Positions 1 through 64,000 of a stretch of DNA of 64,000 nt are shown here, piece after piece; the stretch's first letter is position 1; each line of letters opens with the position of its first letter. Both the position numbers and the translations under genes were made by a program. The notes under the pieces were generated by a model that was given only the letters and a program-made list of their open reading frames with translations, was not told where the DNA came from and made no database searches. The stretch comes from Yoonia sp. I 8.24 (GTDB taxonomy: Bacteria; Pseudomonadota; Alphaproteobacteria; Rhodobacterales; Rhodobacteraceae), in assembly GCF_022096995.1 (NCBI RefSeq), contig NZ_JACXGQ010000004.1, forward strand, positions 1-64,000, read 5' to 3'.

Positions 1-47
1 ATTTTTAAAGCTCAAATACACAACCACATATATTTCGGAGAACCAAA

Positions 48-275
48 ATGCGTTTCACAACTACTCTCGCCGCTGCAACGGCAATCGCCTTGACATCAAC
101 AGCTGCCTTTGCGGGTGGTGTTGCACCTGTCATCATCGAACCCGTCGAAGTGATGGAAGAGCCTGTGACATCTTCTGTTAAACCAGCTTACATCGTTTTG
201 GGTGTTCTGGCGGCACTGCTAATTGCGTCACAGCTTGATGACGACGATGACGAAGAAGAGATTCTGATCGACTGA
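48..275 (+). CDS. Small exported membrane protein with acidic C-terminus
   Basis: A 75-residue protein of unknown function. A signal peptide is clear (basic start, Ala/Thr-rich core, AFA-GG cleavage site near residue 22). A Pro/Val/Glu-rich linker follows, then one membrane segment at about residues 48-62, and a tail with a run of Asp and Glu (about residues 64-72). A CGGAGAA ribosome-binding site lies just upstream of the ATG, and a hairpin follows the stop. Small signal-peptide plus single-helix proteins of this layout are common in Rhodobacterales. The layout suggests an inner-membrane protein whose acidic tail faces the cytoplasm or binds cations; that role is inference. Confidence 0.75.
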   Translation: MRFTTTLAAATAIALTSTAAFAGGVAPVIIEPVEVMEEPVTSSVKPAYIVLGVLAALLIASQLDDDDDEEEILID

Positions 276-286
276 TTTCGATTTTA

Positions 287-316
287 GGGGCCGACACTTC
301 GTCGGTCCTATTCTCT
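287..316 (+). terminator. Hairpin terminator after the small exported protein
   Basis: CCGAC (291-295) pairs with GTCGG (301-305) around an ACTTC loop, extended by G-C and G-U pairs on the outside. A T-rich stretch (TATTCTCT) follows. It lies 12 bases after the stop codon of the upstream gene. The T-run is weak, so termination strength is uncertain. Confidence 0.5.
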
Positions 317-662
317 CCGGCGCGGAATTTTTGCAACGGTTAACACCAGCGGGACCGCGCAATGCCGCCACGCCGCCGAACGCGATAGGCAAGCCAAACG
401 TAGCCCCACACACATTGACGCGACCGCAAACCCTAAGGGCGTTGTTATGAAACCTGGGGTCAACCACGCCAGTACAAACCGCCTGCAAGGCCCGTGCGCC
501 CAGTTTGCGCTCCAACATCGGTGCCAACCACATCGACGAGACCAAGCCAGTCGCAAAGCCAAGTAAAAGCGTCCCAAACATCGCATCTGACACGGCAAGC
601 TGCGCCTTAATATGTGAGACATAAGCTGCAAAGCAGCCCCAAAAAAAACCCAGCAACGATAA
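300..662 (-). pseudogene. MFS transporter remnant (frameshifted, truncated)
   Basis: Read on the minus strand, one frame gives an MFS-like N-terminus: a hydrophobic start, then SHIKAQLAVSD and a TLLLGFATGLVSS helix. The match then jumps to another frame (TPGFITTPLGFAV) and back to the first (VCGATFGL). That alternation is what a once-continuous major facilitator gene looks like after at least two frameshifts. Only about 120 of the usual 380-400 residues remain. The match to the family (YfkL-like or sugar/drug MFS proteins) rests on recall of helix patterns, so the substrate is unknown. The gene is almost certainly non-functional. Confidence 0.6.
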
Positions 663-862
663 AGGCATACGACAAAGTTCTAGGCGCACTCCATGATTGC
701 TACGGCAAGCCATGGAACCATCAAAACATCACACATATTGATTTTAAGTTTGGCGGGGCCGATTTCATCTTTCTTGACGAGTGGGACGCGCCTTGCTTTA
801 TCGCAAGCACCCATGAAGGCACCGACATCCTGAAGGCACTCTACAAAAATCTAAGCGACTAA
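614..862 (+). CDS. Small hypothetical protein (possible remnant)
   Basis: An 82-residue frame whose last 60 or so residues look like real protein (GGADFIFLDEWDAPC, then an acidic helix ending the chain). The first 20 residues are basic and of low quality and overlap the decayed MFS gene on the other strand, so the true start may be lost or lie further in. No clear ribosome-binding site precedes the ATG. Family not recognised. It may be a 5'-truncated gene left by the same rearrangement that destroyed its neighbour. Confidence 0.4.
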   Translation: MRHKLQSSPKKNPATIKAYDKVLGALHDCYGKPWNHQNITHIDFKFGGADFIFLDEWDAPCFIASTHEGTDILKALYKNLSD

Positions 863-868
863 CCGGCC

Positions 869-1222
869 CTATCGAAATTCGCGCGTTACTTCTATTTTTC
901 TGACGATTGCCGCGTTAAACGCGTCAACATCTTCCGCAGGAATCCAATATTCCAAATGCGCGCGCCCACCGGCTTCTTGGACGTCATATGCATCAAGGTA
1001 CGATTTTAGGACTTCAAAGCGAGTGACGTAACCAGACCCGCTGGCCTTCACGTTCCAATCACGCGCAATCTTAATGGCGTAATCCTCAGTCAACACAGGA
1101 TAGAATATCGGTTGCTCAGGAAGACGAGGCGGAAAAGCCTCCATATCGGCGGCCTCCATCAACGCGAGTTCTTCAGGTCCGACCGGTCGCCATAAGACCA
1201 CAATTTTTGCTTTATGTGCCAT
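869..1222 (-). CDS. ADP-ribosylation/crystallin J1-like protein
   Basis: 117 residues. The sequence carries the pattern I recall from small proteins labelled 'ADP-ribosylation/crystallin J1': LWRPVGPEEL, then FPPRLPEQPIFYPVL, a GYVTRFEV strand, and REYWIPAED-like HLEYWIPAEDVDAFN near the C-terminus. No transmembrane segment or signal peptide. Despite the family label, no catalytic ADP-ribosylhydrolase residues are evident at this size, so function is unknown. It stands alone, 74 bases from any same-strand neighbour, and ends a few bases from the convergent upstream gene. Confidence 0.65.
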   Translation of the reverse strand: MAHKAKIVVLWRPVGPEELALMEAADMEAFPPRLPEQPIFYPVLTEDYAIKIARDWNVKASGSGYVTRFEVLKSYLDAYDVQEAGGRAHLEYWIPAEDVDAFNAAIVRKIEVTREFR

Positions 1223-1261
1223 ACGGTTTGAATAATATCACCCCTAGGTAGATACAATATC

Positions 1262-1292
1262 AAAAACCACACCCAGCCATTGCTGGGTGTGG
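1262..1292 (-). terminator. Rho-independent terminator of the PepSY gene
   Basis: A perfect 11-bp stem (1267-1277 with 1282-1292, arms CCACACCCAGC / GCTGGGTGTGG) closes a four-base loop. On the minus strand it is followed directly by five T residues (complement of 1262-1266). It lies 10 bases past the stop codon of the PepSY gene. Confidence 0.88.
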
Positions 1293-1301
1293 TCACTGAT
1301 C

Positions 1302-2687
1302 TTAACTCAACACCGCCCGCAATTTCGGGATGCGCGCCAAGATCAACGTATCAAGTGCCAGCACCGTCAGCAGTGCAAGCCCCGCCATAGGGAACGCCAT
1401 CGAAACGCCGAGCCCAACCAGTGCCGCCCCCTGCCATAGTGGCATTTCTTGCGGCATAGCGGGCGCGGCAAGGCGGCCCGCTTTGGCGGGGCGGCGTTTC
1501 CACCACAGCACGAGCGAACTGACACATAGGAAGATCACGGCAAGGCAAACGACCGTATTGGCCAGCACGCTCCACAGTCCCAATGTGCCCATGTGTAGTG
1601 CAATGCCGACGGCCATCGCTTTACCCGCAAGCGAATAATCCGCGTAGCGCACATCGGCCAGAACATTGCCAGTGTATTGATCCACATGAACGGTGCGGTC
1701 CGTCGTCGGGCTAGTGCTATCGACGCTCATGGAATCGCGGCTAAGCGTCCAAACCCCGGTATCGCCGGACGGCAGGTTCATCTGATAACGTGCGTCAAAA
1801 CCGATCTCACGGGCCAAGGCATCCACCGTGTCGATGGACACGAACCCAGCGATGCCGTCAGTCCCAACATCACTACCAGAGGCAGGCAACGGCGTTTGTT
1901 CAAGCGCCCAAGGCACTTCGCGCCGTTCGTGGTTCATACTTGCGTGGGTTTTATCGGAAAGCGGCACATTTGCCCATTTTTCTGCGGGGAATTGGCTCCA
2001 GGCTTGGACCATTTTTCCACCCCAAATACCGGCCCATGCAAGCCCCGAAATCAAAAAGAAGACCAGCACAATGGATACCCACATGCCAACAACCCCGTGC
2101 AGTGACTTCCACAGGCTCCGGCCTTTTGAAAAGCGGGGGATAAATGACCTGCGCCACCCGTCGTCACGCGGCCACCACATATAAAGACCCGTCGCGACAA
2201 GCACCAAACACAGCGACGCCGCCGTTTCAATAAGTCTGTCCCCTGCTAGGCCCAGCATGAGATCACCATGGATATGGTCAAAGAAATCATACCACCCGCT
2301 ACGGCGCGGAAAAGTTTCGATGACAGTCGCCGTGTACGGATCGACCGCGACCATGATCGCATCATCCCCTTGATCAACCCGAAAAAGCGCAACCACATCG
2401 TCGGTACGTGGGGCAATATATTGTTTCACCACGCCATCATCGATGGCCGCAAGAGCCGCCTCTGCTTGCACCGAAACAGGCAGCGTAGTCTCTTGTGGAA
2501 TCACTTCGGTCCGCGCGCCATCACGCCCGTCGATCCAAGCGATCCACAACATCGCCATGCCTGTCACCGCAAGCGTGGTCAGAAACGGGATCACAACAAG
2601 CCCCGCGTAAAAGTGCCAGCGCCAAGCTGCACGGTATAGTTTTTGCGCCGCGCCTGTGGGCTGCGCATTCGTTTCAAGTGTCGTCAT
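1302..2687 (-). CDS. PepSY-associated TM helix protein (PiuB-like)
   Basis: 461 residues, usual length for PepSY-TM proteins. Visible order: a cytoplasmic N-terminus, a first helix at about 28-52 preceded by the conserved WRWHFYAGL (His25), a periplasmic PepSY-type stretch, a HIHGDLMLG motif near 138-146, a second helix, a LHG-led third helix near 197-222, another large periplasmic region, an LHMG motif and two or three C-terminal helices. Repeated membrane-border histidines suggest haem or metal binding, as in siderophore-iron reductase relatives, but this is family inference. Relatives often sit with iron or copper uptake genes. The gene upstream on the same strand (67-base gap) is probably co-transcribed. 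Confidence 0.85.
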   Translation of the reverse strand: MTTLETNAQPTGAAQKLYRAAWRWHFYAGLVVIPFLTTLAVTGMAMLWIAWIDGRDGARTEVIPQETTLPVSVQAEAALAAIDDGVVKQYIAPRTDDVVALFRVDQGDDAIMVAVDPYTATVIETFPRRSGWYDFFDHIHGDLMLGLAGDRLIETAASLCLVLVATGLYMWWPRDDGWRRSFIPRFSKGRSLWKSLHGVVGMWVSIVLVFFLISGLAWAGIWGGKMVQAWSQFPAEKWANVPLSDKTHASMNHERREVPWALEQTPLPASGSDVGTDGIAGFVSIDTVDALAREIGFDARYQMNLPSGDTGVWTLSRDSMSVDSTSPTTDRTVHVDQYTGNVLADVRYADYSLAGKAMAVGIALHMGTLGLWSVLANTVVCLAVIFLCVSSLVLWWKRRPAKAGRLAAPAMPQEMPLWQGAALVGLGVSMAFPMAGLALLTVLALDTLILARIPKLRAVLS

Positions 2688-2754
2688 TCATTGGCTCCAA
2701 GCCTTTGGGTCCGCCGTTTTGGGCGGATCAGTTGAAATCTTTGATGAAAAGAAA

Positions 2755-3132
2755 TCAGGCTTGGGGTGGTGCGCGCGACAGTCGCGCTGGATCAAGAGAT
2801 TGGGCGTTGCGCATGTTCTGGGCCGTCGCAACAAGCCGCGTGTAATCGCCCGGCAGAGTAATCGGTGCGCTAGTAAGTGCATCCGGCAAAACAGCCGCAG
2901 CAATCAAATGACAGGCCGGGCAATGTCCGCCGCTGGCTTTGCTTGGGTCCGTCGTATTGCCACACAGGTCAGAAAATGACCCGCCTGCGGCGAGATAGGC
3001 AATCACATCGTCTGTCAGCGTAGGTTGTTTGACAGGTGCAGACAGACCTCCAGCCCCAAGGGCCAATAGCAGCACAAAAGTGGTTAACAGCCTAGAAATG
3101 ATGTCAAATCCGCGTCGCATGACATGCCTCAT
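2755..3132 (-). CDS. Exported HCPACH-motif protein (DUF2946-like)
   Basis: 125 residues. A basic start and a hydrophobic segment (about 12-32, LTTFVLLLALGAGGLSAP) form a signal peptide or anchor. The middle holds Cys57 and a GGHCPACHL motif near 68-76, reminiscent of the CPLC-type motif of DUF2946 proteins, which accompany copper or iron uptake genes. It directly precedes the PepSY gene, so a metal-handling role is a reasonable inference. An internal Met at residue 5 is an alternative start. The family match is tentative. Confidence 0.6.
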   Translation of the reverse strand: MRHVMRRGFDIISRLLTTFVLLLALGAGGLSAPVKQPTLTDDVIAYLAAGGSFSDLCGNTTDPSKASGGHCPACHLIAAAVLPDALTSAPITLPGDYTRLVATAQNMRNAQSLDPARLSRAPPQA

Positions 3133-3335
3133 AATCGTTCTTCGTCCCTAGTGCGAGCACTGTTTTCTGACATCTCTTGATCTAAGGTATCCCAAAGAAG
3201 TGCTTCCTAGCGGTAAAAGCCACGCCACAATCAATGAACCCCCTTTCCAAAAAGGCGAATCCCTTCTATAGGCACAGGTCTTACCGGGTCCGCACACCCT
3301 TGGAGGGCGGCCCATTCATATATCGGAGAATTACT

Positions 3336-3971
3336 ATGGCTGGAAAGATCCCAGATCTTAACGCCAAGGTACGCGCGGGGACAGGCAAGGGGGCCGCCCG
3401 CCAAGCTCGCCGTGATGGCGACGTACCTGGCATTGTTTATGGTGGTGGCGCAGAGCCCCAATCAATTAGCATCCCATTCAACTACCTGCTGACCATGCTG
3501 CGCAAAGGCCGCTTTATGTCGACGCTTTTCAACCTCAAGGTTGAAGGCCAAGAAGACGTACGCGTGATCTGCCGCGGCGTTCAGCGCGACGTTGTCAAAG
3601 ACTTGCCACGTCACATCGACCTGATGCGCCTCAAGCGCACAAGCCGTGTGAAGCTGTTCATTCCTGTTGAGTTTGAAAACGCTGAGACATGCCCAGGCAT
3701 CAAAAAAGGTGGCACACTGACTGTTGTGCGTAACGAAGTCGAACTTGACGTTCTGGCTGGCGACATCCCTGATCACCTCACAATCGATCTGGCGAACCAC
3801 GAAATGGGCGACACAATCCACATCAGCGAAGTCACGCTTCCTGAAGGTGCGAAATCTGTGATCGACCGTGACTTTGTCATCGCAAACATTGCTGCACCAC
3901 GCACAATGGCAGCCGATGACGAAGAAGAAGGCGGCGAAGAAGCGGTTGCTGAGGCACCTTCAGAAGAATAG
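3336..3971 (+). CDS. rplY: 50S ribosomal protein L25 / Ctc
   Basis: Binds 5S rRNA in the large subunit. 211 residues: an N-terminal L25 domain (1 to about 95, with [14 protein letters not shown] and VPGIVYGGG near the start), a C-terminal TL5-type beta domain (to about 185) and an acidic tail, the long Ctc form usual in alphaproteobacteria. The start was set at this ATG because CGGAGAA (3324-3330) precedes it and homologous sequence begins here; the open frame extends 34 codons further upstream without family support. A strong terminator follows. The leader has several small GC-rich inverted repeats. Confidence 0.95.
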
Positions 3972-3992
3972 TCCAACGCTTCAGCGTGGATC

Positions 3993-4024
3993 AAAGGGCA
4001 TCCGTTTCGGGTGCCCTTTTTGTT
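3993..4024 (+). terminator. Rho-independent terminator of rplY
   Basis: AAAGGGCA pairs with TGCCCTTT around a CGTTTCGG-containing loop, followed by a T-run (TTTTTGTTT). It lies 22 bases after the rplY stop codon and also abuts the 3' end of the convergent NYN gene. Confidence 0.9.
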
Positions 4025-4027
4025 TGG

Positions 4028-4822
4028 TCAGCCCGCAATACGGAGCGGCTGCGCAAACGCATGTTGCCGCAGCTTGACTTCGTTCTTGGTCAACACAACG
4101 CCTTTGCGCCAATGCTTGCTTTGCATCACGTCGGGATATTTCTGCGCATAGTCGCGGTACAGGTCGTTGGTCACAGCAAACGATATTGGCAGCTGATGCA
4201 GGCTTTCCAAAATGAAATCATCCGCTTGGACACCGCTTGGGACAATGTAGATTTCATCGGCCCGCAATCCAAATATGTCGATCAGCAATCCAAGCTCGTG
4301 CCGGTTTCGCGCCGAAAAAGCGCCGTGTTCAATCAGCGTAAAGTAAATATTCGCGTCAAAGAAACAGACGATACGATACCCTTCTTCGCGCAGGGCGTGC
4401 GCGAGCATACCAAGCGGCTGCGCGTCGACTTTCTTTTCGTGCCCAAAGTGATAGATATTGCTGCCGTCAATAATGGCCGTCTTTGCGTCCAGTCGCAGAT
4501 TGCGCATAAAGCCCTGACGGTCGAATTTCAGTAATCCATGTGAAGTCGTGGTGCTGCGCTTCCTTTCGGCAAGCTGCCACAGAATAAACAACACCCAGAC
4601 GCCCCCGAACACCATCAAGCCCGTCATGATCGCATCTCGCTCGATTTCGTGCGATGGCAATACGTTGGTCAACAGGAGCGTTAGAAAGCAAACAGCAACG
4701 AATAGACCTAAATTTCCTAGAAATATCAGAACCTTAAAAATGGCCAAAAGCAACGTCTGCTTAGGTCGTGCCGCCGTTATTAGTGCGAGCTTATCGCCCA
4801 GTGTTTTTGGTTCGTAAGTCAT
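4028..4822 (-). CDS. Membrane-anchored NYN-domain (Zc3h12a-like) ribonuclease
   Basis: 264 residues. Two helices (about 23-51 and 64-84) anchor the protein, and the rest is cytoplasmic. Residues 112-250 carry the PIN/NYN nuclease pattern: a first acidic motif IIDGSN (Asp119), FFDAN (Asp156), GVQADDFIL (Asp201, Asp202) and VTNDLYRDY (Asp220). These are the metal-binding acids of the Zc3h12a-type branch, so RNA cleavage at the inner face of the membrane is likely. Substrate unknown. It is divergent from pth and convergent with rplY, so it is probably transcribed alone. Confidence 0.8.
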   Translation of the reverse strand: MTYEPKTLGDKLALITAARPKQTLLLAIFKVLIFLGNLGLFVAVCFLTLLLTNVLPSHEIERDAIMTGLMVFGGVWVLFILWQLAERKRSTTTSHGLLKFDRQGFMRNLRLDAKTAIIDGSNIYHFGHEKKVDAQPLGMLAHALREEGYRIVCFFDANIYFTLIEHGAFSARNRHELGLLIDIFGLRADEIYIVPSGVQADDFILESLHQLPISFAVTNDLYRDYAQKYPDVMQSKHWRKGVVLTKNEVKLRQHAFAQPLRIAG

Positions 4823-4996
4823 ACTGCAATTCGTTCACCGTCGGAATGCAACACTTAGTCAATTCCCCGAACAATGCCAACCTGTAGTTGTGTCGATTTC
4901 TGCCCATCGCGAACAGATTGCAATCATGCTGGTGCATCATCGGCAATCTCAGACGACCCACTAGCGCCGCACTGCGGCATAGGTTAAGAAAGCGTT

Positions 4997-5671
4997 ATGA
5001 AACTGATCGTAGGCCTCGGCAACCCCGGCGCGAAATACGCGCAAAATCGTCACAACATCGGCTTTATGGCTATGGATGTTATCGCAACCGATCATGGGTT
5101 TTCGCCCTGGCGCAGTAAATTCCAAGGGCAAATATCTGATGGGCGCTTTGGCTCTGAAAAGGTTGCCCTTCTGAAACCCGAAACTTTCATGAACCTTTCC
5201 GGTCAATCTGTCGGCGAGGCAATGCGCTATCTTAAGGTCGCCCCTGAAGACGTCATCGTCTTTCATGATGAGCTTGATCTGGCACCGGGCAAGGTACGCC
5301 TGAAAACGGGTGGCGGCCATGCAGGCCACAATGGGTTGCGCTCTATTCACGGGCATATTGGCCCAGACTACGACCGTGTACGTATGGGCATCGGTCACCC
5401 CGGCCACAAAGACGCCGTCGCAGGCTATGTCTTGCGCGATTTTTCAAAAGCAGACGCCGCATGGCTTGATGATGAGATGCGCGGGATCAGTGACGGGATT
5501 GAACATCTGATCGCGGGCGATGGACCTAAGTTTTTGAATGCGATCGCGCTGCGCGTCGCCCCTCCCCGGTCTTCGACAAGCAAGCCCAAGCCAAAACCTG
5601 TCACCACCTTGCCCACCCAGCAAGAGGATAGCCGTTCCCCGATGCAAAAGCTTGTGGATCGCTTTCGGTGA
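4997..5671 (+). CDS. pth: Peptidyl-tRNA hydrolase
   Basis: Releases tRNA from peptidyl-tRNA that drops off the ribosome. 224 residues, slightly longer than the bacterial norm because of a Pro/Lys-rich C-terminal extension. All active-site residues are present: Asn9 in GLGNPG, the catalytic His19 in NRHNIGF, Asn66 in FMNLSG, Asp91 in FHDELDL and Asn112 in GHNGLRS. First gene of a tightly coupled run; the next gene's GTG overlaps this stop codon as GTGA. The adjacent rplY (across the NYN gene) is the usual alphaproteobacterial neighbour. Confidence 0.97.
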   Translation: MKLIVGLGNPGAKYAQNRHNIGFMAMDVIATDHGFSPWRSKFQGQISDGRFGSEKVALLKPETFMNLSGQSVGEAMRYLKVAPEDVIVFHDELDLAPGKVRLKTGGGHAGHNGLRSIHGHIGPDYDRVRMGIGHPGHKDAVAGYVLRDFSKADAAWLDDEMRGISDGIEHLIAGDGPKFLNAIALRVAPPRSSTSKPKPKPVTTLPTQQEDSRSPMQKLVDRFR

Positions 5672-6720
5672 TACCTGACCGGGTCCGCGACGCATTTTTA
5701 GGCCAAGCCACTGCCTGCGCGGAACTCGATTCACCTTTTATGGCACAGCTTATGACCCTGTGCGCGACGCGGCCCTGGCCAGACAGCCCGGTGACCAAAC
5801 GTATCTTCGAGTGGCAAGGCGATCTCTATCCAAGCGGACAATCCGTGCCCTTACGGCTTGCTGGGGCATTGCATGCCTGTAAATTGGCCGGTGATCCCGA
5901 ACTGACCGCTGTCTACCCGCCCCGGCAAGGTGACCCAGATAAAATATGGGACGCAGTTTGTGCGGCGCTGCTTCAGCATTGTACGGCCATCAATGCCCAT
6001 CTCGACCAAGCCCCCCAAACCAACGAAGTCCGCCGATCCGCTGTTTTAATCGCTGTGGGGCATATGCTTGCCGAACGGTTCCACCTGCCGATCCGCTTGT
6101 CAGAACTTGGCGCGAGCGCGGGACTGAACCTACATTGGGACGACTACGCGCTGGCTATCGGCAAGCAGCAGTTTGGTGCGGCCTTGCCCGCGCTCAAGCT
6201 GCGCCCTGATTGGACCGGACCGCCCCCACCCACGACACCGCCAACAGTTGTCGTGCGCGCAGGTGTGGATTTAAATCCGCTAGAACTTCCGCGCGATGCA
6301 CAGCGCTTGCAATCATATCTTTGGGCGGACCAGCCCCATCGGATCACCCTGACCCGCGCCGCAATGGCTGTCGCGCAGACCAAGGTTGTCAAAGCTGACG
6401 CCATCGATTGGCTGGAAACGGCACTAGCCCATACCCCCGGTCAATTGCATCTGATCTATAGCACGGTGGCTTGGCAATATTTCCCGCGCGATAAACAGAT
6501 CACTGGCACCGCCTTGATCGAACAAGCGGGGCTGACTGCCACAGCAGAGACCCCCATGGCATGGTTCACGATGGAGACAGATGGCACAACGCCCGGTGCC
6601 GCGCTTACCTTGCGTCTTTGGCCCGGTGATATCACCATCGCGCTTGGACGCGCCGATTTTCATGGGCGGTGGGTGCAATGGTATCACCAAGACACCCCAA
6701 ACAAGGCCACACAGACATGA
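5668..6720 (+). CDS. DUF2332 family protein
   Basis: 350 residues, GTG start overlapping the pth stop. The family signature is visible: a TNEVRRSAVL stretch (about 112-121), then LRLSEL-type IRLSELGASAGLNLHWDDY (about 140-158), resembling the first Rossmann motif of methyltransferases, and IYSTVAWQYFP near 270. Family members are uncharacterised. The E-x-G-A-S-A-G-x-N motif suggests nucleotide or SAM binding, which is inference. It is translationally coupled on both sides. Confidence 0.85.
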   Translation: MIPDRVRDAFLGQATACAELDSPFMAQLMTLCATRPWPDSPVTKRIFEWQGDLYPSGQSVPLRLAGALHACKLAGDPELTAVYPPRQGDPDKIWDAVCAALLQHCTAINAHLDQAPQTNEVRRSAVLIAVGHMLAERFHLPIRLSELGASAGLNLHWDDYALAIGKQQFGAALPALKLRPDWTGPPPPTTPPTVVVRAGVDLNPLELPRDAQRLQSYLWADQPHRITLTRAAMAVAQTKVVKADAIDWLETALAHTPGQLHLIYSTVAWQYFPRDKQITGTALIEQAGLTATAETPMAWFTMETDGTTPGAALTLRLWPGDITIALGRADFHGRWVQWYHQDTPNKATQT

Positions 6721-7877
6721 GCCTGATCGATTGGATTTTCACGCTTGCCGCGGGTGCGATCACCATAGCCGCAATATGCAAACGCAGAGAAATCAAACGG
6801 CTGCGCCATGTGCTACGCCTCTTTTCTCCTGAGAGCATCGTGCAAAATTTCTCGCATATGGATGCAGCTTTTCTGCACGAGCAACTGCCCGCTAAAGGCG
6901 ACAAATCTCCCTTACCGCTAGGCCGCTCGATAGATCTGACACCGGACATGCGTCAATGGATCGACGCGCGCAGCGTCACCGCATTGGTCATATTGAAGGA
7001 CGGGCAGCAGGTCTTTGAAGACTACTTTCACGGCACGGGCGCGGATGATCTGCGGATCAACTGGTCGGTATCAAAAAGCTATCTCTCGGCCTTGTTTGGC
7101 GTGGTGTTATCTGAGGGTTCGATCGACAGCATTGACGATCCTGTGTTGAAATACGCGCCCGCATTGGCGGGCACCGCCTATCAGGATGCGACCATCAAAG
7201 ACGTGTTGCAAATGTCATCGGGGCTGAAATTCGACGAAGACTATCTGGCCTTCTTTTCAGATATCAACCGGATGGGGCGTGTTTTGGCGCTTGGCGGGTC
7301 GATGGATGGGTTTGCACAAAAACAAAAGACCAGCGCCGCCGCCCCCGGTACGCGGATGGAATATGTCTCTATCGACACCCATGTCTTGGGTATGGTCATC
7401 CGTGGCGCGACAGGGCGTGGGATTGCAGAGTTATTGCAAGAAAAGATCATCGCCCCCTTAGGGATGGAACACGCGCCCTATTACGTGACGGACGGCAATG
7501 GCGTAGCTTTTGTACTGGGCGGGCTGAACAGCACAACGCGCGACAATGCACGTTTTGGCCAGATGATGGCGCAGGGCGGCATGTGGCAAGGCAAACAGAT
7601 TGTTCCCGCAGATTGGGTCACGCAATCAACCCGTGCCACCGCCAAAACGGCCCCCGGTGAAATCGGCTATGGCTATCAATGGTGGATACCCTTGGGTTAT
7701 GAAGCGGGGCAGTTTTTGGCGCGTGGCATTTACGGGCAATACATCTACATTGATCAAATCAACAATGTCGTCATCGCCGCCCATAGCGCCGATCGCGCCT
7801 TTCGCGACGACGGTGTGAGCCGCGAAAACGAAATCGTGTTCCAACAGATCGCAGAAAGCCTGACCGCCCATGGATAA
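6717..7877 (+). CDS. Serine hydrolase, class C beta-lactamase family
   Basis: 386 residues. Start at the ATG that overlaps the DUF2332 stop as ATGA; an upstream extension of the frame lacks support. One N-terminal membrane segment (about 5-20) anchors it, probably with the catalytic domain in the periplasm. The nucleophile motif is SVSK (117-120). A YVS triad near 220 takes the place of YxN, as in 6-aminohexanoate-dimer-hydrolase relatives (YxS). GYGYQWW near the C-terminus marks the third motif region. The sequence fits esterases or amidases of the beta-lactamase fold rather than a resistance enzyme. Substrate unknown. Confidence 0.88.
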   Translation: MSLIDWIFTLAAGAITIAAICKRREIKRLRHVLRLFSPESIVQNFSHMDAAFLHEQLPAKGDKSPLPLGRSIDLTPDMRQWIDARSVTALVILKDGQQVFEDYFHGTGADDLRINWSVSKSYLSALFGVVLSEGSIDSIDDPVLKYAPALAGTAYQDATIKDVLQMSSGLKFDEDYLAFFSDINRMGRVLALGGSMDGFAQKQKTSAAAPGTRMEYVSIDTHVLGMVIRGATGRGIAELLQEKIIAPLGMEHAPYYVTDGNGVAFVLGGLNSTTRDNARFGQMMAQGGMWQGKQIVPADWVTQSTRATAKTAPGEIGYGYQWWIPLGYEAGQFLARGIYGQYIYIDQINNVVIAAHSADRAFRDDGVSRENEIVFQQIAESLTAHG

Positions 7878-8247
7878 AGACCCATCGCTGAACGTCTTCG
7901 GACACCCGCTCGCCCCCTGTTCGACGGATCCGGTCACAGGGTATTTTCGAAACGGCGCCTGCGATACCTGCGCGCAAGACACAGGCAGCCACACGGTTTG
8001 CGCTGTGATGACCGATGAATTTTTGGCCTATTCAAAATACTTTGGGAATGACCTCAGCACGCCGCGCCCTGAATTTGGTTTCAAAGGGCTCAGCGCTGGG
8101 GATAGCTGGTGCCTATGCGCCAGCAGGTTTCTACAAGCGCACGAGGAAGGCTGCGCGCCGCAGGTCAATCTCCACGGCACGCATGTTCGCGCGCTTGAAA
8201 TCGTGTCGATTGACGTGCTGCAACAATACGCGACAGATCAGCCTTAG
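7870..8247 (+). CDS. DUF2237 family protein
   Basis: 125 residues, full length for the family. Conserved features: [10 protein letters not shown] near the start, [12 protein letters not shown] (paired cysteines), [29 protein letters not shown], and a [10 protein letters not shown] motif. The many cysteines suggest a fold stabilised by metal or thiols; no function is known. It overlaps the end of the serine-hydrolase gene by 8 bases and is the last gene of the pth run. Its stop region overlaps the convergent trpB by 4 bases. Confidence 0.92.
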
Positions 8248-9470
8248 GCCTTCATATCAAAGCCAAGGTGCTTTGCGACGGTAAAGATATCCTTGTCGCC
8301 GCGCCCACACATATTCATCACCAGCAGGTGGTCTTTGGGCAGCGTCGGCGCAATCTTCATCACATGCGCAAGCGCATGGGATGGTTCCAGCGCAGGAATA
8401 ATTCCTTCAAGCGCGCAAGACAGCTGGAACGCCTCAAGCGCCTCAACATCCGTAATCGACACGTATTGCGCACGGCCGATTTCATGTAGCCAAGCGTGCT
8501 CTGGCCCGATGCCGGGGTAATCAAGACCTGCTGAGATGCTAAACCCTTCGAGGATCTGACCATCATCATCTTGCAACAAGTAGGTGCGGTTGCCATGCAG
8601 CACGCCAGGGCGGCCACCAGTCAACGACGCGCAGTGTTCCATCTTGGCATTCACGCCTTTACCGCCAGCTTCGACGCCGATGATGTTGACGTCCTTGTCG
8701 TCAAGAAACGGAAAGAACAGCCCCATCGCGTTAGAGCCACCACCGATTGCGGCGATCAACGTGTCGGGCAAACGGCCTTCGGCGGCTTGCATTTGCTCTT
8801 TGGTTTCCTTGCCAATGATCGCTTGAAAATCACGCACCATCGCGGGGTAAGGATGTGGGCCGGCCACAGTGCCGATGCAATAAAACGTGTCGCGTACGTT
8901 GGTCACCCAGTCGCGCAACGCATCATTCATCGCATCCTTCAGCGTGCCACGACCCGAGGTCACAGGGACCACTTCGGCCCCCAAAAGACGCATACGGAAC
9001 ACATTGGGCGCTTGGCGTTCAACGTCATGCGCGCCCATGTAAACTACGCATTGGAGACCAAATTTCGCACAAACAGTCGCCGTCGCGACACCATGCTGCC
9101 CCGCGCCGGTTTCCGCGATAATCCGGGTTTTGCCCATGCGGCGCGCCAGAATAATCTGGCCGAGCACGTTATTGATCTTATGTGCGCCTGTGTGGTTTAG
9201 CTCATCGCGTTTGAGATAAATCTTAGCGCCACCCAGATGTTCGGACAGCCGTTCGGCGTGGTACAGCGGGCTTGGGCGGCCAACGTAGTTGGTCCACAAA
9301 TCGTTCATCTCTGCCCAGAAACTATCATCAGTCTTGGCAAACTCATACTGCTCCTCAAGTTCGAGGATCAGCGGCATCAGGGTTTCCGAAACAAAACGGC
9401 CCCCAAAATCACCAAAACGTCCCTTTTCGTCGGGACCGGTCATGAAGCTGTTGAATAGATCGTTGGACAT
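8244..9470 (-). CDS. trpB: Tryptophan synthase beta chain
   Basis: Joins indole and serine to give tryptophan. 408 residues. The PLP lysine is Lys98 in [10 protein letters not shown]. The phosphate-binding GGGSNAMG loop and a C-terminal GRGDKD are present. The start was set at MSNDLFNSF because homology begins there; the frame runs 36 codons further upstream into the space before trpF with no support. 83 bases after trpF on the same strand; trpA is not in the window. Confidence 0.97.
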
Positions 9471-9553
9471 GTCACATCTCTTTTTATCGCGCCTGTCAGG
9501 ACTAGCGCGATTGTTCAAAAGGGTAAAGCAGGCAAGCAAACTATTGGGTAAGA

Positions 9554-10204
9554 TTAGGCGCCGTGCGCAGCGTCGCAAAACGCTTTCATCAGGGCCGCAT
9601 CTTTGACGCCCGGCGCAGTTTCCACACCCGACGCCACATCAACCTGCCGCGTGCCGGTGTTTGCAATCGCTTCAGCCACATTTTCAGGGTTCAGACCGCC
9701 TGCAAGCATCCACGGTTTGGTCCAGTATTTGCGCCCAGACAGCAAGGTCCAGTCAAAACTGATACCATTCCCGCCCGGCAGCACTGCATCTTTGGGTGGC
9801 TTCGCATCCAGCATCAATTGATCGGCAACGACGCTATAGCGATCAATCGCATCAAGGTCATCTGGCCCTGACACGCCCAATACTTTGATTACCGGCAGGC
9901 CGTAACGCGCGCGAATTTCAGCAACACGTTCAGGTGTTTCTGATCCGTGAAGCTGCAACATATCCAGTGGCACCTTTTCCGTCAGATCATCCAGCAGCGC
10001 ATCATCTGCATTCACCACGAGCCCCACCTTGGCCACGCCAATCGGCACATCAATGGCAAGATCAAGCGCTTGGTCAAAGCTAACGTAGCGCGGGGATTTG
10101 GGAAAAAAGTTAAACCCGATATAGGTCGCACCGGCGTCGGTTGCGGCCACGATATCAGCTGCGGTCCGCAGACCACAGATCTTAATCCGAATATCAGATG
10201 ACAT
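9554..10204 (-). CDS. trpF: Phosphoribosylanthranilate isomerase
   Basis: Third step of tryptophan synthesis from chorismate. 216 residues, normal. Active-site motif KICGLR near residue 8 (catalytic Cys), [14 protein letters not shown], and the phosphate-binding AGGLNPENV and GVDVASGVE-type DVASGVET stretches near the end. Its ATG shares one base with the lapA stop (TGATG), so translation is probably coupled. Confidence 0.96.
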
Positions 10205-10560
10205 CAGCCCGCGTTTTCCAAAAGTGCCAGCACGTCATCGCTGTCTTTTGCGCCCACGGCCTCACCACGCAGTTTTTTCACTTCGCGGCGCAAGGCATCA
10301 AGTTCACGGCTTTTTGCGCGTGAATCGGAACGTGTGCGGTGTTCGCGCACCCATTCCCACAAGAAGCCGATCAGCAGCCCAACCCCAACGCCAATGAAGA
10401 TGACGATAAATAGGGGAAGCTGTATGTCCGGCGATAGGCCCAGCACATCGGCAAGTGCCTGTGGCATAGCCCGCACTGTCACCGCGTCGCGATTAGCGAG
10501 CCCAATGATTATCAAGCACAGCCCAGCAATGGCCCAAAAGGCATAACGAATTGTTTTCAT
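10204..10560 (-). CDS. lapA: LapA-domain inner-membrane protein
   Basis: 118 residues. Two helices (about 7-23 and 47-67) followed by a cytoplasmic basic coiled-coil-like stretch ([16 protein letters not shown]), the layout of LapA/DUF1049 proteins. In E. coli, LapA works with LapB in controlling lipopolysaccharide synthesis; no LapB is seen here. It lies 9 bases after ihfB and overlaps trpF by one base, the usual Rhodobacterales order. Confidence 0.87.
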
Positions 10561-10569
10561 GGCTTCCTC

Positions 10570-10851
10570 TTAGTTGCCGTTCAAACGATCCCGCAAAAGC
10601 TTGCCGGTCTTGAAGAACGGAACATGTTTCTCTTCGACTTCGACCGCTTCCCCCGTGCGCGGGTTACGGCCAATACGCTGGTCCCGTTTTTTCACCGAAA
10701 ACGCGCCAAAGCCACGTAATTCGACACGGTCGCCCCGCGACATAGCGTCTGTGATCTCTTCAAAGATCGTATTCACAATTCTCTCAACGTCACGTTGATA
10801 CAGATGCGGGTTCTCATCAGCAATTTTTTGAATCAATTCAGAACGGATCAT
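10570..10851 (-). CDS. ihfB: Integration host factor subunit beta
   Basis: DNA-bending nucleoid protein, partner of IHF-alpha. 93 residues with the signature [26 protein letters not shown], whose Pro in RNPRTGE intercalates into DNA. The start was set at MIRSELI, the family start; 19 upstream codons are open but unsupported. First gene of ihfB-lapA-trpF-trpB. In relatives rpsA normally lies immediately upstream; here it does not, so ihfB depends on a promoter in the gap. Confidence 0.96.
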
Positions 10852-10910
10852 AACGTAGCCTCCCAAAATACACATATCACATCGTCGCGGTTTATCCCCG
10901 CTTTTCAAAT

Positions 10911-10940
10911 GACTATAGGCAGTTTCCTGCGTTCAGGAAA
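10911..10940 (-). promoter_or_regulatory. Candidate ihfB promoter with palindromic operator
   Basis: On the minus strand a TATAGT -10 box (10912-10917) lies about 60 bases before the ihfB start. Immediately upstream of it is a perfect inverted repeat TTTCCTG-CGTT-CAGGAAA (10923-10940), placed where a -35 element would be bound. No good -35 hexamer is seen, which fits activator or repressor control. The regulator is unknown. Confidence 0.45.
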
Positions 10941-10999
10941 TAGTGAGTACAGGGTGAAATTGCGCAAAATGTAGGAAGAAATCAGAAAAATTGCCTTGA

Positions 11000-11116
11000 A
11001 ATCCATCTAAACCCCGGCCTTCGGGTCGTGGCACGATTTTCGGCACCACAGATAAAATGAATGATTCGCACGCAGGCCGCGCGCGAATCGTCATTGACCA
11101 TTTGGTCAATTTTTAT
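11000..11116 (+). ncRNA. Candidate small RNA in the ihfB upstream gap
   Basis: The 337-base stretch 10852-11188 holds no gene. On the plus strand it contains three hairpins in series: an 8-bp stem with one mismatch and a UUCG tetraloop (11012-11031), a 10-bp stem with one mismatch (11063-11089, arms GATTCGC-A-CGC and GCG-C-GCGAATC), and a terminator-like ATTGACC / GGTCAAT stem followed by TTTT (11093-11115). No plus-strand gene follows, so the terminator must serve a transcript that begins within the gap. The 5' end is a guess; no convincing promoter was identified. Confidence 0.4.
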
Positions 11117-11188
11117 AGGGGGTTAGGCGATATCGCGCATGATAAACGCACGCGGTCGCAGCTTTACTAGACTTAAAAGTTACCAAAT

Positions 11189-12031
11189 CTAGTCAAGGTA
11201 GGCGTCAGCGCGCTGCCCCGCCCGTTCTTCGTGGATAGGAAGCGTGCGCCCATAAAGCTGTTTTGTCCGCTCGACACTGCCGACCATTCCCGGTTCTTCA
11301 ACATAAGAAAAGATCGCGACATAGCGCGGGCGCTCACCCTCAAGCGGCGCAACACGGTGGAGAGAGTACCGACCGCGAAACAGCTGCAAATCGCCCGGTT
11401 CAAGGTTGAGCACATGTATCTTGTCTGACGTTCCATCCAAGACGCGTTTCACCTCAGGGAAGTTCTCATCTTTTTCGCGGATTTTCGGGGCGTATTCAAA
11501 TGCGCCTCCCGCGTTGGCATTTTGAATTGCGAGCGTCACGGTGAAATTGTTGGTGTCAAAGTGCCACGGAAATCCGTTTCCTTCCGACGCCATGTTCACA
11601 ATCACATCCGCGAGCGGATCAGCGTAGCGATAAAACTTCTCTTCCTGCAGGCAATCTTGAATGAACTGATCGAAACCTTCGAAATCATGCACCTGCCGCA
11701 ACGGGCCATCTTTGGCAAAGTTATCCGCCGCAATGAACGCATTCGAGCGGTCATAAAACTGACGCCGCGGATCATCCTCGGGCAGGCTGGGGTCATCTTG
11801 GCTAAAGTAGACGTTGGTTTTGCTGAATGAGCTATGCCCCCGATCGGCAACGCCGTCTGCTTCTTCGGTAAGCGCAGCAACACCCGCAGGCGTCAAGAAC
11901 CCTTTCAAAACGGCGCAACCGTCTTTTTCTAGATCCGCCCAAACGCGGGCCAAGACTGCATTTCTTTCAGGGCTATCAGATTGGATCGGATAATCCGCAA
12001 GATTGATCAGGTCAGTATCAGAAATTTGCAT
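11189..12031 (-). CDS. HalD/BesD-like Fe(II)/2-oxoglutarate oxygenase
   Basis: 280 residues resembling the set annotated 'HalD/BesD family halogenase': DGCAVLKGFL near 37, NVYFSQDDPSLPEDDPR near 73, a metal motif WHFDTNNFTVTLAIQ (His157, Asp159), GGAFEYAPKIR, then LFRGRYSLHRVAPLEGERPR giving the distal His225 and the 2-oxoglutarate-binding Arg (probably 236), and IFSYVEEPGM. True BesD/HalD halogenases have Gly or Ala in place of the Asp; here the Asp is present, so hydroxylation is more likely than halogenation. A GGAGGA ribosome-binding site precedes the ATG and can pair with CTCCT just upstream. Transcribed alone. Substrate unknown; amino acids are used by characterised relatives. Confidence 0.72.
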   Translation of the reverse strand: MQISDTDLINLADYPIQSDSPERNAVLARVWADLEKDGCAVLKGFLTPAGVAALTEEADGVADRGHSSFSKTNVYFSQDDPSLPEDDPRRQFYDRSNAFIAADNFAKDGPLRQVHDFEGFDQFIQDCLQEEKFYRYADPLADVIVNMASEGNGFPWHFDTNNFTVTLAIQNANAGGAFEYAPKIREKDENFPEVKRVLDGTSDKIHVLNLEPGDLQLFRGRYSLHRVAPLEGERPRYVAIFSYVEEPGMVGSVERTKQLYGRTLPIHEERAGQRADAYLD

Positions 12032-12192
12032 TTAGTCCTCCTTGTTTAGCAGGAGTAAAAAACCGCAAATGCGACAAGTCTTATTCATTTGCGACATCAG
12101 CCCGGCGAAAACCAGCCTTTCGCCCCGTCGATGCGATACCAAATTTTAGGGTATGTATATAGCTGATTTAACGCAGTTTCATGTGTGAAAAT

Positions 12193-12957
12193 TCACACGA
12201 ACTGTTCACGGATCAACCGTTCCTCAAGCCCATGTCCCGGATCAAATAAAATCCGGTGTTTGATCGTCGGCTCTGACCGGATTTCAACGCTCGACACATC
12301 GCGCACAGATTCCCCATCGGCATCGGCCATCACAGGACGTTTGGCAGGATCGATCACATCGAACCGCACAACCGCCCGCTTGGGCAGCAAGGCCCCCCGC
12401 CAACGCCGCGGCCGAAACGCTGACATTGCCGTGAGCGCAAGCACATCCGACCCAATCGGCAAGATCGGCCCATGCGCGGAATAGTTATAGGCGGTCGACC
12501 CGGCAGGCGTCGCCAAAAGCGCGCCATCGCACACCAGTTCAGGCAACCGCAGTTTGCCATCAACGGTGATCCGCAATTTCGCTGCCTGCGGCCCTGCGCG
12601 CAGCAAGCTGACCTCGTTAATCGCCAGCGCGTCGTGCATCTGGCCATCCACGGTGAGCGCGGTCATCGCCAGTGGGTTGATCACCTCTTCGACGGCAGCA
12701 TTCAACCGTTCACCCAGATCATCCGCACTATATTCATTCATCAAGAACCCAACGGTGCCGCGGTTCATACCGTACACAGGCACATCTAGCTCTTGGGTGC
12801 TGTGCAAGGTCTGCAACATGAACCCGTCACCACCCAACGCAACAATGACATCAGCCTGTGCTGGCGCGACACCATTATGCAGCGCCGTCAATGCGTGCAG
12901 CGCAGTTTGTGCAGTCGGTACGGGGCTGGCAACAAAGGCGATTTTAGGCTGCGTCAT
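12193..12957 (-). CDS. nadK: NAD kinase
   Basis: Phosphorylates NAD to NADP. 254 residues. Core motifs: VALGGDGFML (GGDG at 42-45), YGMNRGTVGFL, a NEVSLLR stretch and TPAGSTAYNYSAHGPI. The start MTQPKIAFV was chosen because homology begins there; 33 upstream codons are open but unsupported. Divergent from glyA. An inverted repeat GTGTGA-AAAT-TCACAC (12183-12198) covers its stop codon but lacks a T-run. Confidence 0.94.
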   Translation of the reverse strand: MTQPKIAFVASPVPTAQTALHALTALHNGVAPAQADVIVALGGDGFMLQTLHSTQELDVPVYGMNRGTVGFLMNEYSADDLGERLNAAVEEVINPLAMTALTVDGQMHDALAINEVSLLRAGPQAAKLRITVDGKLRLPELVCDGALLATPAGSTAYNYSAHGPILPIGSDVLALTAMSAFRPRRWRGALLPKRAVVRFDVIDPAKRPVMADADGESVRDVSSVEIRSEPTIKHRILFDPGHGLEERLIREQFV

Positions 12958-13143
12958 TGGTGAATTATTCCTCTTATTCGACCTAGTAGTGAGCGGATCA
13001 CCCGTGAAACGCAAGACGCCGATAAGAAACCTACATGACGCGCTCATAAAGATCATGGTCGTTTTGATGCTTTAGAACGGGGCATTCCTACGGTATGAGG
13101 TCCCATCACTTTGCAATTGGCCCCTGAGACAAGGAAAACACCC

Positions 13144-14439
13144 ATGACCGCAGATGTCCGCGACGCCGGCTTTTTCACCGAAACACTTGATACCCGCGAC
13201 CCTGAAATTCACGCAGCAATCACAGGCGAACTTGGTCGCCAGCGCAAAGAGATCGAATTGATCGCTTCTGAAAACATCGTATCAGCCGCTGTCATGGAAG
13301 CCCAAGGCAGCGTGATGACAAACAAATACGCCGAAGGGTATCCGGGTCGTCGTTACTATGGCGGGTGCGAATATGTCGATGTTGCCGAAAACATCGCCAT
13401 CGACCGCGCCAAACAGTTGTTTGGCTGTGAATATGTGAACGTGCAGCCGAACTCTGGATCGCAAGCGAACCAAGGTGTCTATAACGCATTGATCAAACCC
13501 GGCGACACGATCCTTGGTATGTCTTTGGACGCGGGCGGTCACTTGACCCACGGTGCAAAGCCAAACCAATCAGGTAAAATCTACAATGCCGTGCAATATG
13601 GCGTACGCCGCCAAGACAGCCTGCTGGACTATGACGAAGTCCAAGCACTGGCCACCGAACACCAGCCCAAAATGATCATCGCAGGTGGGTCCGCCATTCC
13701 GCGCATCATCGATTTCGCAAAAATGCGCGAGATTGCGGATTCTGTTGGCGCGATCTTGATGGTCGATATGGCGCATTTTGCTGGGCTTGTCGCTGCGGGC
13801 ATCTACCCATCTCCCTTCCCGCACGCGCATGTTGCTACAACAACCACGCATAAAACCCTGCGCGGCCCACGCGGCGGCATGATCTGCACCAACGATGCGG
13901 ATATCGCGAAAAAGGTGAACTCTGCCATCTTCCCCGGCATCCAAGGCGGCCCGCTGATGCATGTTATCGCCGGGAAAGCCGTGGCCTTCGGCGAGGCCCT
14001 GCGCCCCGAGTTCAAATCTTACCAAGAGCAGGTCGTCAAAAACGCTCAAGCCCTGGCGGATCAACTGATGAAAGGTGGGCTTGATATCGTATCAGGCGGT
14101 ACAGACAGCCACCTGATGCTTGTGGATCTGCGCCCCAAGGGCGTCAAAGGCAACGCGACCGAAAATTCACTGGGCCGCGCGCATATCACCTGCAACAAAA
14201 ACGGCATCCCGTTTGACCCTGAAAAACCAATGGTCACATCCGGTATCCGTCTGGGCTCACCCGCAGGCACAACACGCGGATTCGGCGAGGCCGAGTTCCG
14301 TCAGATCGCGGACTGGATCGTCGAAGTCACCGACGGGCTTGCCGCCAACGGTGAAGAGGGCAACGGCGAAGTCGAAGCCAAAGTCCGCGCCGAAGTCGAA
14401 GCGCTCTGCGACAAGTTCCCGATGTATCCGAACCTATAA
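13144..14439 (+). CDS. glyA: Serine hydroxymethyltransferase
   Basis: Interconverts serine and glycine with tetrahydrofolate, the main source of one-carbon units. 431 residues, full length. The PLP lysine is Lys237 in [29 protein letters not shown] near 62 and LASENIV-type IASENIVS near 40 are intact. An AAGGAAA ribosome-binding site precedes this ATG; the open frame 11 codons upstream is not needed. A perfect hairpin follows the stop. Confidence 0.97.
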
Positions 14440-14446
14440 GAAAATT

Positions 14447-14468
14447 CAGGTGGGCTCCGGCCCACCTG
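14447..14468 (+). terminator. Hairpin after glyA
   Basis: A perfect 9-bp stem CAGGTGGGC / GCCCACCTG with a TCCG loop lies 8 bases after the glyA stop codon. No T-run follows, so it may act as an RNA-stabilising 3' end or a rho-assisted terminator. Confidence 0.6.
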
Positions 14469-14699
14469 ATGCCCGGTGCTACGTCAATTTTGTCGAATGT
14501 CGGCTAAGAGACCAGAGTTCCAGAATCTGCGAAGTCGACGAATGGCTGTTCTCAATGCAACCTACGAATGTGGACGTCGAAATCTGCAGTATTTTCCATC
14601 GCCGATGCCAGTGTTCATTACAACTTGATTGACTACTAGAATGTTGGGTGCTGAAAGTTAGCGAAAAATAACTCATAAATATATGTTTGGGGTAGTAAA

Positions 14700-15368
14700 A
14701 TGATTGATCTTTTGAACGGCAAAAAGAGCTTGGCCGTCACCTATTGGGTGGGCATTGTGGGGTTCGGGCTGATCTGGCGCATCAGCACTTGGTTCATGAC
14801 GCAACAATATCTTACCGCAAGCGACCAAGATGAAATTGAATCACTGGATTTCGGGCACAAAACTCTTCTCTTAGTTTGCACAATCGTAGCCTTGCTGCTG
14901 CTCCGGGCGATGTTCAAAGCAGGCTTCAACAACCGCAAGCCGGGCGGTTGGGGGTGGTTGGGTATCGCCATCGCAGGACTTGGGGCGGCAAACGTGGGTT
15001 TCACCACAGCCACAGTGCTGGACCCGTCAATAGCGACACCTCGGTTTATGCTCACGCGTGAAATTGCTGAACTCAACAAGCAGCTACCACAAGTATTGGA
15101 CGCGGAAACCACATTGAACGGAGTCGAAATTATCGGTGATGATTTGGTTTATTCCTTCAGCTACACATTTCCAGTGGTCCCCGATAAGATATCTGAATTG
15201 AAACGTTCTTTCACGACGGACGGTATCGAAGGCCAATCGCTTTGTCGCGATTTAGAAGGCTACTTCAATGGCGGCCTCGAGAACGTAAAATATGAACTCA
15301 CATATACCAATCAGTCCGTCACAACACAATTGACTGCCCAAGATTGCTTGTCTTTTCTTGCAGACTAA
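14700..15368 (+). CDS. Hypothetical membrane protein
   Basis: 222 residues, family not recognised. Helices are visible at about 12-30, 53-70 and 83-104. A soluble C-terminal domain of about 115 residues follows; it has two cysteines, in SLCRDLEGYF and TAQDCLSFL near the end, that could form a disulfide if it is periplasmic. The region 14469-14699 before it is A/T-richer and shows no gene. It has no co-directional neighbour close by and is likely monocistronic. No function is proposed. Confidence 0.7.
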   Translation: MIDLLNGKKSLAVTYWVGIVGFGLIWRISTWFMTQQYLTASDQDEIESLDFGHKTLLLVCTIVALLLLRAMFKAGFNNRKPGGWGWLGIAIAGLGAANVGFTTATVLDPSIATPRFMLTREIAELNKQLPQVLDAETTLNGVEIIGDDLVYSFSYTFPVVPDKISELKRSFTTDGIEGQSLCRDLEGYFNGGLENVKYELTYTNQSVTTQLTAQDCLSFLAD

Positions 15369-15531
15369 TAGTGGCAGCCTGCGCCAAGCATGCATAGCTA
15401 CCAACATAAAACAACCGTTGGCGCACGTGCAGCGAAAGTCCGCTCCGTCCGCTGACCAGACATGACAGCCTTCATGAGAATCTGCACAAACATACATCGC
15501 ATTTTCTCAATTTATAATTTACTCCCTCTCC

Positions 15532-16401
15532 ATGACCCAAACCCATATCACTGAACGCCGTCTTGGCGATGCGATGCGCCGCCGCCTCCCCGCTGGGGTG
15601 GTTGAATTTGTGATGTTTGTCCTCAAGCAGGCATGGGCCTGTTTGTTTGGGGCGTGCCTTTTGGTGGCGATCATTGGGACCAAGATGATCTGGCAGGATC
15701 ACTGGCCCCTCGCCCGTTATGACGCGCTGTTCTTAATCGCGCTTGGGCTGCAAGCGCTGTTCTTACACTATAAGCTGGAAACATGGGCCGAGGCCCGCGT
15801 GATCCTTTTGTTCCACATCACCGGCACCGCGATGGAATGGTTCAAGGTCAGTGCTGGGTCTTGGGGTTATCCGGAAGTTGCGCTGTTCAAAATCTACGAA
15901 GTGCCGCTGTTTTCGGGCTTCATGTATGCCGCCGTCGGCAGCTACATGGCGCGAGTCATTCGTCTGTTTGACATGCAATTCGCGCCCTTCCCACCGATGC
16001 TGCTGCACTTTGGGCTGGCCGTGGCGGCTTACGTCAACTTTTTCAGCCATCATTACATCTGGGATTTCCGTGTGATTCTGTTCGCCGCCACCGCCCTATT
16101 TTACATCCGCACCCGCATTTGGTTCCGCATCGGGGCAAACTGGTACTGGATGCCACTGCCCGTCGCTGCATTTCTGAGCAGCCTGTTTCTATGGATCGCC
16201 GAAAACATCGGCACGCTGACGGGCACATGGATATACGCGGGGCAAAACCCGCTGGAACTGGTCAGCTTTGCGAAAATCGGGTCGTGGTATCTGCTGCTTT
16301 ATGTGGCCTTTGCGACCGTCACCTTGGTGGTCAAAGACCCGGTCCGACGTAACCCCGTTGCACCAGCACATAGATCACCAATGCCGCCGTCACCAAAATA
16401 G
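15532..16401 (+). CDS. DUF817 integral membrane protein
   Basis: 289 residues with about eight helices. The family pattern is clear: VLKQAWACLFGACLL near 23, HITGTAMEWFKVSAGSWGYPE near 95-115, VPLFSGFMYAAVGSYMARVIRLFDM near 125, NFFSHHYIWD and FLWIAENIGTLTGTWIY near 220. The conserved Glu, His and Trp positions within helices suggest an enzyme or small-molecule channel in the membrane, but members are uncharacterised. The last 71 bases overlap the convergent gene on the other strand, an unusually long 3' overlap. Confidence 0.9.
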   Translation: MTQTHITERRLGDAMRRRLPAGVVEFVMFVLKQAWACLFGACLLVAIIGTKMIWQDHWPLARYDALFLIALGLQALFLHYKLETWAEARVILLFHITGTAMEWFKVSAGSWGYPEVALFKIYEVPLFSGFMYAAVGSYMARVIRLFDMQFAPFPPMLLHFGLAVAAYVNFFSHHYIWDFRVILFAATALFYIRTRIWFRIGANWYWMPLPVAAFLSSLFLWIAENIGTLTGTWIYAGQNPLELVSFAKIGSWYLLLYVAFATVTLVVKDPVRRNPVAPAHRSPMPPSPK

Positions 16402-16702
16402 CCAATGCAATCGCCGCAACCACATTGATCAGCCCGGTGATGCGTTGCTCACGCAGATCGACATTTTCAAGGAACGCCACCGTGTTGCGATGCGCACGCG
16501 CGATGCGGGCAGTATCCACCATACGTACCAGCTTGGGGTTCTGGCTCAATTCAGCAGTTTCAACAAGATATGTCACGTCACGCCGGACGGCGCGCGGCAA
16601 ATGACGCCGGGCTTTGCGCAATTGCACAGCCAATGACGCCCCGCGTACACGCAGCTTGGATTCAAAAAGCGCACGGATTTCGGCAATATTTTGTTCAATC
16701 AT
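16331..16702 (-). CDS. Small membrane protein, conserved in Rhodobacterales
   Basis: About 123 residues if it starts at MIEQNIAEIR, the start supported by recalled relatives (an in-frame Met lies three codons earlier). The N-terminal 75 residues form a basic helical domain (RKARRHLPRAVRRDV), and the C-terminus holds one helix at about 90-112 ending in a short periplasmic tail. Function unknown. Its stop lies inside the 3' end of the convergent DUF817 gene. Confidence 0.75.
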   Translation of the reverse strand: MIEQNIAEIRALFESKLRVRGASLAVQLRKARRHLPRAVRRDVTYLVETAELSQNPKLVRMVDTARIARAHRNTVAFLENVDLREQRITGLINVVAAIALAILVTAALVIYVLVQRGYVGPGL

Positions 16703-16789
16703 CTGGACCATAAAACACCCGGTAATCATAAACCAATCGTCGCTCAATCCCTCTGGCACTTTGCACGCACAAAGGGTTAAAACAGATGC

Positions 16790-17542
16790 ATGTTAAACAC
16801 GGTACACTATGACGGGCCCGCGGGCACACCCCTTTTAATTGCGCATGGTCTGTACGGGTCCGCGCGTAATTGGGGCGTCATCGCAAAACGCCTTGCCGCT
16901 GAACGCCCAGTGATCACGGTTGATATGCGCAACCACGGCAGCAGCCCGTGGTTTGACAGCCAATCCTACGCAGATATGGCGAGGGATTTGTCCGAAGTGA
17001 TCGACCAGCCTATGGACGTACTTGGGCATTCCATGGGCGGTAAGGCGGCAATGGTGCTTGCGCTGACCCACCCCGCCAAACTGCGACGGTTGATCGTGGC
17101 CGACATCGCGCCAGTCGCCTATCAGCACACGCAGATCGGGCCGCTCAATGCGATGCGCAATGTGGACCTTATGGCGGTAACCTCGCGCAGCGAAGCCAAG
17201 GCGCAATTGGGAGCATTAGAGCCCGGCGTCGATGATTTCTTACTGCAAAGCCTTGACCTGAAAGAAAAACGCTGGCGGCTGAACCTTGATGTGCTCGAAG
17301 CTGATATGGCCAAGATCGTCGGCTTCCCGCAGGTGAGCGGATCATTTGACGGGCCGGCGCTGTTTCTATCAGGCGCTGAATCAGACTATGTGTTGCCCGA
17401 GCACCGCCCCGCGATCAAATCCCTGTTCCCGCAGGCCAAATTTGCGAAAATTCCGGAGGCGGGGCACTGGCTGCACGCACAAAAGCCGCGAGAATTCGCC
17501 GCCGCAGTCACCGCATTCCTGAACATGCCAGACCCATCTTGA
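16790..17542 (+). CDS. Alpha/beta hydrolase, YbfF-like esterase
   Basis: 250 residues. Oxyanion motif LLIAHGLYGSARNW near 15-28, nucleophile elbow GHSMGG with Ser81, acid in the SGAESDYV stretch and catalytic His in EAGHWLHAQKP. The VITVDMRNHGSS strand-loop is typical of the YbfF/esterase branch acting on short acyl or thioesters. Cytoplasmic. Followed by a lipoprotein gene 55 bases on, possibly in the same transcript. Confidence 0.88.
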   Translation: MLNTVHYDGPAGTPLLIAHGLYGSARNWGVIAKRLAAERPVITVDMRNHGSSPWFDSQSYADMARDLSEVIDQPMDVLGHSMGGKAAMVLALTHPAKLRRLIVADIAPVAYQHTQIGPLNAMRNVDLMAVTSRSEAKAQLGALEPGVDDFLLQSLDLKEKRWRLNLDVLEADMAKIVGFPQVSGSFDGPALFLSGAESDYVLPEHRPAIKSLFPQAKFAKIPEAGHWLHAQKPREFAAAVTAFLNMPDPS

Positions 17543-17597
17543 TAACGCCCTGCCCAGCGGCTAGGGTTTTCGCGAAACCAATATTCTGAGGTCCACC

Positions 17598-17714
17598 ATG
17601 ATCATCCGCGCATTTCTTGTCTTGTCCGTCATCGGCCTGTCCGCATGCGAAACTGTCAAAGGCGTCGGCCGCGATATCACAAACGCCGGTCAGGCTGTCG
17701 ATAACGCACTTTAA
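17598..17714 (+). CDS. Entericidin A/B family lipoprotein
   Basis: 38 residues, with a short basic start and hydrophobic core ending in the lipobox LSAC (lipidated Cys17). The mature part ETVKGVGRDITNAGQAVDNAL is the entericidin pattern (GxGRDIxxAGxAV). E. coli entericidins form a toxin/antidote lipoprotein pair; single copies are common in alphaproteobacteria and need not be toxic. Its stop codon overlaps a possible small gene on the opposite strand. Confidence 0.85.
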   Translation: MIIRAFLVLSVIGLSACETVKGVGRDITNAGQAVDNAL

Positions 17715-17791
17715 ACAACGCCAGACGTCAGAAACGTCGCGACGCTCAACCCACCCATCACGGCAATAAAAACATGTGGTAGATAATACAT
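17711..17791 (-). CDS. Possible 26-residue membrane peptide
   Basis: A short minus-strand frame encoding a single hydrophobic helix (YLPHVFIAVMGGLSVATFL). It fills the gap between the entericidin-like gene and the PhnA-type gene. Small one-helix proteins of this kind occur in Rhodobacterales, but length alone makes chance likely; no strong ribosome-binding site was identified. Confidence 0.3.
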   Translation of the reverse strand: MYYLPHVFIAVMGGLSVATFLTSGVV

Positions 17792-17846
17792 GGCGCAGCT
17801 CCATCGTTTGATGGGTTTGATACGTGCGGGCGTGGCGTTTCCGTCG

Positions 17847-18353
17847 CTATTTCTTTTTCACAAATTCCGTTAGGATCACAATGCGCTGGCCTTCAACGCG
17901 GCCTTCGATGTGCGCTGGATTTTCGGCAACCAATGAAATGCCGCGCACGGCTGTCCCGCGTTTGGCCGTGAACCCCGCCCCTTTGACCGGCAGGTCCTTG
18001 ATCAAAACAACCGTATCGCCCGCGTTTAGGGTCGCGCCATGGGCATCTTTATGCGCGCTTACAGCGGCGACATTATCCGCCCAAGCCCGCGTTTCATCGT
18101 CTAAATACTGCTGATCCGCCAGATCGAGCGCCCACGGCGTGCCGATCTTTTTCAACGTCCGCGCGGCAAGCACGGCAATGCAGGGGTCTTCGGACCACAT
18201 GGTGCTGGCGAGCCCCCGAAAATGCGATTCCTCGGGCGTGTCCAATAGCGCAATGCAGGTGTCACAGATATCGACAGCCGCGCCGTCAGGCCCGCCCGGA
18301 ACGGGACAGGATGTCAGCGGGGCGTCAGCGGTTTGGCATAAGGGGCAAGTCAT
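17847..18353 (-). CDS. PhnA/YjdM family zinc-ribbon protein
   Basis: 168 residues. A Zn-ribbon N-terminus (MTCPLCQ, then CDTC near 28-31) is followed by a helical linker and the PhnA C-terminal domain (GDTVVLIKDLPVKGAG, AKRGTAVRGI, NPAHIEGRVEG). Despite the old name, the family is not a phosphonoacetate hydrolase; the role of YjdM proteins is unsettled. Monocistronic or followed by the small upstream membrane gene on the same strand. Confidence 0.85.
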   Translation of the reverse strand: MTCPLCQTADAPLTSCPVPGGPDGAAVDICDTCIALLDTPEESHFRGLASTMWSEDPCIAVLAARTLKKIGTPWALDLADQQYLDDETRAWADNVAAVSAHKDAHGATLNAGDTVVLIKDLPVKGAGFTAKRGTAVRGISLVAENPAHIEGRVEGQRIVILTEFVKKK

Positions 18354-18401
18354 GCAGGTCGGTCTACGCCGATTGCGCAGCCAAGGAAAGGCGCCATCCG
18401 T

Positions 18402-18590
18402 CTACTTGATGTTTTGGGTAATCGCGCGGGCGACGAAATAGCTGACAGGCAAGCCAAGCACCGCCCCCACAGCCGCAGCAACGATAATCGGCACGGCCGT
18501 ATCATAGCCCGTGACCAGCGCCGCGATCACAAGACTACCGGCAAGACTGGTGCCGATGATGGAATAAAGCGTGGACGCGAGGCGTAGCAT
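18402..18590 (-). CDS. Small two-helix membrane protein
   Basis: 62 residues, two helices (about 8-28 and 33-55) with a short turn. Relatives in Rhodobacterales carry the misleading label 'CTP synthetase' because of proximity to pyrG elsewhere; nothing here supports that activity. Function unknown. Confidence 0.65.
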   Translation of the reverse strand: MLRLASTLYSIIGTSLAGSLVIAALVTGYDTAVPIIVAAAVGAVLGLPVSYFVARAITQNIK

Positions 18591-18664
18591 GATAATCTCC
18601 GAACGAGTTGTTTCGGGCGGAGACTAGCAGTGGTGAGACAAGGGGGCTTTGATGTGGGTCAAAT

Positions 18665-18760
18665 GCTCAATCAGGCGCGCCGCGCCCGAACCGAGGGGCA
18701 GGAAGCGAAGCGCCCGCCCCGTGGGGGCGGTTCGGGCGCTGCCAAATCGAAGATTTGGCA
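18665..18760 (+). repeat. Dispersed GC-rich structured repeat, copy A
   Basis: A roughly 95-base element starting ATCAGGCG, with GAACCGAGGGGC, GCGAAGCGCCC, GCCCCGTGGGGGCGG and CGGGCGCTGCC blocks, and ending in an 8-bp hairpin GCCAAATC-GAAG-ATTTGGC (18741-18760). The same block order occurs on the minus strand at 43888-43968 with a different terminal hairpin. Abuts the stop codon of the AbiU2-like gene and may serve as its terminator. Confidence 0.7.
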
Positions 18761-18764
18761 ATCC

Positions 18765-19496
18765 CTATGTCTCAAAAGGCTTGAACAGATCATTGGTTGA
18801 CTTATTAAAAATCCACTCTGGCCAATCGTGGTCCGTGCCCTCAAAAGGTGCCCCGCTCTTAGCCTTTTCTAAACGCTCTTTTCTATTGGCAGTATCTTTT
18901 TGGTGTCCTAAAAATAGATGCATCAGGAATTGCTTTTCATCATTGGAGCCTCCGATAGGCATCAAGGCATAGTCAACTTGCCGTGTTTTCTGATGAAACA
19001 GTCTTACAAAATCACCGATCGCGACAACTGCTTCTGTTGTTTCCTGCCGCGTTACAGGGGCTACCTTTGTGCCATGCGCATGGGGCAAATCACTATGAGC
19101 AAGGTATTTATCAGCATGCTTGTTACAACTAGACACTTTGTCGTCTATCGCATCATGGAGTTGCGTCAAATCTATATCGCAAGCCCGATCTGCAATTCGA
19201 ACTAGCTGCTCCAAACTCAAATTATTGTTTGATTTCTGTTTGGCTGGATCGGTAAGTCGCCTGATCTTTAAGATCGCGCTATCCCAGAGCGCCTTCTGGA
19301 TAATGCGCGTAGAGGAACCCGATGACGCGTTCAAGGCGTCGACACGCTCTTTATTTCCCGCGAAAAAATATAAAAACACTCGCCACTCGCGAAACAACTG
19401 GCTTGTGGCGTTTGTGATCAGATAAACGGACTTTCCCTCCTTTTCGCCATAGATCGACTGGTATTCTAATAGCGTTTCATCCGGTGCTCTCCTCAA
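18765..19496 (-). CDS. AbiU2-like HEPN protein
   Basis: About 243 residues. No ATG is available at the N-terminus; TTG at 19496 follows a GGAGG five bases ahead, so it is the best start (a TTG at 19508 is the alternative). The middle shows the AbiU2-type pattern: LFREWRVFLYFFAGN near 35, ALNASSG, ALWDSAILKIRRLTDPAKQ near 85, NNNLSLEQLV, then HADKYLAHSD near 130, which resembles the HEPN nuclease R/H-rich helix. AbiU2 came from a lactococcal phage-resistance locus; the domain also occurs in solitary genes. No partner lies adjacent. A dispersed repeat flanks its 3' end, consistent with an acquired gene. Confidence 0.55.
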   Translation of the reverse strand: MRRAPDETLLEYQSIYGEKEGKSVYLITNATSQLFREWRVFLYFFAGNKERVDALNASSGSSTRIIQKALWDSAILKIRRLTDPAKQKSNNNLSLEQLVRIADRACDIDLTQLHDAIDDKVSSCNKHADKYLAHSDLPHAHGTKVAPVTRQETTEAVVAIGDFVRLFHQKTRQVDYALMPIGGSNDEKQFLMHLFLGHQKDTANRKERLEKAKSGAPFEGTDHDWPEWIFNKSTNDLFKPFET

Positions 19497-19612
19497 ATTC
19501 GCCTCCAATAAAAACGGTAGCAGTGCGAACCCCTGCGCCCTACCTCACCCAGTGCGGCCGCAATTGGCTGCGCCAATAGCTTTCCCACACGCGCGCTTAA
19601 AATGGCCAGCTT

Positions 19613-21412
19613 CTAACTGTCCATTTTCAGTGCGCTAATGAAAGCTTCCTGCGGGATATCCACCTTACCAAACTGCCGCATCTTTTTCTTACCCGCCTTT
19701 TGCTTATCCAGCAGCTTGCGTTTGCGCGATGCGTCGCCGCCGTAGCATTTGGCGGTCACGTCTTTGCGCAGGGCCGATAGGGTTTCGCGGGCGATGACTT
19801 TGCCGCCGATGGCCGCTTGGATCGGGATTTTGAACATGTGGCGGGGGATCAGGTCTTTGAGCTTTTCAACCATCGCCCGGCCCCGCTGTTCCGCGCGGTC
19901 GCGGTGCACCATCATCGACAGCGCATCAACGGGTTCATCGTTGACCAGCACCGACATTTTCACCAGATTGTCCTGCTGGTAACCCGTCATTTGGTAATCG
20001 AACGACGCATAGCCCTTGGTCACCGATTTCAGGCGGTCGTAGAAATCAAACACGACCTCGTTCAATGGCAGATCATAGACCACCATCGCGCGGGACCCGG
20101 CATAGGTAAGGTCCAACTGCACGCCGCGGCGGTCTTGGCAAAGTTTCAGCACGTCACCCAGATAGTCGTCCGGCACAAGGATCGTCGCTTTGATCCGTGG
20201 TTCCTCAACATGGTCCACATGGGTCAGGTCGGGCATATCGGCGGGGTTGTGCAGGTCGATCATCTCGCCGTCGCGCATATAGACGTGATAGACAACCGAC
20301 GGTGCGGTTGTGATCAGCTCAATATTATATTCGCGTTCAATCCGGTCACGGATAACCTCAAGGTGCAACAGCCCCAAGAACCCACAGCGAAAGCCAAAGC
20401 CAAGTGCTGCGGATGTTTCCATCTCAAAGCTAAACGACGCATCGTTGAGCGCGAGCTTTTCGATCGCATCGCGCAGGTCTTCGAATTCGGCGCTATCCAC
20501 GGGGAACAGCCCACAGAACACAACAGGTTGCGCGGGTTTAAAGCCGGGCAACGCATCTTCGGTGCCCTTCTTTTCCGACGTGATCGTGTCACCAACACGG
20601 GTGTCGCGCACCTGTTTGATGGACGCTGTGATAAACCCAATCTCGCCGGGACCCAGATCAGCGACGTCTTGCATTTGCGGACGGAACACGCCGATCTTAT
20701 CGATCCCATGCACGGTGCCGTTGGATAGGAATTTCACCCGGTCGCCCTTTTTCATCGTGCCGTCGATGATCCGTACCAAGACGATCACGCCCAAGTAGCT
20801 GTCATACCAACTGTCGACCAGCATCGCCTTGAGCGGGGCATCACGGTCGCCTGTTGGGGCTGGCAGCTTGTGGACGATGGATTCAAGCGTCTCAACAATG
20901 CCTTCGCCGGTTTTGGCCGACACGCGGATCGCCTCTGACGCATCGATCCCGATCACATCCTCGATCTGTGCTGCAACCTGATCGCATTCTGACGCAGGCA
21001 GGTCGATCTTGTTCAGCACAGGCACGATTTCATGGTCCGCATCAATCGCGTGGTACACATTGGCCAGCGTCTGCGCTTCAACGCCTTGGGTGCTGTCCAC
21101 AACCAGCAACGACCCTTCGACCGCACGCATGGACCGCGAAACCTCATAGGCGAAATCGACGTGGCCGGGGGTGTCGATCAGGTTCAGCACATAAGATTGG
21201 CCGTTTTGCGCGGTGTAATCGATGCGCACCGTGTTGGCCTTAATGGTAATCCCGCGCTCGCGCTCAATATCCATACTGTCGAGCATCTGCGCCTTCATAT
21301 CGCGCTCAGCCACGGTATTTGTCTCTTGGATCAGACGATCCGCAAGCGTGGATTTACCGTGGTCAATATGCGCAACGATTGAGAAGTTACGGATGTGATC
21401 GAGATCAGTCAT
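19613..21412 (-). CDS. lepA: Elongation factor 4 (LepA)
   Basis: Ribosome-binding GTPase that back-translocates or remodels stalled ribosomes. 599 residues, full length. GTPase motifs: [13 protein letters not shown] (P-loop), [14 protein letters not shown]. The C-terminal LepA-specific domain with the [11 protein letters not shown] tail is intact. The start was set at [10 protein letters not shown]; the 12-codon upstream extension is unsupported. Confidence 0.97.
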
Positions 21413-21534
21413 GAAGGGAAAGCCCTGTGCAAAGTTTGAACCTGTCAATGGCCAAAGAACACGGGTTTTGCAAGGGGATTGCGCCGATCATTCGTTCAAC
21501 GCGGGCCCCGCGAAAGCGCAATCATGACTTCTCC

Positions 21535-23112
21535 CTACCGATTTGCGATCCCTAGATGAAGTTCATCAAAAGCTGGACGTACAGGCTCATACAAAAGATC
21601 TTCAATCGGTGCATTGCGCTCGGCCTCGCACATCCCTTCGGCAACAATGTAGTCCATGGCCACCCGGTAAGACGGGTAAACTTCCTCGAATGAGCTGCAC
21701 GGGTGGTGCGGGTCCGGATTGGTTTCGCACTTTTCTACAAACAGCCGGTCCACCCGCGCGAGCGGACACAGCACATCGTGCTCAATCTGTGTGTTAGTTA
21801 GTTCCGTAGGCTGACCACTTTCAATGAGCATTTGATGCACCGCAAACAAATCAGATTTTACGGCCAATAGACCTGTTGTGTATTCTTGCGCATAATTTCC
21901 GTAGTGCATCGCATTGATATAATATGGATCTGCAAGCAACATGTCGGCAGATGAGCGCGCTGAACCCCTTTTCGCCAAACCTACGTCAGCCCAAGCGCCT
22001 GCGTCAAAGATCGCGCTTGCCGCAAGACGTTGCTCCAATAGATCACGTTGTGCCCGCTTTGCGGCATCAAAGTGACGGCCCAGAGCGATCGGCAAATTGT
22101 ACCTTCCCAACAAAACATCGATGTAATCTTTACTATAGGGGTCGTGAATAATTCCAGCCTCGGCCTCGGCCTGCCAACGCGCATCCATGGCACGCAGTTG
22201 GGCCTCAGCCTCATCGGTAATGCGCAGTTGCCATGCCAGGTTTGTCGCATTGAAACGATCGTTCAGACCGACATCTGCAAGATATGAGAGGATCAAGGCA
22301 TCGTCCTCTGGATTTCCACGGTCTCTTGCCTGCCGTAGCCTTGCCAAAAGCACGTTGGGATGGGTCAACGTCCCGAGCCGCCGATTTGCAAACGCTTGCG
22401 CAGCCTCCCCTGAAGATGTCGTATGAATCAAATCAACGATGCAAACATCGACAGTATACCCATCTTCGACATCCGGAATCTGGTCAGCATAATGTTCACA
22501 CAGCCCCTGCACGCCGCGGTGTCCAACCCCACCCCACTGTGGCAAAGTGAGCAATGATGCCCGCCAAAGCGAGCCGCGGTTCGGTGTGATTGCCATTACG
22601 TCCGCGACGATAATTTCGAACGCGTCCCAATCTAGTCGCTTTGTTGTTAACTGGTGCAGAATGACAGCGTCAGAAGCCGGCACATAGTCAGGCACGCGCG
22701 CGTATGCCTCTAAGGCAATGGTCATACCTTGGTTCTGGAGATCTCGAAAAGCTTGCATTGCTTCAGGGGGCGTTCGCCCAGCGTAGCTTTCACCACGCAG
22801 CCGCCATGCCGTCGCTCGCATTTGAAAAGCGTACGCTGTCTGGGCATAGGGTGAATCCGGATATTCTGCCATCCAAGCGTCGACAAAATCGATCACGTCA
22901 GGATGCGAAGCGATCAGTATCGTCACAAGCTCTCGCAAGTCATTGTAGCTGATAGTCCCCTCCAAGCTTTCGGCATGCGCCTGTGCGAACGCGGCTTCGG
23001 CGCCATCGATATCGCCAGCATACGCCATTTCACGTAGGGCTTCTGGTGTGACAGCCGCCCAAGCGGACAAGGGTTGGAATAAAAACAAACCCAATACGAA
23101 AAATAGACGCAT
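21535..23112 (-). CDS. Exported DUF4034-like protein
   Basis: 525 residues with a signal peptide (cleavage after AWA near residue 19). The rest is helical and repeat-like: EALREMAYAGDIDGAEAAF at the start, MRATAWRLRGESYAGRTPPEAMQ near 100, a Pro/Trp-rich LTLPQWGGVGHRG near 190, and NLAWQLRITDEAEAQL further on. This resembles DUF4034 proteins, TPR-like periplasmic proteins of unknown role. Several paired cysteines in the C-terminal third may form disulfides. Monocistronic. The family match is by recall of the RATAWRxRGxxYA stretch. Confidence 0.65.
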   Translation of the reverse strand: MRLFFVLGLFLFQPLSAWAAVTPEALREMAYAGDIDGAEAAFAQAHAESLEGTISYNDLRELVTILIASHPDVIDFVDAWMAEYPDSPYAQTAYAFQMRATAWRLRGESYAGRTPPEAMQAFRDLQNQGMTIALEAYARVPDYVPASDAVILHQLTTKRLDWDAFEIIVADVMAITPNRGSLWRASLLTLPQWGGVGHRGVQGLCEHYADQIPDVEDGYTVDVCIVDLIHTTSSGEAAQAFANRRLGTLTHPNVLLARLRQARDRGNPEDDALILSYLADVGLNDRFNATNLAWQLRITDEAEAQLRAMDARWQAEAEAGIIHDPYSKDYIDVLLGRYNLPIALGRHFDAAKRAQRDLLEQRLAASAIFDAGAWADVGLAKRGSARSSADMLLADPYYINAMHYGNYAQEYTTGLLAVKSDLFAVHQMLIESGQPTELTNTQIEHDVLCPLARVDRLFVEKCETNPDPHHPCSSFEEVYPSYRVAMDYIVAEGMCEAERNAPIEDLLYEPVRPAFDELHLGIANR

Positions 23113-23319
23113 CCTAGAATCCTATGCAATTTAGGAAAATTGAACACGGACGCTCAACCCAAGCAAGATTAAATATCCACAAAAACGCCAAAAAAGAGCC
23201 ACACCGAGAGCGGAGCGAGAAATTTCCCCAATTGCATCGCGCCGCATCCCCCGCCATAATCCGCCCGAGGGCATCATCAGTCGGACCGTCTGCGCAGACA
23301 GCGGCCAGAGAGAGGCAAT

Positions 23320-23655
23320 ATGCGGTATATTCTAGTCATCGGTGCGTTGGTCGGCATGACGGCATGTGGCGGCGGCGGGCGCAGCTCCGGCGTGCCAAGT
23401 GCCACGGGCGAGATTTCACATGCTTGCCAATCGGCGGGACGTTCGGCGGCTTCCCCGGAACTCTGCGGCTGTGTGCAAAGTGTGGCCAACCAAACCCTGA
23501 ATGGGCGCGATCAGTCGCGTGCTGCGGAATTCTTTAGCGATCCGCAATTAGCCCAAGACACTCGGCAATCCGACAATCCGAATTCCGAGGCATTTTGGCT
23601 CCGCTACAAAAGCTTCACAGAACTGGCGAGCCAGATTTGTGTGCCCGTTGCATAA
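23320..23655 (+). CDS. Small lipoprotein, conserved in Rhodobacterales
   Basis: 111 residues. Lipobox MTAC puts the lipidated cysteine at residue 16, followed by a Gly/Ser linker. The mature domain has SHACQSAGRSAASPELCGCVQSVAN (three Cys) and QLAQDTRQSDNPNSEAFW, a pattern seen in Rhodobacterales proteins sometimes mislabelled 'arginine transporter'. Probably a periplasmic lipoprotein with disulfides; function unknown. Its 3' end overlaps the convergent phosphatase gene by 41 bases. Confidence 0.8.
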   Translation: MRYILVIGALVGMTACGGGGRSSGVPSATGEISHACQSAGRSAASPELCGCVQSVANQTLNGRDQSRAAEFFSDPQLAQDTRQSDNPNSEAFWLRYKSFTELASQICVPVA

Positions 23656-24046
23656 GGCGCGCCGCGTTTTCGATAATGTCTAGACACCCATCAAAATCGC
23701 CAGAGTAATAGGGATCGGGCACGTCGATCTCTGCCATCAGCCGTACGGGTGTCACATTCCCTGCCGGGCGTTGCCGTTCGATATCGGCCAGATTTTGCGC
23801 GTCCATTGCAATGATCAGATCAAAATCGTCAAAGTCCGAGACGGTGAACTGACGCGCGCGCAAACCGCTCAGGTCATAGCCACGCGCACCTGCCACCGCC
23901 TGCATAGGCGCATAGGGTGGTTCACCAACATGCCACCCCCCGGTGCCCGCGCTATCAAGGCTCAGATCCGGGATCATTGCGCGCAACACGGCTTCAGCCG
24001 TCGGAGAGCGGCAAATATTGCCCAAACACACACAAAGCACACGCAT
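23615..24046 (-). CDS. Low-molecular-weight protein-tyrosine phosphatase
   Basis: 143 residues. Catalytic loop CLGNICRS with Cys7 and Arg13; general acid in the DVPDPYYSGD stretch near 108-117. All catalytic elements are intact. The long upstream open frame is a shadow of the protease gene. Its ATG overlaps the protease stop codon (TGATG), so the two are translationally coupled. Substrates of family members range from tyrosine kinases to phosphoarginine. Confidence 0.93.
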   Translation of the reverse strand: MRVLCVCLGNICRSPTAEAVLRAMIPDLSLDSAGTGGWHVGEPPYAPMQAVAGARGYDLSGLRARQFTVSDFDDFDLIIAMDAQNLADIERQRPAGNVTPVRLMAEIDVPDPYYSGDFDGCLDIIENAARLMQRAHKSGSPVL

Positions 24047-24726
24047 CACGACAGGTGCCCTTTGGCCATCCGGTAATGCCCGATGATCGAGGGCATGAAA
24101 AACAGCAACCAACCGAACATCGCATAGGCAATAATCATCGTGGGTATCCATGCGACGGCCACCACAAGGCCAATCCCACCTGTTGCACGATGCGCTGTAA
24201 CCGGCCGCAAAAACCGCAACAAAAAGAGATGCAGTAACTTGCCCCCGTCCAATGGCTGCACAGGCATCATATTGAAAATGAACAAGACGAGGTTCAAAAA
24301 CGCGAATTGCATCAGATAACCCGCGATGATCATCATCGCTTGCGATGGGTAGGTATCGCCGGACCAAATCATTTTTGCCCCCAGCGAACACAGCGCCCAA
24401 AGCGCAAGGTTCACCAGCGGCCCCATCGCAACGATCAATTCACTTTGATACCGTGTCGGGGATCGCGCGGGTTCGCAAAACCCACCGCCACCATTAATCA
24501 TCACACGGCGCACGGGCACGCCCTGCACGATACAACCGACCGCATGCCCAAATTCGTGCAAAAAGATTGCTGTGACCAGCATGGCAGCGAAAATCAGGCT
24601 GCGGACAATATCACCGCCAGAAAACACGACAAGAAACAGCAACAACACCCCTAGCGATTGCCCGACTTCAACCCTCACCCCAAACGGGCCTCTGAATTCA
24701 AATATCACTGTGTCATTGGCAAACAT
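24046..24726 (-). CDS. Site-2-protease family membrane metalloprotease
   Basis: 226 residues and about six helices. Zinc motif HEFGH near 53-57, and the third ligand in NMMPVQPLDGGK near 153-164 (family NxxPxxPLDGG). This is the short M50 form without PDZ or CBS domains. It probably cleaves a membrane-bound substrate; no anti-sigma gene lies adjacent. Translationally coupled to the downstream phosphatase. Confidence 0.88.
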   Translation of the reverse strand: MFANDTVIFEFRGPFGVRVEVGQSLGVLLLFLVVFSGGDIVRSLIFAAMLVTAIFLHEFGHAVGCIVQGVPVRRVMINGGGGFCEPARSPTRYQSELIVAMGPLVNLALWALCSLGAKMIWSGDTYPSQAMMIIAGYLMQFAFLNLVLFIFNMMPVQPLDGGKLLHLFLLRFLRPVTAHRATGGIGLVVAVAWIPTMIIAYAMFGWLLFFMPSIIGHYRMAKGHLS

Positions 24727-24874
24727 ATCAATCCGGCCTCGGCATTTGTTTCATAAGCTTCAACACAAAACACCCGGGCACCGCAACATCAATTGATCGC
24801 GGCCAAGCGGCGCACTGGCGAATAAGTTTGCCTTGCACACTGGACAGCCCCCTGCGGCCCGATATGAATAGGCC

Positions 24875-25873
24875 ATGAGCAAAGAAATCGATATCTCCGC
24901 CCTTGCACAGGGCGTGCGCGCTGGGCAGCGCCGCGCCCTCGCCCGCGCGATCACATTGGTTGAAAGCGGGCGCAGCGACCACCGCGCCCAAGCGCTTGAT
25001 CTGTTGTCACAGATTGGCACTGACCGACAGGCCCTGCGGATCGGCCTGTCTGGCACACCGGGCGTCGGGAAATCGACTTTTATCGAAAGTTTTGGCTTGA
25101 TGCTCACAGGTCAAGGTCTGCGTGTCGCGGTCTTGGCGGTTGATCCGTCGTCTGCGCGATCAGGCGGATCGATCTTAGGCGACAAGACCCGGATGGATTT
25201 TCTGGCACGCGATCCCAATGCGTTTATCCGCCCCTCCCCCAGCCAGACCCAATTGGGCGGCGTCGCCCGCCGCACCCGAGAGGCTGTCGCCCTGTGTGAA
25301 GCCGCCGGATATGATATCGTGCTGATTGAAACCGTGGGCGTTGGGCAATCTGAAACCGTCGTTGCACAGATGTCCGACCTGTTCTTGCTGCTTCTCGCAC
25401 CTGCGGGAGGGGATGAGCTGCAAGGGGTCAAACGCGGTATCATGGAAATGGCTGACGTGATTTTAGTGAACAAGGCAGACGGGGACCTAAAGCCACAAGC
25501 CACCCGCACCTGTGCCGATTACGCGGGCGCATTACGGCTGCTGCGCAAACGCCCGCAAGACCCCGACGGGTTTCCCAAAGCACTGACCGTCTCGGCGTTA
25601 GAAACCATCGGGCTAGAGACCGCATGGCAAGAGATGCAAACCCTTGTGGATTGGCGGCGCGACAACGGCATTTGGGATCAAACGCGCCAAGACCAAGCCA
25701 TCTACTGGTTCAAAGAGGACGTTCAGCAAGGGTTGCTTCAACTTTTGATCGACGATCCCGCGACCAAAGCCCAAATGCAACGCGCCCAAAACGATGTACA
25801 GGCGGGTAAAGCCACCCCAACTGTCGCGGCAGAGGCGGTTCTTGCAAGCGTCCGCGCAGCGCGTTTGCCGTAA
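24875..25873 (+). CDS. meaB: Methylmalonyl-CoA mutase chaperone GTPase MeaB
   Basis: G3E-type GTPase that protects and reloads methylmalonyl-CoA mutase with its B12 cofactor. 332 residues, normal. P-loop GTPGVGKST (60-68), the VDPSSARSGGSILGDKTRM stretch, IETVGVGQSE, and NKAD for guanine recognition are all present. The mutase is not in this window; the epimerase (mce) is about 23 kb away. The next gene starts one base after the stop, so co-translation is likely. Confidence 0.95.
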   Translation: MSKEIDISALAQGVRAGQRRALARAITLVESGRSDHRAQALDLLSQIGTDRQALRIGLSGTPGVGKSTFIESFGLMLTGQGLRVAVLAVDPSSARSGGSILGDKTRMDFLARDPNAFIRPSPSQTQLGGVARRTREAVALCEAAGYDIVLIETVGVGQSETVVAQMSDLFLLLLAPAGGDELQGVKRGIMEMADVILVNKADGDLKPQATRTCADYAGALRLLRKRPQDPDGFPKALTVSALETIGLETAWQEMQTLVDWRRDNGIWDQTRQDQAIYWFKEDVQQGLLQLLIDDPATKAQMQRAQNDVQAGKATPTVAAEAVLASVRAARLP

Positions 25874-25874
25874 T

Positions 25875-26516
25875 ATGGACAGCGTTATTGATGCTCCTAT
25901 CTGGCTGCGCGGTGCCCTGAGCCCAGAGGCCCTGCACGGGCTCGATCCGTTTTTCGACGGTGCCCATCGGCCCGGAAACCGGCTTCCATTGGACGAACGC
26001 CTCGTTGCAGCCCTTGCCCCCGTCGACGATCAAATCCAACAGGTCGCTGCGAAGATGCGCCCTGTGCGTGCGCTTGCATTTAATAAAACCGCGCAGGCAA
26101 ACTGGGCTTTGCCTTGGCACCAAGACCGGGTGATCGCCACACAAGACAGGCACGATGTGCCCGGGTTTCAAAATTGGTCGCAAAAACACGGTGCTTGGCA
26201 CTGCGAACCACCGCTTAAGCTATTAACGGATATGCTTTTTGTGCGGGTGCATATGGACGACACGGATGCAGGTGGCGGGGCGATGGAAATCGCGAACGGC
26301 AGCCACCAGGCCGGTATTGTGAAATCAGATATGGCAGCACAGGTCGCCACAGGCTATCCGACGCAGATATGCAGCGCATCACGCGGAGATATTTTGATTC
26401 TTCCGATGTTGACGCTGCACCGGTCGCTTGCAGCCCCAAATCCCACGGTTAGGCGGGTATTTCGGCTCGACTATGCTGCAACCGCGCTGCCTGCGCCGCT
26501 AGGTTGGGCAAATTGA
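25875..26516 (+). CDS. Phytanoyl-CoA dioxygenase-like protein
   Basis: 213 residues, start just after the meaB stop. Metal ligands: His82 and Asp84 in LPWHQDRV and distal His182 in [11 protein letters not shown], with a 2-oxoglutarate Arg probably in [10 protein letters not shown]. The middle has [19 protein letters not shown], the usual GALxxxPGSH-type turn. A complete facial triad suggests an active hydroxylase of a small molecule. The link to MeaB is positional only. Confidence 0.83.
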
Positions 26517-26539
26517 TCGCCCATCAGAGGCAAACCGGG

Positions 26540-26568
26540 TTGACGGGCCAAAGGAATCCGCCTATTTC
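26540..26568 (+). promoter_or_regulatory. Candidate sigma-70-type promoter of rpmB
   Basis: TTGACG (26540-26545) and TATTTC (26563-26568) are 17 bases apart, upstream of rpmB. Transcription would begin near 26575, leaving a leader of about 95 bases that contains a GGACCC/GGGTC-type inverted repeat. Confidence 0.5.
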
Positions 26569-26670
26569 GCGCTGATCTTATTCACGACCCTGCCTTGGTG
26601 GGGCCATCACCCTCTGACAGGACGCCGGACCCATGGGTCTCGGGCCGTCCACAAGACAAGGAACACGCCC

Positions 26671-26955
26671 ATGTCGCGCCGTTGCGAATTGACCGGAAAA
26701 GGCCCGATGTCGGGCAACAACGTAAGCCACGCCAAAAACCGTACACGCCGTCGGTTTTTGCCAAACCTGCAAGACGTTACCCTGCAGTCTGACGTGCTTG
26801 GCCGTTCGTTCAAATTCAAAATCTCTAACGCTGCTTTGCGCACCGTAGATCACCGTGGTGGTCTGGACGCATTCATGGCGAAAGCCAAAGACGTTGAACT
26901 GTCAGCCGAAGCGCTGAAAGTGAAAAAAGAGATCAGCAAAGCAACTGCTGCTTAA
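26671..26955 (+). CDS. rpmB: 50S ribosomal protein L28
   Basis: 94 residues, the long alphaproteobacterial form. Signature [22 protein letters not shown] at the start (Cys5), NLQDVTL, and an extended basic/helical C-terminus. Preceded by an AAGGAA ribosome-binding site and followed by a strong terminator. Confidence 0.97.
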
Positions 26956-26976
26956 GCCAGTGCTTTGAGATTGTTG

Positions 26977-27009
26977 AAAACCCGGTTGCCGCAAGGTGGC
27001 CGGGTTTTT
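26977..27009 (+). terminator. Rho-independent terminator of rpmB
   Basis: AAAACCCGG pairs with CCGGGTTTT around a loop of about 14 bases; the second arm runs into TTTTTC. Lies 22 bases after the rpmB stop. Confidence 0.9.
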
Positions 27010-27020
27010 CTTTGGCCAAA

Positions 27021-27070
27021 GGTGGATTGAAATCCACCCTACGCCCGTAGGGTGGGTCTTGACCCACCCC
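27021..27070. repeat. Double palindromic repeat, GGTGGAT family
   Basis: Two palindromes back to back: GGTGGATT-GA-AATCCACC followed by CTACG, then GTAGGGTGGGTC-TT-GACCCACC. Each has the outer CTAC / GTAG flank. Related single units occur at 37589 and 39632. It sits between the rpmB terminator and hrpB. Confidence 0.75.
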
Positions 27071-27108
27071 GCTTGCATGCCGCCGCCGCATGCCGCAAAC
27101 ACAAGCCC

Positions 27109-29514
27109 ATGACCGCGCTTCCAATTGATCCCATCCTGCCAGAGCTGATCGCTGCAATACGCACGCAAGGCTGTGCTGTTTTGCAAGCGCCGCCGGGCGC
27201 AGGTAAAACCACACGTGTCCCGCTCGCAATGTTAGAGGCGGCTGTGACCCCCGGCAAAATCATCATGCTAGAGCCACGCCGCCTTGCCGTGCGCGCTGCG
27301 GCTGATCGGCTTGCCGAAGGTTTGGGCGAAACACCCGGCCAGCGCGTCGGCTACCGGATGCGCGGCGACAGTAAGCCTGGCAGTAAGATCGAGGTCGTGA
27401 CCGAAGGCATCCTGACCCGGATGATTCAATCGGACCCCGACCTATCGGGCATCGGCGCGATAATCTTTGACGAATTCCACGAACGCTCGCTCAATGCCGA
27501 TCTTGGGCTCGCGCTTGCATGGGAGGCCCGTCAAATCTTACGCCCTGACCTGATTGTGGTCGTCATGTCAGCGACATTGGACGCGGCCCCCGTTGCCGCG
27601 ATGCTTGATGATGCACCGGTGGTTACGTCCGAAGGCCGTTCTTACCCGGTCACCACCCATCACTTGCCCAAATCGCTTCCCAAAACCACCCGGCTCGAAG
27701 CGGCTACCGCTGATCTGGTCGTCAATGCTGTCGCGCAAACAACCGGTGGTGTTTTGGTTTTTCTGCCCGGCGAAGGCGAAATCAGACGTGTCGCGCAAAA
27801 CCTGACAGGACGGTTACCCCCTGGCTGCCACATCCGGCCATTATACGGCGCGCTCCCCTTCAAAGAGCAACGCGCTGCCATCGCCCCAGAGACCAACGAG
27901 CGCAAAATTGTGCTCTCCACCTCGATCGCAGAAACCTCGTTAACCATCCAAGATATCCGCGTCGTGGTCGATGCAGGCCGCGCGCGACGCGCGAGGTTTG
28001 ATCCCGGTTCCGGGATGTCACGGCTCGTGACCGAACGGGTTAGCCGGGCCGAGGCTACGCAGCGCGCAGGTCGCGCGGGTCGTGTCGCGCCGGGTAACGC
28101 CTATTGTCTATGGACCAAAGGCGAAGAAGGCGCGTTGCCCGCCTTTGCCCCAGCCGAGATCGAGGCCGCTGATCTTGCCGGACTCGCCCTTGAAATCGCG
28201 GCATGGGGCAGTGACGACCTGTGCTTTTTGACCCCGCCCCCTGCTGGCGGCTTGGCCGAAGCCCGCGCCCTTTTGCAAGGGTTGGGCGCATTGGACAGCG
28301 CATTGCAGATCACAGCGCATGGGCGCGCATTGGCCGCGTTGCCCTTGCACCCACGCCTTGCACATATGTTGCAGATCGCAGGCGCCCAGGCAGCCCCGCT
28401 TGCGGCCCTTTTGGCCGCCCGCGACCCTTTGCGCGGAGCGCCCAGTGATTTGTCTCTGCGTATCACCGCGCTGCGCGGGCGCTATGATGGGCCGGGGCAG
28501 GTAAATCATGCGGCGCTTACCCAGATAAAATCCGAAATTCCGCGTCTATCCAAAGGGCTGCCCAAAGCCCCCTCTTTGTCGCTTTCCGCGATGGCGGCAT
28601 TGGCCTACCCGGACCGCGTGGGATTGCGACGCAAAGGCGACGACCCGCGCTATGTGCTTTCAGGCGGCAAGGGCGCCATTTTAGATGCCGGTGATCCATT
28701 GGCCGGGCAACGATTGATCGTGGCAACCGATCTAGACGGCGACACCCGTGAAGCGCGCGTTAGGCAAGCGGTGACGATCACCGAAAGCGAATTGCGTGAC
28801 GTGTTTGGCGACCATATATCTTGGACCGATCTATGCCTATGGTCGCGGCGCGAAAATCGGGTTTTGACGCGGCGGCAAGAACGGTTTGGCGCATTGATCT
28901 TGGATGACCGCAGTTGGTCGGATGCCCCAGATGACGCCGTGGCACACGCGATGCTTGATGGGGTGCGGCAATTGGGGCTGCGCCCAAGTGCTGCGGCGAA
29001 CCGGTTTCGGGCCCGTGTTGCCCTGTTAGACGATCTACCTGCAATGGAAGACGCTGCGCTGCTGGATGATCTGGAAACCTGGCTTTTGCCGCATTTGAAT
29101 GGGGTGCGCTCTGCCGCCGATTGGAAAGGGTTTGACCTACTCCCTGCCTTGCGTGCCATGTTGGATTGGCAACAAACACAACGGCTCGACAATGCGGCGC
29201 CCGCCCATTTTACAACCCCGCTAGGGCGTAAAATTCCGATTGATTACGGTGGCGAAGCGCCCGGGATCACCTTACGCCTACAAGAGATGTTTGGGGTCAC
29301 CACGCATCCGAAGGTTGGGCAAACGCCGCTGCGTGTCACGTTGCTGTCGCCGGGTCAAAAACCCGTGCAAGTCACACAAGATATTGTTGGGTTTTGGGCG
29401 ACGTCTTATGCTGATGTGCGACGCGATATGCGCGGACGGTATCCGCGCCATCCGTGGCCCGAAGATCCCACTCAAGCAGACCCAACATTGCGCGCGAAAC
29501 CGCGGGGCACATGA
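27109..29514 (+). CDS. hrpB: ATP-dependent helicase HrpB
   Basis: DEAH/RHA-type helicase of unknown cellular role. 801 residues, full length. Motif I APPGAGKTT near 27-35, motif Ia EPRRLAVRA, motif II as DEFH (in IFDEFHERSLNADLG), motif III SATLD, QRAGRAGR for motif VI, and the HrpB-specific C-terminal domain. The start was set at MTALPIDP because the family starts there and the upstream codons fall in the repeat. No other gene is coupled to it. Confidence 0.95.
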   Translation: MTALPIDPILPELIAAIRTQGCAVLQAPPGAGKTTRVPLAMLEAAVTPGKIIMLEPRRLAVRAAADRLAEGLGETPGQRVGYRMRGDSKPGSKIEVVTEGILTRMIQSDPDLSGIGAIIFDEFHERSLNADLGLALAWEARQILRPDLIVVVMSATLDAAPVAAMLDDAPVVTSEGRSYPVTTHHLPKSLPKTTRLEAATADLVVNAVAQTTGGVLVFLPGEGEIRRVAQNLTGRLPPGCHIRPLYGALPFKEQRAAIAPETNERKIVLSTSIAETSLTIQDIRVVVDAGRARRARFDPGSGMSRLVTERVSRAEATQRAGRAGRVAPGNAYCLWTKGEEGALPAFAPAEIEAADLAGLALEIAAWGSDDLCFLTPPPAGGLAEARALLQGLGALDSALQITAHGRALAALPLHPRLAHMLQIAGAQAAPLAALLAARDPLRGAPSDLSLRITALRGRYDGPGQVNHAALTQIKSEIPRLSKGLPKAPSLSLSAMAALAYPDRVGLRRKGDDPRYVLSGGKGAILDAGDPLAGQRLIVATDLDGDTREARVRQAVTITESELRDVFGDHISWTDLCLWSRRENRVLTRRQERFGALILDDRSWSDAPDDAVAHAMLDGVRQLGLRPSAAANRFRARVALLDDLPAMEDAALLDDLETWLLPHLNGVRSAADWKGFDLLPALRAMLDWQQTQRLDNAAPAHFTTPLGRKIPIDYGGEAPGITLRLQEMFGVTTHPKVGQTPLRVTLLSPGQKPVQVTQDIVGFWATSYADVRRDMRGRYPRHPWPEDPTQADPTLRAKPRGT

Positions 29515-29585
29515 GCGTGATTTGCATTACGAATCACGTCATGTTAGAAAATTGTTAATAATATGAGACGATTGTCAGGCACAAT

Positions 29586-30047
29586 ATGACTTCTATGTTG
29601 AATAATTTTTGGCGGGGCGCCTTGCTTCCGCTCATGAAACGTCCGCCCGCATTGCAGGTCGCAGCGCTGTGTCACCGCGAAGGTGACGCTGGCACAGAGG
29701 TATTGCTTGTCAGCAGTTCTAGCGGTCGTTGGATTTTGCCCAAAGGTTGGCCCATCGACGGGCTCACCGCAAGCGAAGCCGCACAACAAGAAGCATGGGA
29801 AGAAGGCGGCGTTAAGAAAACATCAGTTGACTCCGCTGGGGTACAGTCGTTTTTAGGTGAAAAACGGTTCGACAACGGGTCTGTGGTTCCCTGCGAAATC
29901 AAAGTATTTCCGCTGAAAGTCAAAAAAATATCCGACGACTATCCCGAAGCGGAACGTCGCGACCGCATTTGGGCGTCTCCCTCGCGGGCGGTTGAACTTG
30001 TCGAAGACCCCGGCCTGAAGCAAGTTATCGAAAGCTTTGCGGCATAA
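29586..30047 (+). CDS. Nudix hydrolase
   Basis: 153 residues. The Nudix box is present as G-x5-E-x7-QEAWEEGGV (about residues 58-75), with Gln replacing the usual Arg of REUxEE. GRWILPKGWP precedes it, the pattern of the diphosphoinositol/diadenosine polyphosphate (DIPP-like) branch. It may hydrolyse nucleoside or inositol polyphosphates; the substrate is not determinable. Next to the phosphate transporter but 76 bases apart. Confidence 0.88.
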   Translation: MTSMLNNFWRGALLPLMKRPPALQVAALCHREGDAGTEVLLVSSSSGRWILPKGWPIDGLTASEAAQQEAWEEGGVKKTSVDSAGVQSFLGEKRFDNGSVVPCEIKVFPLKVKKISDDYPEAERRDRIWASPSRAVELVEDPGLKQVIESFAA

Positions 30048-30123
30048 GGCATCTTTTCATAAATATATTGTGACATAGGCGCAAAGTGTTTACCCCGTCC
30101 CCAATTCACAGCGGGGGAACGTG

Positions 30124-31605
30124 ATGCCTGATACCGAACCATCCAATCAATGGAAGACGCTTGATCGCGACCTTGGCCGTATTGGCGCGGTGGAATACGC
30201 CGCGCAATACGTGAGCCGCCCGCTGGTCGGATTGGGTATATCCTTGGCATTTATCATCATTGCTGCCCTAGCCAGCTCGTTGTTTTTCGGAGGCGATTCA
30301 GTCTCTTACGTTGTGATCGCCGCAGCTGCCTTTGGGGCCTATATGGCTGTGAACATCGGTGCAAATGATGTCGCCAACAATATGGGGCCTGCGGTTGGCG
30401 CAAACGCTTTGACCATGGGCGGGGCGATCGTGATCGCCGCGCTTTGTGAAAGTGCGGGTGCCTTGCTTGCGGGTGGCGACGTCGTGTCGACAATTTCTAA
30501 AGGGATCATTGACCCGCAAAGCGTCGCGAGCAGCGAAGTTTTCATCTGGGCGATGATGGCTGCGCTGATTTCCTCGGCACTATGGGTGAATTTGGCAACT
30601 TGGGTCGGCGCGCCCGTATCCACGACCCACTCAGTTGTTGGGGGTGTGATGGGCGCCGGGGTTGCTGCGGCCGGGTTTGCCGCTGTGAACTGGCCCACGA
30701 TGGGGGCGATTGCGGCAAGCTGGGTGATTTCGCCTGTGCTTGGTGGTGTGATTGCAGCCGCGTTCCTTGCCTTTATCAAGACCGCGATCATCTACCAAGA
30801 CGACAAGATCGCAGCCGCGCGCCGCTGGGTGCCCGTGCTCATCGGGATCATGGGCGGCGTGTTTGCGATGTATTTGGCCATGAAAGGGCTCAAGCGGATC
30901 ATCACGGTTGACCTGTTCACTGCCTGTATGATCGGCTTTGTTCTTGCAGCGGCGATCTATGCAATCTCGACGCCATTGGTGCGGCGTCAATCACAGGGGC
31001 TTGAGAACCGCAACAAATCGCTAAAAGTGCTGTTTAGGATCCCTTTGATCCTCTCGGCCGCGCTCTTGTCATTTGCCCATGGGGCCAATGATGTTGCGAA
31101 CGCCGTCGGGCCCTTGGCCGCGATCGTGCATGCCGAAAGCTTTGGCACCTTCGCGGGCAAGGTCGACATTCCAACTTGGGTGATGGTGATCGGGGCCTTT
31201 GGGATTTCGTTTGGGCTGATCTTATTTGGCCCAAAACTGATCCGGATGGTGGGTAGCCAAATCACCAAGCTGAACCCGATGCGTGCCTATTGTGTCGCGC
31301 TTTCTGCCGCCATTACAGTGATCATCGCAAGCTGGCTTGGCCTGCCCGTATCATCCACACATATCGCCGTGGGTGGTGTGTTCGGAGTTGGTTTCTTTCG
31401 CGAATGGGACGCCGAGCGCCGCGCCCGCAAGTCATCCGCCGTGCGCCCAAACATCAAACGCGTGGCCCCCGAAGAACGGCGTCGCCGCAAACTGGTCCGC
31501 CGCTCGCACTTTATGACAATCATCGCAGCATGGGTCATCACCGTCCCCGCAGCGGCCGTGATGTCTGCGATCATCTTTATGGGGCTGCACGCAGTATTTG
31601 TTTAA
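30124..31605 (+). CDS. Inorganic phosphate transporter, PiT family
   Basis: 493 residues, about eleven helices. Both inverted-repeat signatures are present: GANDVANNMGPAVGANAL near 79 and GANDVANAVGP near 320, which bind phosphate and the coupling cation. A cytoplasmic loop of basic residues separates the last helices (RRARKSSAVRP). The annotated start is ATG at 30124, with GTG immediately before it; GGGGGAAC provides the ribosome-binding site. No PhoU-like (DUF47) gene lies beside it, unlike many PiT loci. Confidence 0.93.
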   Translation: MPDTEPSNQWKTLDRDLGRIGAVEYAAQYVSRPLVGLGISLAFIIIAALASSLFFGGDSVSYVVIAAAAFGAYMAVNIGANDVANNMGPAVGANALTMGGAIVIAALCESAGALLAGGDVVSTISKGIIDPQSVASSEVFIWAMMAALISSALWVNLATWVGAPVSTTHSVVGGVMGAGVAAAGFAAVNWPTMGAIAASWVISPVLGGVIAAAFLAFIKTAIIYQDDKIAAARRWVPVLIGIMGGVFAMYLAMKGLKRIITVDLFTACMIGFVLAAAIYAISTPLVRRQSQGLENRNKSLKVLFRIPLILSAALLSFAHGANDVANAVGPLAAIVHAESFGTFAGKVDIPTWVMVIGAFGISFGLILFGPKLIRMVGSQITKLNPMRAYCVALSAAITVIIASWLGLPVSSTHIAVGGVFGVGFFREWDAERRARKSSAVRPNIKRVAPEERRRRKLVRRSHFMTIIAAWVITVPAAAVMSAIIFMGLHAVFV

Positions 31606-31822
31606 GCGTATACTTGCAAAACCATCATGAAGCACGGGCTTGGTCACATATGAGATCTGCAGTTGAGGTGCCTATTCATCAGGTGCAGCGAATGGCGGCT
31701 GTGAGCCCAACTTGACCGATGCTGCACGACGAACGAAGGGCAGCTTATGGTTTCTGTGATGAAGCACTTGCACCTGTGCTCTCAGGGTAAGATGATCGCT
31801 TGGTAAACTCGGAGATTCAGCG

Positions 31823-33040
31823 ATGGCAGCTTCACTACTGGTCAAAAACGTAAACTTTCGACTGCTCTTTGGTGCAGGTACGATGACCAATTTAGGTGAT
31901 GGATTGGTCATTTTGGCGCTGCCATGGTTGGCGACTTTGATGACGCAGAATCCGGTTGCTATTGCCGCCGTCGCTGCCGCAGGACGCTTACCGTGGTTGT
32001 TTTTTGCGATCCCTGCTGGCGTCATTGTCGACAATGCAGATCATCGCAAGCTTATCGCGCGCACCGATCTGTTGCGGGCAGCGATTGTTCTGGCGATTCT
32101 GATGTTGGCAATGAATGAACAGGCTCGCGGGGCTGTGTGGGTGCTAGCAGGGCTGGCCTTCATCTTGGGGTCGGCAGAGGTCCTACGGGATAATGCAGCC
32201 CAAACCATGCTCCCATCGATTGTGGACCCGGAAGACCTCGAACGAGCGAATGGCCAGCTTTGGAGCAGTGAGCAGCTAACGGGGCAGTTTATTGGCCCTC
32301 CTTTGGCAGGGCTTCTGATCGCTGCGGGGATCGGTATTCCATTTGGTGTCGATGCAGCGCTCCTCGTTTTGGCCGCCGGTTTGGTCTGGATGATCTCCCT
32401 TCAACCGAAGGTGAAGGGTACTGCCAGCTTTCGGGCAGCACTGGTTGAAGGGATCACATTCATGCGACGCGATCCACTTTTGCTAAGACTGGCGATTGTT
32501 CTCGGCATTGCGAACTTCATCGCGACCGCAACCATAACCGTGCAAGTTCTTTTCGCGCAGGATGTCTTGGCGTTGTCGGCATTTCACTATGGCTGGGTGC
32601 TTTCCACAGCCGCAGTCGGTGCAATTACTGGTAGCTTGCTCGCACCCAAGCTAATCTCGCTGTTTGGGACCCAGGTTTGCCTCTACCTTTCGATTGTGGC
32701 TTGGGCGCTTGGCTATGCAATAATCGGGATCAGCCATTCGGGCGTCACGATGGGCATAGCTCTGTTTGTCGTCATGGCGGGTGCGATGGTTTGGAATGTG
32801 ATCACAGTGTCTTGGAGACAGCGCCGTATCCCGTCCAGTCTGCTTGGTAGGGTTAACAGTATTTACCGTTTCTTCGGCTGGGGTTCGATGCCCTTGGGGG
32901 CCTTGGCTGGCGGTGTGGCCGTGTCAGTTCTGGAAGGGGAGTTGGGTCGTGAGCTCGCTCTGCGTTCGACATTCGGAATGGCGGGTCTCGCCTGCGCTTT
33001 CCTGTTGGTATTCGCCCTGTTCAAATTGCGTTTGGATTGA
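31823..33040 (+). CDS. MFS transporter (EntS-like)
   Basis: 405 residues with about twelve helices. The start LVKNVNFRLLFGAGTMTNLGDGLVILALPWLA and the AGVIVDNADHRKLIARTDLLRA loop match the MFS_3/EntS branch of exporters. Wobble use looks less G/C-biased than its neighbours, consistent with later acquisition; this was judged by eye. The 217 bases before it contain no gene. Substrate unknown. Confidence 0.88.
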   Translation: MAASLLVKNVNFRLLFGAGTMTNLGDGLVILALPWLATLMTQNPVAIAAVAAAGRLPWLFFAIPAGVIVDNADHRKLIARTDLLRAAIVLAILMLAMNEQARGAVWVLAGLAFILGSAEVLRDNAAQTMLPSIVDPEDLERANGQLWSSEQLTGQFIGPPLAGLLIAAGIGIPFGVDAALLVLAAGLVWMISLQPKVKGTASFRAALVEGITFMRRDPLLLRLAIVLGIANFIATATITVQVLFAQDVLALSAFHYGWVLSTAAVGAITGSLLAPKLISLFGTQVCLYLSIVAWALGYAIIGISHSGVTMGIALFVVMAGAMVWNVITVSWRQRRIPSSLLGRVNSIYRFFGWGSMPLGALAGGVAVSVLEGELGRELALRSTFGMAGLACAFLLVFALFKLRLD

Positions 33041-33150
33041 GCAATTGCAGACCTTCATCAAGGGAAAAGTAATGACCGTTCTGTCCCACATAGCAGACAT
33101 CTCTGAGTCGACGCCGGCGGCGACGCGAATGAGCGCACAACGTGAATCCA

Positions 33151-33168
33151 GGGCGGGTTATCCCGCCC
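33151..33168 (-). terminator. Hairpin downstream of argF
   Basis: A perfect 7-bp stem GGGCGGG / CCCGCCC with a TTAT loop lies 10 bases beyond the argF stop on the minus strand. No T-run is obvious, so it may be a weak terminator or a 3' stabiliser. Confidence 0.6.
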
Positions 33169-33177
33169 CGTTATTCG

Positions 33178-34083
33178 CTACTTTCCAACGCAGTAACGCA
33201 TAATCGCTTTTTGCGCGTGGAGCCGGTTTTCGGCTTCGTCGAAGATCACTGAATTTTTGCCGTCCATGACGCTGCTAGTGGCTTCGTCATCGCGGTGGGC
33301 GGGCAGGCAATGCATGAACAATGCATCTTCCTTGGCCTTAGACATCAGCGCGTCATTCACCTGATAGCCGCGCAGCTGGTTATGGCGCCGCTCACGTGCG
33401 GATTGCGGATCATGCATCGACACCCATGTATCTGTGACCACCAAATCAGCACCTTCCACGGCCTTATCCGGGTCGCGTTCGGTTGTATAAAGCCCTGACA
33501 CCCCATCCTCTGGGTCAAGCGGTTCTGGACCAGTGAACACCAGTTCAAAATCAAACTGTTTGGCCGCATGTGCAAAGCTCGTGAACACGTTGTTGCCGTC
33601 GCCAGACCAGACAACCTTTTTCCCCTTGATCGGGCCGTTATGTTCCTCGAACGTCATGATATCGGCCATGATCTGGCAGGGGTGCGTGCGGTTGGTCAGC
33701 CCGTTGATCACCGGAACGCTCGCGTATTCGGCCATCTCCATCAGCGTTTGTTCCTCAAACGTGCGGATCATGATCATATCGACATAGCGCGATAGTACGC
33801 GCGCAGTATCAGCGATGGTTTCGCCATGGCCCAGTTGCATGTCGCTACCCGACAGCACCATTGTCTGCCCGCCCATTTGGCGCACCCCCACGTCAAACGA
33901 CACGCGGGTCCGCGTGGATGGTTTTTCAAAGATCAGCGCAACCATATGGTTCGCGAGCGGTTGATCCGCGTCAGGCGTGCCTTTTGGCAGGCCTTTGCGG
34001 GCGTCTTTGGTCGCGCGGCCATTGCGGATAATTTCATGCAAATCTTCCGCGGGTGTCGTGTGGATATCAAGAAAATGCGTCAT
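33178..34083 (-). CDS. argF: Ornithine carbamoyltransferase
   Basis: Makes citrulline from ornithine and carbamoyl phosphate. 301 residues. Carbamoyl-phosphate motif [10 protein letters not shown] near 55, HPCQ near 128 and the ornithine-binding HCLPAH near 258 are intact. The start was set at MTHFLDIHT, where homology begins. Last gene of argD-GNAT-argF. Confidence 0.96.
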
Positions 34084-34121
34084 AAGTTTCGCTTTATTTT
34101 TTGGGCCCTTCGGCCAGTCAG

Positions 34122-34604
34122 TCAAAGGTGTGTCATCACCTGAACAAGTTTGCCATCGCGCGTTGGCGCAAGGCGTCGGTTGTGAAATCCAGCCTGTCGG
34201 TAGATTGCGATCGCCCGTGTATCAGTCGTATTCGGTCCCACGGCAACAAGCGTGTGCTTGCGACGCAACGCCCGCACCCATGCCTCAATGTAACCGGTGG
34301 CATGCCCCGGCCCCAAGAAATCGGCATTGCCCACAAATGTTTCCATCGCGCGGGTTCCAACTGGCATATCTGTGAATTCCGGCCGGCCAGATGTGCCTGT
34401 TTCAAAGTCGCTGACAAAGGCAAATGGGATGTGTGACAACCCGACAATATGCATGCTGATATTGGGATTTTTCATGTTGTCCGTAATGCGTGCGATTTGC
34501 CTGTCAGCGTCGGGCCACCATGCCTTAACATGCGCTGTGTTAAACCAGCGGCGAAGTAGGCTTAGGTCGTCTTTGGTTAACAGGCGGAAATCGTAATTAC
34601 GCAT
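34122..34604 (-). CDS. GNAT acetyltransferase inside the argD-argF cluster
   Basis: 160 residues. Begins [19 protein letters not shown], the N-terminal pattern of AAC(6')-like GNAT enzymes. A WWPDA stretch follows, then the [13 protein letters not shown] region of the acetyl-CoA-binding motif and [11 protein letters not shown] near the C-terminus. Its start overlaps the argD stop by 8 bases, so it is translationally coupled. A role with an arginine intermediate or a small amine is possible; the aminoglycoside-like resemblance alone does not show resistance. Confidence 0.8.
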
Positions 34605-35778
34605 TGGCTCCCTTCAACTGTGCCGCAGCGGCGTCGATTTTGTCAACGGCTGACGTGATATCAGCGTCGGTAATGGTCAGTGCCGGTAGCAGACGGATCA
34701 CATTATCCGCTGCGGGCACCGTCAAGACACCCTGCGCATAGCCCGCGTTGACCACATCGATGTTTACCGCTTTGCATTTCAGTCCAAGCATAAGCCCTGA
34801 TCCGCGCACCTCTTCGAAAACATCCGGGTGGGCCGCGACAAGACCTTCAAGCTTTTGGCGAAAAAACCCTGCTTTGCGGTTCACTTCAGCCAAAAACACG
34901 TCGTCCGCGACGATCTCCATCACCTTTGCGCCGACGGCGCAGGCCAACGGGTTACCGCCATAGGTGGATCCATGCGTGCCCGCCGTCATGCCTGATGCGG
35001 CGTTTTCCGTTGCCAGCACAGCGCCCAACGGGAAACCACCACCGATGCCCTTGGCAACCATCATGATATCGGGGGTCACCCCGGCCCATTCATGTGCAAA
35101 TAACCTGCCTGTCCGGCCCATGCCGCATTGCACCTCATCAAAGATCAACAAGGCCCCATGCGCATCACACAGATCACGCATTGCTTTCAGGTCGGCGTCA
35201 GGCACCGGACGAATACCGCCCTCGCCCTGCACGGGTTCAATCATGACAGCCGCCGTTGTGCCGCTAATGGCAGCCTCTAGCGCGGCCATATCGCCAAATT
35301 CTAAATGGGTGAAACCGGGCAGTAAAGGCCCAAACCCTTTGGTCATTTTTTCAGACCCCGCGGCTGCAATCCCGGCGCTTGAGCGGCCGTGGAAAGACCC
35401 TGAAAAGGTGATAATCTCAACCCGTTCGGGCTGATCTTTATCAAACCAATATTTGCGGGCCATTTTCACGGCCAATTCACAGGCTTCGGTGCCAGAGTTG
35501 GTAAAAAACACCGTATCCGCAAAGGTATTATCCACCAGCGCATCCGCCAGTTTTTGCTGGGCAGGAATGTTATAGAGGTTCGACAGGTGCCAAACGGCTT
35601 GGGCTTGGGTAGTGAGCGCTTCGACGAGGGCCGGATGGGCGTGGCCCAGCGCATTCACGGCGATCCCTGCGCCCATGTCCAAAAATCGGCGGCCATCTTG
35701 CTCCGTCAACCAAGACCCTTCGCCAGACACGAATGTCAGCGGGGCACGTGAATAAGTTGGCAAAACAGACGCGATCAT
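34597..35778 (-). CDS. argD: Acetylornithine aminotransferase
   Basis: PLP transaminase of arginine synthesis. 393 residues. Conserved SGTEACELAVKMARKY, FSGSFHGRSSAG near 130, DEVQCGMGRTGRLFA near 217-231 and the PLP-lysine region MMVAKGIGGGFPLGA near 243. The start was set at MIASVLPTY, preceded by AAGGA eight or nine bases ahead; earlier in-frame starts are unsupported. Leads the argD-GNAT-argF operon. Confidence 0.95.
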   Translation of the reverse strand: MIASVLPTYSRAPLTFVSGEGSWLTEQDGRRFLDMGAGIAVNALGHAHPALVEALTTQAQAVWHLSNLYNIPAQQKLADALVDNTFADTVFFTNSGTEACELAVKMARKYWFDKDQPERVEIITFSGSFHGRSSAGIAAAGSEKMTKGFGPLLPGFTHLEFGDMAALEAAISGTTAAVMIEPVQGEGGIRPVPDADLKAMRDLCDAHGALLIFDEVQCGMGRTGRLFAHEWAGVTPDIMMVAKGIGGGFPLGAVLATENAASGMTAGTHGSTYGGNPLACAVGAKVMEIVADDVFLAEVNRKAGFFRQKLEGLVAAHPDVFEEVRGSGLMLGLKCKAVNIDVVNAGYAQGVLTVPAADNVIRLLPALTITDADITSAVDKIDAAAAQLKGANA

Positions 35779-35959
35779 GGTGATCATCCTTATCAATAGA
35801 CCAATTGGTGCAGACCAAGGGCCGAGTGTCAATGTTGGGGAATGAAAAGAAGACGTGACAATAGGCGGCGCAAATTAGCGTCGGCGTCGGCTTACATATG
35901 TCAAACGTGTCTTCATAGGGCGTGCGTATCGCAACTTGAAGGTAGTGTGAAGCCCTAAA

Positions 35960-36769
35960 TCAAGCCTTCAGACGGTAACCTGTCCGCATCCATCGCAGAC
36001 ATATGCCCAACACCACCAAACAAGCAGTGCCGACCACACAAAGCCCCACCCAAGGGCTGCTATCAGACACGCCAATCATCCCGTACCGTACGCCGTCGAT
36101 GATGTAGAAAAACGGGTTCACATGGCTAAGCGTTTGCAAAAACCCGGGCAGCGCATCGATGGAATAGAAAGTGCCTGATAGAAACGCGAGTGGCGTCACC
36201 AGAAAATTCGAAATCGCCGAAAGCTGGTCAAATCTATTGGCGAATATCCCTGCGATCATCCCCAAACCGCCCATGAGCACAGATCCCAACAATACAAATA
36301 GGACCGCCCAAGCCGGATTTTGCAAGCCAACGCCAAGAAAAAGAAATGACCCAAGCGCAATCACAACCGCGACCAACGCTCCGCGTGCGACCGCACCGCC
36401 GATGTAGCCAAAGACCAATTCGCCAGCCGAGAGCGGCGGCATCAGCGTATCAACAATATTGCCTTGCACTTTGGCAGAGGCCAAGCTGGAGGATGTATTC
36501 GCAAATGCGTTCTGGATTACCGTCATGGTTAATATCCCCGGCGCGAGAAACGTCATAAAGGGCACGCCCATCACATCCCCGCGCTGTGGGCCAATGGCGA
36601 TCGTAAAGATCATCAAGAACAGGCCTGCGTTGATCAGCGGGGCCATCACCGTTTGTGACCAAACATTCATGAAGCGTTTGATTTCACGGCGCACCAACGT
36701 CCAAGTGCCCAGCCAGTTCACACGCCCAAAGCGGCGCACGCCCATTGCGGATTTTGCGGTCATATTCAT
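35960..36769 (-). CDS. ABC-2 type transporter permease, orphan
   Basis: About 269 residues and six helices. RFMNVWSQTVMAPLINAGLFLMIF starts the first helix; GVPFMTFLAPGILTMTVIQNAFANTSSSL and PLSAGELVFGYIGGAVARG match the NodJ/ABC-2 permease family. The C-terminal part has TFYSIDALPGFLQTLSHVNPFFYIIDGVRYG. No ATP-binding partner is adjacent on either side, so it must pair with a protein encoded elsewhere. A Met two codons in is the alternative start. Confidence 0.87.
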   Translation of the reverse strand: MNMTAKSAMGVRRFGRVNWLGTWTLVRREIKRFMNVWSQTVMAPLINAGLFLMIFTIAIGPQRGDVMGVPFMTFLAPGILTMTVIQNAFANTSSSLASAKVQGNIVDTLMPPLSAGELVFGYIGGAVARGALVAVVIALGSFLFLGVGLQNPAWAVLFVLLGSVLMGGLGMIAGIFANRFDQLSAISNFLVTPLAFLSGTFYSIDALPGFLQTLSHVNPFFYIIDGVRYGMIGVSDSSPWVGLCVVGTACLVVLGICLRWMRTGYRLKA

Positions 36770-36973
36770 GTTCCCTTGCCTGCCCCGTGACATAGCCTAT
36801 TCGCCAGAATTGACCAGTACGAACGACGCAAAACTGCGCCCGATCTGCCATAGCGCGCGAAAACCTTGATCACATGCTTCACATCCCTGCGCACAAATAC
36901 TATTGTAAGGCTTGAACAGATTTTTAGGCCCGATAAATCACCTTATCCGGCCCACTGAACCAAAGGAATCCAT

Positions 36974-37576
36974 ATGTCCTGGACAGACGAGCGCGTTGAC
37001 ACGCTCAAAAAGATGTGGGGCGAAGGCCAGTCCGCAAGCCAAATCGCCAAAGAACTGGGCGGCGTGACCCGCAATGCTGTGATCGGCAAGGTACATCGCC
37101 TTGGCCTTTCAAACCGGGCTGCCGCCAGCGGTGCCGCAGCGACCAAAGCCGCACCCAAAGAAAAACCTGCCGCAGCGGCGAAACCCGCAGCGCCCAAGCC
37201 CGCGCCCAAAGCAAAACCTGCGCCTGTGGCCTCTGTGCCCGCGGTCAAAGAAGAGGTTGAGCTCGACGAAAACGGCATTCCGATTTCAGCGGCCCGCCGC
37301 GCGATTATTCCCGCAGGTCAACCGTTGCCACCGCAACCATCGGCCAATGAAATCAGCCCCGAGGCTTTGGCCAAAGTCAGCGAAGTCGAAAAAGGCGCTA
37401 AGCGCATCAGCCTGATGGAACTGACTGAAAAGACCTGCAAATGGCCTGTCGGAGACCCGGCAACAGATGATTTCTGGTTTTGCGGACTACCCGTGCAGGC
37501 TGGCAAACCCTACTGCGAAGCCCATGTCGGCGTCGCATTCCAACCCATGTCATCGCGCCGCGACCGCCGCCGGTAA
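36974..37576 (+). CDS. gcrA: GcrA family cell-cycle regulator
   Basis: 200 residues. The N-terminal 45 residues are the GcrA DNA-binding domain (SWTDERVDTLKKMWGEGQSASQIA, then VTRNAVIGKVHRLGLSNRA). A long Ala/Lys/Pro linker follows, then the C-terminal domain with KTCKWPVGDP, FWFCGLPV and PYCEAHVGVAF, which binds sigma-70. In Caulobacter, GcrA acts on promoters with CcrM-methylated GANTC sites. One GAATC (36966-36970) overlaps its own ribosome-binding region. Confidence 0.95.
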   Translation: MSWTDERVDTLKKMWGEGQSASQIAKELGGVTRNAVIGKVHRLGLSNRAAASGAAATKAAPKEKPAAAAKPAAPKPAPKAKPAPVASVPAVKEEVELDENGIPISAARRAIIPAGQPLPPQPSANEISPEALAKVSEVEKGAKRISLMELTEKTCKWPVGDPATDDFWFCGLPVQAGKPYCEAHVGVAFQPMSSRRDRRR

Positions 37577-37588
37577 TATCTCAGGTAA

Positions 37589-37610
37589 GGTGGATCAAGA
37601 TCCACCCTAC
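37589..37610. repeat. Single palindromic repeat, GGTGGAT family
   Basis: GGTGGATC-AA-GATCCACC followed by CTAC, between the gcrA stop codon and its terminator. Identical in its core to the copy at 39632-39654 and a near match to the first unit at 27021. Confidence 0.75.
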
Positions 37611-37612
37611 GC

Positions 37613-37644
37613 GAAAAGCCGTTCCTTACAGGGCGGCTTTTTTA
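37613..37644 (+). terminator. Rho-independent terminator of gcrA
   Basis: AAAAGCCG and CGGCTTTT pair around a TTCCTTACAGGG-type loop; TTTTTT completes the T-run. The final bases also hold the stop codon of the convergent hypothetical gene, so it may serve both. Confidence 0.85.
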
Positions 37645-38163
37645 GTCCGATAGGTATGCAAGGGCAAACTTTGCACGCCGGCGCATCTGAGGGTCTGAAG
37701 AATTTGCGCGCGCCCGCAGTGCGTCCCGAAACGGCGCATCATCCACATAATGTATAAGCCTGCAGAGATGTCGAAAGTTGCGGAGTGCCTTTGTCTCAAT
37801 CCTCTTCAAGATTGTGCGTTGAATGACAGCTTTTTCAAATTCCGATAGTGACAGCTGTTTTACCTTGGGCAACAGCTGTTCCAGCATATAGCCTGATCGA
37901 TAAAAATATGGGTCACATTGAATGTAGGCAAAGACAAAAGCGCGCAATTCAGGCGCATTTTTTATGCCAAAGCGGCGGCATTGGTCGACCAGATCAAAAA
38001 TAGGTGAATCATATGCGCGGAATGCCTTTGCGGCCCTTACACATTGTTCGCGATGGTTGGCAGATTTTGTTCGATGCTCCGATGTCGCATGTAGCGCCCC
38101 TTGCAACGCATTCAAATCGCGTTCGCAGGTAGTGATCAGTTCCAAATAGTCCATACTGCGCAA
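37642..38163 (-). CDS. Hypothetical helical protein
   Basis: 173 residues (170 if it starts at MDYLELIT). No signal peptide, membrane segment or recognised family. Entirely helical in appearance, with two cysteines in the first half (TTCERDL, EQCVRAA) and basic patches (RRRAKFALAYL) at the C-terminus. The C-terminal third resembles a HEAT-like repeat. Function unknown. It ends inside the gcrA terminator. Confidence 0.6.
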   Translation of the reverse strand: MRSMDYLELITTCERDLNALQGALHATSEHRTKSANHREQCVRAAKAFRAYDSPIFDLVDQCRRFGIKNAPELRAFVFAYIQCDPYFYRSGYMLEQLLPKVKQLSLSEFEKAVIQRTILKRIETKALRNFRHLCRLIHYVDDAPFRDALRARANSSDPQMRRRAKFALAYLSD

Positions 38164-38201
38164 ACTACGTCAATCGCGGTGCATATGTGAATACTGTTTG
38201 G

Positions 38202-38750
38202 CTAGGTCTGCTCATAGGTCAAAGCGGCATCTAACATGTGTCGCAACTGCGCCCCGTATTCATCCACTGACACATCCGTCATGCCCGGAAGGCGCAGCGT
38301 ATGACGCACCATTGCTGCACCCAGGGTCGCCGCGATGAACATCGCCAGTTTTGGCGCGGCCTCTGCGCCGCCCATCCGTTCCAGCATTGGATCAATCAGC
38401 ATTTCGCGCAAACGCACGCGTAGCAGGTCGCCCACTTCAGGGTCGGCACCGTTAACGACGATCATACGGATCACCGACATATGCGCATCCTCTGTCTCGG
38501 GCTGTGTGTATTTCGCAATCGCAACCGCGACCGGGTCTGTGCTTGCGGCCATCTCTGGCCAGTCAAACACGCAAGCAAGCATCGCCTCAAAGAGGCCCAA
38601 CTTGCCCCCAAAATACCGCGAGACCAGCGCCACATCGACACCCGCCTCTTTGGCGATCATCCGAAGCGTTACGTTTGAATAGCTTTGCGCACAAAACGCG
38701 CGGGTTGCCGCCTGCAATAATTTCTCACGCGTGATATCTGACTTTTTCAT
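38202..38750 (-). CDS. TetR/AcrR family transcriptional regulator
   Basis: 182 residues. N-terminal HTH: REKLLQAATRAFCAQSYSNVTLRMIAKEAGVDVALVSRYFGGKLGLFEAML, typical TetR. The C-terminal domain is ligand-binding and variable. Divergent from an SDR gene across a 102-base gap with two matching palindromes, so it most likely represses itself and the SDR gene. Confidence 0.93.
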   Translation of the reverse strand: MKKSDITREKLLQAATRAFCAQSYSNVTLRMIAKEAGVDVALVSRYFGGKLGLFEAMLACVFDWPEMAASTDPVAVAIAKYTQPETEDAHMSVIRMIVVNGADPEVGDLLRVRLREMLIDPMLERMGGAEAAPKLAMFIAATLGAAMVRHTLRLPGMTDVSVDEYGAQLRHMLDAALTYEQT

Positions 38751-38778
38751 AGTTGCGATCTACGTGGTTTGGAAATTT

Positions 38779-38840
38779 TGTCAACATACGTTGACATGAG
38801 ACATTTGGTCACCCATATCAAATATCAACAATCGTTGACA
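38779..38840. promoter_or_regulatory. Twin TetR operators in the TetR/SDR intergenic region
   Basis: Operator 1 (38779-38796) is the perfect palindrome TGTCAA-CATACG-TTGACA. Operator 2 (38823-38840) is TATCAA-CAATCG-TTGACA, one half-site base different. Their centres are 44 bases apart, about four helical turns. TTGACA of operator 1 can also be a -35 box, with CATATC (38814-38819) 17 bases on as -10, so operator 2 lies at the transcription start. This placement fits repression of the SDR gene by the TetR protein. Confidence 0.65.
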
Positions 38841-38852
38841 AAAGGAAACCCG

Positions 38853-39623
38853 ATGCCAAATACTGCTCTTATCACAGGTGCCTCCTCTGGGATTGGCCGC
38901 GAATTTGCCCGCTATCATGCGAGCCTTGGGGGCGATCTGATTATCACGGCGCGCCGGAGCGGAGCGCTTGACGCACTCAAATCTGAACTTGAAGCCGCCC
39001 ACAAGGTCAGCGTCACAACCGTTGCGCTTGATCTGGGGGCACCCGGTGGCGCAGAGGCGCTTGTTGATGCGGTCAAAGATCATAAGATCGACATTTTGAT
39101 CAATAATGCCGGGTTTGGCGGGCATGGGATTTTTACCGAACGGGCATTGGCCGACGATCTTGCGATGATTGATCTGAACGTTAAGGCGCTGGTGACACTG
39201 TGCCACCATATCGGCAATGCGATGGTCAAAAACGGCGGCGGTAAAATCCTAAACGTCAGCTCGACGGCCGCCTATATGCCGGGGCCATTGCAAGCGACGT
39301 ACTTCGCCACCAAAGCCTATGTGTCGAGCTTCTCACAAGCTCTAGACGAAGAATTGCGTGCCAAAGGCGTGACGGTAACCGCGCTTGAACCCGGCTATGT
39401 GCATACAGAATTCGCCGAAGTCGCGGCCCTCGAAGGCACGGACCTTGTGAAACAAAAAGGCGCAACCGCAGCCGAAGTCGCCAAATGCGGCTATGACGCA
39501 ATGCTGGCAGGTAAGCTGCGTATCATCAACGAAGGCCGGCTGTCGTTTATGCTCAACTGGATCATGCCAATGATGCCGCGCCGTATGGCGCTGAAAACCA
39601 TTCGCAAGATGCAAGAAAAATAA
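38853..39623 (+). CDS. Short-chain dehydrogenase/reductase
   Basis: 256 residues. Cofactor motif TGASSGIGR (8-16), NNAGFGG, catalytic Ser in LNVSSTAAYMPGP and YFATK (Tyr/Lys). LEPGYVHTEFAEVA and a hydrophobic C-terminal tail (FMLNWIMPMMPRR) suggest membrane association, like the DltE/YqjQ-type SDRs. Start chosen by homology and by AAAGGAAA upstream. Under likely control of the divergent TetR gene. Confidence 0.92.
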   Translation: MPNTALITGASSGIGREFARYHASLGGDLIITARRSGALDALKSELEAAHKVSVTTVALDLGAPGGAEALVDAVKDHKIDILINNAGFGGHGIFTERALADDLAMIDLNVKALVTLCHHIGNAMVKNGGGKILNVSSTAAYMPGPLQATYFATKAYVSSFSQALDEELRAKGVTVTALEPGYVHTEFAEVAALEGTDLVKQKGATAAEVAKCGYDAMLAGKLRIINEGRLSFMLNWIMPMMPRRMALKTIRKMQEK

Positions 39624-39630
39624 CAAAGCA

Positions 39631-39654
39631 TGGGTGGATCAAGATCCACCCTAC
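39631..39654. repeat. Single palindromic repeat, GGTGGAT family
   Basis: GGGTGGATC-AA-GATCCACC followed by CTAC, between the convergent SDR gene and the pentapeptide-repeat gene and covering the latter's stop region. Shares a 22-base core with the copy at 37589. Confidence 0.75.
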
Positions 39655-41135
39655 CGCAGCCGAAAACGCGTGCGTAGACCAAGGCCGAGAAAGAACAGCA
39701 GGATGAAGCCTAGTACGGTTTGAGTGGCGCCAAACACACGTATCCACACAGGAAGCGCATTGATGTAATGCTCCCCGAAGTACAGGCGCTGAAATCCGAA
39801 AATTTTAAACATCGCGGCAAAAGAATAAGCTGCCGCGTCCCACCACCCCATTGTGGTACGTCCCGCATAGACAAATATGCCAATCAACCAAAGGCAAAGT
39901 AGCCAGCCTAGCGGTCGCGAAATTGAGTACCCATAGTCCGATAGAAACTCGAAGCTTAAGATAGGTATGCGTGGCAGTATTTTACCGCTACGCGCAGCCG
40001 CCCACATCTCACGGCGAAAAAAGAAATGCTCTTCTTCGGGCAACATTTGTTTTGCCATTGCATGGCGCAAACGCGCAGATGATGCCTTGATTTCCTTTGG
40101 GCATTGCTTTGAATAGTCGATCTTTTTTCGCAAGCGAAGCCATATTTCCAAACGCGTTAGCCAATTAGGCCGTAGTATTGGCCAATTCTCAGCTTCAACC
40201 GAAATGTTAGTGGATTGGGGCAACAAGCAATTCGTCAAATCAGGCATCAACTTCGAAAATGATGCGTTTTCAAATGAAACAGATCCGTCAAAAACCGCGT
40301 AAGCAAAGCTCAATTTTGCGCTCCCGTCACCATGAGAAGAAAAATTGCGCCAGCGAAAACCGACTTGCTTCCCAAAGTATGCACCTGAGAAGTCAGTTTG
40401 AAACCCGAATGTAGCGCGTGGTTCATCTAATTTCGGCAAAACTTCAATGTCATTAAAATCAGCATTTCCTTCAAAGGTAGCATCAATAAAATTTGCCTCT
40501 CTAGAAAAGTTCGCCCTATAGAAATTGGCAACACCAGCGAATATTGCATTGTTGAAATCAGCGGTCCTTTCAAAATTAGACCTTTTAAATTCAACCCGTT
40601 GCTTAAATTGAGCTCTGCTAAAATCGGCATCTTGGCAAAACAAAACACCGCTGAAATCGGCTGGCGACACCATAACCAATTCTGTAGCGTTAAGACTTTC
40701 AGCAAACTGCGTTCTAGAAAAATTGCATTCGTATTTGAATACAGACTTGGATAGAAAAACCTCTTGCGTAAAAATCGCTCTTCTCAAAACGATTCTGCAC
40801 CCAAAAGTCACTCTCGTAAGGTCTATTGCTGTCGTTGGGTGAGGCAGCGCGGGCACTACACTTTCATTGGGATTTCGCTTTTCAAACTCCGTTTTGAATT
40901 GCCGTTCTACTGCGCTTGCAATGTCTGAGTTCCATCCTGTTTCGGCAATCTCTTCGTTGGTGAACATTTCCAAATTCGCTCGTTCTGCTGCACTCATTTC
41001 CTGACAAGCCCAAGCATTCCACAGTTTCCTATTCTTCTCGTGCAGCACCCAATCAATCTCATCCCCCGTCTGCTCGCCGTGTAGTGTCATCAGGATGTAC
41101 CAAGGGTTTTGGTTGGGGTCTTTGAGCGTGGTCAT
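39651..41135 (-). CDS. Pentapeptide-repeat protein with C-terminal channel-like membrane domain
   Basis: 494 residues from this ATG (a longer upstream frame has no support). Residues 1-110 are a polar N-domain. From about 113 to 280 there are pentapeptide repeats with A(D/N)F or (E/D)F at the centre (ADFSGV, ANFYRANFSREANF, ADFNDI), predicting a right-handed beta helix. A helical linker follows (about 330-400), then two helices with an aromatic-rich segment between them: GWLLCLWLIGIFVYAG, WWDAAAYSFAAMFKIFGF, and VFGATQTVLGFILLFFLGLGLR. The last 90 residues resemble the two-helix ion-channel fold, but the TVGYG selectivity filter is absent. Confidence 0.72.
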   Translation of the reverse strand: MTTLKDPNQNPWYILMTLHGEQTGDEIDWVLHEKNRKLWNAWACQEMSAAERANLEMFTNEEIAETGWNSDIASAVERQFKTEFEKRNPNESVVPALPHPTTAIDLTRVTFGCRIVLRRAIFTQEVFLSKSVFKYECNFSRTQFAESLNATELVMVSPADFSGVLFCQDADFSRAQFKQRVEFKRSNFERTADFNNAIFAGVANFYRANFSREANFIDATFEGNADFNDIEVLPKLDEPRATFGFQTDFSGAYFGKQVGFRWRNFSSHGDGSAKLSFAYAVFDGSVSFENASFSKLMPDLTNCLLPQSTNISVEAENWPILRPNWLTRLEIWLRLRKKIDYSKQCPKEIKASSARLRHAMAKQMLPEEEHFFFRREMWAAARSGKILPRIPILSFEFLSDYGYSISRPLGWLLCLWLIGIFVYAGRTTMGWWDAAAYSFAAMFKIFGFQRLYFGEHYINALPVWIRVFGATQTVLGFILLFFLGLGLRTRFRLR

Positions 41136-41273
41136 GCAATCACCTGTGGAAAATATCCGATTACCTTCCACCATCCCCTTACATCGGGCAAGCTTTGGCT
41201 TATCTAAAACCACAGATAGCTTTGTCAGGTCTGGATTCGCGTGCCCTTTACCCCCGCCTCTCGGAAAACGATC

Positions 41274-41636
41274 ATGCGCGGCCTTTGGCTGCTGCTGGGC
41301 TGGGTCGCGCTGGGTCTGGGCGCGATTGGGGTGGTGTTGCCGGTCCTGCCAACCACGCCGTTTGTGATCCTCGCGGCCTTTGGGTTTAGCAAAGGGTCGC
41401 CGCGTATGCATCGCTATCTTGAAGACCACCGCATTTTCGGACCAATCATCGCCGATTGGCGCGCAAATGGCGCGATTGCCCCACGGTATAAAACCATCGC
41501 CGTTGTGATGATGACCGCCGCGCTGACGGGCAGTATCATCGCAGGTCTGCGCCCCCAACTGATCCTAATCCAAGCCATTTGCATGATTGGCGCGGCCACC
41601 TATGTGCTGTCGCGCCCCAACGGTCCGCGTAACTGA
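41274..41636 (+). CDS. DUF454 (YbaN family) inner-membrane protein
   Basis: 120 residues with three helices. Starts MRGLWLLLGWVALGLGAIGVVLPVLPTTPF, the DUF454 signature, then SPRMHRYLEDHRIFGPIIADWR. A GTG eleven codons earlier would give 131 residues. Function unknown. Ends 39 bases before rimO and may be co-transcribed. Confidence 0.9.
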   Translation: MRGLWLLLGWVALGLGAIGVVLPVLPTTPFVILAAFGFSKGSPRMHRYLEDHRIFGPIIADWRANGAIAPRYKTIAVVMMTAALTGSIIAGLRPQLILIQAICMIGAATYVLSRPNGPRN

Positions 41637-41675
41637 GCCATTCCCAACGGCCCGCCCCCGCGTTATAGGGCTGGC

Positions 41676-43079
41676 ATGACCCAGAACCCGCCAAACCTCC
41701 GCCCCGACTTGGCCCCCAAAGCCAAAATCACCGACGCCAGCCGCCCCGGCCAGCCGACCATCGGTATGGTCAGTCTGGGCTGCCCCAAAGCATTGGTCGA
41801 TAGCGAACGCATCCTGACCCGCCTGCGCGCCGAAGGGTATGCGATCTCCCCCGATTATTCCGGGGCCGAGGCTGTGATCGTCAACACCTGCGGGTTTCTC
41901 GATAGCGCCAAGGCCGAAAGCCTTGATGCGATTGGCGAGGCGCTGGTTGAGAACGGCAAAGTCATCGTGACGGGATGCTTGGGTGCTGAACCCGATTACA
42001 TCCGCGAACATCACCCCAATATCCTCGCGGTGACCGGCCCGCACCAATACGAACAAGTGCTTGACGCGGTGCATGGGGCCGTCCCGCCCAGCCCTGATCC
42101 TTTCATTGATCTGCTGCCCGGCACTGGCGTATCGCTGACACCCCGGCACTACAGCTATCTCAAGATTTCTGAGGGCTGTAACCATAAATGCAAATTTTGC
42201 ATCATCCCCGATATGCGCGGCAAACTGGCGTCACGGCCTGCACATGCGGTGCTGCGCGAGGCGGAAAAGCTGGTCGATGCGGGCGTCAAAGAACTCCTTG
42301 TGATTTCGCAAGATACCTCAGCCTACGGGCTGGACCGTAAATATGACGTGAACCCGTGGAAAGACGGTGAGGTGCGCAGCCATATCCTTGATCTCACACG
42401 GGAATTGGGAAAACTGGGCGCTTGGGTACGGCTGCATTATGTCTACCCCTACCCGCATGTGCGCGACCTGATCCCGCTGATGGCGGACCGCTCTAACGGC
42501 ATCCTGCCCTATCTTGATATCCCTTTCCAACACAGCCACCCCGAAGTGTTGCGGCGCATGGCGCGGCCTGCGGCGGGGGCGAGAACGCTGGATGAAATCC
42601 GGGCGTGGCGCGAAATTTGCCCCGATATCACCCTGCGATCCACCTTTATCGTCGGCTACCCCGGTGAATCTGAGTCAGAATTCCAGCACATGCTTGATTG
42701 GCTGGACGAGGCCCAGTTGGACCGCGTTGGCTGCTTTCAATACGAAAACGTCGAAGGCGCGCGGTCCAACGCCCTGCCCGATCACGTCGCCCCAGAGGTC
42801 AAACAAGACCGCTGGGACAGGTTCATGGCCAAAGCCCAAGCCATTTCCGAAGCCAAACTCGCAGCCAAGGTCGGCGAAACCCTCGAAGTTATTGTCGACG
42901 ACATCGACGAAGACGGCATCGCCACCTGCCGCACATGGGCCGACGCCCCCGAGATCGACGGGAATCTGTTTATAGACGAAGGGGCTGAGGGGTTGGCCGT
43001 GGGGGATGTTTTGCAAGTTGTGGTTGAGGAAGCGGGGGAGTATGATTTGTGGGGGGCTATTTCCGCTGCTCCCACTTAG
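41676..43079 (+). CDS. rimO: Ribosomal protein S12 methylthiotransferase
   Basis: Radical SAM enzyme that methylthiolates Asp89 of S12. 467 residues. N-terminal UPF0004 domain with cysteines 36, 72 and 101, radical [11 protein letters not shown] (Cys168, 172, 175), and a C-terminal TRAM-like domain. All six cysteines for the two iron-sulfur clusters are present. Its last 23 bases overlap the convergent gene. Confidence 0.95.
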
Positions 43080-43830
43080 CCCGCTCATATCCGTCGAGTG
43101 TCACGTAGTGGGGGGTTGCACCACTCATATATCCAGCATCATTAAGCTCAGCTAGTGCGGATACCATCTTTAGGTATATCTCTCTATTGCCTATTTTTTT
43201 GCGGTTGTCATTACCCGCTTGCGCCTCAAATCCACTGGTTGTTTCTCTGACCATAAAACTACCAGATTCGCTTGCCACCGCTTCCATCAATATCTCACGT
43301 GCCAAACTTGTGAGCAGCCTTCGTGGCGGATTCACATTTTCATCCGGCGACGTGTTGATCATTGCGGCCTTACTCTCAACGCTTGCTCGGGTTTCAGCAC
43401 TTAAATCGGCATCGTTTATTGCCTCAGTAGCCTTTGCATCACGGAGAGCTGCTTCCTTGAAATCAGCAGATTTAATCTCGCGTTCGATCAAAAACTCCGC
43501 CTTCTTTGACATGACTGCATGAGCAGATTCAGCCTGAGATAGCCTTAACTTTTCCGTTGGCCACCTTGCTAGAAAAGTTCCAACATAATTCAAATACGGC
43601 GTACCCAAGCCAATGAGAAAGCCAGTTCCAGCAGGGTATATTAACAATGTGCATATTGATGTTTCAGTATCAAAATACCAAAATCGAAATAGTATTGGCG
43701 TATCCGAAAAGACGACGAAAAATATAACCTTCCAGTTGATTACACAAAACGACAATACAAACGAACCAATGATTGGGCTTTTTATGCGTTGAAGCCATGC
43801 CTCTGCGCCGTCTTTGAAAACATCTAACAT
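43057..43830 (-). CDS. Hypothetical membrane protein with SPIIGSF motif
   Basis: 257 residues from MLDVFKDGA (a GTG three codons earlier is possible). Residues 17-40 contain [20 protein letters not shown], a stretch I recall from uncharacterised two-helix membrane proteins. A second helix follows near 67-85, then a long cytoplasmic helical region and a winged-helix-like C-terminus. A/T-richer than its neighbours and next to structured repeats, so probably an accessory gene. Function unknown. Confidence 0.6.
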
Positions 43831-43884
43831 CTTAATCACTCATAAGTTGAATGAGTATGATCTAAGCAAGTTTAAGCACCACGT

Positions 43885-44097
43885 CCAGCCCGGCAAAGCC
43901 GGGCAGCGCCCGGACCTCCCCCATGGGGAGGGCGCTTCGCACCCACCCCGAGGTCCAAGCGCTCGCCTGACGATATGGCAGAATACAATCGCAACACCGC
44001 CCCCTGCGCTTCGCGCGTTCACGCCTGAAACTGTCCCCCGGATCGTTTGCAAGACGGCGTTCACCCCCCTCGGTCCAAGCGCCGCCCTGATGTTGTG
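43885..44097 (-). repeat. Dispersed structured repeat, copies B and C
   Basis: Copy B (43888-43968, minus strand) has the block order of copy A at 18665: TCAGGCGAGCGC, GACCTCGGGG, GCGAAGCGCCC, TCCCCATGGGGGAGG, CGGGCGCTGCC, then a 7-bp hairpin GCCCGGC-TTT-GCCGGGC. Copy C (44061-44092) is a truncated second copy with the first two blocks only. The hairpin sequence differs completely from copy A yet still pairs, which argues that the structure is kept. No gene was found in 43831-44100. Confidence 0.7.
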
Positions 44098-44100
44098 CGT

Positions 44101-44451
44101 CTAATCCATATCCTCAATATACGTCCGCACGCAGTCCTGCACATGGCGGAAACGGTCGCCGCCGAGGTGTTTGCCGCCGTACCAGCGTGTCACCACGATG
44201 ACGTGGTTTTGCAAGTCTTCGCGTTCCAACATCCGCAAGATCACCATGCCCGCGCCGCTTTCTCCGTCGTCGTTTTTGAGGGGCGCATCGGGCAGGAGAA
44301 CGGCCCAAGTATTATGCGTGGCCTTGGCGAATTTCTTGTTTCGACACAGGGCTTTAATGAAATCACGCGCCTCATCCGCAGACCCAACAGGCCCGCCGGA
44401 CACCGCGTATTTTGATCCGCGATCACTGACAACATTCTGGATGATTTTCAA
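44101..44451 (-). CDS. IMPACT/YigZ family protein, short form
   Basis: 116 residues covering only the N-terminal UPF0029 domain: GSKYAVSGGPVGS, KATHNTWAVLLP, DDGESGAGMVILRML and HVIVVTRWYGGKHLGG. E. coli YigZ has a further C-terminal domain that is absent here; short forms like this are known in alphaproteobacteria. Function unclear. Its stop codon abuts the truncated repeat copy C. Confidence 0.85.
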   Translation of the reverse strand: MKIIQNVVSDRGSKYAVSGGPVGSADEARDFIKALCRNKKFAKATHNTWAVLLPDAPLKNDDGESGAGMVILRMLEREDLQNHVIVVTRWYGGKHLGGDRFRHVQDCVRTYIEDMD

Positions 44452-44539
44452 AGCAAGCGCACCGTCAAATCAAGAGGTATGGAATTCATGACCTGACTTC
44501 CATTAAAAATTCAGTTAAAAACATAGCATATTCAGTTGA

Positions 44540-44625
44540 TAGTTACAGGCCTACCAAGGTCATTTCGAACCAGACTTGGGCCATGTTACAAAGGGTGTCG
44601 CAAATTATGGGCGGCACCCTTTTTC
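44540..44625 (+). ncRNA. Candidate small RNA with strong terminator
   Basis: In the 225-base gap 44452-44676, a hairpin CCAAG / CTTGG (about 44555-44580) is followed by an 11-bp stem (AAGGGTGTCGC / GCGGCACCCTT, one G-U pair, 44591-44621) and a T-run TTTTT. This is a textbook plus-strand terminator, but no plus-strand gene lies upstream for several hundred bases. It therefore implies a transcript that begins in the gap. The 5' end and promoter could not be fixed; a decayed gene is the main alternative. Confidence 0.4.
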
Positions 44626-44676
44626 GTTGTTCCACAACCGCTTGCGCCCTGTCAAACACCGCGCTAGGCTTCATTC

Positions 44677-44910
44677 ATGTTTACCATCGAACACGATTAT
44701 GACGCGACCGTTGTGACCCTCGTTGATGAAGGGGAATCGCCGCTACTCGATGATGTCATTGTGAATGCTTTGGATGATTGCATCACGGTCACCCAAATCG
44801 ACCCACGCACTGATCAACCAGTACAAATCACCATATCATTCAGCCAGTTACGCGACCTACAAGCAGCGCTTGATCTTCCCGAAGGCGTCTATCAGTTGCG
44901 CAAAACATGA
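44677..44910 (+). CDS. Small acidic protein coupled to the deacetylase gene
   Basis: 77 residues, acidic, with alternating strand-like and acidic stretches (FTIEHDYDATVVTLVDEG, DDCITVTQI, ITISFSQLRDLQAALDLPEG). No membrane segment. Family not recognised. Its stop overlaps the start of the class II deacetylase gene as ATGA, so the two are translationally coupled and may act together. Confidence 0.65.
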   Translation: MFTIEHDYDATVVTLVDEGESPLLDDVIVNALDDCITVTQIDPRTDQPVQITISFSQLRDLQAALDLPEGVYQLRKT

Positions 44911-46016
44911 CCACGGGATTTTTCTGGGATGAACGCAGCTTTTGGCATGGCGGCGGGAACTATGCGGGCATGTTGCCTGTTGGCGGGTTAGTGCAACCGC
45001 TTGATGGCGGTCTGCCCGAAAGCCCCGAAACCAAACGCCGCCTCAAGAACCTGATTGAGGTCACCGGGCTTGCCCGTGAACTTGACCTGCGGGGCGCGCA
45101 ATTGGCAAGCCGCGAAGACTTGCTGCGAGTGCATCCCGCGCATTATCTTGACGAATTCAAAGCCCTGTCTGACGCGGGCGGTGGCCAATTGGGACGTCGC
45201 ACGCCCTTTGGCCCCGGTGGATATGAATTGGCCGCGCTTTCGGCGGGGATCGCAAAATCCGCGCTTTCAGCCGTGTTAACCGGGCAGCTACGCAACGCCT
45301 ATGCGCTCTCACGCCCTCCCGGCCACCACTGCTTGCCTGACTATCCAAATGGGTTTTGTTTGCTCAACAATATTGGCGTCGCTATCGAAGCGGCCCGGGC
45401 TGCGGGCCAAGCCAAGCGCTTTGCCGTGCTCGATTGGGATGTGCATCACGGCAACGGCACAGAGGCGGTGTTTTATGACCGCGATGACGTGCTGACCGTG
45501 TCGATCCACCAAGACCGCAATTACCCAATGGATACAGGTGCTTTTGCGGATCGGGGCACTGGTGCTGGCAACGGGTTTAATCTGAATATACCGCTGCCCC
45601 CTGGCACCGGGCACTCAGGGTACCTTGCTGCGATGGAACGGCTGGCCCTGCCTGCGATCCGCAGCTTTGCGCCCGATGTCTTGATCATCGCCTGCGGTTA
45701 TGATGCCGCCGCCAATGATCCGCTGGGGCGGATGCTGGCCACCGCCGACACCTTTGCACAGATGACTGCACAAGTGATGGCGCTGGCTGATGATGTCTGC
45801 GACGGTAAACTTTTGATGGTCCACGAAGGCGGCTATTCAGAAACCTATGTGCCCTTTTGTGGGCACGCTGTCCTGCAGACCATGTCCGGCAGCAATATCA
45901 GCGCGCCTGACCCGTTCGCCGAAGTCTTTCCATTGCGCCAACCCGACGCCGGGTTTGATGCCTATCTCGACGGTGTGATTGAAGCGATGGAAAAGCATTT
46001 GTTTGAAGCACCTTAG
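44907..46016 (+). CDS. Class II histone deacetylase-like hydrolase
   Basis: 369 residues. Arginase/deacetylase fold with all catalytic residues: RPPGHH (136-141, the catalytic His pair), DWDVHHGNG with zinc ligands Asp178 and His180, Asp266 in ACGYDA, and Tyr310 in HEGGYSE. Bacterial members are often acetylpolyamine amidohydrolases or acetoin-utilisation-type deacetylases; the bacterial substrate here is unknown. The first gene of the pair is a 77-residue protein, possibly a partner. Confidence 0.9.
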   Translation: MTTGFFWDERSFWHGGGNYAGMLPVGGLVQPLDGGLPESPETKRRLKNLIEVTGLARELDLRGAQLASREDLLRVHPAHYLDEFKALSDAGGGQLGRRTPFGPGGYELAALSAGIAKSALSAVLTGQLRNAYALSRPPGHHCLPDYPNGFCLLNNIGVAIEAARAAGQAKRFAVLDWDVHHGNGTEAVFYDRDDVLTVSIHQDRNYPMDTGAFADRGTGAGNGFNLNIPLPPGTGHSGYLAAMERLALPAIRSFAPDVLIIACGYDAAANDPLGRMLATADTFAQMTAQVMALADDVCDGKLLMVHEGGYSETYVPFCGHAVLQTMSGSNISAPDPFAEVFPLRQPDAGFDAYLDGVIEAMEKHLFEAP

Positions 46017-46827
46017 CTTTCAAAAAGAACAGGTAAAGCAAGACCTAGAGCAAGTATTGGCCACCGGAGAGCAATCAACTACAGTTTCTGACCTCGACGC
46101 AAACTGGCTCATAATGGTTGGCGAAAACTGCCCGGCTCAAGACCGCAGCACTGCTACGGCCGCAATACTCCTTCATCACATCGAAACCCGAAAGCACGAT
46201 ACAGTCCTCGGTGAATACTGGTCTGAGAACCTGAGCCTTTACCGCGCGAGTGCGGCACAGATCCGAGCGGCCATAGCGCATGGGTTTGCCTATCTTAACG
46301 CATATGGTGTCATTGAATTGCCTGCTGCGCCCGATACAGACGATTTGCGATCCGTCTCCCGGCAATCGGTCGAATCCGCGCTTACGAACATCGCGTCACA
46401 ACTGCTAGGCCCCGCGATCGAAACAATTAGCAAAGCCGACTACGGTGACTGCGCGGCGCAACACAAAAGGGCGCTTGAAGATCTCTTATCGCGCAACTTT
46501 GAAGATGTCCTGCTGACTGACCGATGGTACCCAATGGAAGTCATCGAATTGACGTCGCATGTACCTACCTCACTGGGTGGCATTCCATGTACAGCAATTG
46601 TCCTTCTTGATGCCATACGTACCAATGATAACTACGGCAGCGCCTCGTTTCGTTTGGAACGGCATGCCGAATTCTTCTGTGGCCTTGCTGAACCTCAATA
46701 TTCAGCGTTTTGGGCGGCCTTTAGGTTCTTATATGAAAACGACCCATTTTGGGCTGATTCAATGCCTTCCCGAAAATTCGATCCCGCTGCCCTCATGCCG
46801 TGGGTAAGCGATGAGTTTGCTATTTAA
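45979..46827 (+). CDS. Hypothetical protein with uncertain start
   Basis: Up to 282 residues, unrecognised. The frame opens with TTG at 45979 or 46003, inside the end of the deacetylase gene; the first ATG (46114) would cut off about 45 residues. No membrane segment or signal peptide. Helical, with several Trp/Tyr-rich stretches (DRWYPMEVIEL, FWAAFRFLYENDPFW). The sequence has the look of a real protein throughout, but the missing ATG may mean a 5'-truncated gene. No function proposed. Confidence 0.55.
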   Translation: MKRWKSICLKHLSFQKEQVKQDLEQVLATGEQSTTVSDLDANWLIMVGENCPAQDRSTATAAILLHHIETRKHDTVLGEYWSENLSLYRASAAQIRAAIAHGFAYLNAYGVIELPAAPDTDDLRSVSRQSVESALTNIASQLLGPAIETISKADYGDCAAQHKRALEDLLSRNFEDVLLTDRWYPMEVIELTSHVPTSLGGIPCTAIVLLDAIRTNDNYGSASFRLERHAEFFCGLAEPQYSAFWAAFRFLYENDPFWADSMPSRKFDPAALMPWVSDEFAI

Positions 46828-46860
46828 CGCGGCTGCCAGCAAACCAGATCAAAACGAATA

Positions 46861-47436
46861 TTATCGCGGCTTTTCGCCACGTGCGAGCATATCCAGTAGT
46901 TTCGCCATCCGGTCTGCGCGGGTTTGCGGACGCTTTGCGGAAAGCAGGCTGTGGTAGATCACGAAGATACTGCTGCGATTCAGCGTATCATAGAATGACT
47001 GCGCTTCGGGATTGGCGGCCAAGGCTTCAAGAAAATCCGCAGGAATTTCCATCGTAGCGGCGCCTGCATAGGCCGCGTCCCAGCGCCCATCCGCCTTGGC
47101 GGCTGTGACGTGGGCAAGCCCCGGCGTTTGCATCCGCCCTTTCGCCATCAAATTTTCTGCGTGATCCCGGTTCTTTTGCGACCAGTTCGACCGGGCGCGG
47201 CGCGGTGTGAACCGTTGGTAATACGACAGCGTATCACAAGACTTCTTAATCCCGTCGATCCAGCCCCAAGCGATCGCTTCGATCACGGCCTGTTCCCAAT
47301 CAATCGACGCGATTTTTGACGCTTTCTTATAGATTTTCAACCAAATCTCAGGGGCCTGCACGTGGTTCTGCGCCAACCAATCACAAAATTCAGCCGGGTT
47401 TTCGAAAGTTTCCACCCGGTCGAGATTAACGTCCAA
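46861..47436 (-). CDS. YdeI/OmpD-associated family protein
   Basis: 191 residues. The YdeI-type pattern is present: AEFCDWLAQNH, IWLKIYKKASKIASIDWEQAVIEAIAWGWIDGIKKS near 30-65, RFTPRRARSNWSQKN, then a C-terminal ADFLEALAANPEAQSFYDTLNRS stretch. The family is linked to bacteriocin or antimicrobial susceptibility in some species; the role is not settled. Monocistronic. Confidence 0.9.
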   Translation of the reverse strand: MDVNLDRVETFENPAEFCDWLAQNHVQAPEIWLKIYKKASKIASIDWEQAVIEAIAWGWIDGIKKSCDTLSYYQRFTPRRARSNWSQKNRDHAENLMAKGRMQTPGLAHVTAAKADGRWDAAYAGAATMEIPADFLEALAANPEAQSFYDTLNRSSIFVIYHSLLSAKRPQTRADRMAKLLDMLARGEKPR

Positions 47437-47552
47437 ATCGTTCTCCCTAGCTGCTGTGCTGGCACCCTAGCAAAGCCCACGCGGCGCGCAATGCCGGTTG
47501 TCAGCGCGACCGCTCACACATATCTGTAGACCAAGCAAATGCAGGATAAACC

Positions 47553-48131
47553 ATGCTCACACCGAACCAAGCGGCCCTTGATTTTCTTTTGACCCGGCGG
47601 TCGCGTCCGGCCAAGACGCTGACAACCCCGGTCCCGGATCGCGCAACGCTCACGACATTGCTGACGGCTGCGGCGCGCACGCCCGATCATGGCAAGCTAG
47701 AGCCTTGGCGGTTTATTGTGCTTGCGAAACCCGCGCTGAACCGTTTGGCCGGGCTTGTCGAAACACGCGGGGCCGCGATTGGCATTGATCCAGATAAGGT
47801 TGACAAAAACCACGCTCAGTTTGCCAATTCAAACCTCGCTGTGGCGGTTGTTGCGTCACCTGTCCTATCGGAAAAAGTCCCCGAAATCGAACAAATCTAT
47901 TCCGCAGGCGCTGTCTGTCTGGCCCTTGTGAACGCCGGGCTCGCCGCTGGCTGGGGGGCCAATTGGCTGTCAGGCTGGGCCAGCCATGACCGCGATTTCA
48001 TCCGCGACGGGCTTGGGCTTGCGCCCCATGAAACGGTCGCGGGCTTCGTGCATTTTGGCACCGAAACAAACACCCCGCCTGAACGGCCACGCCCTGATCT
48101 GACTGCAATCACAACATGGCTTGAGACATGA
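47553..48131 (+). CDS. Nitroreductase family protein
   Basis: 192 residues, the short single-domain form. RRSRPAKTL near the start, TAAARTPDHGKLEPWRFIVL near 45 (FMN phosphate binding), and WGANWLSGWASHD near 133. Uses FMN and NAD(P)H. Substrate unknown. Its stop overlaps the next gene's start as ATGA. Confidence 0.9.
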   Translation: MLTPNQAALDFLLTRRSRPAKTLTTPVPDRATLTTLLTAAARTPDHGKLEPWRFIVLAKPALNRLAGLVETRGAAIGIDPDKVDKNHAQFANSNLAVAVVASPVLSEKVPEIEQIYSAGAVCLALVNAGLAAGWGANWLSGWASHDRDFIRDGLGLAPHETVAGFVHFGTETNTPPERPRPDLTAITTWLET

Positions 48132-48841
48132 TTTTCACATCGTTTTTCAGAGCTATATCCCAGATGAATGACCCGCGCTTTCAATCCGTCCTTTGGCGCG
48201 GAATTGGGATTACGATTGCGCTGCTTATTGGTTGCTACGCTGGCCTGCTGGGGATTATTGATTGGCTAGCATCAGAGCCAATCACATTACCCGGAGGAGC
48301 TGAGATCACTTGGTTCGGGGATTTACTGGGATGGGGATCGTTGGTCCTGATGATCGTCCTATCCGTTTTTTTGATGGTGCCCGTCGCGTCGGTGATTACC
48401 TCGCTCTTTTTGGATGAGGTCGCGGATGCGGTCGAGGCCAAACACTTCCCCGACCTGCCACCAACGCCTCCTGTAGGGCTTTTTGAAGGCCTGCGCGATA
48501 CCGTTAATTTCTTTGGCATATTAGTTGCAGCGAACGTCTGCGCCTTTGTGCTTTACGCCTTCTTACCCTTTGCTGCCGTGTTCATATTTTATGGCATGAA
48601 CGGATATTTGTTGGGGCGCGAGTATTTTCAGCTTGCAGCTATGCGCCGTGAAGGGCGTAAGCGCGCAAAAGAAATGGCGAAACGGCACCAAGGCACGATC
48701 TGGGCGGCGGGCTGTTTGATGGCGCTGCCGCTTACCATTCCGTTGCTGAACTTGATCATTCCGATTTTAGGCGCAGCGACGTTTACTCATCTGTATCATG
48801 CGTTGTGTCACCGGGAAGATCAGGCGTCGCCATCCGGTTGA
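48128..48841 (+). CDS. EI24 domain membrane protein (CysZ-like)
   Basis: 237 residues and about four to six helices. FFRAISQMNDPRFQSVLWRGIGI starts the EI24 domain, VPVASVITSLFLDEVADAVEAKHFP near 85 is the conserved loop, and FIFYGMNGYLLGREYFQLAAMRREGRKRAKEMAKRHQ is the family core. CysZ relatives transport sulfate, but this form is a distant member. Coupled to the nitroreductase gene; its end overlaps the convergent DUF1467 gene by 59 bases. Confidence 0.88.
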   Translation: MIFTSFFRAISQMNDPRFQSVLWRGIGITIALLIGCYAGLLGIIDWLASEPITLPGGAEITWFGDLLGWGSLVLMIVLSVFLMVPVASVITSLFLDEVADAVEAKHFPDLPPTPPVGLFEGLRDTVNFFGILVAANVCAFVLYAFLPFAAVFIFYGMNGYLLGREYFQLAAMRREGRKRAKEMAKRHQGTIWAAGCLMALPLTIPLLNLIIPILGAATFTHLYHALCHREDQASPSG

Positions 48842-49091
48842 ACCAATCAAAGTCGCGGACCGTGATAGCACCGGACAGGATTGTCCCTGCGATTACGGCC
48901 CAGATTGGCAAAGCCCACAGCGTCGTGATGAAGGCCTTGCGTTTGATTTGCGGGTCCGCTGGCGCCGACGAAGGGGTGCCCGGTGTGACCTCTCCTGCTT
49001 CGCCTTGGGTTTGCATCCGCAGCGGCAACACGATGAAAAATACCATTGCCCAAACGACGGCAAAAAGAACGATGGCTGACGTGGGGCCCAT
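48783..49091 (-). CDS. DUF1467 family membrane protein
   Basis: 102 residues from MGPTSAIVLFAVV (a Met five codons earlier is less likely). Two helices: VLFAVVWAMVFFIVLPLRM, and TLWALPIWAVIAGTILSGAI after a linker rich in Gly, Thr and Pro. The motif FIVLPLRMQTQGE is the family signature. Found widely in alphaproteobacteria near mce, as here, but of unknown function. Confidence 0.85.
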   Translation of the reverse strand: MGPTSAIVLFAVVWAMVFFIVLPLRMQTQGEAGEVTPGTPSSAPADPQIKRKAFITTLWALPIWAVIAGTILSGAITVRDFDWFNRMATPDLPGDTTHDTDE

Positions 49092-49151
49092 GGGTGATCC
49101 TTTCAAAGACTACATGGCTACATAGGTATTACTGCTGGTTAGGCAAGCACC

Positions 49152-49556
49152 TTAGACCTGTTCCAGCTCAATCAGGCAGCCTTGGAAATCTTTCGGATGT
49201 AAAAACAAGACAGGTTTGCCATGCGCACCGATCTTTGGCTCTCCATTTCCCAATACGCGCGCGCCCTCAGCGACCAAATGATCGCGGGCGGCAATGATGT
49301 CATCCACCTCATAGCACATGTGATGAATGCCACCCGCCGGATTTTTGTCTAAGAACCCTTGGATCGGGGAGGCATCGCCAAGCGGATACAAAAATTCAAT
49401 CTTTGTATTGGGAAGCGTGACGAACACAACGGTGACCCCGTGGTCGGGTTCGTCTTGAGGCGCGCCAACATCAGCCCCCAACATGGTCCTGTATTGTGCG
49501 CTCGCGGCTTCTAGGTCCGGGACAGCGATAGCGACGTGGTTCAAGCGACCGATCAT
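49152..49556 (-). CDS. mce: Methylmalonyl-CoA epimerase
   Basis: Converts (2R)- and (2S)-methylmalonyl-CoA. 134 residues, with the glyoxalase fold: IGRLNHVAIAVPDLEAA (metal His6), then HGVTVVFVTLPNTKIEFLYPL, GGIHHMCYEVDDI and the final LIELEQV. The metal ligands His, Glu/Gln, His and Glu are in place. Part of propionyl-CoA or ethylmalonyl-CoA metabolism, with meaB elsewhere in the window. Confidence 0.93.
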   Translation of the reverse strand: MIGRLNHVAIAVPDLEAASAQYRTMLGADVGAPQDEPDHGVTVVFVTLPNTKIEFLYPLGDASPIQGFLDKNPAGGIHHMCYEVDDIIAARDHLVAEGARVLGNGEPKIGAHGKPVLFLHPKDFQGCLIELEQV

Positions 49557-49686
49557 TTCATATTCTCCTCATTTCGCGCAATATCGCGAAACAGGTTTGC
49601 GAGCGCAATGTCCTATCGCAAATTAACCCCCTGTTCACCTTGTCCTGCGTTCAATGGTCGCGCCCGCTGCCAAGGAGAGAATCGCG

Positions 49687-50394
49687 ATGGATGACTTTAT
49701 GCTCAAGCAAACGCCCACGTCGGACCGCCCCCTACTCGGAATCACCGCACTTGTCGTCGAAGACAGTCTTTTTGCCTGCGAGGCGTTGCGCCTGCTTTGC
49801 CAGCGTTCTGGCGCCCGGTTGCGACGCGCAGATAGCATCGAACATGCGCGCAAACATCTTGGCGTTTACCGGCCCTGCGTTATCATGATCGATGTTGGGC
49901 TGCCTGACGGGTCGGGACTTGATCTGATTGCAATGCTTGCAGCGGCATCCCCCCGGATTGAGGTGATCCTTGGTATCAGCGGTGACCTAGACGCAGAACA
50001 CGACGTGATGGAAGCAGGTGCCGATGGATTTATCGCCAAACCAATTGCCAATCTGGCGGCCTTTCAGGACTCAATTCTACGTCACCTGCCAGCGCATCGC
50101 CAGCCTCCCGGACCGCGAATGGTCAGCAACGAAACGATCAACCCCGATTTGGTCGCATACCGCGATGATCTGCACCATGTTTCAGAAATTCTGAACCGCC
50201 CGAAAAGCACGGCAAAAATCAGTTATGTCACGCAGCTTTTGGATGGGATCGCGCGTAGCGCCCAAGATGACGCGCTTGGCAAGGCGGCAAAATCGCTCGC
50301 TGCGCTGCATTCTACTGGGGATGACACCACTGGCGGTGTCACGGCCCTGTCCGATATGGTCGAACAACGCATTGCCGCTGGTGGACCGCTTTAG
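49687..50394 (+). CDS. Response regulator with helical C-terminus
   Basis: 235 residues. Receiver domain at about 18-135: acid pair Glu25/Asp26, phospho-Asp69 in MIDVGLPDGSG, Ser98 and Lys118 (AKPI). The C-terminal 100 residues are helical with no recognised DNA-binding or enzyme domain; a divergent Hpt-like or dimerisation helix bundle is possible. No sensor kinase lies next to it. The start was chosen at MDDFMLKQ. Confidence 0.85.
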   Translation: MDDFMLKQTPTSDRPLLGITALVVEDSLFACEALRLLCQRSGARLRRADSIEHARKHLGVYRPCVIMIDVGLPDGSGLDLIAMLAAASPRIEVILGISGDLDAEHDVMEAGADGFIAKPIANLAAFQDSILRHLPAHRQPPGPRMVSNETINPDLVAYRDDLHHVSEILNRPKSTAKISYVTQLLDGIARSAQDDALGKAAKSLAALHSTGDDTTGGVTALSDMVEQRIAAGGPL

Positions 50395-50415
50395 CCGCCC
50401 ACCAGCATTTGTTCT

Positions 50416-52269
50416 TTAGCTTTCAGCCGGAATTGTACGCAGGTGCAATTCGCGCAGCTGTTCGTTCATCGGCTCGGATGGAGCATCCATCATCAGATCT
50501 TCCGCGCGTTGGTTCATCGGGAACATGATGACCTCACGGATGTTCGACGCATCAGCCAGCAACATCACGATCCGGTCAATCCCAGCCGCACAACCACCGT
50601 GGGGTGGCGCACCATATTGGAACGCGTTGACCATGCCGCCAAAGCGCTTGTTCACTTCATCTTCGCCGTAGCCTGCGATTTCAAAGGCTTTGAACATGAT
50701 TTCAGGGCGGTGGTTACGGATCGCGCCAGACACCAATTCATACCCGTTACACGCCAGATCATATTGATAGCCCAACACCTTTAGCGGGTCGCCTTGCAGG
50801 GCCTCCATACCACCTTGTGGCATTGAGAACGGGTTGTGTTCAAAGTCGATTTTGCCGGTTTCTTCGTCTTGCTCGTAAATCGGGAAATCCACGATCCAAG
50901 CAAAGGCAAAGCGGTTCAAATCTGTCAGACCAAGTTCTTCGCCGATCACGTTGCGGGCCTTACCCGCAACGCCTTCGAATGCTTTTGGTTTCCCACCAAG
51001 GAAAAACGCCGCATCGCCAAGTCCAAGACCCAATTGCTGACGGATCGCTTCGGTGCGTTCTGGGCCGATGTTTTTAGCGAGCGGGCCAGCGGCTTCCATG
51101 CCGCCTTCGACTTCGCCTGATTTCAACTTCGCTTGCGCTTCTTTAACGGTGATGCCCAGTTCTTGCGCCACAGCATCCGCAGTTTTTTCCCGCCAGAAGA
51201 TATAGCCCATGCCGGGCAGACCTTCTTTTTGTGCAAAGACATTCATCCGGTCACAGAATTTACGCGACCCACCTTTTGGCGCCGGAATTGCACGCACTTC
51301 GGTGCCTTCTTGTTCCAGCAATTTTGCGAAAATCGCAAAACCGGAACCAGCAAAGTGTTCAGACACAACCTGCATCTTAATCGGGTTCCGCAGATCGGGC
51401 TTGTCAGAGCCGTACCAAAGCGCCGCGTCACGGTAGGAAATTTGTTCCCACGTCTGATCAACCTTACGACCTTTGCCGAACTCTTCGAAAATACCTGTGA
51501 TCACCGGTTGGATCGTGTCGAACACGTCTTGCTGTTCAACAAAGGACATTTCCAAATCGAGCTGATAGAAATCTGTCGGCGAACGATCTGCGCGCGGGTC
51601 TTCGTCGCGGAAGCACGGCGCAATCTGGAAATATTTGTCATAGCCCGAAACCATGATCAGCTGTTTAAACTGTTGGGGTGCTTGTGGCAGCGCGTAGAAT
51701 TTTCCGGGGTGCAAACGCGATGGCACAAGGAAATCGCGGGCACCTTCGGGGCTGGACGCGGTAATGATCGGGGTCTGGTATTCGCGGAAACCGCCATCCC
51801 ACATCCGGCGGCGCATCGAGGCCACAACATCAGAACGCAGCTTCATGTTGTCCTGCATCGCCTCGCGGCGCAGGTCCAAATAGCGGTATTTCAGACGGGT
51901 TTCTTCGGGGTATTCTTGGTCACCAAAGACCATCAGCGGCAATTCGTTTGATGCGCCAAGCACCTCAATCGCGCGAATGAAAACTTCGACTTCGCCGGTT
52001 GGCAGTTTGGCGTTGATCAGTTCTAGATCGCGCGCTTTGACCTCACCGTCGATGCGGATACACCATTCTGAACGTACTTTTTCGACGTCAGCGAATGCGG
52101 CTGAATCCGGGTCACAAAGTACCTGTGTGATGCCGTAGTGGTCGCGCAGGTCGATAAACAAGATGCCGCCATGATCGCGGACCCGATTTACCCAGCCCGA
52201 CAAGCGGACAGTATCGCCAACATTGGCGGCGGTCAGATCGGCACAGGTGTGGCTGCGGTATGCGTGCAT
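50416..52269 (-). CDS. aspS: Aspartyl-tRNA synthetase
   Basis: 617 residues, bacterial type. N-terminal OB fold ([19 protein letters not shown]), class II motif 2 ([19 protein letters not shown]), the GAD insertion domain in the middle, and motif 3 ([14 protein letters not shown]) near the end. Either discriminating or non-discriminating; which cannot be told from this alone. Confidence 0.97.
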
Positions 52270-52360
52270 AATGTCATGGTCCTATGGGTTCAAAGGTTGT
52301 TGCGCCGATACACTAGGTTGCACGCCTGATGTCAAGGATGCACACCTATTTGAGCGCGGT

Positions 52361-52999
52361 TTACGGCTGAAATTTGGCACAAATGGCCCCACGCAATGCA
52401 TTGCCAACCCCGATCCAATGCGCCGCTTCGAGATCTGCCAAACGAAGCACTGCCTCACGGCACGCGCCACTGTCTAACTGTTCTTGGCGGTAAACGCCGG
52501 GCAAACAGCCCGACGATAAAGGCGGGGTGAGCATCTCTCCGGTCTGCGTTTTGACGAAAATATTGGTGATCGTCCCCTCGCAAAGCTCATCACGTTCATT
52601 GAGAAAGATCAGCTCGTCAACGCCTGCGGGCAATGCGGCGCGCGCATCATCATATAGCGCCCGGTTTGTCGTCTTGTGACGCAGCCACGGATCGGCAGCA
52701 TGCAGGCGCTGCGGTCCAATTTGGATCATCCAAAACGGCTTACGCGGCGACATCGGGCTGCGCGTTACTTCCATGCGACCGTCACAGGCCAATGTCAGAC
52801 GGCAGCGCATCTGCATATCGCTCTCATAAGTGGCCAAGGCCGCGCGTATCGCGGGGATATCGCAACGAAAGCCTAAAATCGCCGCGCTGTGCGCCAATCG
52901 GCGCAGGTGGCGATCAAGCCGCGGATACCCCTGCCCCGGCACCCAGCCGAAAGTTTCGATCAGCTTTGTGCCTAAAGGGATGCGTAGCGTGCTTTCCAC
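52361..52999 (-). CDS. Aminotransferase class IV, aminodeoxychorismate lyase-like
   Basis: 212 residues. PLP fold type IV: LIETFGWVPGQGYPRLDRHLRRLAHSA near the start, HKTTNRALYD with the PLP lysine, and ELCEGTITNIFV near 147. It overlaps pabB by 28 bases, so it most likely supplies the lyase step (4-amino-4-deoxychorismate to p-aminobenzoate) of folate synthesis. The assignment is by neighbour and family. Confidence 0.85.
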   Translation of the reverse strand: MESTLRIPLGTKLIETFGWVPGQGYPRLDRHLRRLAHSAAILGFRCDIPAIRAALATYESDMQMRCRLTLACDGRMEVTRSPMSPRKPFWMIQIGPQRLHAADPWLRHKTTNRALYDDARAALPAGVDELIFLNERDELCEGTITNIFVKTQTGEMLTPPLSSGCLPGVYRQEQLDSGACREAVLRLADLEAAHWIGVGNALRGAICAKFQP

Positions 53000-54075
53000 A
53001 AGGCTTCCTCATATTCTGATTGCGCGGTGCTGTCCCAGACAACCCCGCCCCCCACATTGAGCGTGGCGCGCTCATTTTCGAGCATCAAGGTCCGAATAGC
53101 CACATTAAACGACGCCCGCCCGTCAGGGGCCGCCCAGCCAATCGTGCCGCAATAGGCATCGCGTGGCACCGGTTCGATATCTCGAATGATTTCCATCGCC
53201 CGCAACTTTGGTGCCCCAGTGATCGAACCGCACGGATATAACGCGTGAAAAATCGCACCCAAGCCGACATCGGGCAGTAATTCGGCGGTGACTGTCGATG
53301 TCATTTGATGGACCGTTTCATAGGTCTCTATTGCGAATAGCTGCGGAACTTTGACCGATCCGACCTGCGCCACACGGCTGATATCATTACGCAAAAGATC
53401 CACGATCATCAGGTTTTCGGCGCGATTTTTAGGATCATCTTGCAAAAACGCGCGCGCGGCCGCGTCTTGTGCCGGCGTCGCACCGCGCGGTGCGGTGCCT
53501 TTCATCGGGCGGGTGGTGATCGTCGGGCCATCCAAAGTAAAAAACAGCTCGGGCGAGCGGCAAAGCAAATCAGGCAAACCATCTTGTGTCACCAGAACGC
53601 CATGACCAACGGGTTGCGCCCGCATGAGCGCCGCGTAGATCGCCTGCACATCACCCGTCACTTCAGTCTCTAAAGGAAAGGTCAAGTTCGCCTGATAGAT
53701 ATCACCTGCCCCGATCAAATCATGGACCTGTGCAAAGGCGCGTTGATAGTCGGCATGATCCCAGATTGCATCTAACGCCCCAATATTTGCGGGACCAGCC
53801 GCGATTTCGGCAGTAATCGGCGCATCATAAACGCCAAACCGGATCAGGGGCAGGCGCCGGTCACGCGGCATGAAATCATGCAAGCGCGGCTCTAACACGT
53901 AGCCCAATTCATAACTGGCATAGCCCGCGACCCAATACCCCTGCGCCAAAGCCTGTTCGACGGCCGTAAGCGCCCCCGTTACCTCGGTAATGGAATCAGC
54001 TGCAATGATCCGTTTGGCCCGATCAAACACGCCTGCGCCGTCTGGCCCATGATCAAATTGCAGCCGCAAATCCAT
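52972..54075 (-). CDS. pabB: Aminodeoxychorismate synthase component I
   Basis: 367 residues, the short form lacking the N-terminal extension of some enzymes. Chorismate-binding domain: GDIYQANLTFPL, MKGTAPRGATPAQD, KNRAENLMIVDLLRNDISRVA, and CGSITGAPKLRAMEII near the C-terminus. Works with PabA (not seen here) and the lyase that follows. The two genes overlap and are surely co-transcribed. Confidence 0.93.
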   Translation of the reverse strand: MDLRLQFDHGPDGAGVFDRAKRIIAADSITEVTGALTAVEQALAQGYWVAGYASYELGYVLEPRLHDFMPRDRRLPLIRFGVYDAPITAEIAAGPANIGALDAIWDHADYQRAFAQVHDLIGAGDIYQANLTFPLETEVTGDVQAIYAALMRAQPVGHGVLVTQDGLPDLLCRSPELFFTLDGPTITTRPMKGTAPRGATPAQDAAARAFLQDDPKNRAENLMIVDLLRNDISRVAQVGSVKVPQLFAIETYETVHQMTSTVTAELLPDVGLGAIFHALYPCGSITGAPKLRAMEIIRDIEPVPRDAYCGTIGWAAPDGRASFNVAIRTLMLENERATLNVGGGVVWDSTAQSEYEEALWKARYASL

Positions 54076-54136
54076 TTCTCCTAAGTTTGTTGTCAGCTAA
54101 ATACCGATGTCATCAGAAAATTCACAGATCAATTGC

Positions 54137-54187
54137 GACAACCTAAGCCCTTTCTACGAAGGCCCTTGCGCCTTGGGCGCGGTTGTC
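54137..54187 (+). promoter_or_regulatory. Three-tier hairpin in the carB leader
   Basis: GACAACC (54137-54143) pairs with GGTTGTC (54181-54187). Inside, GCCC pairs with GGGC and AAGGC with GCCTT, closing a CCTTGC loop. The structure ends 38 bases before the carB start codon. No T-run follows, so it is not a simple terminator; a leader with a regulatory role is possible. Confidence 0.45.
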
Positions 54188-54225
54188 TATAACCCACGAA
54201 AATTTACCTTCCGAAGGGGCCCGCC

Positions 54226-57200
54226 ATGCCAAAGCGTACTGACATCAAGTCAATCATGATCATCGGTGCAGGGCCCATTATTATCGGACAAGCCTGCGAA
54301 TTCGACTATTCCGGCGCACAAGCCTGTAAAGCACTGCGCGAAGAAGGTTACCGGGTCATCTTGGTCAACTCGAACCCGGCGACGATCATGACCGATCCCG
54401 GGCTTGCCGACGCGACCTATATCGAACCGATCACACCCGAAGTCGTCGCAAAAATCATTGAAAAAGAACGCCCGGATGCGTTGTTGCCAACAATGGGCGG
54501 TCAAACCGGGCTGAACACATCCCTTGCGCTTGCGGATATGGGCGTGTTGGAAAAATACGGCGTCGAAATGATCGGCGCAAAACGCGAAGCCATTGAGATG
54601 GCCGAAGATCGCAAGCTCTTCCGCGAAGCGATGGATCGGTTGGGCATTGAAAACCCCAAAGCGACCATTATCACCGCCCCCAAAGGCGACGACGGTAAAT
54701 TCGATATCAAAGCGGGTCTGCAGCTGGCCATCGACGCAATCGAATATGTCGGTCTGCCTGCGATTATCCGGCCCGCATTTACCCTTGGCGGCACCGGTGG
54801 CGGGGTGGCTTATAACCGCGAAGAATACGAACATTTCTGCCGGACAGGCATGGAAGCATCCCCAGTGGGGCAGATCCTTGTCGATGAATCGCTGCTCGGC
54901 TGGAAAGAGTTCGAGATGGAAGTCGTGCGCGACAAGGCCGACAATGCGATCATCGTCTGCGCAATTGAGAACGTCGATCCAATGGGTGTCCATACCGGCG
55001 ACAGCATCACAGTCGCCCCTGCCCTGACCCTGACTGACAAAGAATATCAGGTCATGCGCACTCATTCGATTAATGTTTTACGCGAAATCGGCGTGGAAAC
55101 TGGCGGATCAAACGTGCAATGGGCGGTGAACCCTGCCGACGGCCGCATGGTTGTGATTGAAATGAACCCGCGCGTGTCACGCTCATCCGCGCTGGCGTCC
55201 AAAGCGACAGGTTTTCCAATCGCGAAGATCGCAGCGAAACTGGCTGTAGGTTACACGCTTGATGAATTGGATAACGACATCACCGGGGTCACGCCAGCGT
55301 CGTTTGAGCCAACAATCGACTATGTCGTCACCAAAATTCCGCGCTTTGCCTTTGAAAAATTCGCAGGGTCTGAACCGCATCTAACCACGGCGATGAAATC
55401 TGTGGGCGAGGCGATGGCGATTGGCCGCACGTTCCACGAAAGCATGCAAAAGGCGCTGGCATCGATGGAAACCGGGCTGACCGGCTTTGATGACATCGAC
55501 ATCCCCGGCGCGCCAGAGGCCGCAGCGATCACCAAAGCATTGGCCAAACAAACACCTGACCGCATCCGTGTCATCGCCCAAGCGATGCGCCACGGGCTAT
55601 CCGATGACGACATCCACGCAGTCACCAAATTTGATCCGTGGTTCCTTGCGCGTATCCGCGAAATTATCCAAACTGAAGCTGAGATCACCGTTAACGGCTT
55701 GCCAGTTTCCGAAGATGGGTTGCGCCGCGTTAAAATGATGGGCTTCACCGATGCGCGTCTAGCAAAACTGACCGGGCGCGACGAAGATCAGGTCCGCCGC
55801 GCGCGCCAAAACCTTGGTGTGAACGCAGTGTTTAAGCGCATTGATACTTGCGCGGCCGAATTCGAAGCACAAACGCCTTACATGTATTCCACCTACGAAA
55901 ACCCAGTGATGGGCGAAGTAGAATGCGAAGCGCGCCCATCTGACCGCAAGAAAGTTGTCATTCTTGGCGGTGGACCGAACCGGATCGGTCAAGGGATCGA
56001 ATTCGACTATTGCTGCTGCCACGCCTGTTTCTCGCTCACTGATCAGGGCTATGAAACCATCATGATCAACTGCAACCCCGAAACCGTGTCGACCGATTAT
56101 GACACTTCGGACCGTTTGTATTTTGAGCCACTGACATTCGAACACGTCATGGAAATCATGCGTGTCGAGCAAGAAAACGGCACGCTACACGGCGTCATCG
56201 TACAGTTTGGCGGGCAAACGCCGCTCAAGCTTGCCAATGCGCTCGAAGAAGCTGGCATCCCGATCCTTGGCACCACGCCGGATGCGATTGATTTGGCCGA
56301 AGACCGTGAGCGGTTCCAAGACCTTGTAAACCGTTTGGGCCTGAAACAGCCTCATAACGGCATCGCATCAACAGACGCCGAGGCTTTTGAAATTGCGAAA
56401 GACATCGGCTTCCCGCTGGTCATCCGCCCCTCTTATGTTTTGGGTGGTCGTGCGATGGAAATCGTCCGTGATCAGGCGCAATTGGAACGCTATATCTCTG
56501 ATGCGGTGGTCGTCTCAGGCGACAGCCCTGTATTGCTCGACAGCTATCTGTCTGGCGCGGTTGAGGTCGACGTGGATTGCCTGTCAGACGGGAAAAACAC
56601 CCATGTCGCGGGCATCATGCAGCACATCGAAGAAGCTGGCGTACACTCTGGCGATAGCGCCTGTTCACTACCCCCCTATTCATTGTCCGATGCAATGATC
56701 GCAGAAATCCGCAAACAGACGGAGGCACTGGCGCTGGCATTGAATGTTATCGGATTGATGAACATTCAATTCGCGGTCAAAGACGAAACCGTCTACCTGA
56801 TCGAAGTAAACCCGCGGGCATCGCGCACCGTGCCATTTGTTGCAAAGGCCACCGATTCAGCCATCGCATCTATTGCCGCCCGCTTGATGGCTGGTGAGCC
56901 GCTAACAAACTTCCCTCTGCGCGCCGCCTACCCCAAAGCCGAAGACCCGATGGATGTACTGCCGCTTGGCGATGCGTTCACATTGGCCGATCCAAATACA
57001 CCTTGGTTCAGCGTAAAAGAGGCGGTTTTGCCCTTCGCTCGCTTCCCCGGAGTTGACACGATCCTTGGGCCAGAAATGCGCTCAACCGGCGAAGTTATGG
57101 GGTGGGCACGGTCATTCCCACGTGCGTTCCTCAAGGCGCAAATGGGAGCAGGCACCGAATTGCCGACCTCTGGTACTGTATTCCTGTCGATCAAAGACAT

Positions 57201-57561
57201 GGATAAAACCGCCCAAATGGTCGAGGCCGCACAAATCTTGACCGAACTCGGCTTGTCTATCTCAGCGACACGCGGCACGGCAGCATGGTTGTCAGAAAAC
57301 AATGTCCCCTGCGAGAACGTGAACAAAGTCTACGAAGGTGGGCTGACAATCGTTGACCGGCTCAAAGACGGGCACATCGCTTTGGTCATGAACACGACCG
57401 AAGGCGCGCAAGCCGTCGAAGACAGCCGCGAAATTCGCGCCGTCGCGCTCTACGACAAAATCCCTTACTTCACGACAGCCGCCGCGTCCCACGCAGCGGC
57501 ACTTGCGATGCAGGCGCGCGCTGAAAGCGAAGTGATGGTGCGGAGTCTGCAAGGGGCTTAA
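54226..57561 (+). CDS. carB: Carbamoyl-phosphate synthase large chain
   Basis: Makes carbamoyl phosphate for arginine and pyrimidine synthesis. 1111 residues with two ATP-grasp halves ([17 protein letters not shown] at the start, [15 protein letters not shown] near 580), a central oligomerisation domain and a C-terminal MGS-like allosteric domain from about 960. Slightly longer than the E. coli enzyme. carA is not in the window. Confidence 0.98.
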
Positions 57562-57582
57562 GCCTTTCATCTTAATCGGGAT

Positions 57583-57606
57583 CTCCCCGGCTGCGCCGGG
57601 GGGAGC
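57583..57606 (+). terminator. Hairpin after carB
   Basis: CTCCCCGGC pairs with GCCGGGG(GG)AG around a TGC loop with a two-G bulge, 22 bases past the carB stop. No clear T-run, so rho-independent termination is uncertain. Confidence 0.55.
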
Positions 57607-57703
57607 CCAACAACGGGCGTCTGTCGCAAGGTCAGAAACCTACCACTGTGGACATCTGCAAGCGTCGCGCAATATGGTGGCCCAACGCAAAACGAGGGTT
57701 GCC

Positions 57704-58822
57704 ATGCATAACGTCGCCATCACCGGAACCGGGCTGTTCACCCCATCCGAAATCATCACCAACGACGAATTGGTCGCGGCATTTAACGCCTACGCAGATC
57801 TTTGGAATGCCGAAAACGCCGCCGCGATTGACGCAGGCACAGTGCAGGCAAAATCCCATTCCTCGTCCGAATTTATCGTCGCCGCATCTGGGATCGAAAA
57901 TCGCTATGTGCTTGATAAAGCTGGTGCGCTTGATCCAACCCGCATGTTCCCCCGGCTTGCCCAACGTTCAGATGATGCCCCCGGATATATGGCTGAAATC
58001 GGCGTCGATGCCGCGCAAAAGGCAATCGCCGCCGCAGGTCGCAGCGCCGCTGATGTTGACCTTGTGATCTGTGCCGCCTCGAATATGGAACGCGCCTACC
58101 CCGCCGTCGGCGTCGAAATTCAACAGCTTTTGGGCGCAGCTGGCTTTGCCTTTGATATGAATGTTGCCTGTTCAAGCGCGACGTTTGGCATCCAAACAGC
58201 CGCTGATATGATCCGCGCCGGGTCCATACGCTCTGCAATCGTTGTGAACCCGGAAATCTGTAGTGCGCACCTCGAATGGCGCGACCGCGATTGCCATTTC
58301 ATCTTTGGCGACGTGGCCACCGCAACCTATCTTGAACGCGACGAAGGGATCAGTGGGCCACATTTCAAAGTCCTGTCGACCCGCTGCGCCACGCAATTCA
58401 GCAATAATATCCGCAATAACAACGGTTTCTTGCGCCGCGCCCATGACGCCATGGACGACCGCCGCGATATGCAATTCATGCAAAACGGCCGGAAGGTGTT
58501 CAAAGAAGTGTTACCACTGGTCAGCCAACACATTGCCGATCACCTAACTGAAACGGGTGTCGAAGCCGGCGATTTGCGCCGTCTTTGGCTGCATCAGGCC
58601 AATAAATCGATGAATGATTACATCGGGAAAAGAGTTTTGGGCCGCACCCCCGAACCCGACGAGCAGCCCAACGTCTTGCAAGACTACGCGAATACGTCCT
58701 CTGCGGGGTCGATCATCGCATTCAACAAATACTCGGGCGATCTCGCGCCCGGCGACAAAGGCTTGATTTGTTCGTTTGGCGCGGGCTATTCCGTTGGGTC
58801 AGTGATCGTTGAACGCTGTTAA
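57704..58822 (+). CDS. Beta-ketoacyl-ACP synthase III-like enzyme
   Basis: 372 residues, longer than typical FabH (about 320). Catalytic Cys156 in NVACSSATFG, His in LWLHQANKSMND and Asn in YANTSSAGS are all present, so it should condense acyl groups. ITGTGLFTPSEIITNDE begins the domain. The match is to the long KAS III branch (PRK06816-type); which primer it uses is unknown. The start was set at MHNVAITG; ten upstream codons lack support. A tiny lipoprotein gene follows 18 bases on. Confidence 0.88.
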   Translation: MHNVAITGTGLFTPSEIITNDELVAAFNAYADLWNAENAAAIDAGTVQAKSHSSSEFIVAASGIENRYVLDKAGALDPTRMFPRLAQRSDDAPGYMAEIGVDAAQKAIAAAGRSAADVDLVICAASNMERAYPAVGVEIQQLLGAAGFAFDMNVACSSATFGIQTAADMIRAGSIRSAIVVNPEICSAHLEWRDRDCHFIFGDVATATYLERDEGISGPHFKVLSTRCATQFSNNIRNNNGFLRRAHDAMDDRRDMQFMQNGRKVFKEVLPLVSQHIADHLTETGVEAGDLRRLWLHQANKSMNDYIGKRVLGRTPEPDEQPNVLQDYANTSSAGSIIAFNKYSGDLAPGDKGLICSFGAGYSVGSVIVERC

Positions 58823-58840
58823 TTCTTGATTGGAGCACCA

Positions 58841-58918
58841 ATGCAAAAATTTATTTTCCTCGCCGCCCTCCTTACCCTCGCAGCCTGTGGCGGCGTCCCA
58901 ATTGTGCCGCTGATCTAA
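58841..58918 (+). CDS. Micro-lipoprotein (25 residues)
   Basis: Signal peptide of 15 residues ending in lipobox LAAC (Cys16), then a mature peptide of only ten residues ([10 protein letters not shown]). It starts 18 bases after the KAS III-like gene, preceded by TGGAGC, and its stop overlaps the end of arsH by 4 bases. The lipobox is textbook, and an upstream gene on the same strand could drive it. Very small lipoproteins are easily missed or spurious. Confidence 0.6.
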
Positions 58919-59622
58919 CTGCTCACGCGTTTATGCAGGTCTTCTTGGGTCTCGACCCGTTCAGAATACCGGTCAGTTAACATCGCAGAACGCCCACGCG
59001 TCATCAAGGTAAAGCGCGCGAGTTCCTCCATCACATCGACGATCCGGTTGTACAGCGATGACGGCAGCATCCTCCCGCCTTCAAACTGCTTCCATGCCAT
59101 CGGCACCGAGGATTGATTTGGGATCGTGATCAAGCGCATCCAGCGGCCCAAAATGCGCATTTGGTTTACTGTGTTAAACGATTGCGATCCGCCAGACACC
59201 TGGATCAACGCCAGCGTTTTTCCTTGTGTCGGCCGAATGCCACCGATTGGTGATAGTGGAATCCAATCAATAATCGTTTTCATGATCCCCGTCATTGCGC
59301 CGTGCCGTTCAGGGCTCGACCACACCATTCCCTCAGACCACATGACAAGTTCGCGCAGTTCGACAACCTTGGGGTGGGTGTCCTCTGCGTCGCCGGGCAA
59401 GGGTAACCCCGAAGGATCGAAAAACCGCGTTTCACAGCCAAGTGCGCGCAAGATCCGCGCGCCTTCCTCTGCACAAAGCCGCGAATAGCTAGTTTCGCGC
59501 AACGAACCATAAAGCAGCAGAATACGTGGCGCGTGCCCCGGATCATCCGCTGACACAAACGACGAAATATCTAGCGCCTGTAACGCATCTTTAACCAGAT
59601 TTGGCATGTCGTTTTTATCCAT
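58915..59622 (-). CDS. arsH: ArsH-type FMN oxidoreductase
   Basis: 235 residues. FMN-binding [14 protein letters not shown] near 36-49, the conserved [19 protein letters not shown] near 104-122, [19 protein letters not shown] and [19 protein letters not shown]. ArsH oxidises trivalent organoarsenicals or reduces quinones and azo dyes. No ars operon genes lie nearby, so an oxidative-stress role is as likely as arsenic resistance. Confidence 0.9.
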
Positions 59623-59852
59623 GGCCTACCCTTTGTTTCGATTCACCTTGTCACTGCGCGATCTTCGCCGAGACGTCGAATATGCCGCGGCTATTCTATC
59701 TCCACTAAATGGGGACATGCATGCTGTCACCGAAAAACTAACCCTTTCCCGCCGTAAAAATCGCGCAGCGTTCCAAAAAATCCGGCACCGTGTTTTGGCG
59801 ACTATCGGCTTGTGTCTTGCCAAGCCATCGGCCCCAGCGCTAATGAAGCCAC

Positions 59853-60443
59853 ATGGCAAAATTATACTTTAACTTTTCAACGATGAACGCGGGCAAATCG
59901 ACCGTGCTTTTGCAGGCGTCCCACAACTATATTGAGCGCGGTATGCAAACCTACCTCATGATTGCACAGTTGGACAATCGTGCTGGCGCGGGCCGTATCG
60001 GCAGCCGTATCGGTATCGGCGCGGATGCAGATACATTTGCACCCTCCGAGGACCTCTTTGCAAAGATCAAGGCACGTCTTGACGCCGGGCCCTGTGCCTG
60101 TGTCTTTATTGACGAAGCGCAATTTCTAGAAGCCGATCAGGTTTGGCAATTGGCGCGCGCGGTCGATGATCTGGGAGTGCCCATCATGACCTACGGGCTA
60201 CGGGTGGACTTTTTGGGAAAACTGTTTCCCGGCTCTGCTGCTCTTTTAGCATTGGCCGACGAAATGCGGGAAGTACGCACAATTTGCCATTGCGGAAAAA
60301 AGGCGACCATGGTCGTGCGCAAAGACGCAGCCGGGAATGTCATGAAAGACGGCGATCAGATAGTGATCGGTGGGAATGACCGCTACGTTTCACTTTGTCG
60401 CCGACATTGGCGTGAAGAAATGGGCGAGACGACAAAAGCCTAG
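59853..60443 (+). CDS. tdk: Thymidine kinase
   Basis: Salvages thymidine to dTMP. 196 residues. P-loop [10 protein letters not shown] near 8-17, FIDEAQFL near 86-93 and the lasso region [14 protein letters not shown]; a zinc site with paired Cys (ICHCGKK) and a late Cys-x-x-His (SLCRRH). Full length for type II TK. Preceded by a 230-base stretch with no supported gene; ends overlapping the convergent chemoreceptor gene by 4 bases. Confidence 0.95.
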
Positions 60444-61987
60444 CTCGCCATCCGGTCGTACGTCGGCGGAGCGAAACGGAAACCCGATAGTGCCCCCGAT
60501 AGCCCAGTTGCACCCTGCGCCAACTGGTGCCCCATTGCCGTCATTTCTTCGCACATCGCAGCGTTGTGCTGCGTCGCACTGTCGAGCGTTTGCACCGCGT
60601 CGTTCAGATCGTGAACCACACCAGCCTGATTGTCGACAGACGTGGTAATATCACCGATCATTTCACTGGCCCGCGAAACTTGTTCGACGATACCGGCGAG
60701 CGCTTCACCAGCCGCATTCACAAGCTCAGACCCGTTTTCGACCTCTTGTGAACTTTTGAAGATAAGTTGTTTGACGCCCTGCGCCGCCTCTGATGTCCGT
60801 TGCGCCAATGCCCGCACTTCGGAGGCAACGACCGCAAACCCCCGTCCCGTTTCACCCGCACGTGCGGCTTCAACGCCGGCGTTCAAGGCAAGCAAGTTCG
60901 TTTGGAACGAGATGTCTTCGATGAGGCTGATAATATTGGATATTTCCGATGAAGATTGTTCAATACGCATCATCGCATCGACCGCTTTTTTAACAATTTC
61001 ACCATTTTGAGCGGCGCTATCGCGCGCCTCTGACGCGGTGGTATTAGCTTGTTTTGCGCCGTCAGCGGTCTCGCGCAACGTTTTTGTCAGTTGCTGCAGG
61101 CTTTCCGCCGTCTTTGAGAGCGTCCCAGATTGCACCTCTGTCCGTTGGGCCAAATCATCCGCAGCACCCGAAAGTTCGCGCGCGCTCACGTTATATTCTT
61201 CGGATGTTTCAGTCGCCGTTTGGAGCACATCACGCAGGCTATAGACCAATTCATTGAAGTGTTGCCGCAAATCTTCGAATTGCGCAGGCAGTTCTTCATC
61301 AAGTGTTTGCGACAGATCTTGTTCTGACAATGTCTTAAGCCGCGCATTCAGCAGTTGCACAACCGATGTCGCCGCGTGCCGTTCTTGGGTTGCGTTTTGT
61401 TCAGCAAGTTCGCTGGCCCGCTGAGATTCTTGCATCGCGTCTCGTTGTAATATTAAGGCCTCATCCATTGTATTGCGCTGTAGAATGGACACCCCCAAAA
61501 TAACGGTCTCCATGACTACGATACCAGCATGGATCATCGTGCGCGCAATAAACCCGCCCGTCATTTCAGGATACAACAGCGTTGGCATTGCAAGGCTCAT
61601 CCCGAGGTGATGTACCGCAACGAATGCCGCAGACCCAAGCAGAACCTTGAAATCGTACATGACGGCGATCACCGCGAGCACCGCAAAATACATCATATGC
61701 GTATCAATTTGCCATGGATGCCCCTTAAACGCGACCGTCAGCGCCATGTTGAGAAGAAGAAGCACCGCGGCGAGCATTCCCTTTGCAGCACCCGGCAAGA
61801 AATAGACCGTCGCGACAGCAGCCCCAGCGGCAGCAATCGAAAAAACACCAAGCCCAATCGCTGCATTGCCGATCAATAATGCGCTCACGGGTGGCAATGG
61901 CGTAAGAACAGCCAAGAACCACAGCGCAAGGCGCACACCGCTTTGGTCTTTTGGATGCTGCGTCGAATCACTGTGCATTTGGGTCAC
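60440..61987 (-). CDS. Methyl-accepting chemotaxis protein with multi-helix sensor
   Basis: 515 residues. The first 175 residues hold about six membrane helices and no large periplasmic loop, so the signal is probably sensed in or near the membrane. No HAMP domain is obvious. A cytoplasmic helical linker leads to the signalling domain, with the hairpin [41 protein letters not shown] near 360-405. No C-terminal CheR-binding pentapeptide is evident. No che or fla genes are in the window. Confidence 0.92.
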
Positions 61988-62047
61988 CTATCTGTTGACA
62001 ATCACCGCCGAAATTCAGGCGTTCGCCAGTTTATGGCCCAACAGATT

Positions 62048-62062
62048 TTAAGATTAGATGAA
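62048..62062 (-). promoter_or_regulatory. Possible CtrA-like site upstream of the chemoreceptor gene
   Basis: TTAA-N7-TGAA on the plus strand (minus: TTCA-N7-TTAA) differs by one base from the CtrA consensus TTAA-N7-TTAA. It lies about 60-75 bases upstream of the chemoreceptor start. CtrA controls motility and chemotaxis in Rhodobacterales. One near-match can easily be chance. Confidence 0.25.
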
Positions 62063-62067
62063 CCGCA

Positions 62068-64000
62068 CTAGTAAAAACTCTGCGGATCAATATCGATCGT
62101 GAGGCGCAGATTTGTTGACAGCCGAAATTGCCCTGCCCATTGCGCAAGCGCCTGTTGCAACGGCGCGGTCTTATCGGCCTTGACCAGAAGCCGCACTCGG
62201 TGCCGTCCGCGCACCCGTGCAATTGGTGCGGGCGCCGGCCCAAAAACCTGCGCGCCGATCCGGCGCAACGGCGCATCCCGCCGCGCCATTTCTGTTCCCA
62301 AATCAAAGACCTCTTGCACATTTGGGCTGCTGAGGATGATACCCGCCATGCGCCCGTAAGGAGGGACACCCGCCGCTTTGCGCTCGGCGGCTTCGGCGGC
62401 CCAAAATGCCTCTTCGTCGCCAGCCAAAATTGCGCGGATCACAGCATGTTCGGGCTGGTAGGTTTGCAACATCGCCTCGCCCGGTGTTTCTGCGCGCCCA
62501 GCCCGGCCAGCAACCTGCCGCATCAGTTGGAACGTGCGTTCCGCCGCGCGTAAATCGGACCCCTGCAGCCCCAAATCAGCATCGATCACACCGACTAAGG
62601 TAAGCTTGGGAAAGTTATGCCCTTTTGCGACCAGCTGCGTGCCAATAATAATATCTGTGCCGCCCTCGGCGATCTCTTCGATATGGGCCTTCATCGCGCG
62701 CGCAGAGCCATAAAGATCCGACGACAACACCGCGATCCGGGCCTCTGGGAACAGCGCGGCCACCTCTTCGCCCATCCGTTCGACACCTGGTCCAACGGCG
62801 CTTAGCCGGTCTTCAGCTTCGCAATGGGGGCACACGGTCGGCATTGGTTTGGTTTCACCACATTGGTGGCACATCAGACGTTTCAAAAACCGGTGTTCAA
62901 CCATGCGTGCATCGCAGTGGTCACAGGCAATCTGGTGCCCGCAAGCCCGGCAAATCGTGATCGGTGCATACCCACGCCGGTTCAAAAACACGAGCGATTG
63001 CTCACCTCTTTCCAACCGCGCCGCGATGGCTGTGCGCAATGAAGGAGACACCCATTTCCCGCCGGGCAGGTCCTCGACACGCATGTCGATTGCCGTCATT
63101 TTTGGCAAAACGGCCGCTCCAAAGCGCGACTTCAGCTCAAGCCGTTTGTATTTGCCCGCCTCTACATTCGCCCAGCTTTCTAAACTTGGGGTCGCAGATG
63201 CCAAGACCACCTGCGCACCATTTATCGCGGCCCGCAGCACGGTCATATCGCGCGCATTATACAGCACGCCGTCCTCTTGCTTATAAGAGGTGTCATGTTC
63301 TTCATCGACCACGACCAGCCCAAGGTTTTGAAACGGTAGGAACAATGCAGAGCGCGCGCCAACGACCAATTGTGCATCGCCTTGGCCAACCATCCGCCAA
63401 CAGCGGCGGCGTTCGGTCATGGTCACGCCAGAGTGCCATTCAGCCGGTTTCACACCGAAACGCGCCTCGACCCGGTTAATAAAATCGCCCGAGAGCGCAA
63501 TTTCGGGCAATAGCACAAGCGCTTGACGCCCCATGCGCAGGCATTCGGAGACGGCTTCAAGATAGACTTCGGTTTTGCCCGATCCGGTCACGCCCTTCAG
63601 TAAGGTGGTGCCGTATTTATCGGTCCGCAGCGCCGCGCGCAGCATTTCTGCGCCAGCCGCCTGATCAGCGCTGAGTTCCTTACCCCCGTAATCAGGGTCC
63701 AATTTCGGATAGGGCGTGTCACGCGGGGCTTCTTCTTCGCGGATCGCGCCATGTTTGACCAACCCTTTGACCACGGATGCACCAACCCCGGCCATCTCGG
63801 CCAGTTCTTTTAGCGTGAACGACAGCCCGCCATAGTCGCGCAACACCGTCAGCACTTTTTCGCGCGCATCGGTCATGCGATCTGGAACACCATCAGCCAA
63901 ACGGTACACTTTGCGCATCGATGGCGCATCCCCAAGTCCCGGCGCACGGGTGGCGAGGCGCAACATCGCATGCAGCGGGGTCAACGTATAGTCAGCGGCA
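62068..64000 (-). CDS. priA: Primosomal protein N' helicase (partial)
   Basis: Restarts stalled replication forks. At least 644 codons are visible; the frame is still open at the window edge (ADYTLTPLHAM continues it), so the N-terminal DNA-binding domain lies outside. Walker A in LLKGVTGSGKTEVYLE, DEEHDTSYKQEDGVLYNARD, the zinc-binding cysteines (CRACGHQIACDHCDARM, CHQCGETKPMPTVCPHCEAED) and QMVAGRAGRAETPG-type motif VI are intact. Confidence 0.94.
   Translation of the reverse strand, partial: AADYTLTPLHAMLRLATRAPGLGDAPSMRKVYRLADGVPDRMTDAREKVLTVLRDYGGLSFTLKELAEMAGVGASVVKGLVKHGAIREEEAPRDTPYPKLDPDYGGKELSADQAAGAEMLRAALRTDKYGTTLLKGVTGSGKTEVYLEAVSECLRMGRQALVLLPEIALSGDFINRVEARFGVKPAEWHSGVTMTERRRCWRMVGQGDAQLVVGARSALFLPFQNLGLVVVDEEHDTSYKQEDGVLYNARDMTVLRAAINGAQVVLASATPSLESWANVEAGKYKRLELKSRFGAAVLPKMTAIDMRVEDLPGGKWVSPSLRTAIAARLERGEQSLVFLNRRGYAPITICRACGHQIACDHCDARMVEHRFLKRLMCHQCGETKPMPTVCPHCEAEDRLSAVGPGVERMGEEVAALFPEARIAVLSSDLYGSARAMKAHIEEIAEGGTDIIIGTQLVAKGHNFPKLTLVGVIDADLGLQGSDLRAAERTFQLMRQVAGRAGRAETPGEAMLQTYQPEHAVIRAILAGDEEAFWAAEAAERKAAGVPPYGRMAGIILSSPNVQEVFDLGTEMARRDAPLRRIGAQVFGPAPAPIARVRGRHRVRLLVKADKTAPLQQALAQWAGQFRLSTNLRLTIDIDPQSFY

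Follow-up and report, generated by a model that had tools for sequence, protein, structure and literature searches.

The window analysed here, i.e. the whole stretch of 64,000 nucleotides from Yoonia sp. I 8.24, a bacterium of marine type (contig NZ_JACXGQ010000004.1, positions 1 to 64,000), encodes on its minus strand a protein of 280 amino acids, P0001, which is provisionally identified as a HalD-like Fe(II)/2-oxoglutarate (2OG) oxygenase. A preliminary description had reported an open reading frame with the motif His157-x-Asp159 at 11189-12031, and it is present as claimed, with Phe158 between the two metal residues. The gene and its surroundings are as follows.

10570..10908, minus strand: downstream neighbour, an IHF/HU-type DNA-binding protein as read from the sequence, with no family search
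11063..11089, minus strand: terminator-like hairpin of 12 pairs just 3' of the P0001 gene (weak evidence)
11189..12031, minus strand: gene of P0001, putative HxD HalD-like Fe(II)/2-oxoglutarate oxygenase (ATG-to-stop open reading frame, 280 amino acids, PF23169 match, alignment and model)
12193..13056, minus strand: upstream neighbour, a NAD kinase as read from the sequence, with no family search

Beyond these flanking genes lies a gene read from its sequence as SHMT, and P0001 is encoded by a solitary gene in a housekeeping setting. L003 and L023, the two nearest relatives, share the SHMT and NAD-kinase genes with the window, and only L023 has a call for the IHF-like gene; no amino-acid operon was seen around the gene in the window or in these two relatives. 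Terminator-like hairpins number five in the stretch against a shuffle mean of 3.6, and a promoter scan found nothing.

P0001 matches the Pfam family HalD (PF23169) with 56 bits (gathering cut-off 26, E 4.9e-15), as do all 35 rows, at E <= 0.01, of the orthologue alignment A1, in which P0001 is included. The NCBIfam model NF042920, the BesD equivalog (L-lysine 4-chlorinase), gives P0001 15.7 bits against a cut-off of 450. PhyH (PF05721) scores 21.3 bits, just below its cut-off of 22, and matches 28 of the 35 A1 rows at E <= 0.01 (best E 2.9e-06), so P0001 is genuinely, if remotely, related to PhyH and the cut-off may be exceeded by some orthologues, while WelO5 (PF22814) yields 19.3 bits, below its cut-off of 27. 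In a sequence search of solved structures, the best matches were HalB, lysine halogenases including BesD, and a lysine hydroxylase, with E values of 0.0005 to 0.009.

The AlphaFold2 model of P0001, built from A1 and thus on 35 fairly similar sequences (pLDDT 87.5, pTM 0.87), has the double-stranded beta-helix fold when compared with the PDB by Foldseek. This comparison returned 811 chains at E <= 0.001, and the best 50 of the 811 are all of Fe/2OG type by title, where ranks 1-41 are occupied by BesD, HalA, HalB, HalD or the lysine hydroxylase "Hydrox". VIA-align gives Z scores of 19.9-21.4 for ten BesD-family entries, 17.9 for the eleventh (9oet) and 17.1 for the next protein, PHD2, the last two being tied by the rule of that program. 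At the profile level, 19 sequences from the window's own group OG1 (20 places with at least 414 bits) and from OG1b (6 places, 292-366 bits, 55-63% identity) align with 6 BesD-family sequences by hhalign at 96.1% probability over 185 columns. As the BesD family leads in both fold and profile ranks, the preliminary label "HalD/BesD-like" is right at the level of family, fold and profile (PF23169, Foldseek, VIA-align), though not at that of the BesD equivalog (15.7 vs 450 bits). The outcome which that description had set against its own reading, a PhyH protein unrelated to BesD, did not occur: the nearest solved structures belong to the BesD family, and a PhyH placement of P0001 was rejected on its score just under the cut-off and on fold matches favouring BesD.

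P0001 contains the Fe(II)/2OG oxygenase signature, i.e. a HxD...H triad followed by an arginine about 10 residues past the second histidine, encoded at the following positions.

11555..11563, minus strand: codons of His157-Phe158-Asp159, the metal motif, opposite BesD H140-W-G142 in PDB-chain numbering
11357..11359, minus strand: codon of His225, the second metal histidine, aligned with BesD H207
11324..11326, minus strand: codon of Arg236, the residue for the 2-oxoglutarate/succinate carboxylate, aligned with BesD R218

All 35 rows of A1, which has a mean column identity of 75%, share H157, F158, D159, H225 and R236. The motif W-H-x-D is found in all 103 homologues called by a simple gene caller, a count that includes window copies and duplicate loci and stands beside 20 further loci without a HalD call. 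In the joint alignment, D159 of P0001 lies opposite Gly142 of BesD (PDB-chain numbering) and is Asp in 13/13 OG1 rows; the HxG/A of BesD-type halogenases is thus replaced by HxD, the metal site shared by the BesD-family lysine hydroxylase PDB 7jsd (segment WHWDD). According to the available text of PMC13244439, Hydrox was made a halogenase by D142G + N149I + V223N, the glycine change alone being insufficient. At the positions of BesD G142, I149 and N222, P0001 possesses D159, T166 and I240, which are invariant in 13/13 OG1 and 6/6 OG1b rows, and its first and second shells are therefore unlike those of a halogenase. The earlier argument that Asp in place of Gly/Ala speaks for oxygenation is backed by the HxD lysine hydroxylase in the family and by these three residues. 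That P0001 is a halogenase, with Asp159 moved aside or with chloride at another site, is scarcely credible: its membership of PF23169 and its best structural matches, which are halogenases, would suit such an enzyme, but the HxD is invariant and none of the three Hydrox-to-halogenase positions is in the halogenase state. The halogenase reading was rejected on the invariant HxD and on the states of T166 and I240, and the inference from the motif that P0001 is probably not a halogenase holds, as all three switch positions are in a non-halogenase state.

BesD relatives are treated as predicted hydroxylases, or a hydroxylase as the ancestor of BesD, in the parts of PMC8407142 and PMC10187165 that were available, and HxD within the BesD family is therefore not itself new. 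HxD hydroxylases in this family are already known; the newer part is the present clade and its neighbours. A locus from the same phylum as the window (L093, 1450-2957) encodes a protein with 279 bits on PF23169 and WHWDD, i.e. HxD and not HxG, and a gene reading as a methyltransferase starts 14 bp after this HalD-like gene.

The phylogeny against BesD-family and HxD homologues, which had been proposed as a check, assigns P0001 to a distinct HxD clade outside the BesD family. In the 64-sequence IQ-TREE tree, the 13 OG1 rows form one clade (100/99) and the 7 BesD-family rows another (100/99), and OG1 joins the 6 OG1b rows, all 19 grouping at 100/100. OG1 is thus separate from the BesD-family sequences in a tree in which long branches join the two, with a warning from the tool that such branches may mislead, and in which Hydrox is a partial row. 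Other HxD groups branch beside OG1/OG1b, where the group labels (DddP-linked, OG2 etc.) do not all correspond to single clades.

Relatives of P0001 were identified from 218 pattern matches in a species-genome scan, 199 of which encode a relative; the best 80 of these 199 are 66-96% identical to P0001 over nearly the full length. The dN/dS of P0001 is about 0.06 (NG86) against L003 (the nearest relative), L010 and L016; dS approaches saturation (2.6-2.7) for the last two and was not computable against L004 and L013. In the window's bacterial family, 44 of 149 genomes encode a HalD-like homologue (E <= 1e-15), and 26 of the 64 HalD-like places score at least 292 bits, one per genome in 26 genomes. 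Homologues also occur in 34/289 genomes of the class and 23/398 genomes of the phylum sample, the window genome included. Gene calls in the relatives come from an in-house codon-usage script, which misses or extends genes, leaves some open reading frames with N-terminal extensions and gave no HalD call in L144, L146, L162 and L173.

The window's genome encodes a further HalD-like copy, 35% identical, on another contig. This second HxD copy (G000 contig C7:145065-145784; L002, L176) adjoins genes read from their sequences as Bax-inhibitor-like and cupin-like. Two genomes of the same class (G614 and G682) show an unusual expansion to 7 and 6 HalD-like matches, respectively. Relatives in plasmid records are annotated as "2OG-Fe(II) oxygenase" or "hypothetical protein", and on Pantoea and Klebsiella plasmids (L091, L092) the HalD-like gene stands with a divergent LysR gene, with a DUF2817 gene and an ABC amino-acid-type binding protein on the other side.

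The substrate pocket was compared at the following residues.

11747..11749, minus strand: codon of Arg95 at the BesD R77 position (substrate carboxylate), tentative, from MAFFT, hhalign differing here
11612..11614, minus strand: codon of Leu140 at the BesD E123 position (lysine ammonium), from the alignment
11570..11572, minus strand: codon of Phe154 at the BesD H137 position (lysine carboxylate), from the alignment and hhalign
11552..11554, minus strand: codon of Thr160 at the BesD D143 position (lysine ammonium), from the alignment and hhalign

In BesD, simulation described in the accessible part of PMC13244439 has the lysine ammonium held by E123, D143 and D239 and the carboxylate by R77, H137 and W241, while the same text has succinate held by R218 and N222. 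The comparison covers the BesD segment that ends before D239 and W241. P0001 has L140 for E123, T160 for D143, F154 for H137, R236 for R218, I240 for N222 and, tentatively, R95 for R77, the last match being uncertain because MAFFT makes it and the hhalign profile alignment places the region differently. L140, T160 and F154 are present in 13/13 OG1 rows, against E, D and H in 7/7 BesD-family rows, where even the three HxD rows keep the equivalents of E123, D143 and H137. On its 2OG side P0001 thus appears conserved, and one of the carboxylate anchors may be kept as well, but the alignable ammonium grip is missing; a lysine-like free amino acid is an unlikely substrate, and a carboxylate with a non-primary-amine end would be the more likely one.

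The preliminary expectation of a hydroxylase of a free amino acid is consequently retained, as a prediction, for the hydroxylase, and the free amino acid is disfavoured by L140, T160 and F154 in place of E123, D143 and H137. It is still conceivable, though rather unlikely, that P0001 hydroxylates a free amino acid as Hydrox does, with another side-chain pocket. Among the closest solved structures are HalB in complex with lysine and HalD in complex with ornithine, R95 stands at the position of the carboxylate-binding arginine (MAFFT), a trans-3-hydroxy-L-proline-dehydratase-like gene adjoins the relative L139, and in the sister clades genes of the aromatic amino acid lyase family adjoin L185 and L186. 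Against this, the alignable ammonium acids are Leu and Thr, the second carboxylate residue is Phe in 13/13 OG1 rows, and no amino-acid operon was seen in the surroundings in the window and its two nearest relatives.

Outside the window and its two nearest relatives, OG1 genes occur in unrelated places. The commonest neighbour is an RNase-J-like gene upstream (20 of 94 loci; names read from sequence), and this gene with nuo/birA/coaX-like genes before it recurs in 17 to 21 of the 94 loci; this commonest OG1 context is synteny rather than a pathway. Among the 75 loci with a call, a same-strand neighbour within 60 bp was found upstream in 5/71 and downstream in 5/73, two of the latter five overlapping the OG1 gene and looking spurious, and the gene is therefore usually solitary.

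A minority of OG1 and OG1b loci contain possible partners. In L065 (OG1), a HIBADH-like gene, a class II aldolase gene and a TmpA/butyrobetaine-dioxygenase-like oxygenase gene lie on one strand and are followed 63 bp later by OG1; this oxygenase scores 271.5 bits on the TmpA model (cut-off 400), 167 bits against PDB 6npb and 258.2 bits on the butyrobetaine dioxygenase model (cut-off 414.75). In L067 a HIBADH-like gene ends 9 bp upstream of OG1 on the same strand. The L138 run (OG1b) consists of an enolase-family gene, a HIBADH-like gene (20 bp upstream), the oxygenase and an MDR dehydrogenase gene (7 bp downstream), while in L139 (OG1b) a trans-3-hydroxyproline-dehydratase-like gene (459.9 bits on the trans-3-hydroxy-L-proline-dehydratase model, cut-off 550) and a HIBADH-like gene, which overlaps as called, precede the oxygenase. 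A gene for an MDR-type dehydrogenase lies 87 bp downstream of OG1 in L057 and 41 bp away, upstream or downstream, in L133, and another precedes the OG1 match in L066, where the caller gave no HalD call. The HIBADH-like genes of L138 and L139 and the MDR genes of L138, L057 and L133 share the strand of the HalD-like gene. Comparable genes are found in two sister-clade loci: on the strand opposite to the HalD-like gene, L142 carries an aldolase gene and a TmpA/butyrobetaine-like one, and in L141 a same-strand HIBADH-like gene lies 15 bp downstream and is followed by a weaker aldolase match (88.8 bits). An oxygenase that makes an alcohol, with a hydroxyacid dehydrogenase acting next, would be the natural reading of this minority, from which any pathway has to be deduced since the window gene is solitary.

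These neighbours also bear on a modification of a protein or peptide by P0001, in the manner of prolyl hydroxylases, which would need no metabolic operon. In the fold lists, the ranks after the BesD family are taken by chains of PHD2, Trichoplax PHD, Pseudomonas P4H-EF-Tu and Tpa1/OGFOD1, the gene mostly occurs by itself in a housekeeping setting, and a mean column identity of 75% is high. Such a function is nevertheless highly unlikely, as the BesD family scores better and over a longer alignment, relatives adjoin small-molecule dehydrogenases, transporters and lyases, and OG1/OG1b is present in only 26 of 149 genomes of the family, a low count for an enzyme that would modify a core factor.

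In the sister clades, a DddP-like M24 gene lies within 143 bp downstream on the same strand in ten loci whose HalD-like proteins are relatives of 41-45% identity (L086, L087, L140, L143, L145, L148, L149, L150, L151 and L166), of which only L166 is from the window's family; the gene is absent at L141 and L142, and L147 ends too soon to tell. Within the window's family, 38 HalD-like genes belong neither to OG1 nor to OG1b, and 10 of them have a DddP-family gene no more than 3 kb away, the L166 pair being counted among the 10, against about 0.08 expected by chance if genomes of 4 Mb are assumed; the other 28 have no DddP-family neighbour within this distance. The pairs involve 9/24 DddP-like genes and 2/87 genes above the DddP cut-off. 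The DddP-like partners in this family score 279-395 bits on the DddP model (cut-off 600), and those of L148 and L086 score 320.7 and 347.3 bits, respectively. One HalD-like gene (L180, 7920-10062) has stops within its match, appears broken into short frames and adjoins a gene above the DddP cut-off (857 bits).

Tyr366 and Asp377 are DddP residues named in the available text of PMC4108388. Their equivalents are kept in the seven partners from L181 to L187 in the window's family, while Gly takes the place of Asp377 in the partners of L166, L087, L140, L143, L145, L148 and L151, and Asp is found in that of L086, a comparison in which L188 is out of register and L149 and L150 are not aligned. The module of L182 (6787-9773) comprises a divergent LysR-type gene (read from sequence), a HalD-like HxD oxygenase gene and a DddP-like M24 gene that overlaps the latter or lies close by; it recurs in genomes of the window's family, with similar modules in L181, L183, L186, L187 and L188. 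In L185 (6606-10305) and L186 (5273-9124) the HalD-like and DddP-like genes are accompanied by the gene of the aromatic amino acid lyase family; that of L185 has ergothionase as its best PDB match (118.3 bits, vs 113.5 for histidine ammonia-lyase). No paper describing the HalD-like/DddP-like pairing was found in the literature searched. These neighbours suggest, for the sister clades though not for OG1, the catabolism of small zwitterions.

For the window gene itself a DddP link was rejected, as a DddP-family gene within 3 kb was found for 0 of the 26 members of OG1/OG1b. The window's genome has no DddP-family match at E <= 1e-60 and two weak M24 matches (35.5 and 34.6 bits). OG1/OG1b and DddP-family genes do co-occur (24/26 genomes vs 63/123 of the others, Fisher p 5.5e-5, phylogeny uncorrected), a result that is not used as evidence because marine lineages alone could cause it.

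The family, fold, metal motif, conservation and separate clade of P0001 are results of computation, and Fe/2OG chemistry and hydroxylation are what we infer for it. With a probability of roughly 0.7, P0001 is jointly of the Fe(II)/2OG hydroxylase class and without a BesD-type amino acid site; given an oxygen-adding metal site and a pocket unlike that for lysine, it would most likely be a hydroxylase of another small molecule. In the proposed mechanism, H157, D159 and H225 would hold Fe(II) and R236 would hold 2-oxoglutarate, while Asp159 would occupy the position on the metal that chloride takes in BesD, and the Fe(IV)=O intermediate would consequently rebound as OH. This stand-alone oxygenase of HalD/BesD fold would thereby hydroxylate a C-H bond without halogenation. 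The substrate, the least certain element, may be a small metabolite that bears a carboxylate and, at its other end, something other than a primary ammonium group, e.g. a betaine-like or neutral acid; the new alcohol could then be oxidised, as part of accessory catabolism, by a dehydrogenase of the 3-hydroxyisobutyrate-dehydrogenase-like or MDR type.

A broader proposal, speculative and rather unlikely, takes the HxD sister clades of BesD to be a family that oxygenates onium-type zwitterions, i.e. carboxylates with a quaternary ammonium or sulfonium group, together with partners of DddP-type, ergothionase-like or dehydrogenase kind. The window enzyme would be the solitary marine branch of this family and would hydroxylate a betaine-like osmolyte. 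A methylated cation would be compatible with Leu and Thr in place of both alignable ammonium acids and with the position of Phe154 close to the metal His. If the DddP-like and TmpA/butyrobetaine-hydroxylase-like pairings in the sister clades belong to one chemistry, they would mark an as yet unassigned route for a small zwitterion. The Pfam name "Halogenase D", read literally, would suggest chlorination of free amino acids, and the residues of this clade say otherwise. The clade is also a natural HxD comparison for the origin of the BesD chloride site, for which a hydroxylase ancestor is proposed in the portion of PMC10187165 that was available.

Among known systems, the PhyH and WelO5 families are only weak matches to P0001, both under their curated cut-offs. 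TmpA and gamma-butyrobetaine dioxygenase are also Fe/2OG oxygenases and are represented by the partners of OG1 (L065) and of a sister-clade gene (L142); these partners belong to Pfam TauD (PF02668), whereas P0001 has no TauD match at E <= 1. BesD, HalA, HalB and HalD (6nie, 9oer, 7u6i and 7u6h) are the best structural and profile matches of P0001 (HalB, Z 21.4), but contain Gly for the metal Asp, and their other halogenase and lysine residues differ from those of P0001. Hydrox (7jsd / 9oet) shares with P0001 the predicted fold (7jsd: VIA Z 20.9, rmsd 3.8, 237 residues), the HxD motif and the 2OG arginine, yet it is only 16-18% identical, falls in a separate clade and contains THGWHWDD with the lysine-site residues E, H and D, where P0001 has GFPWHFDTN with L140, F154 and T160.
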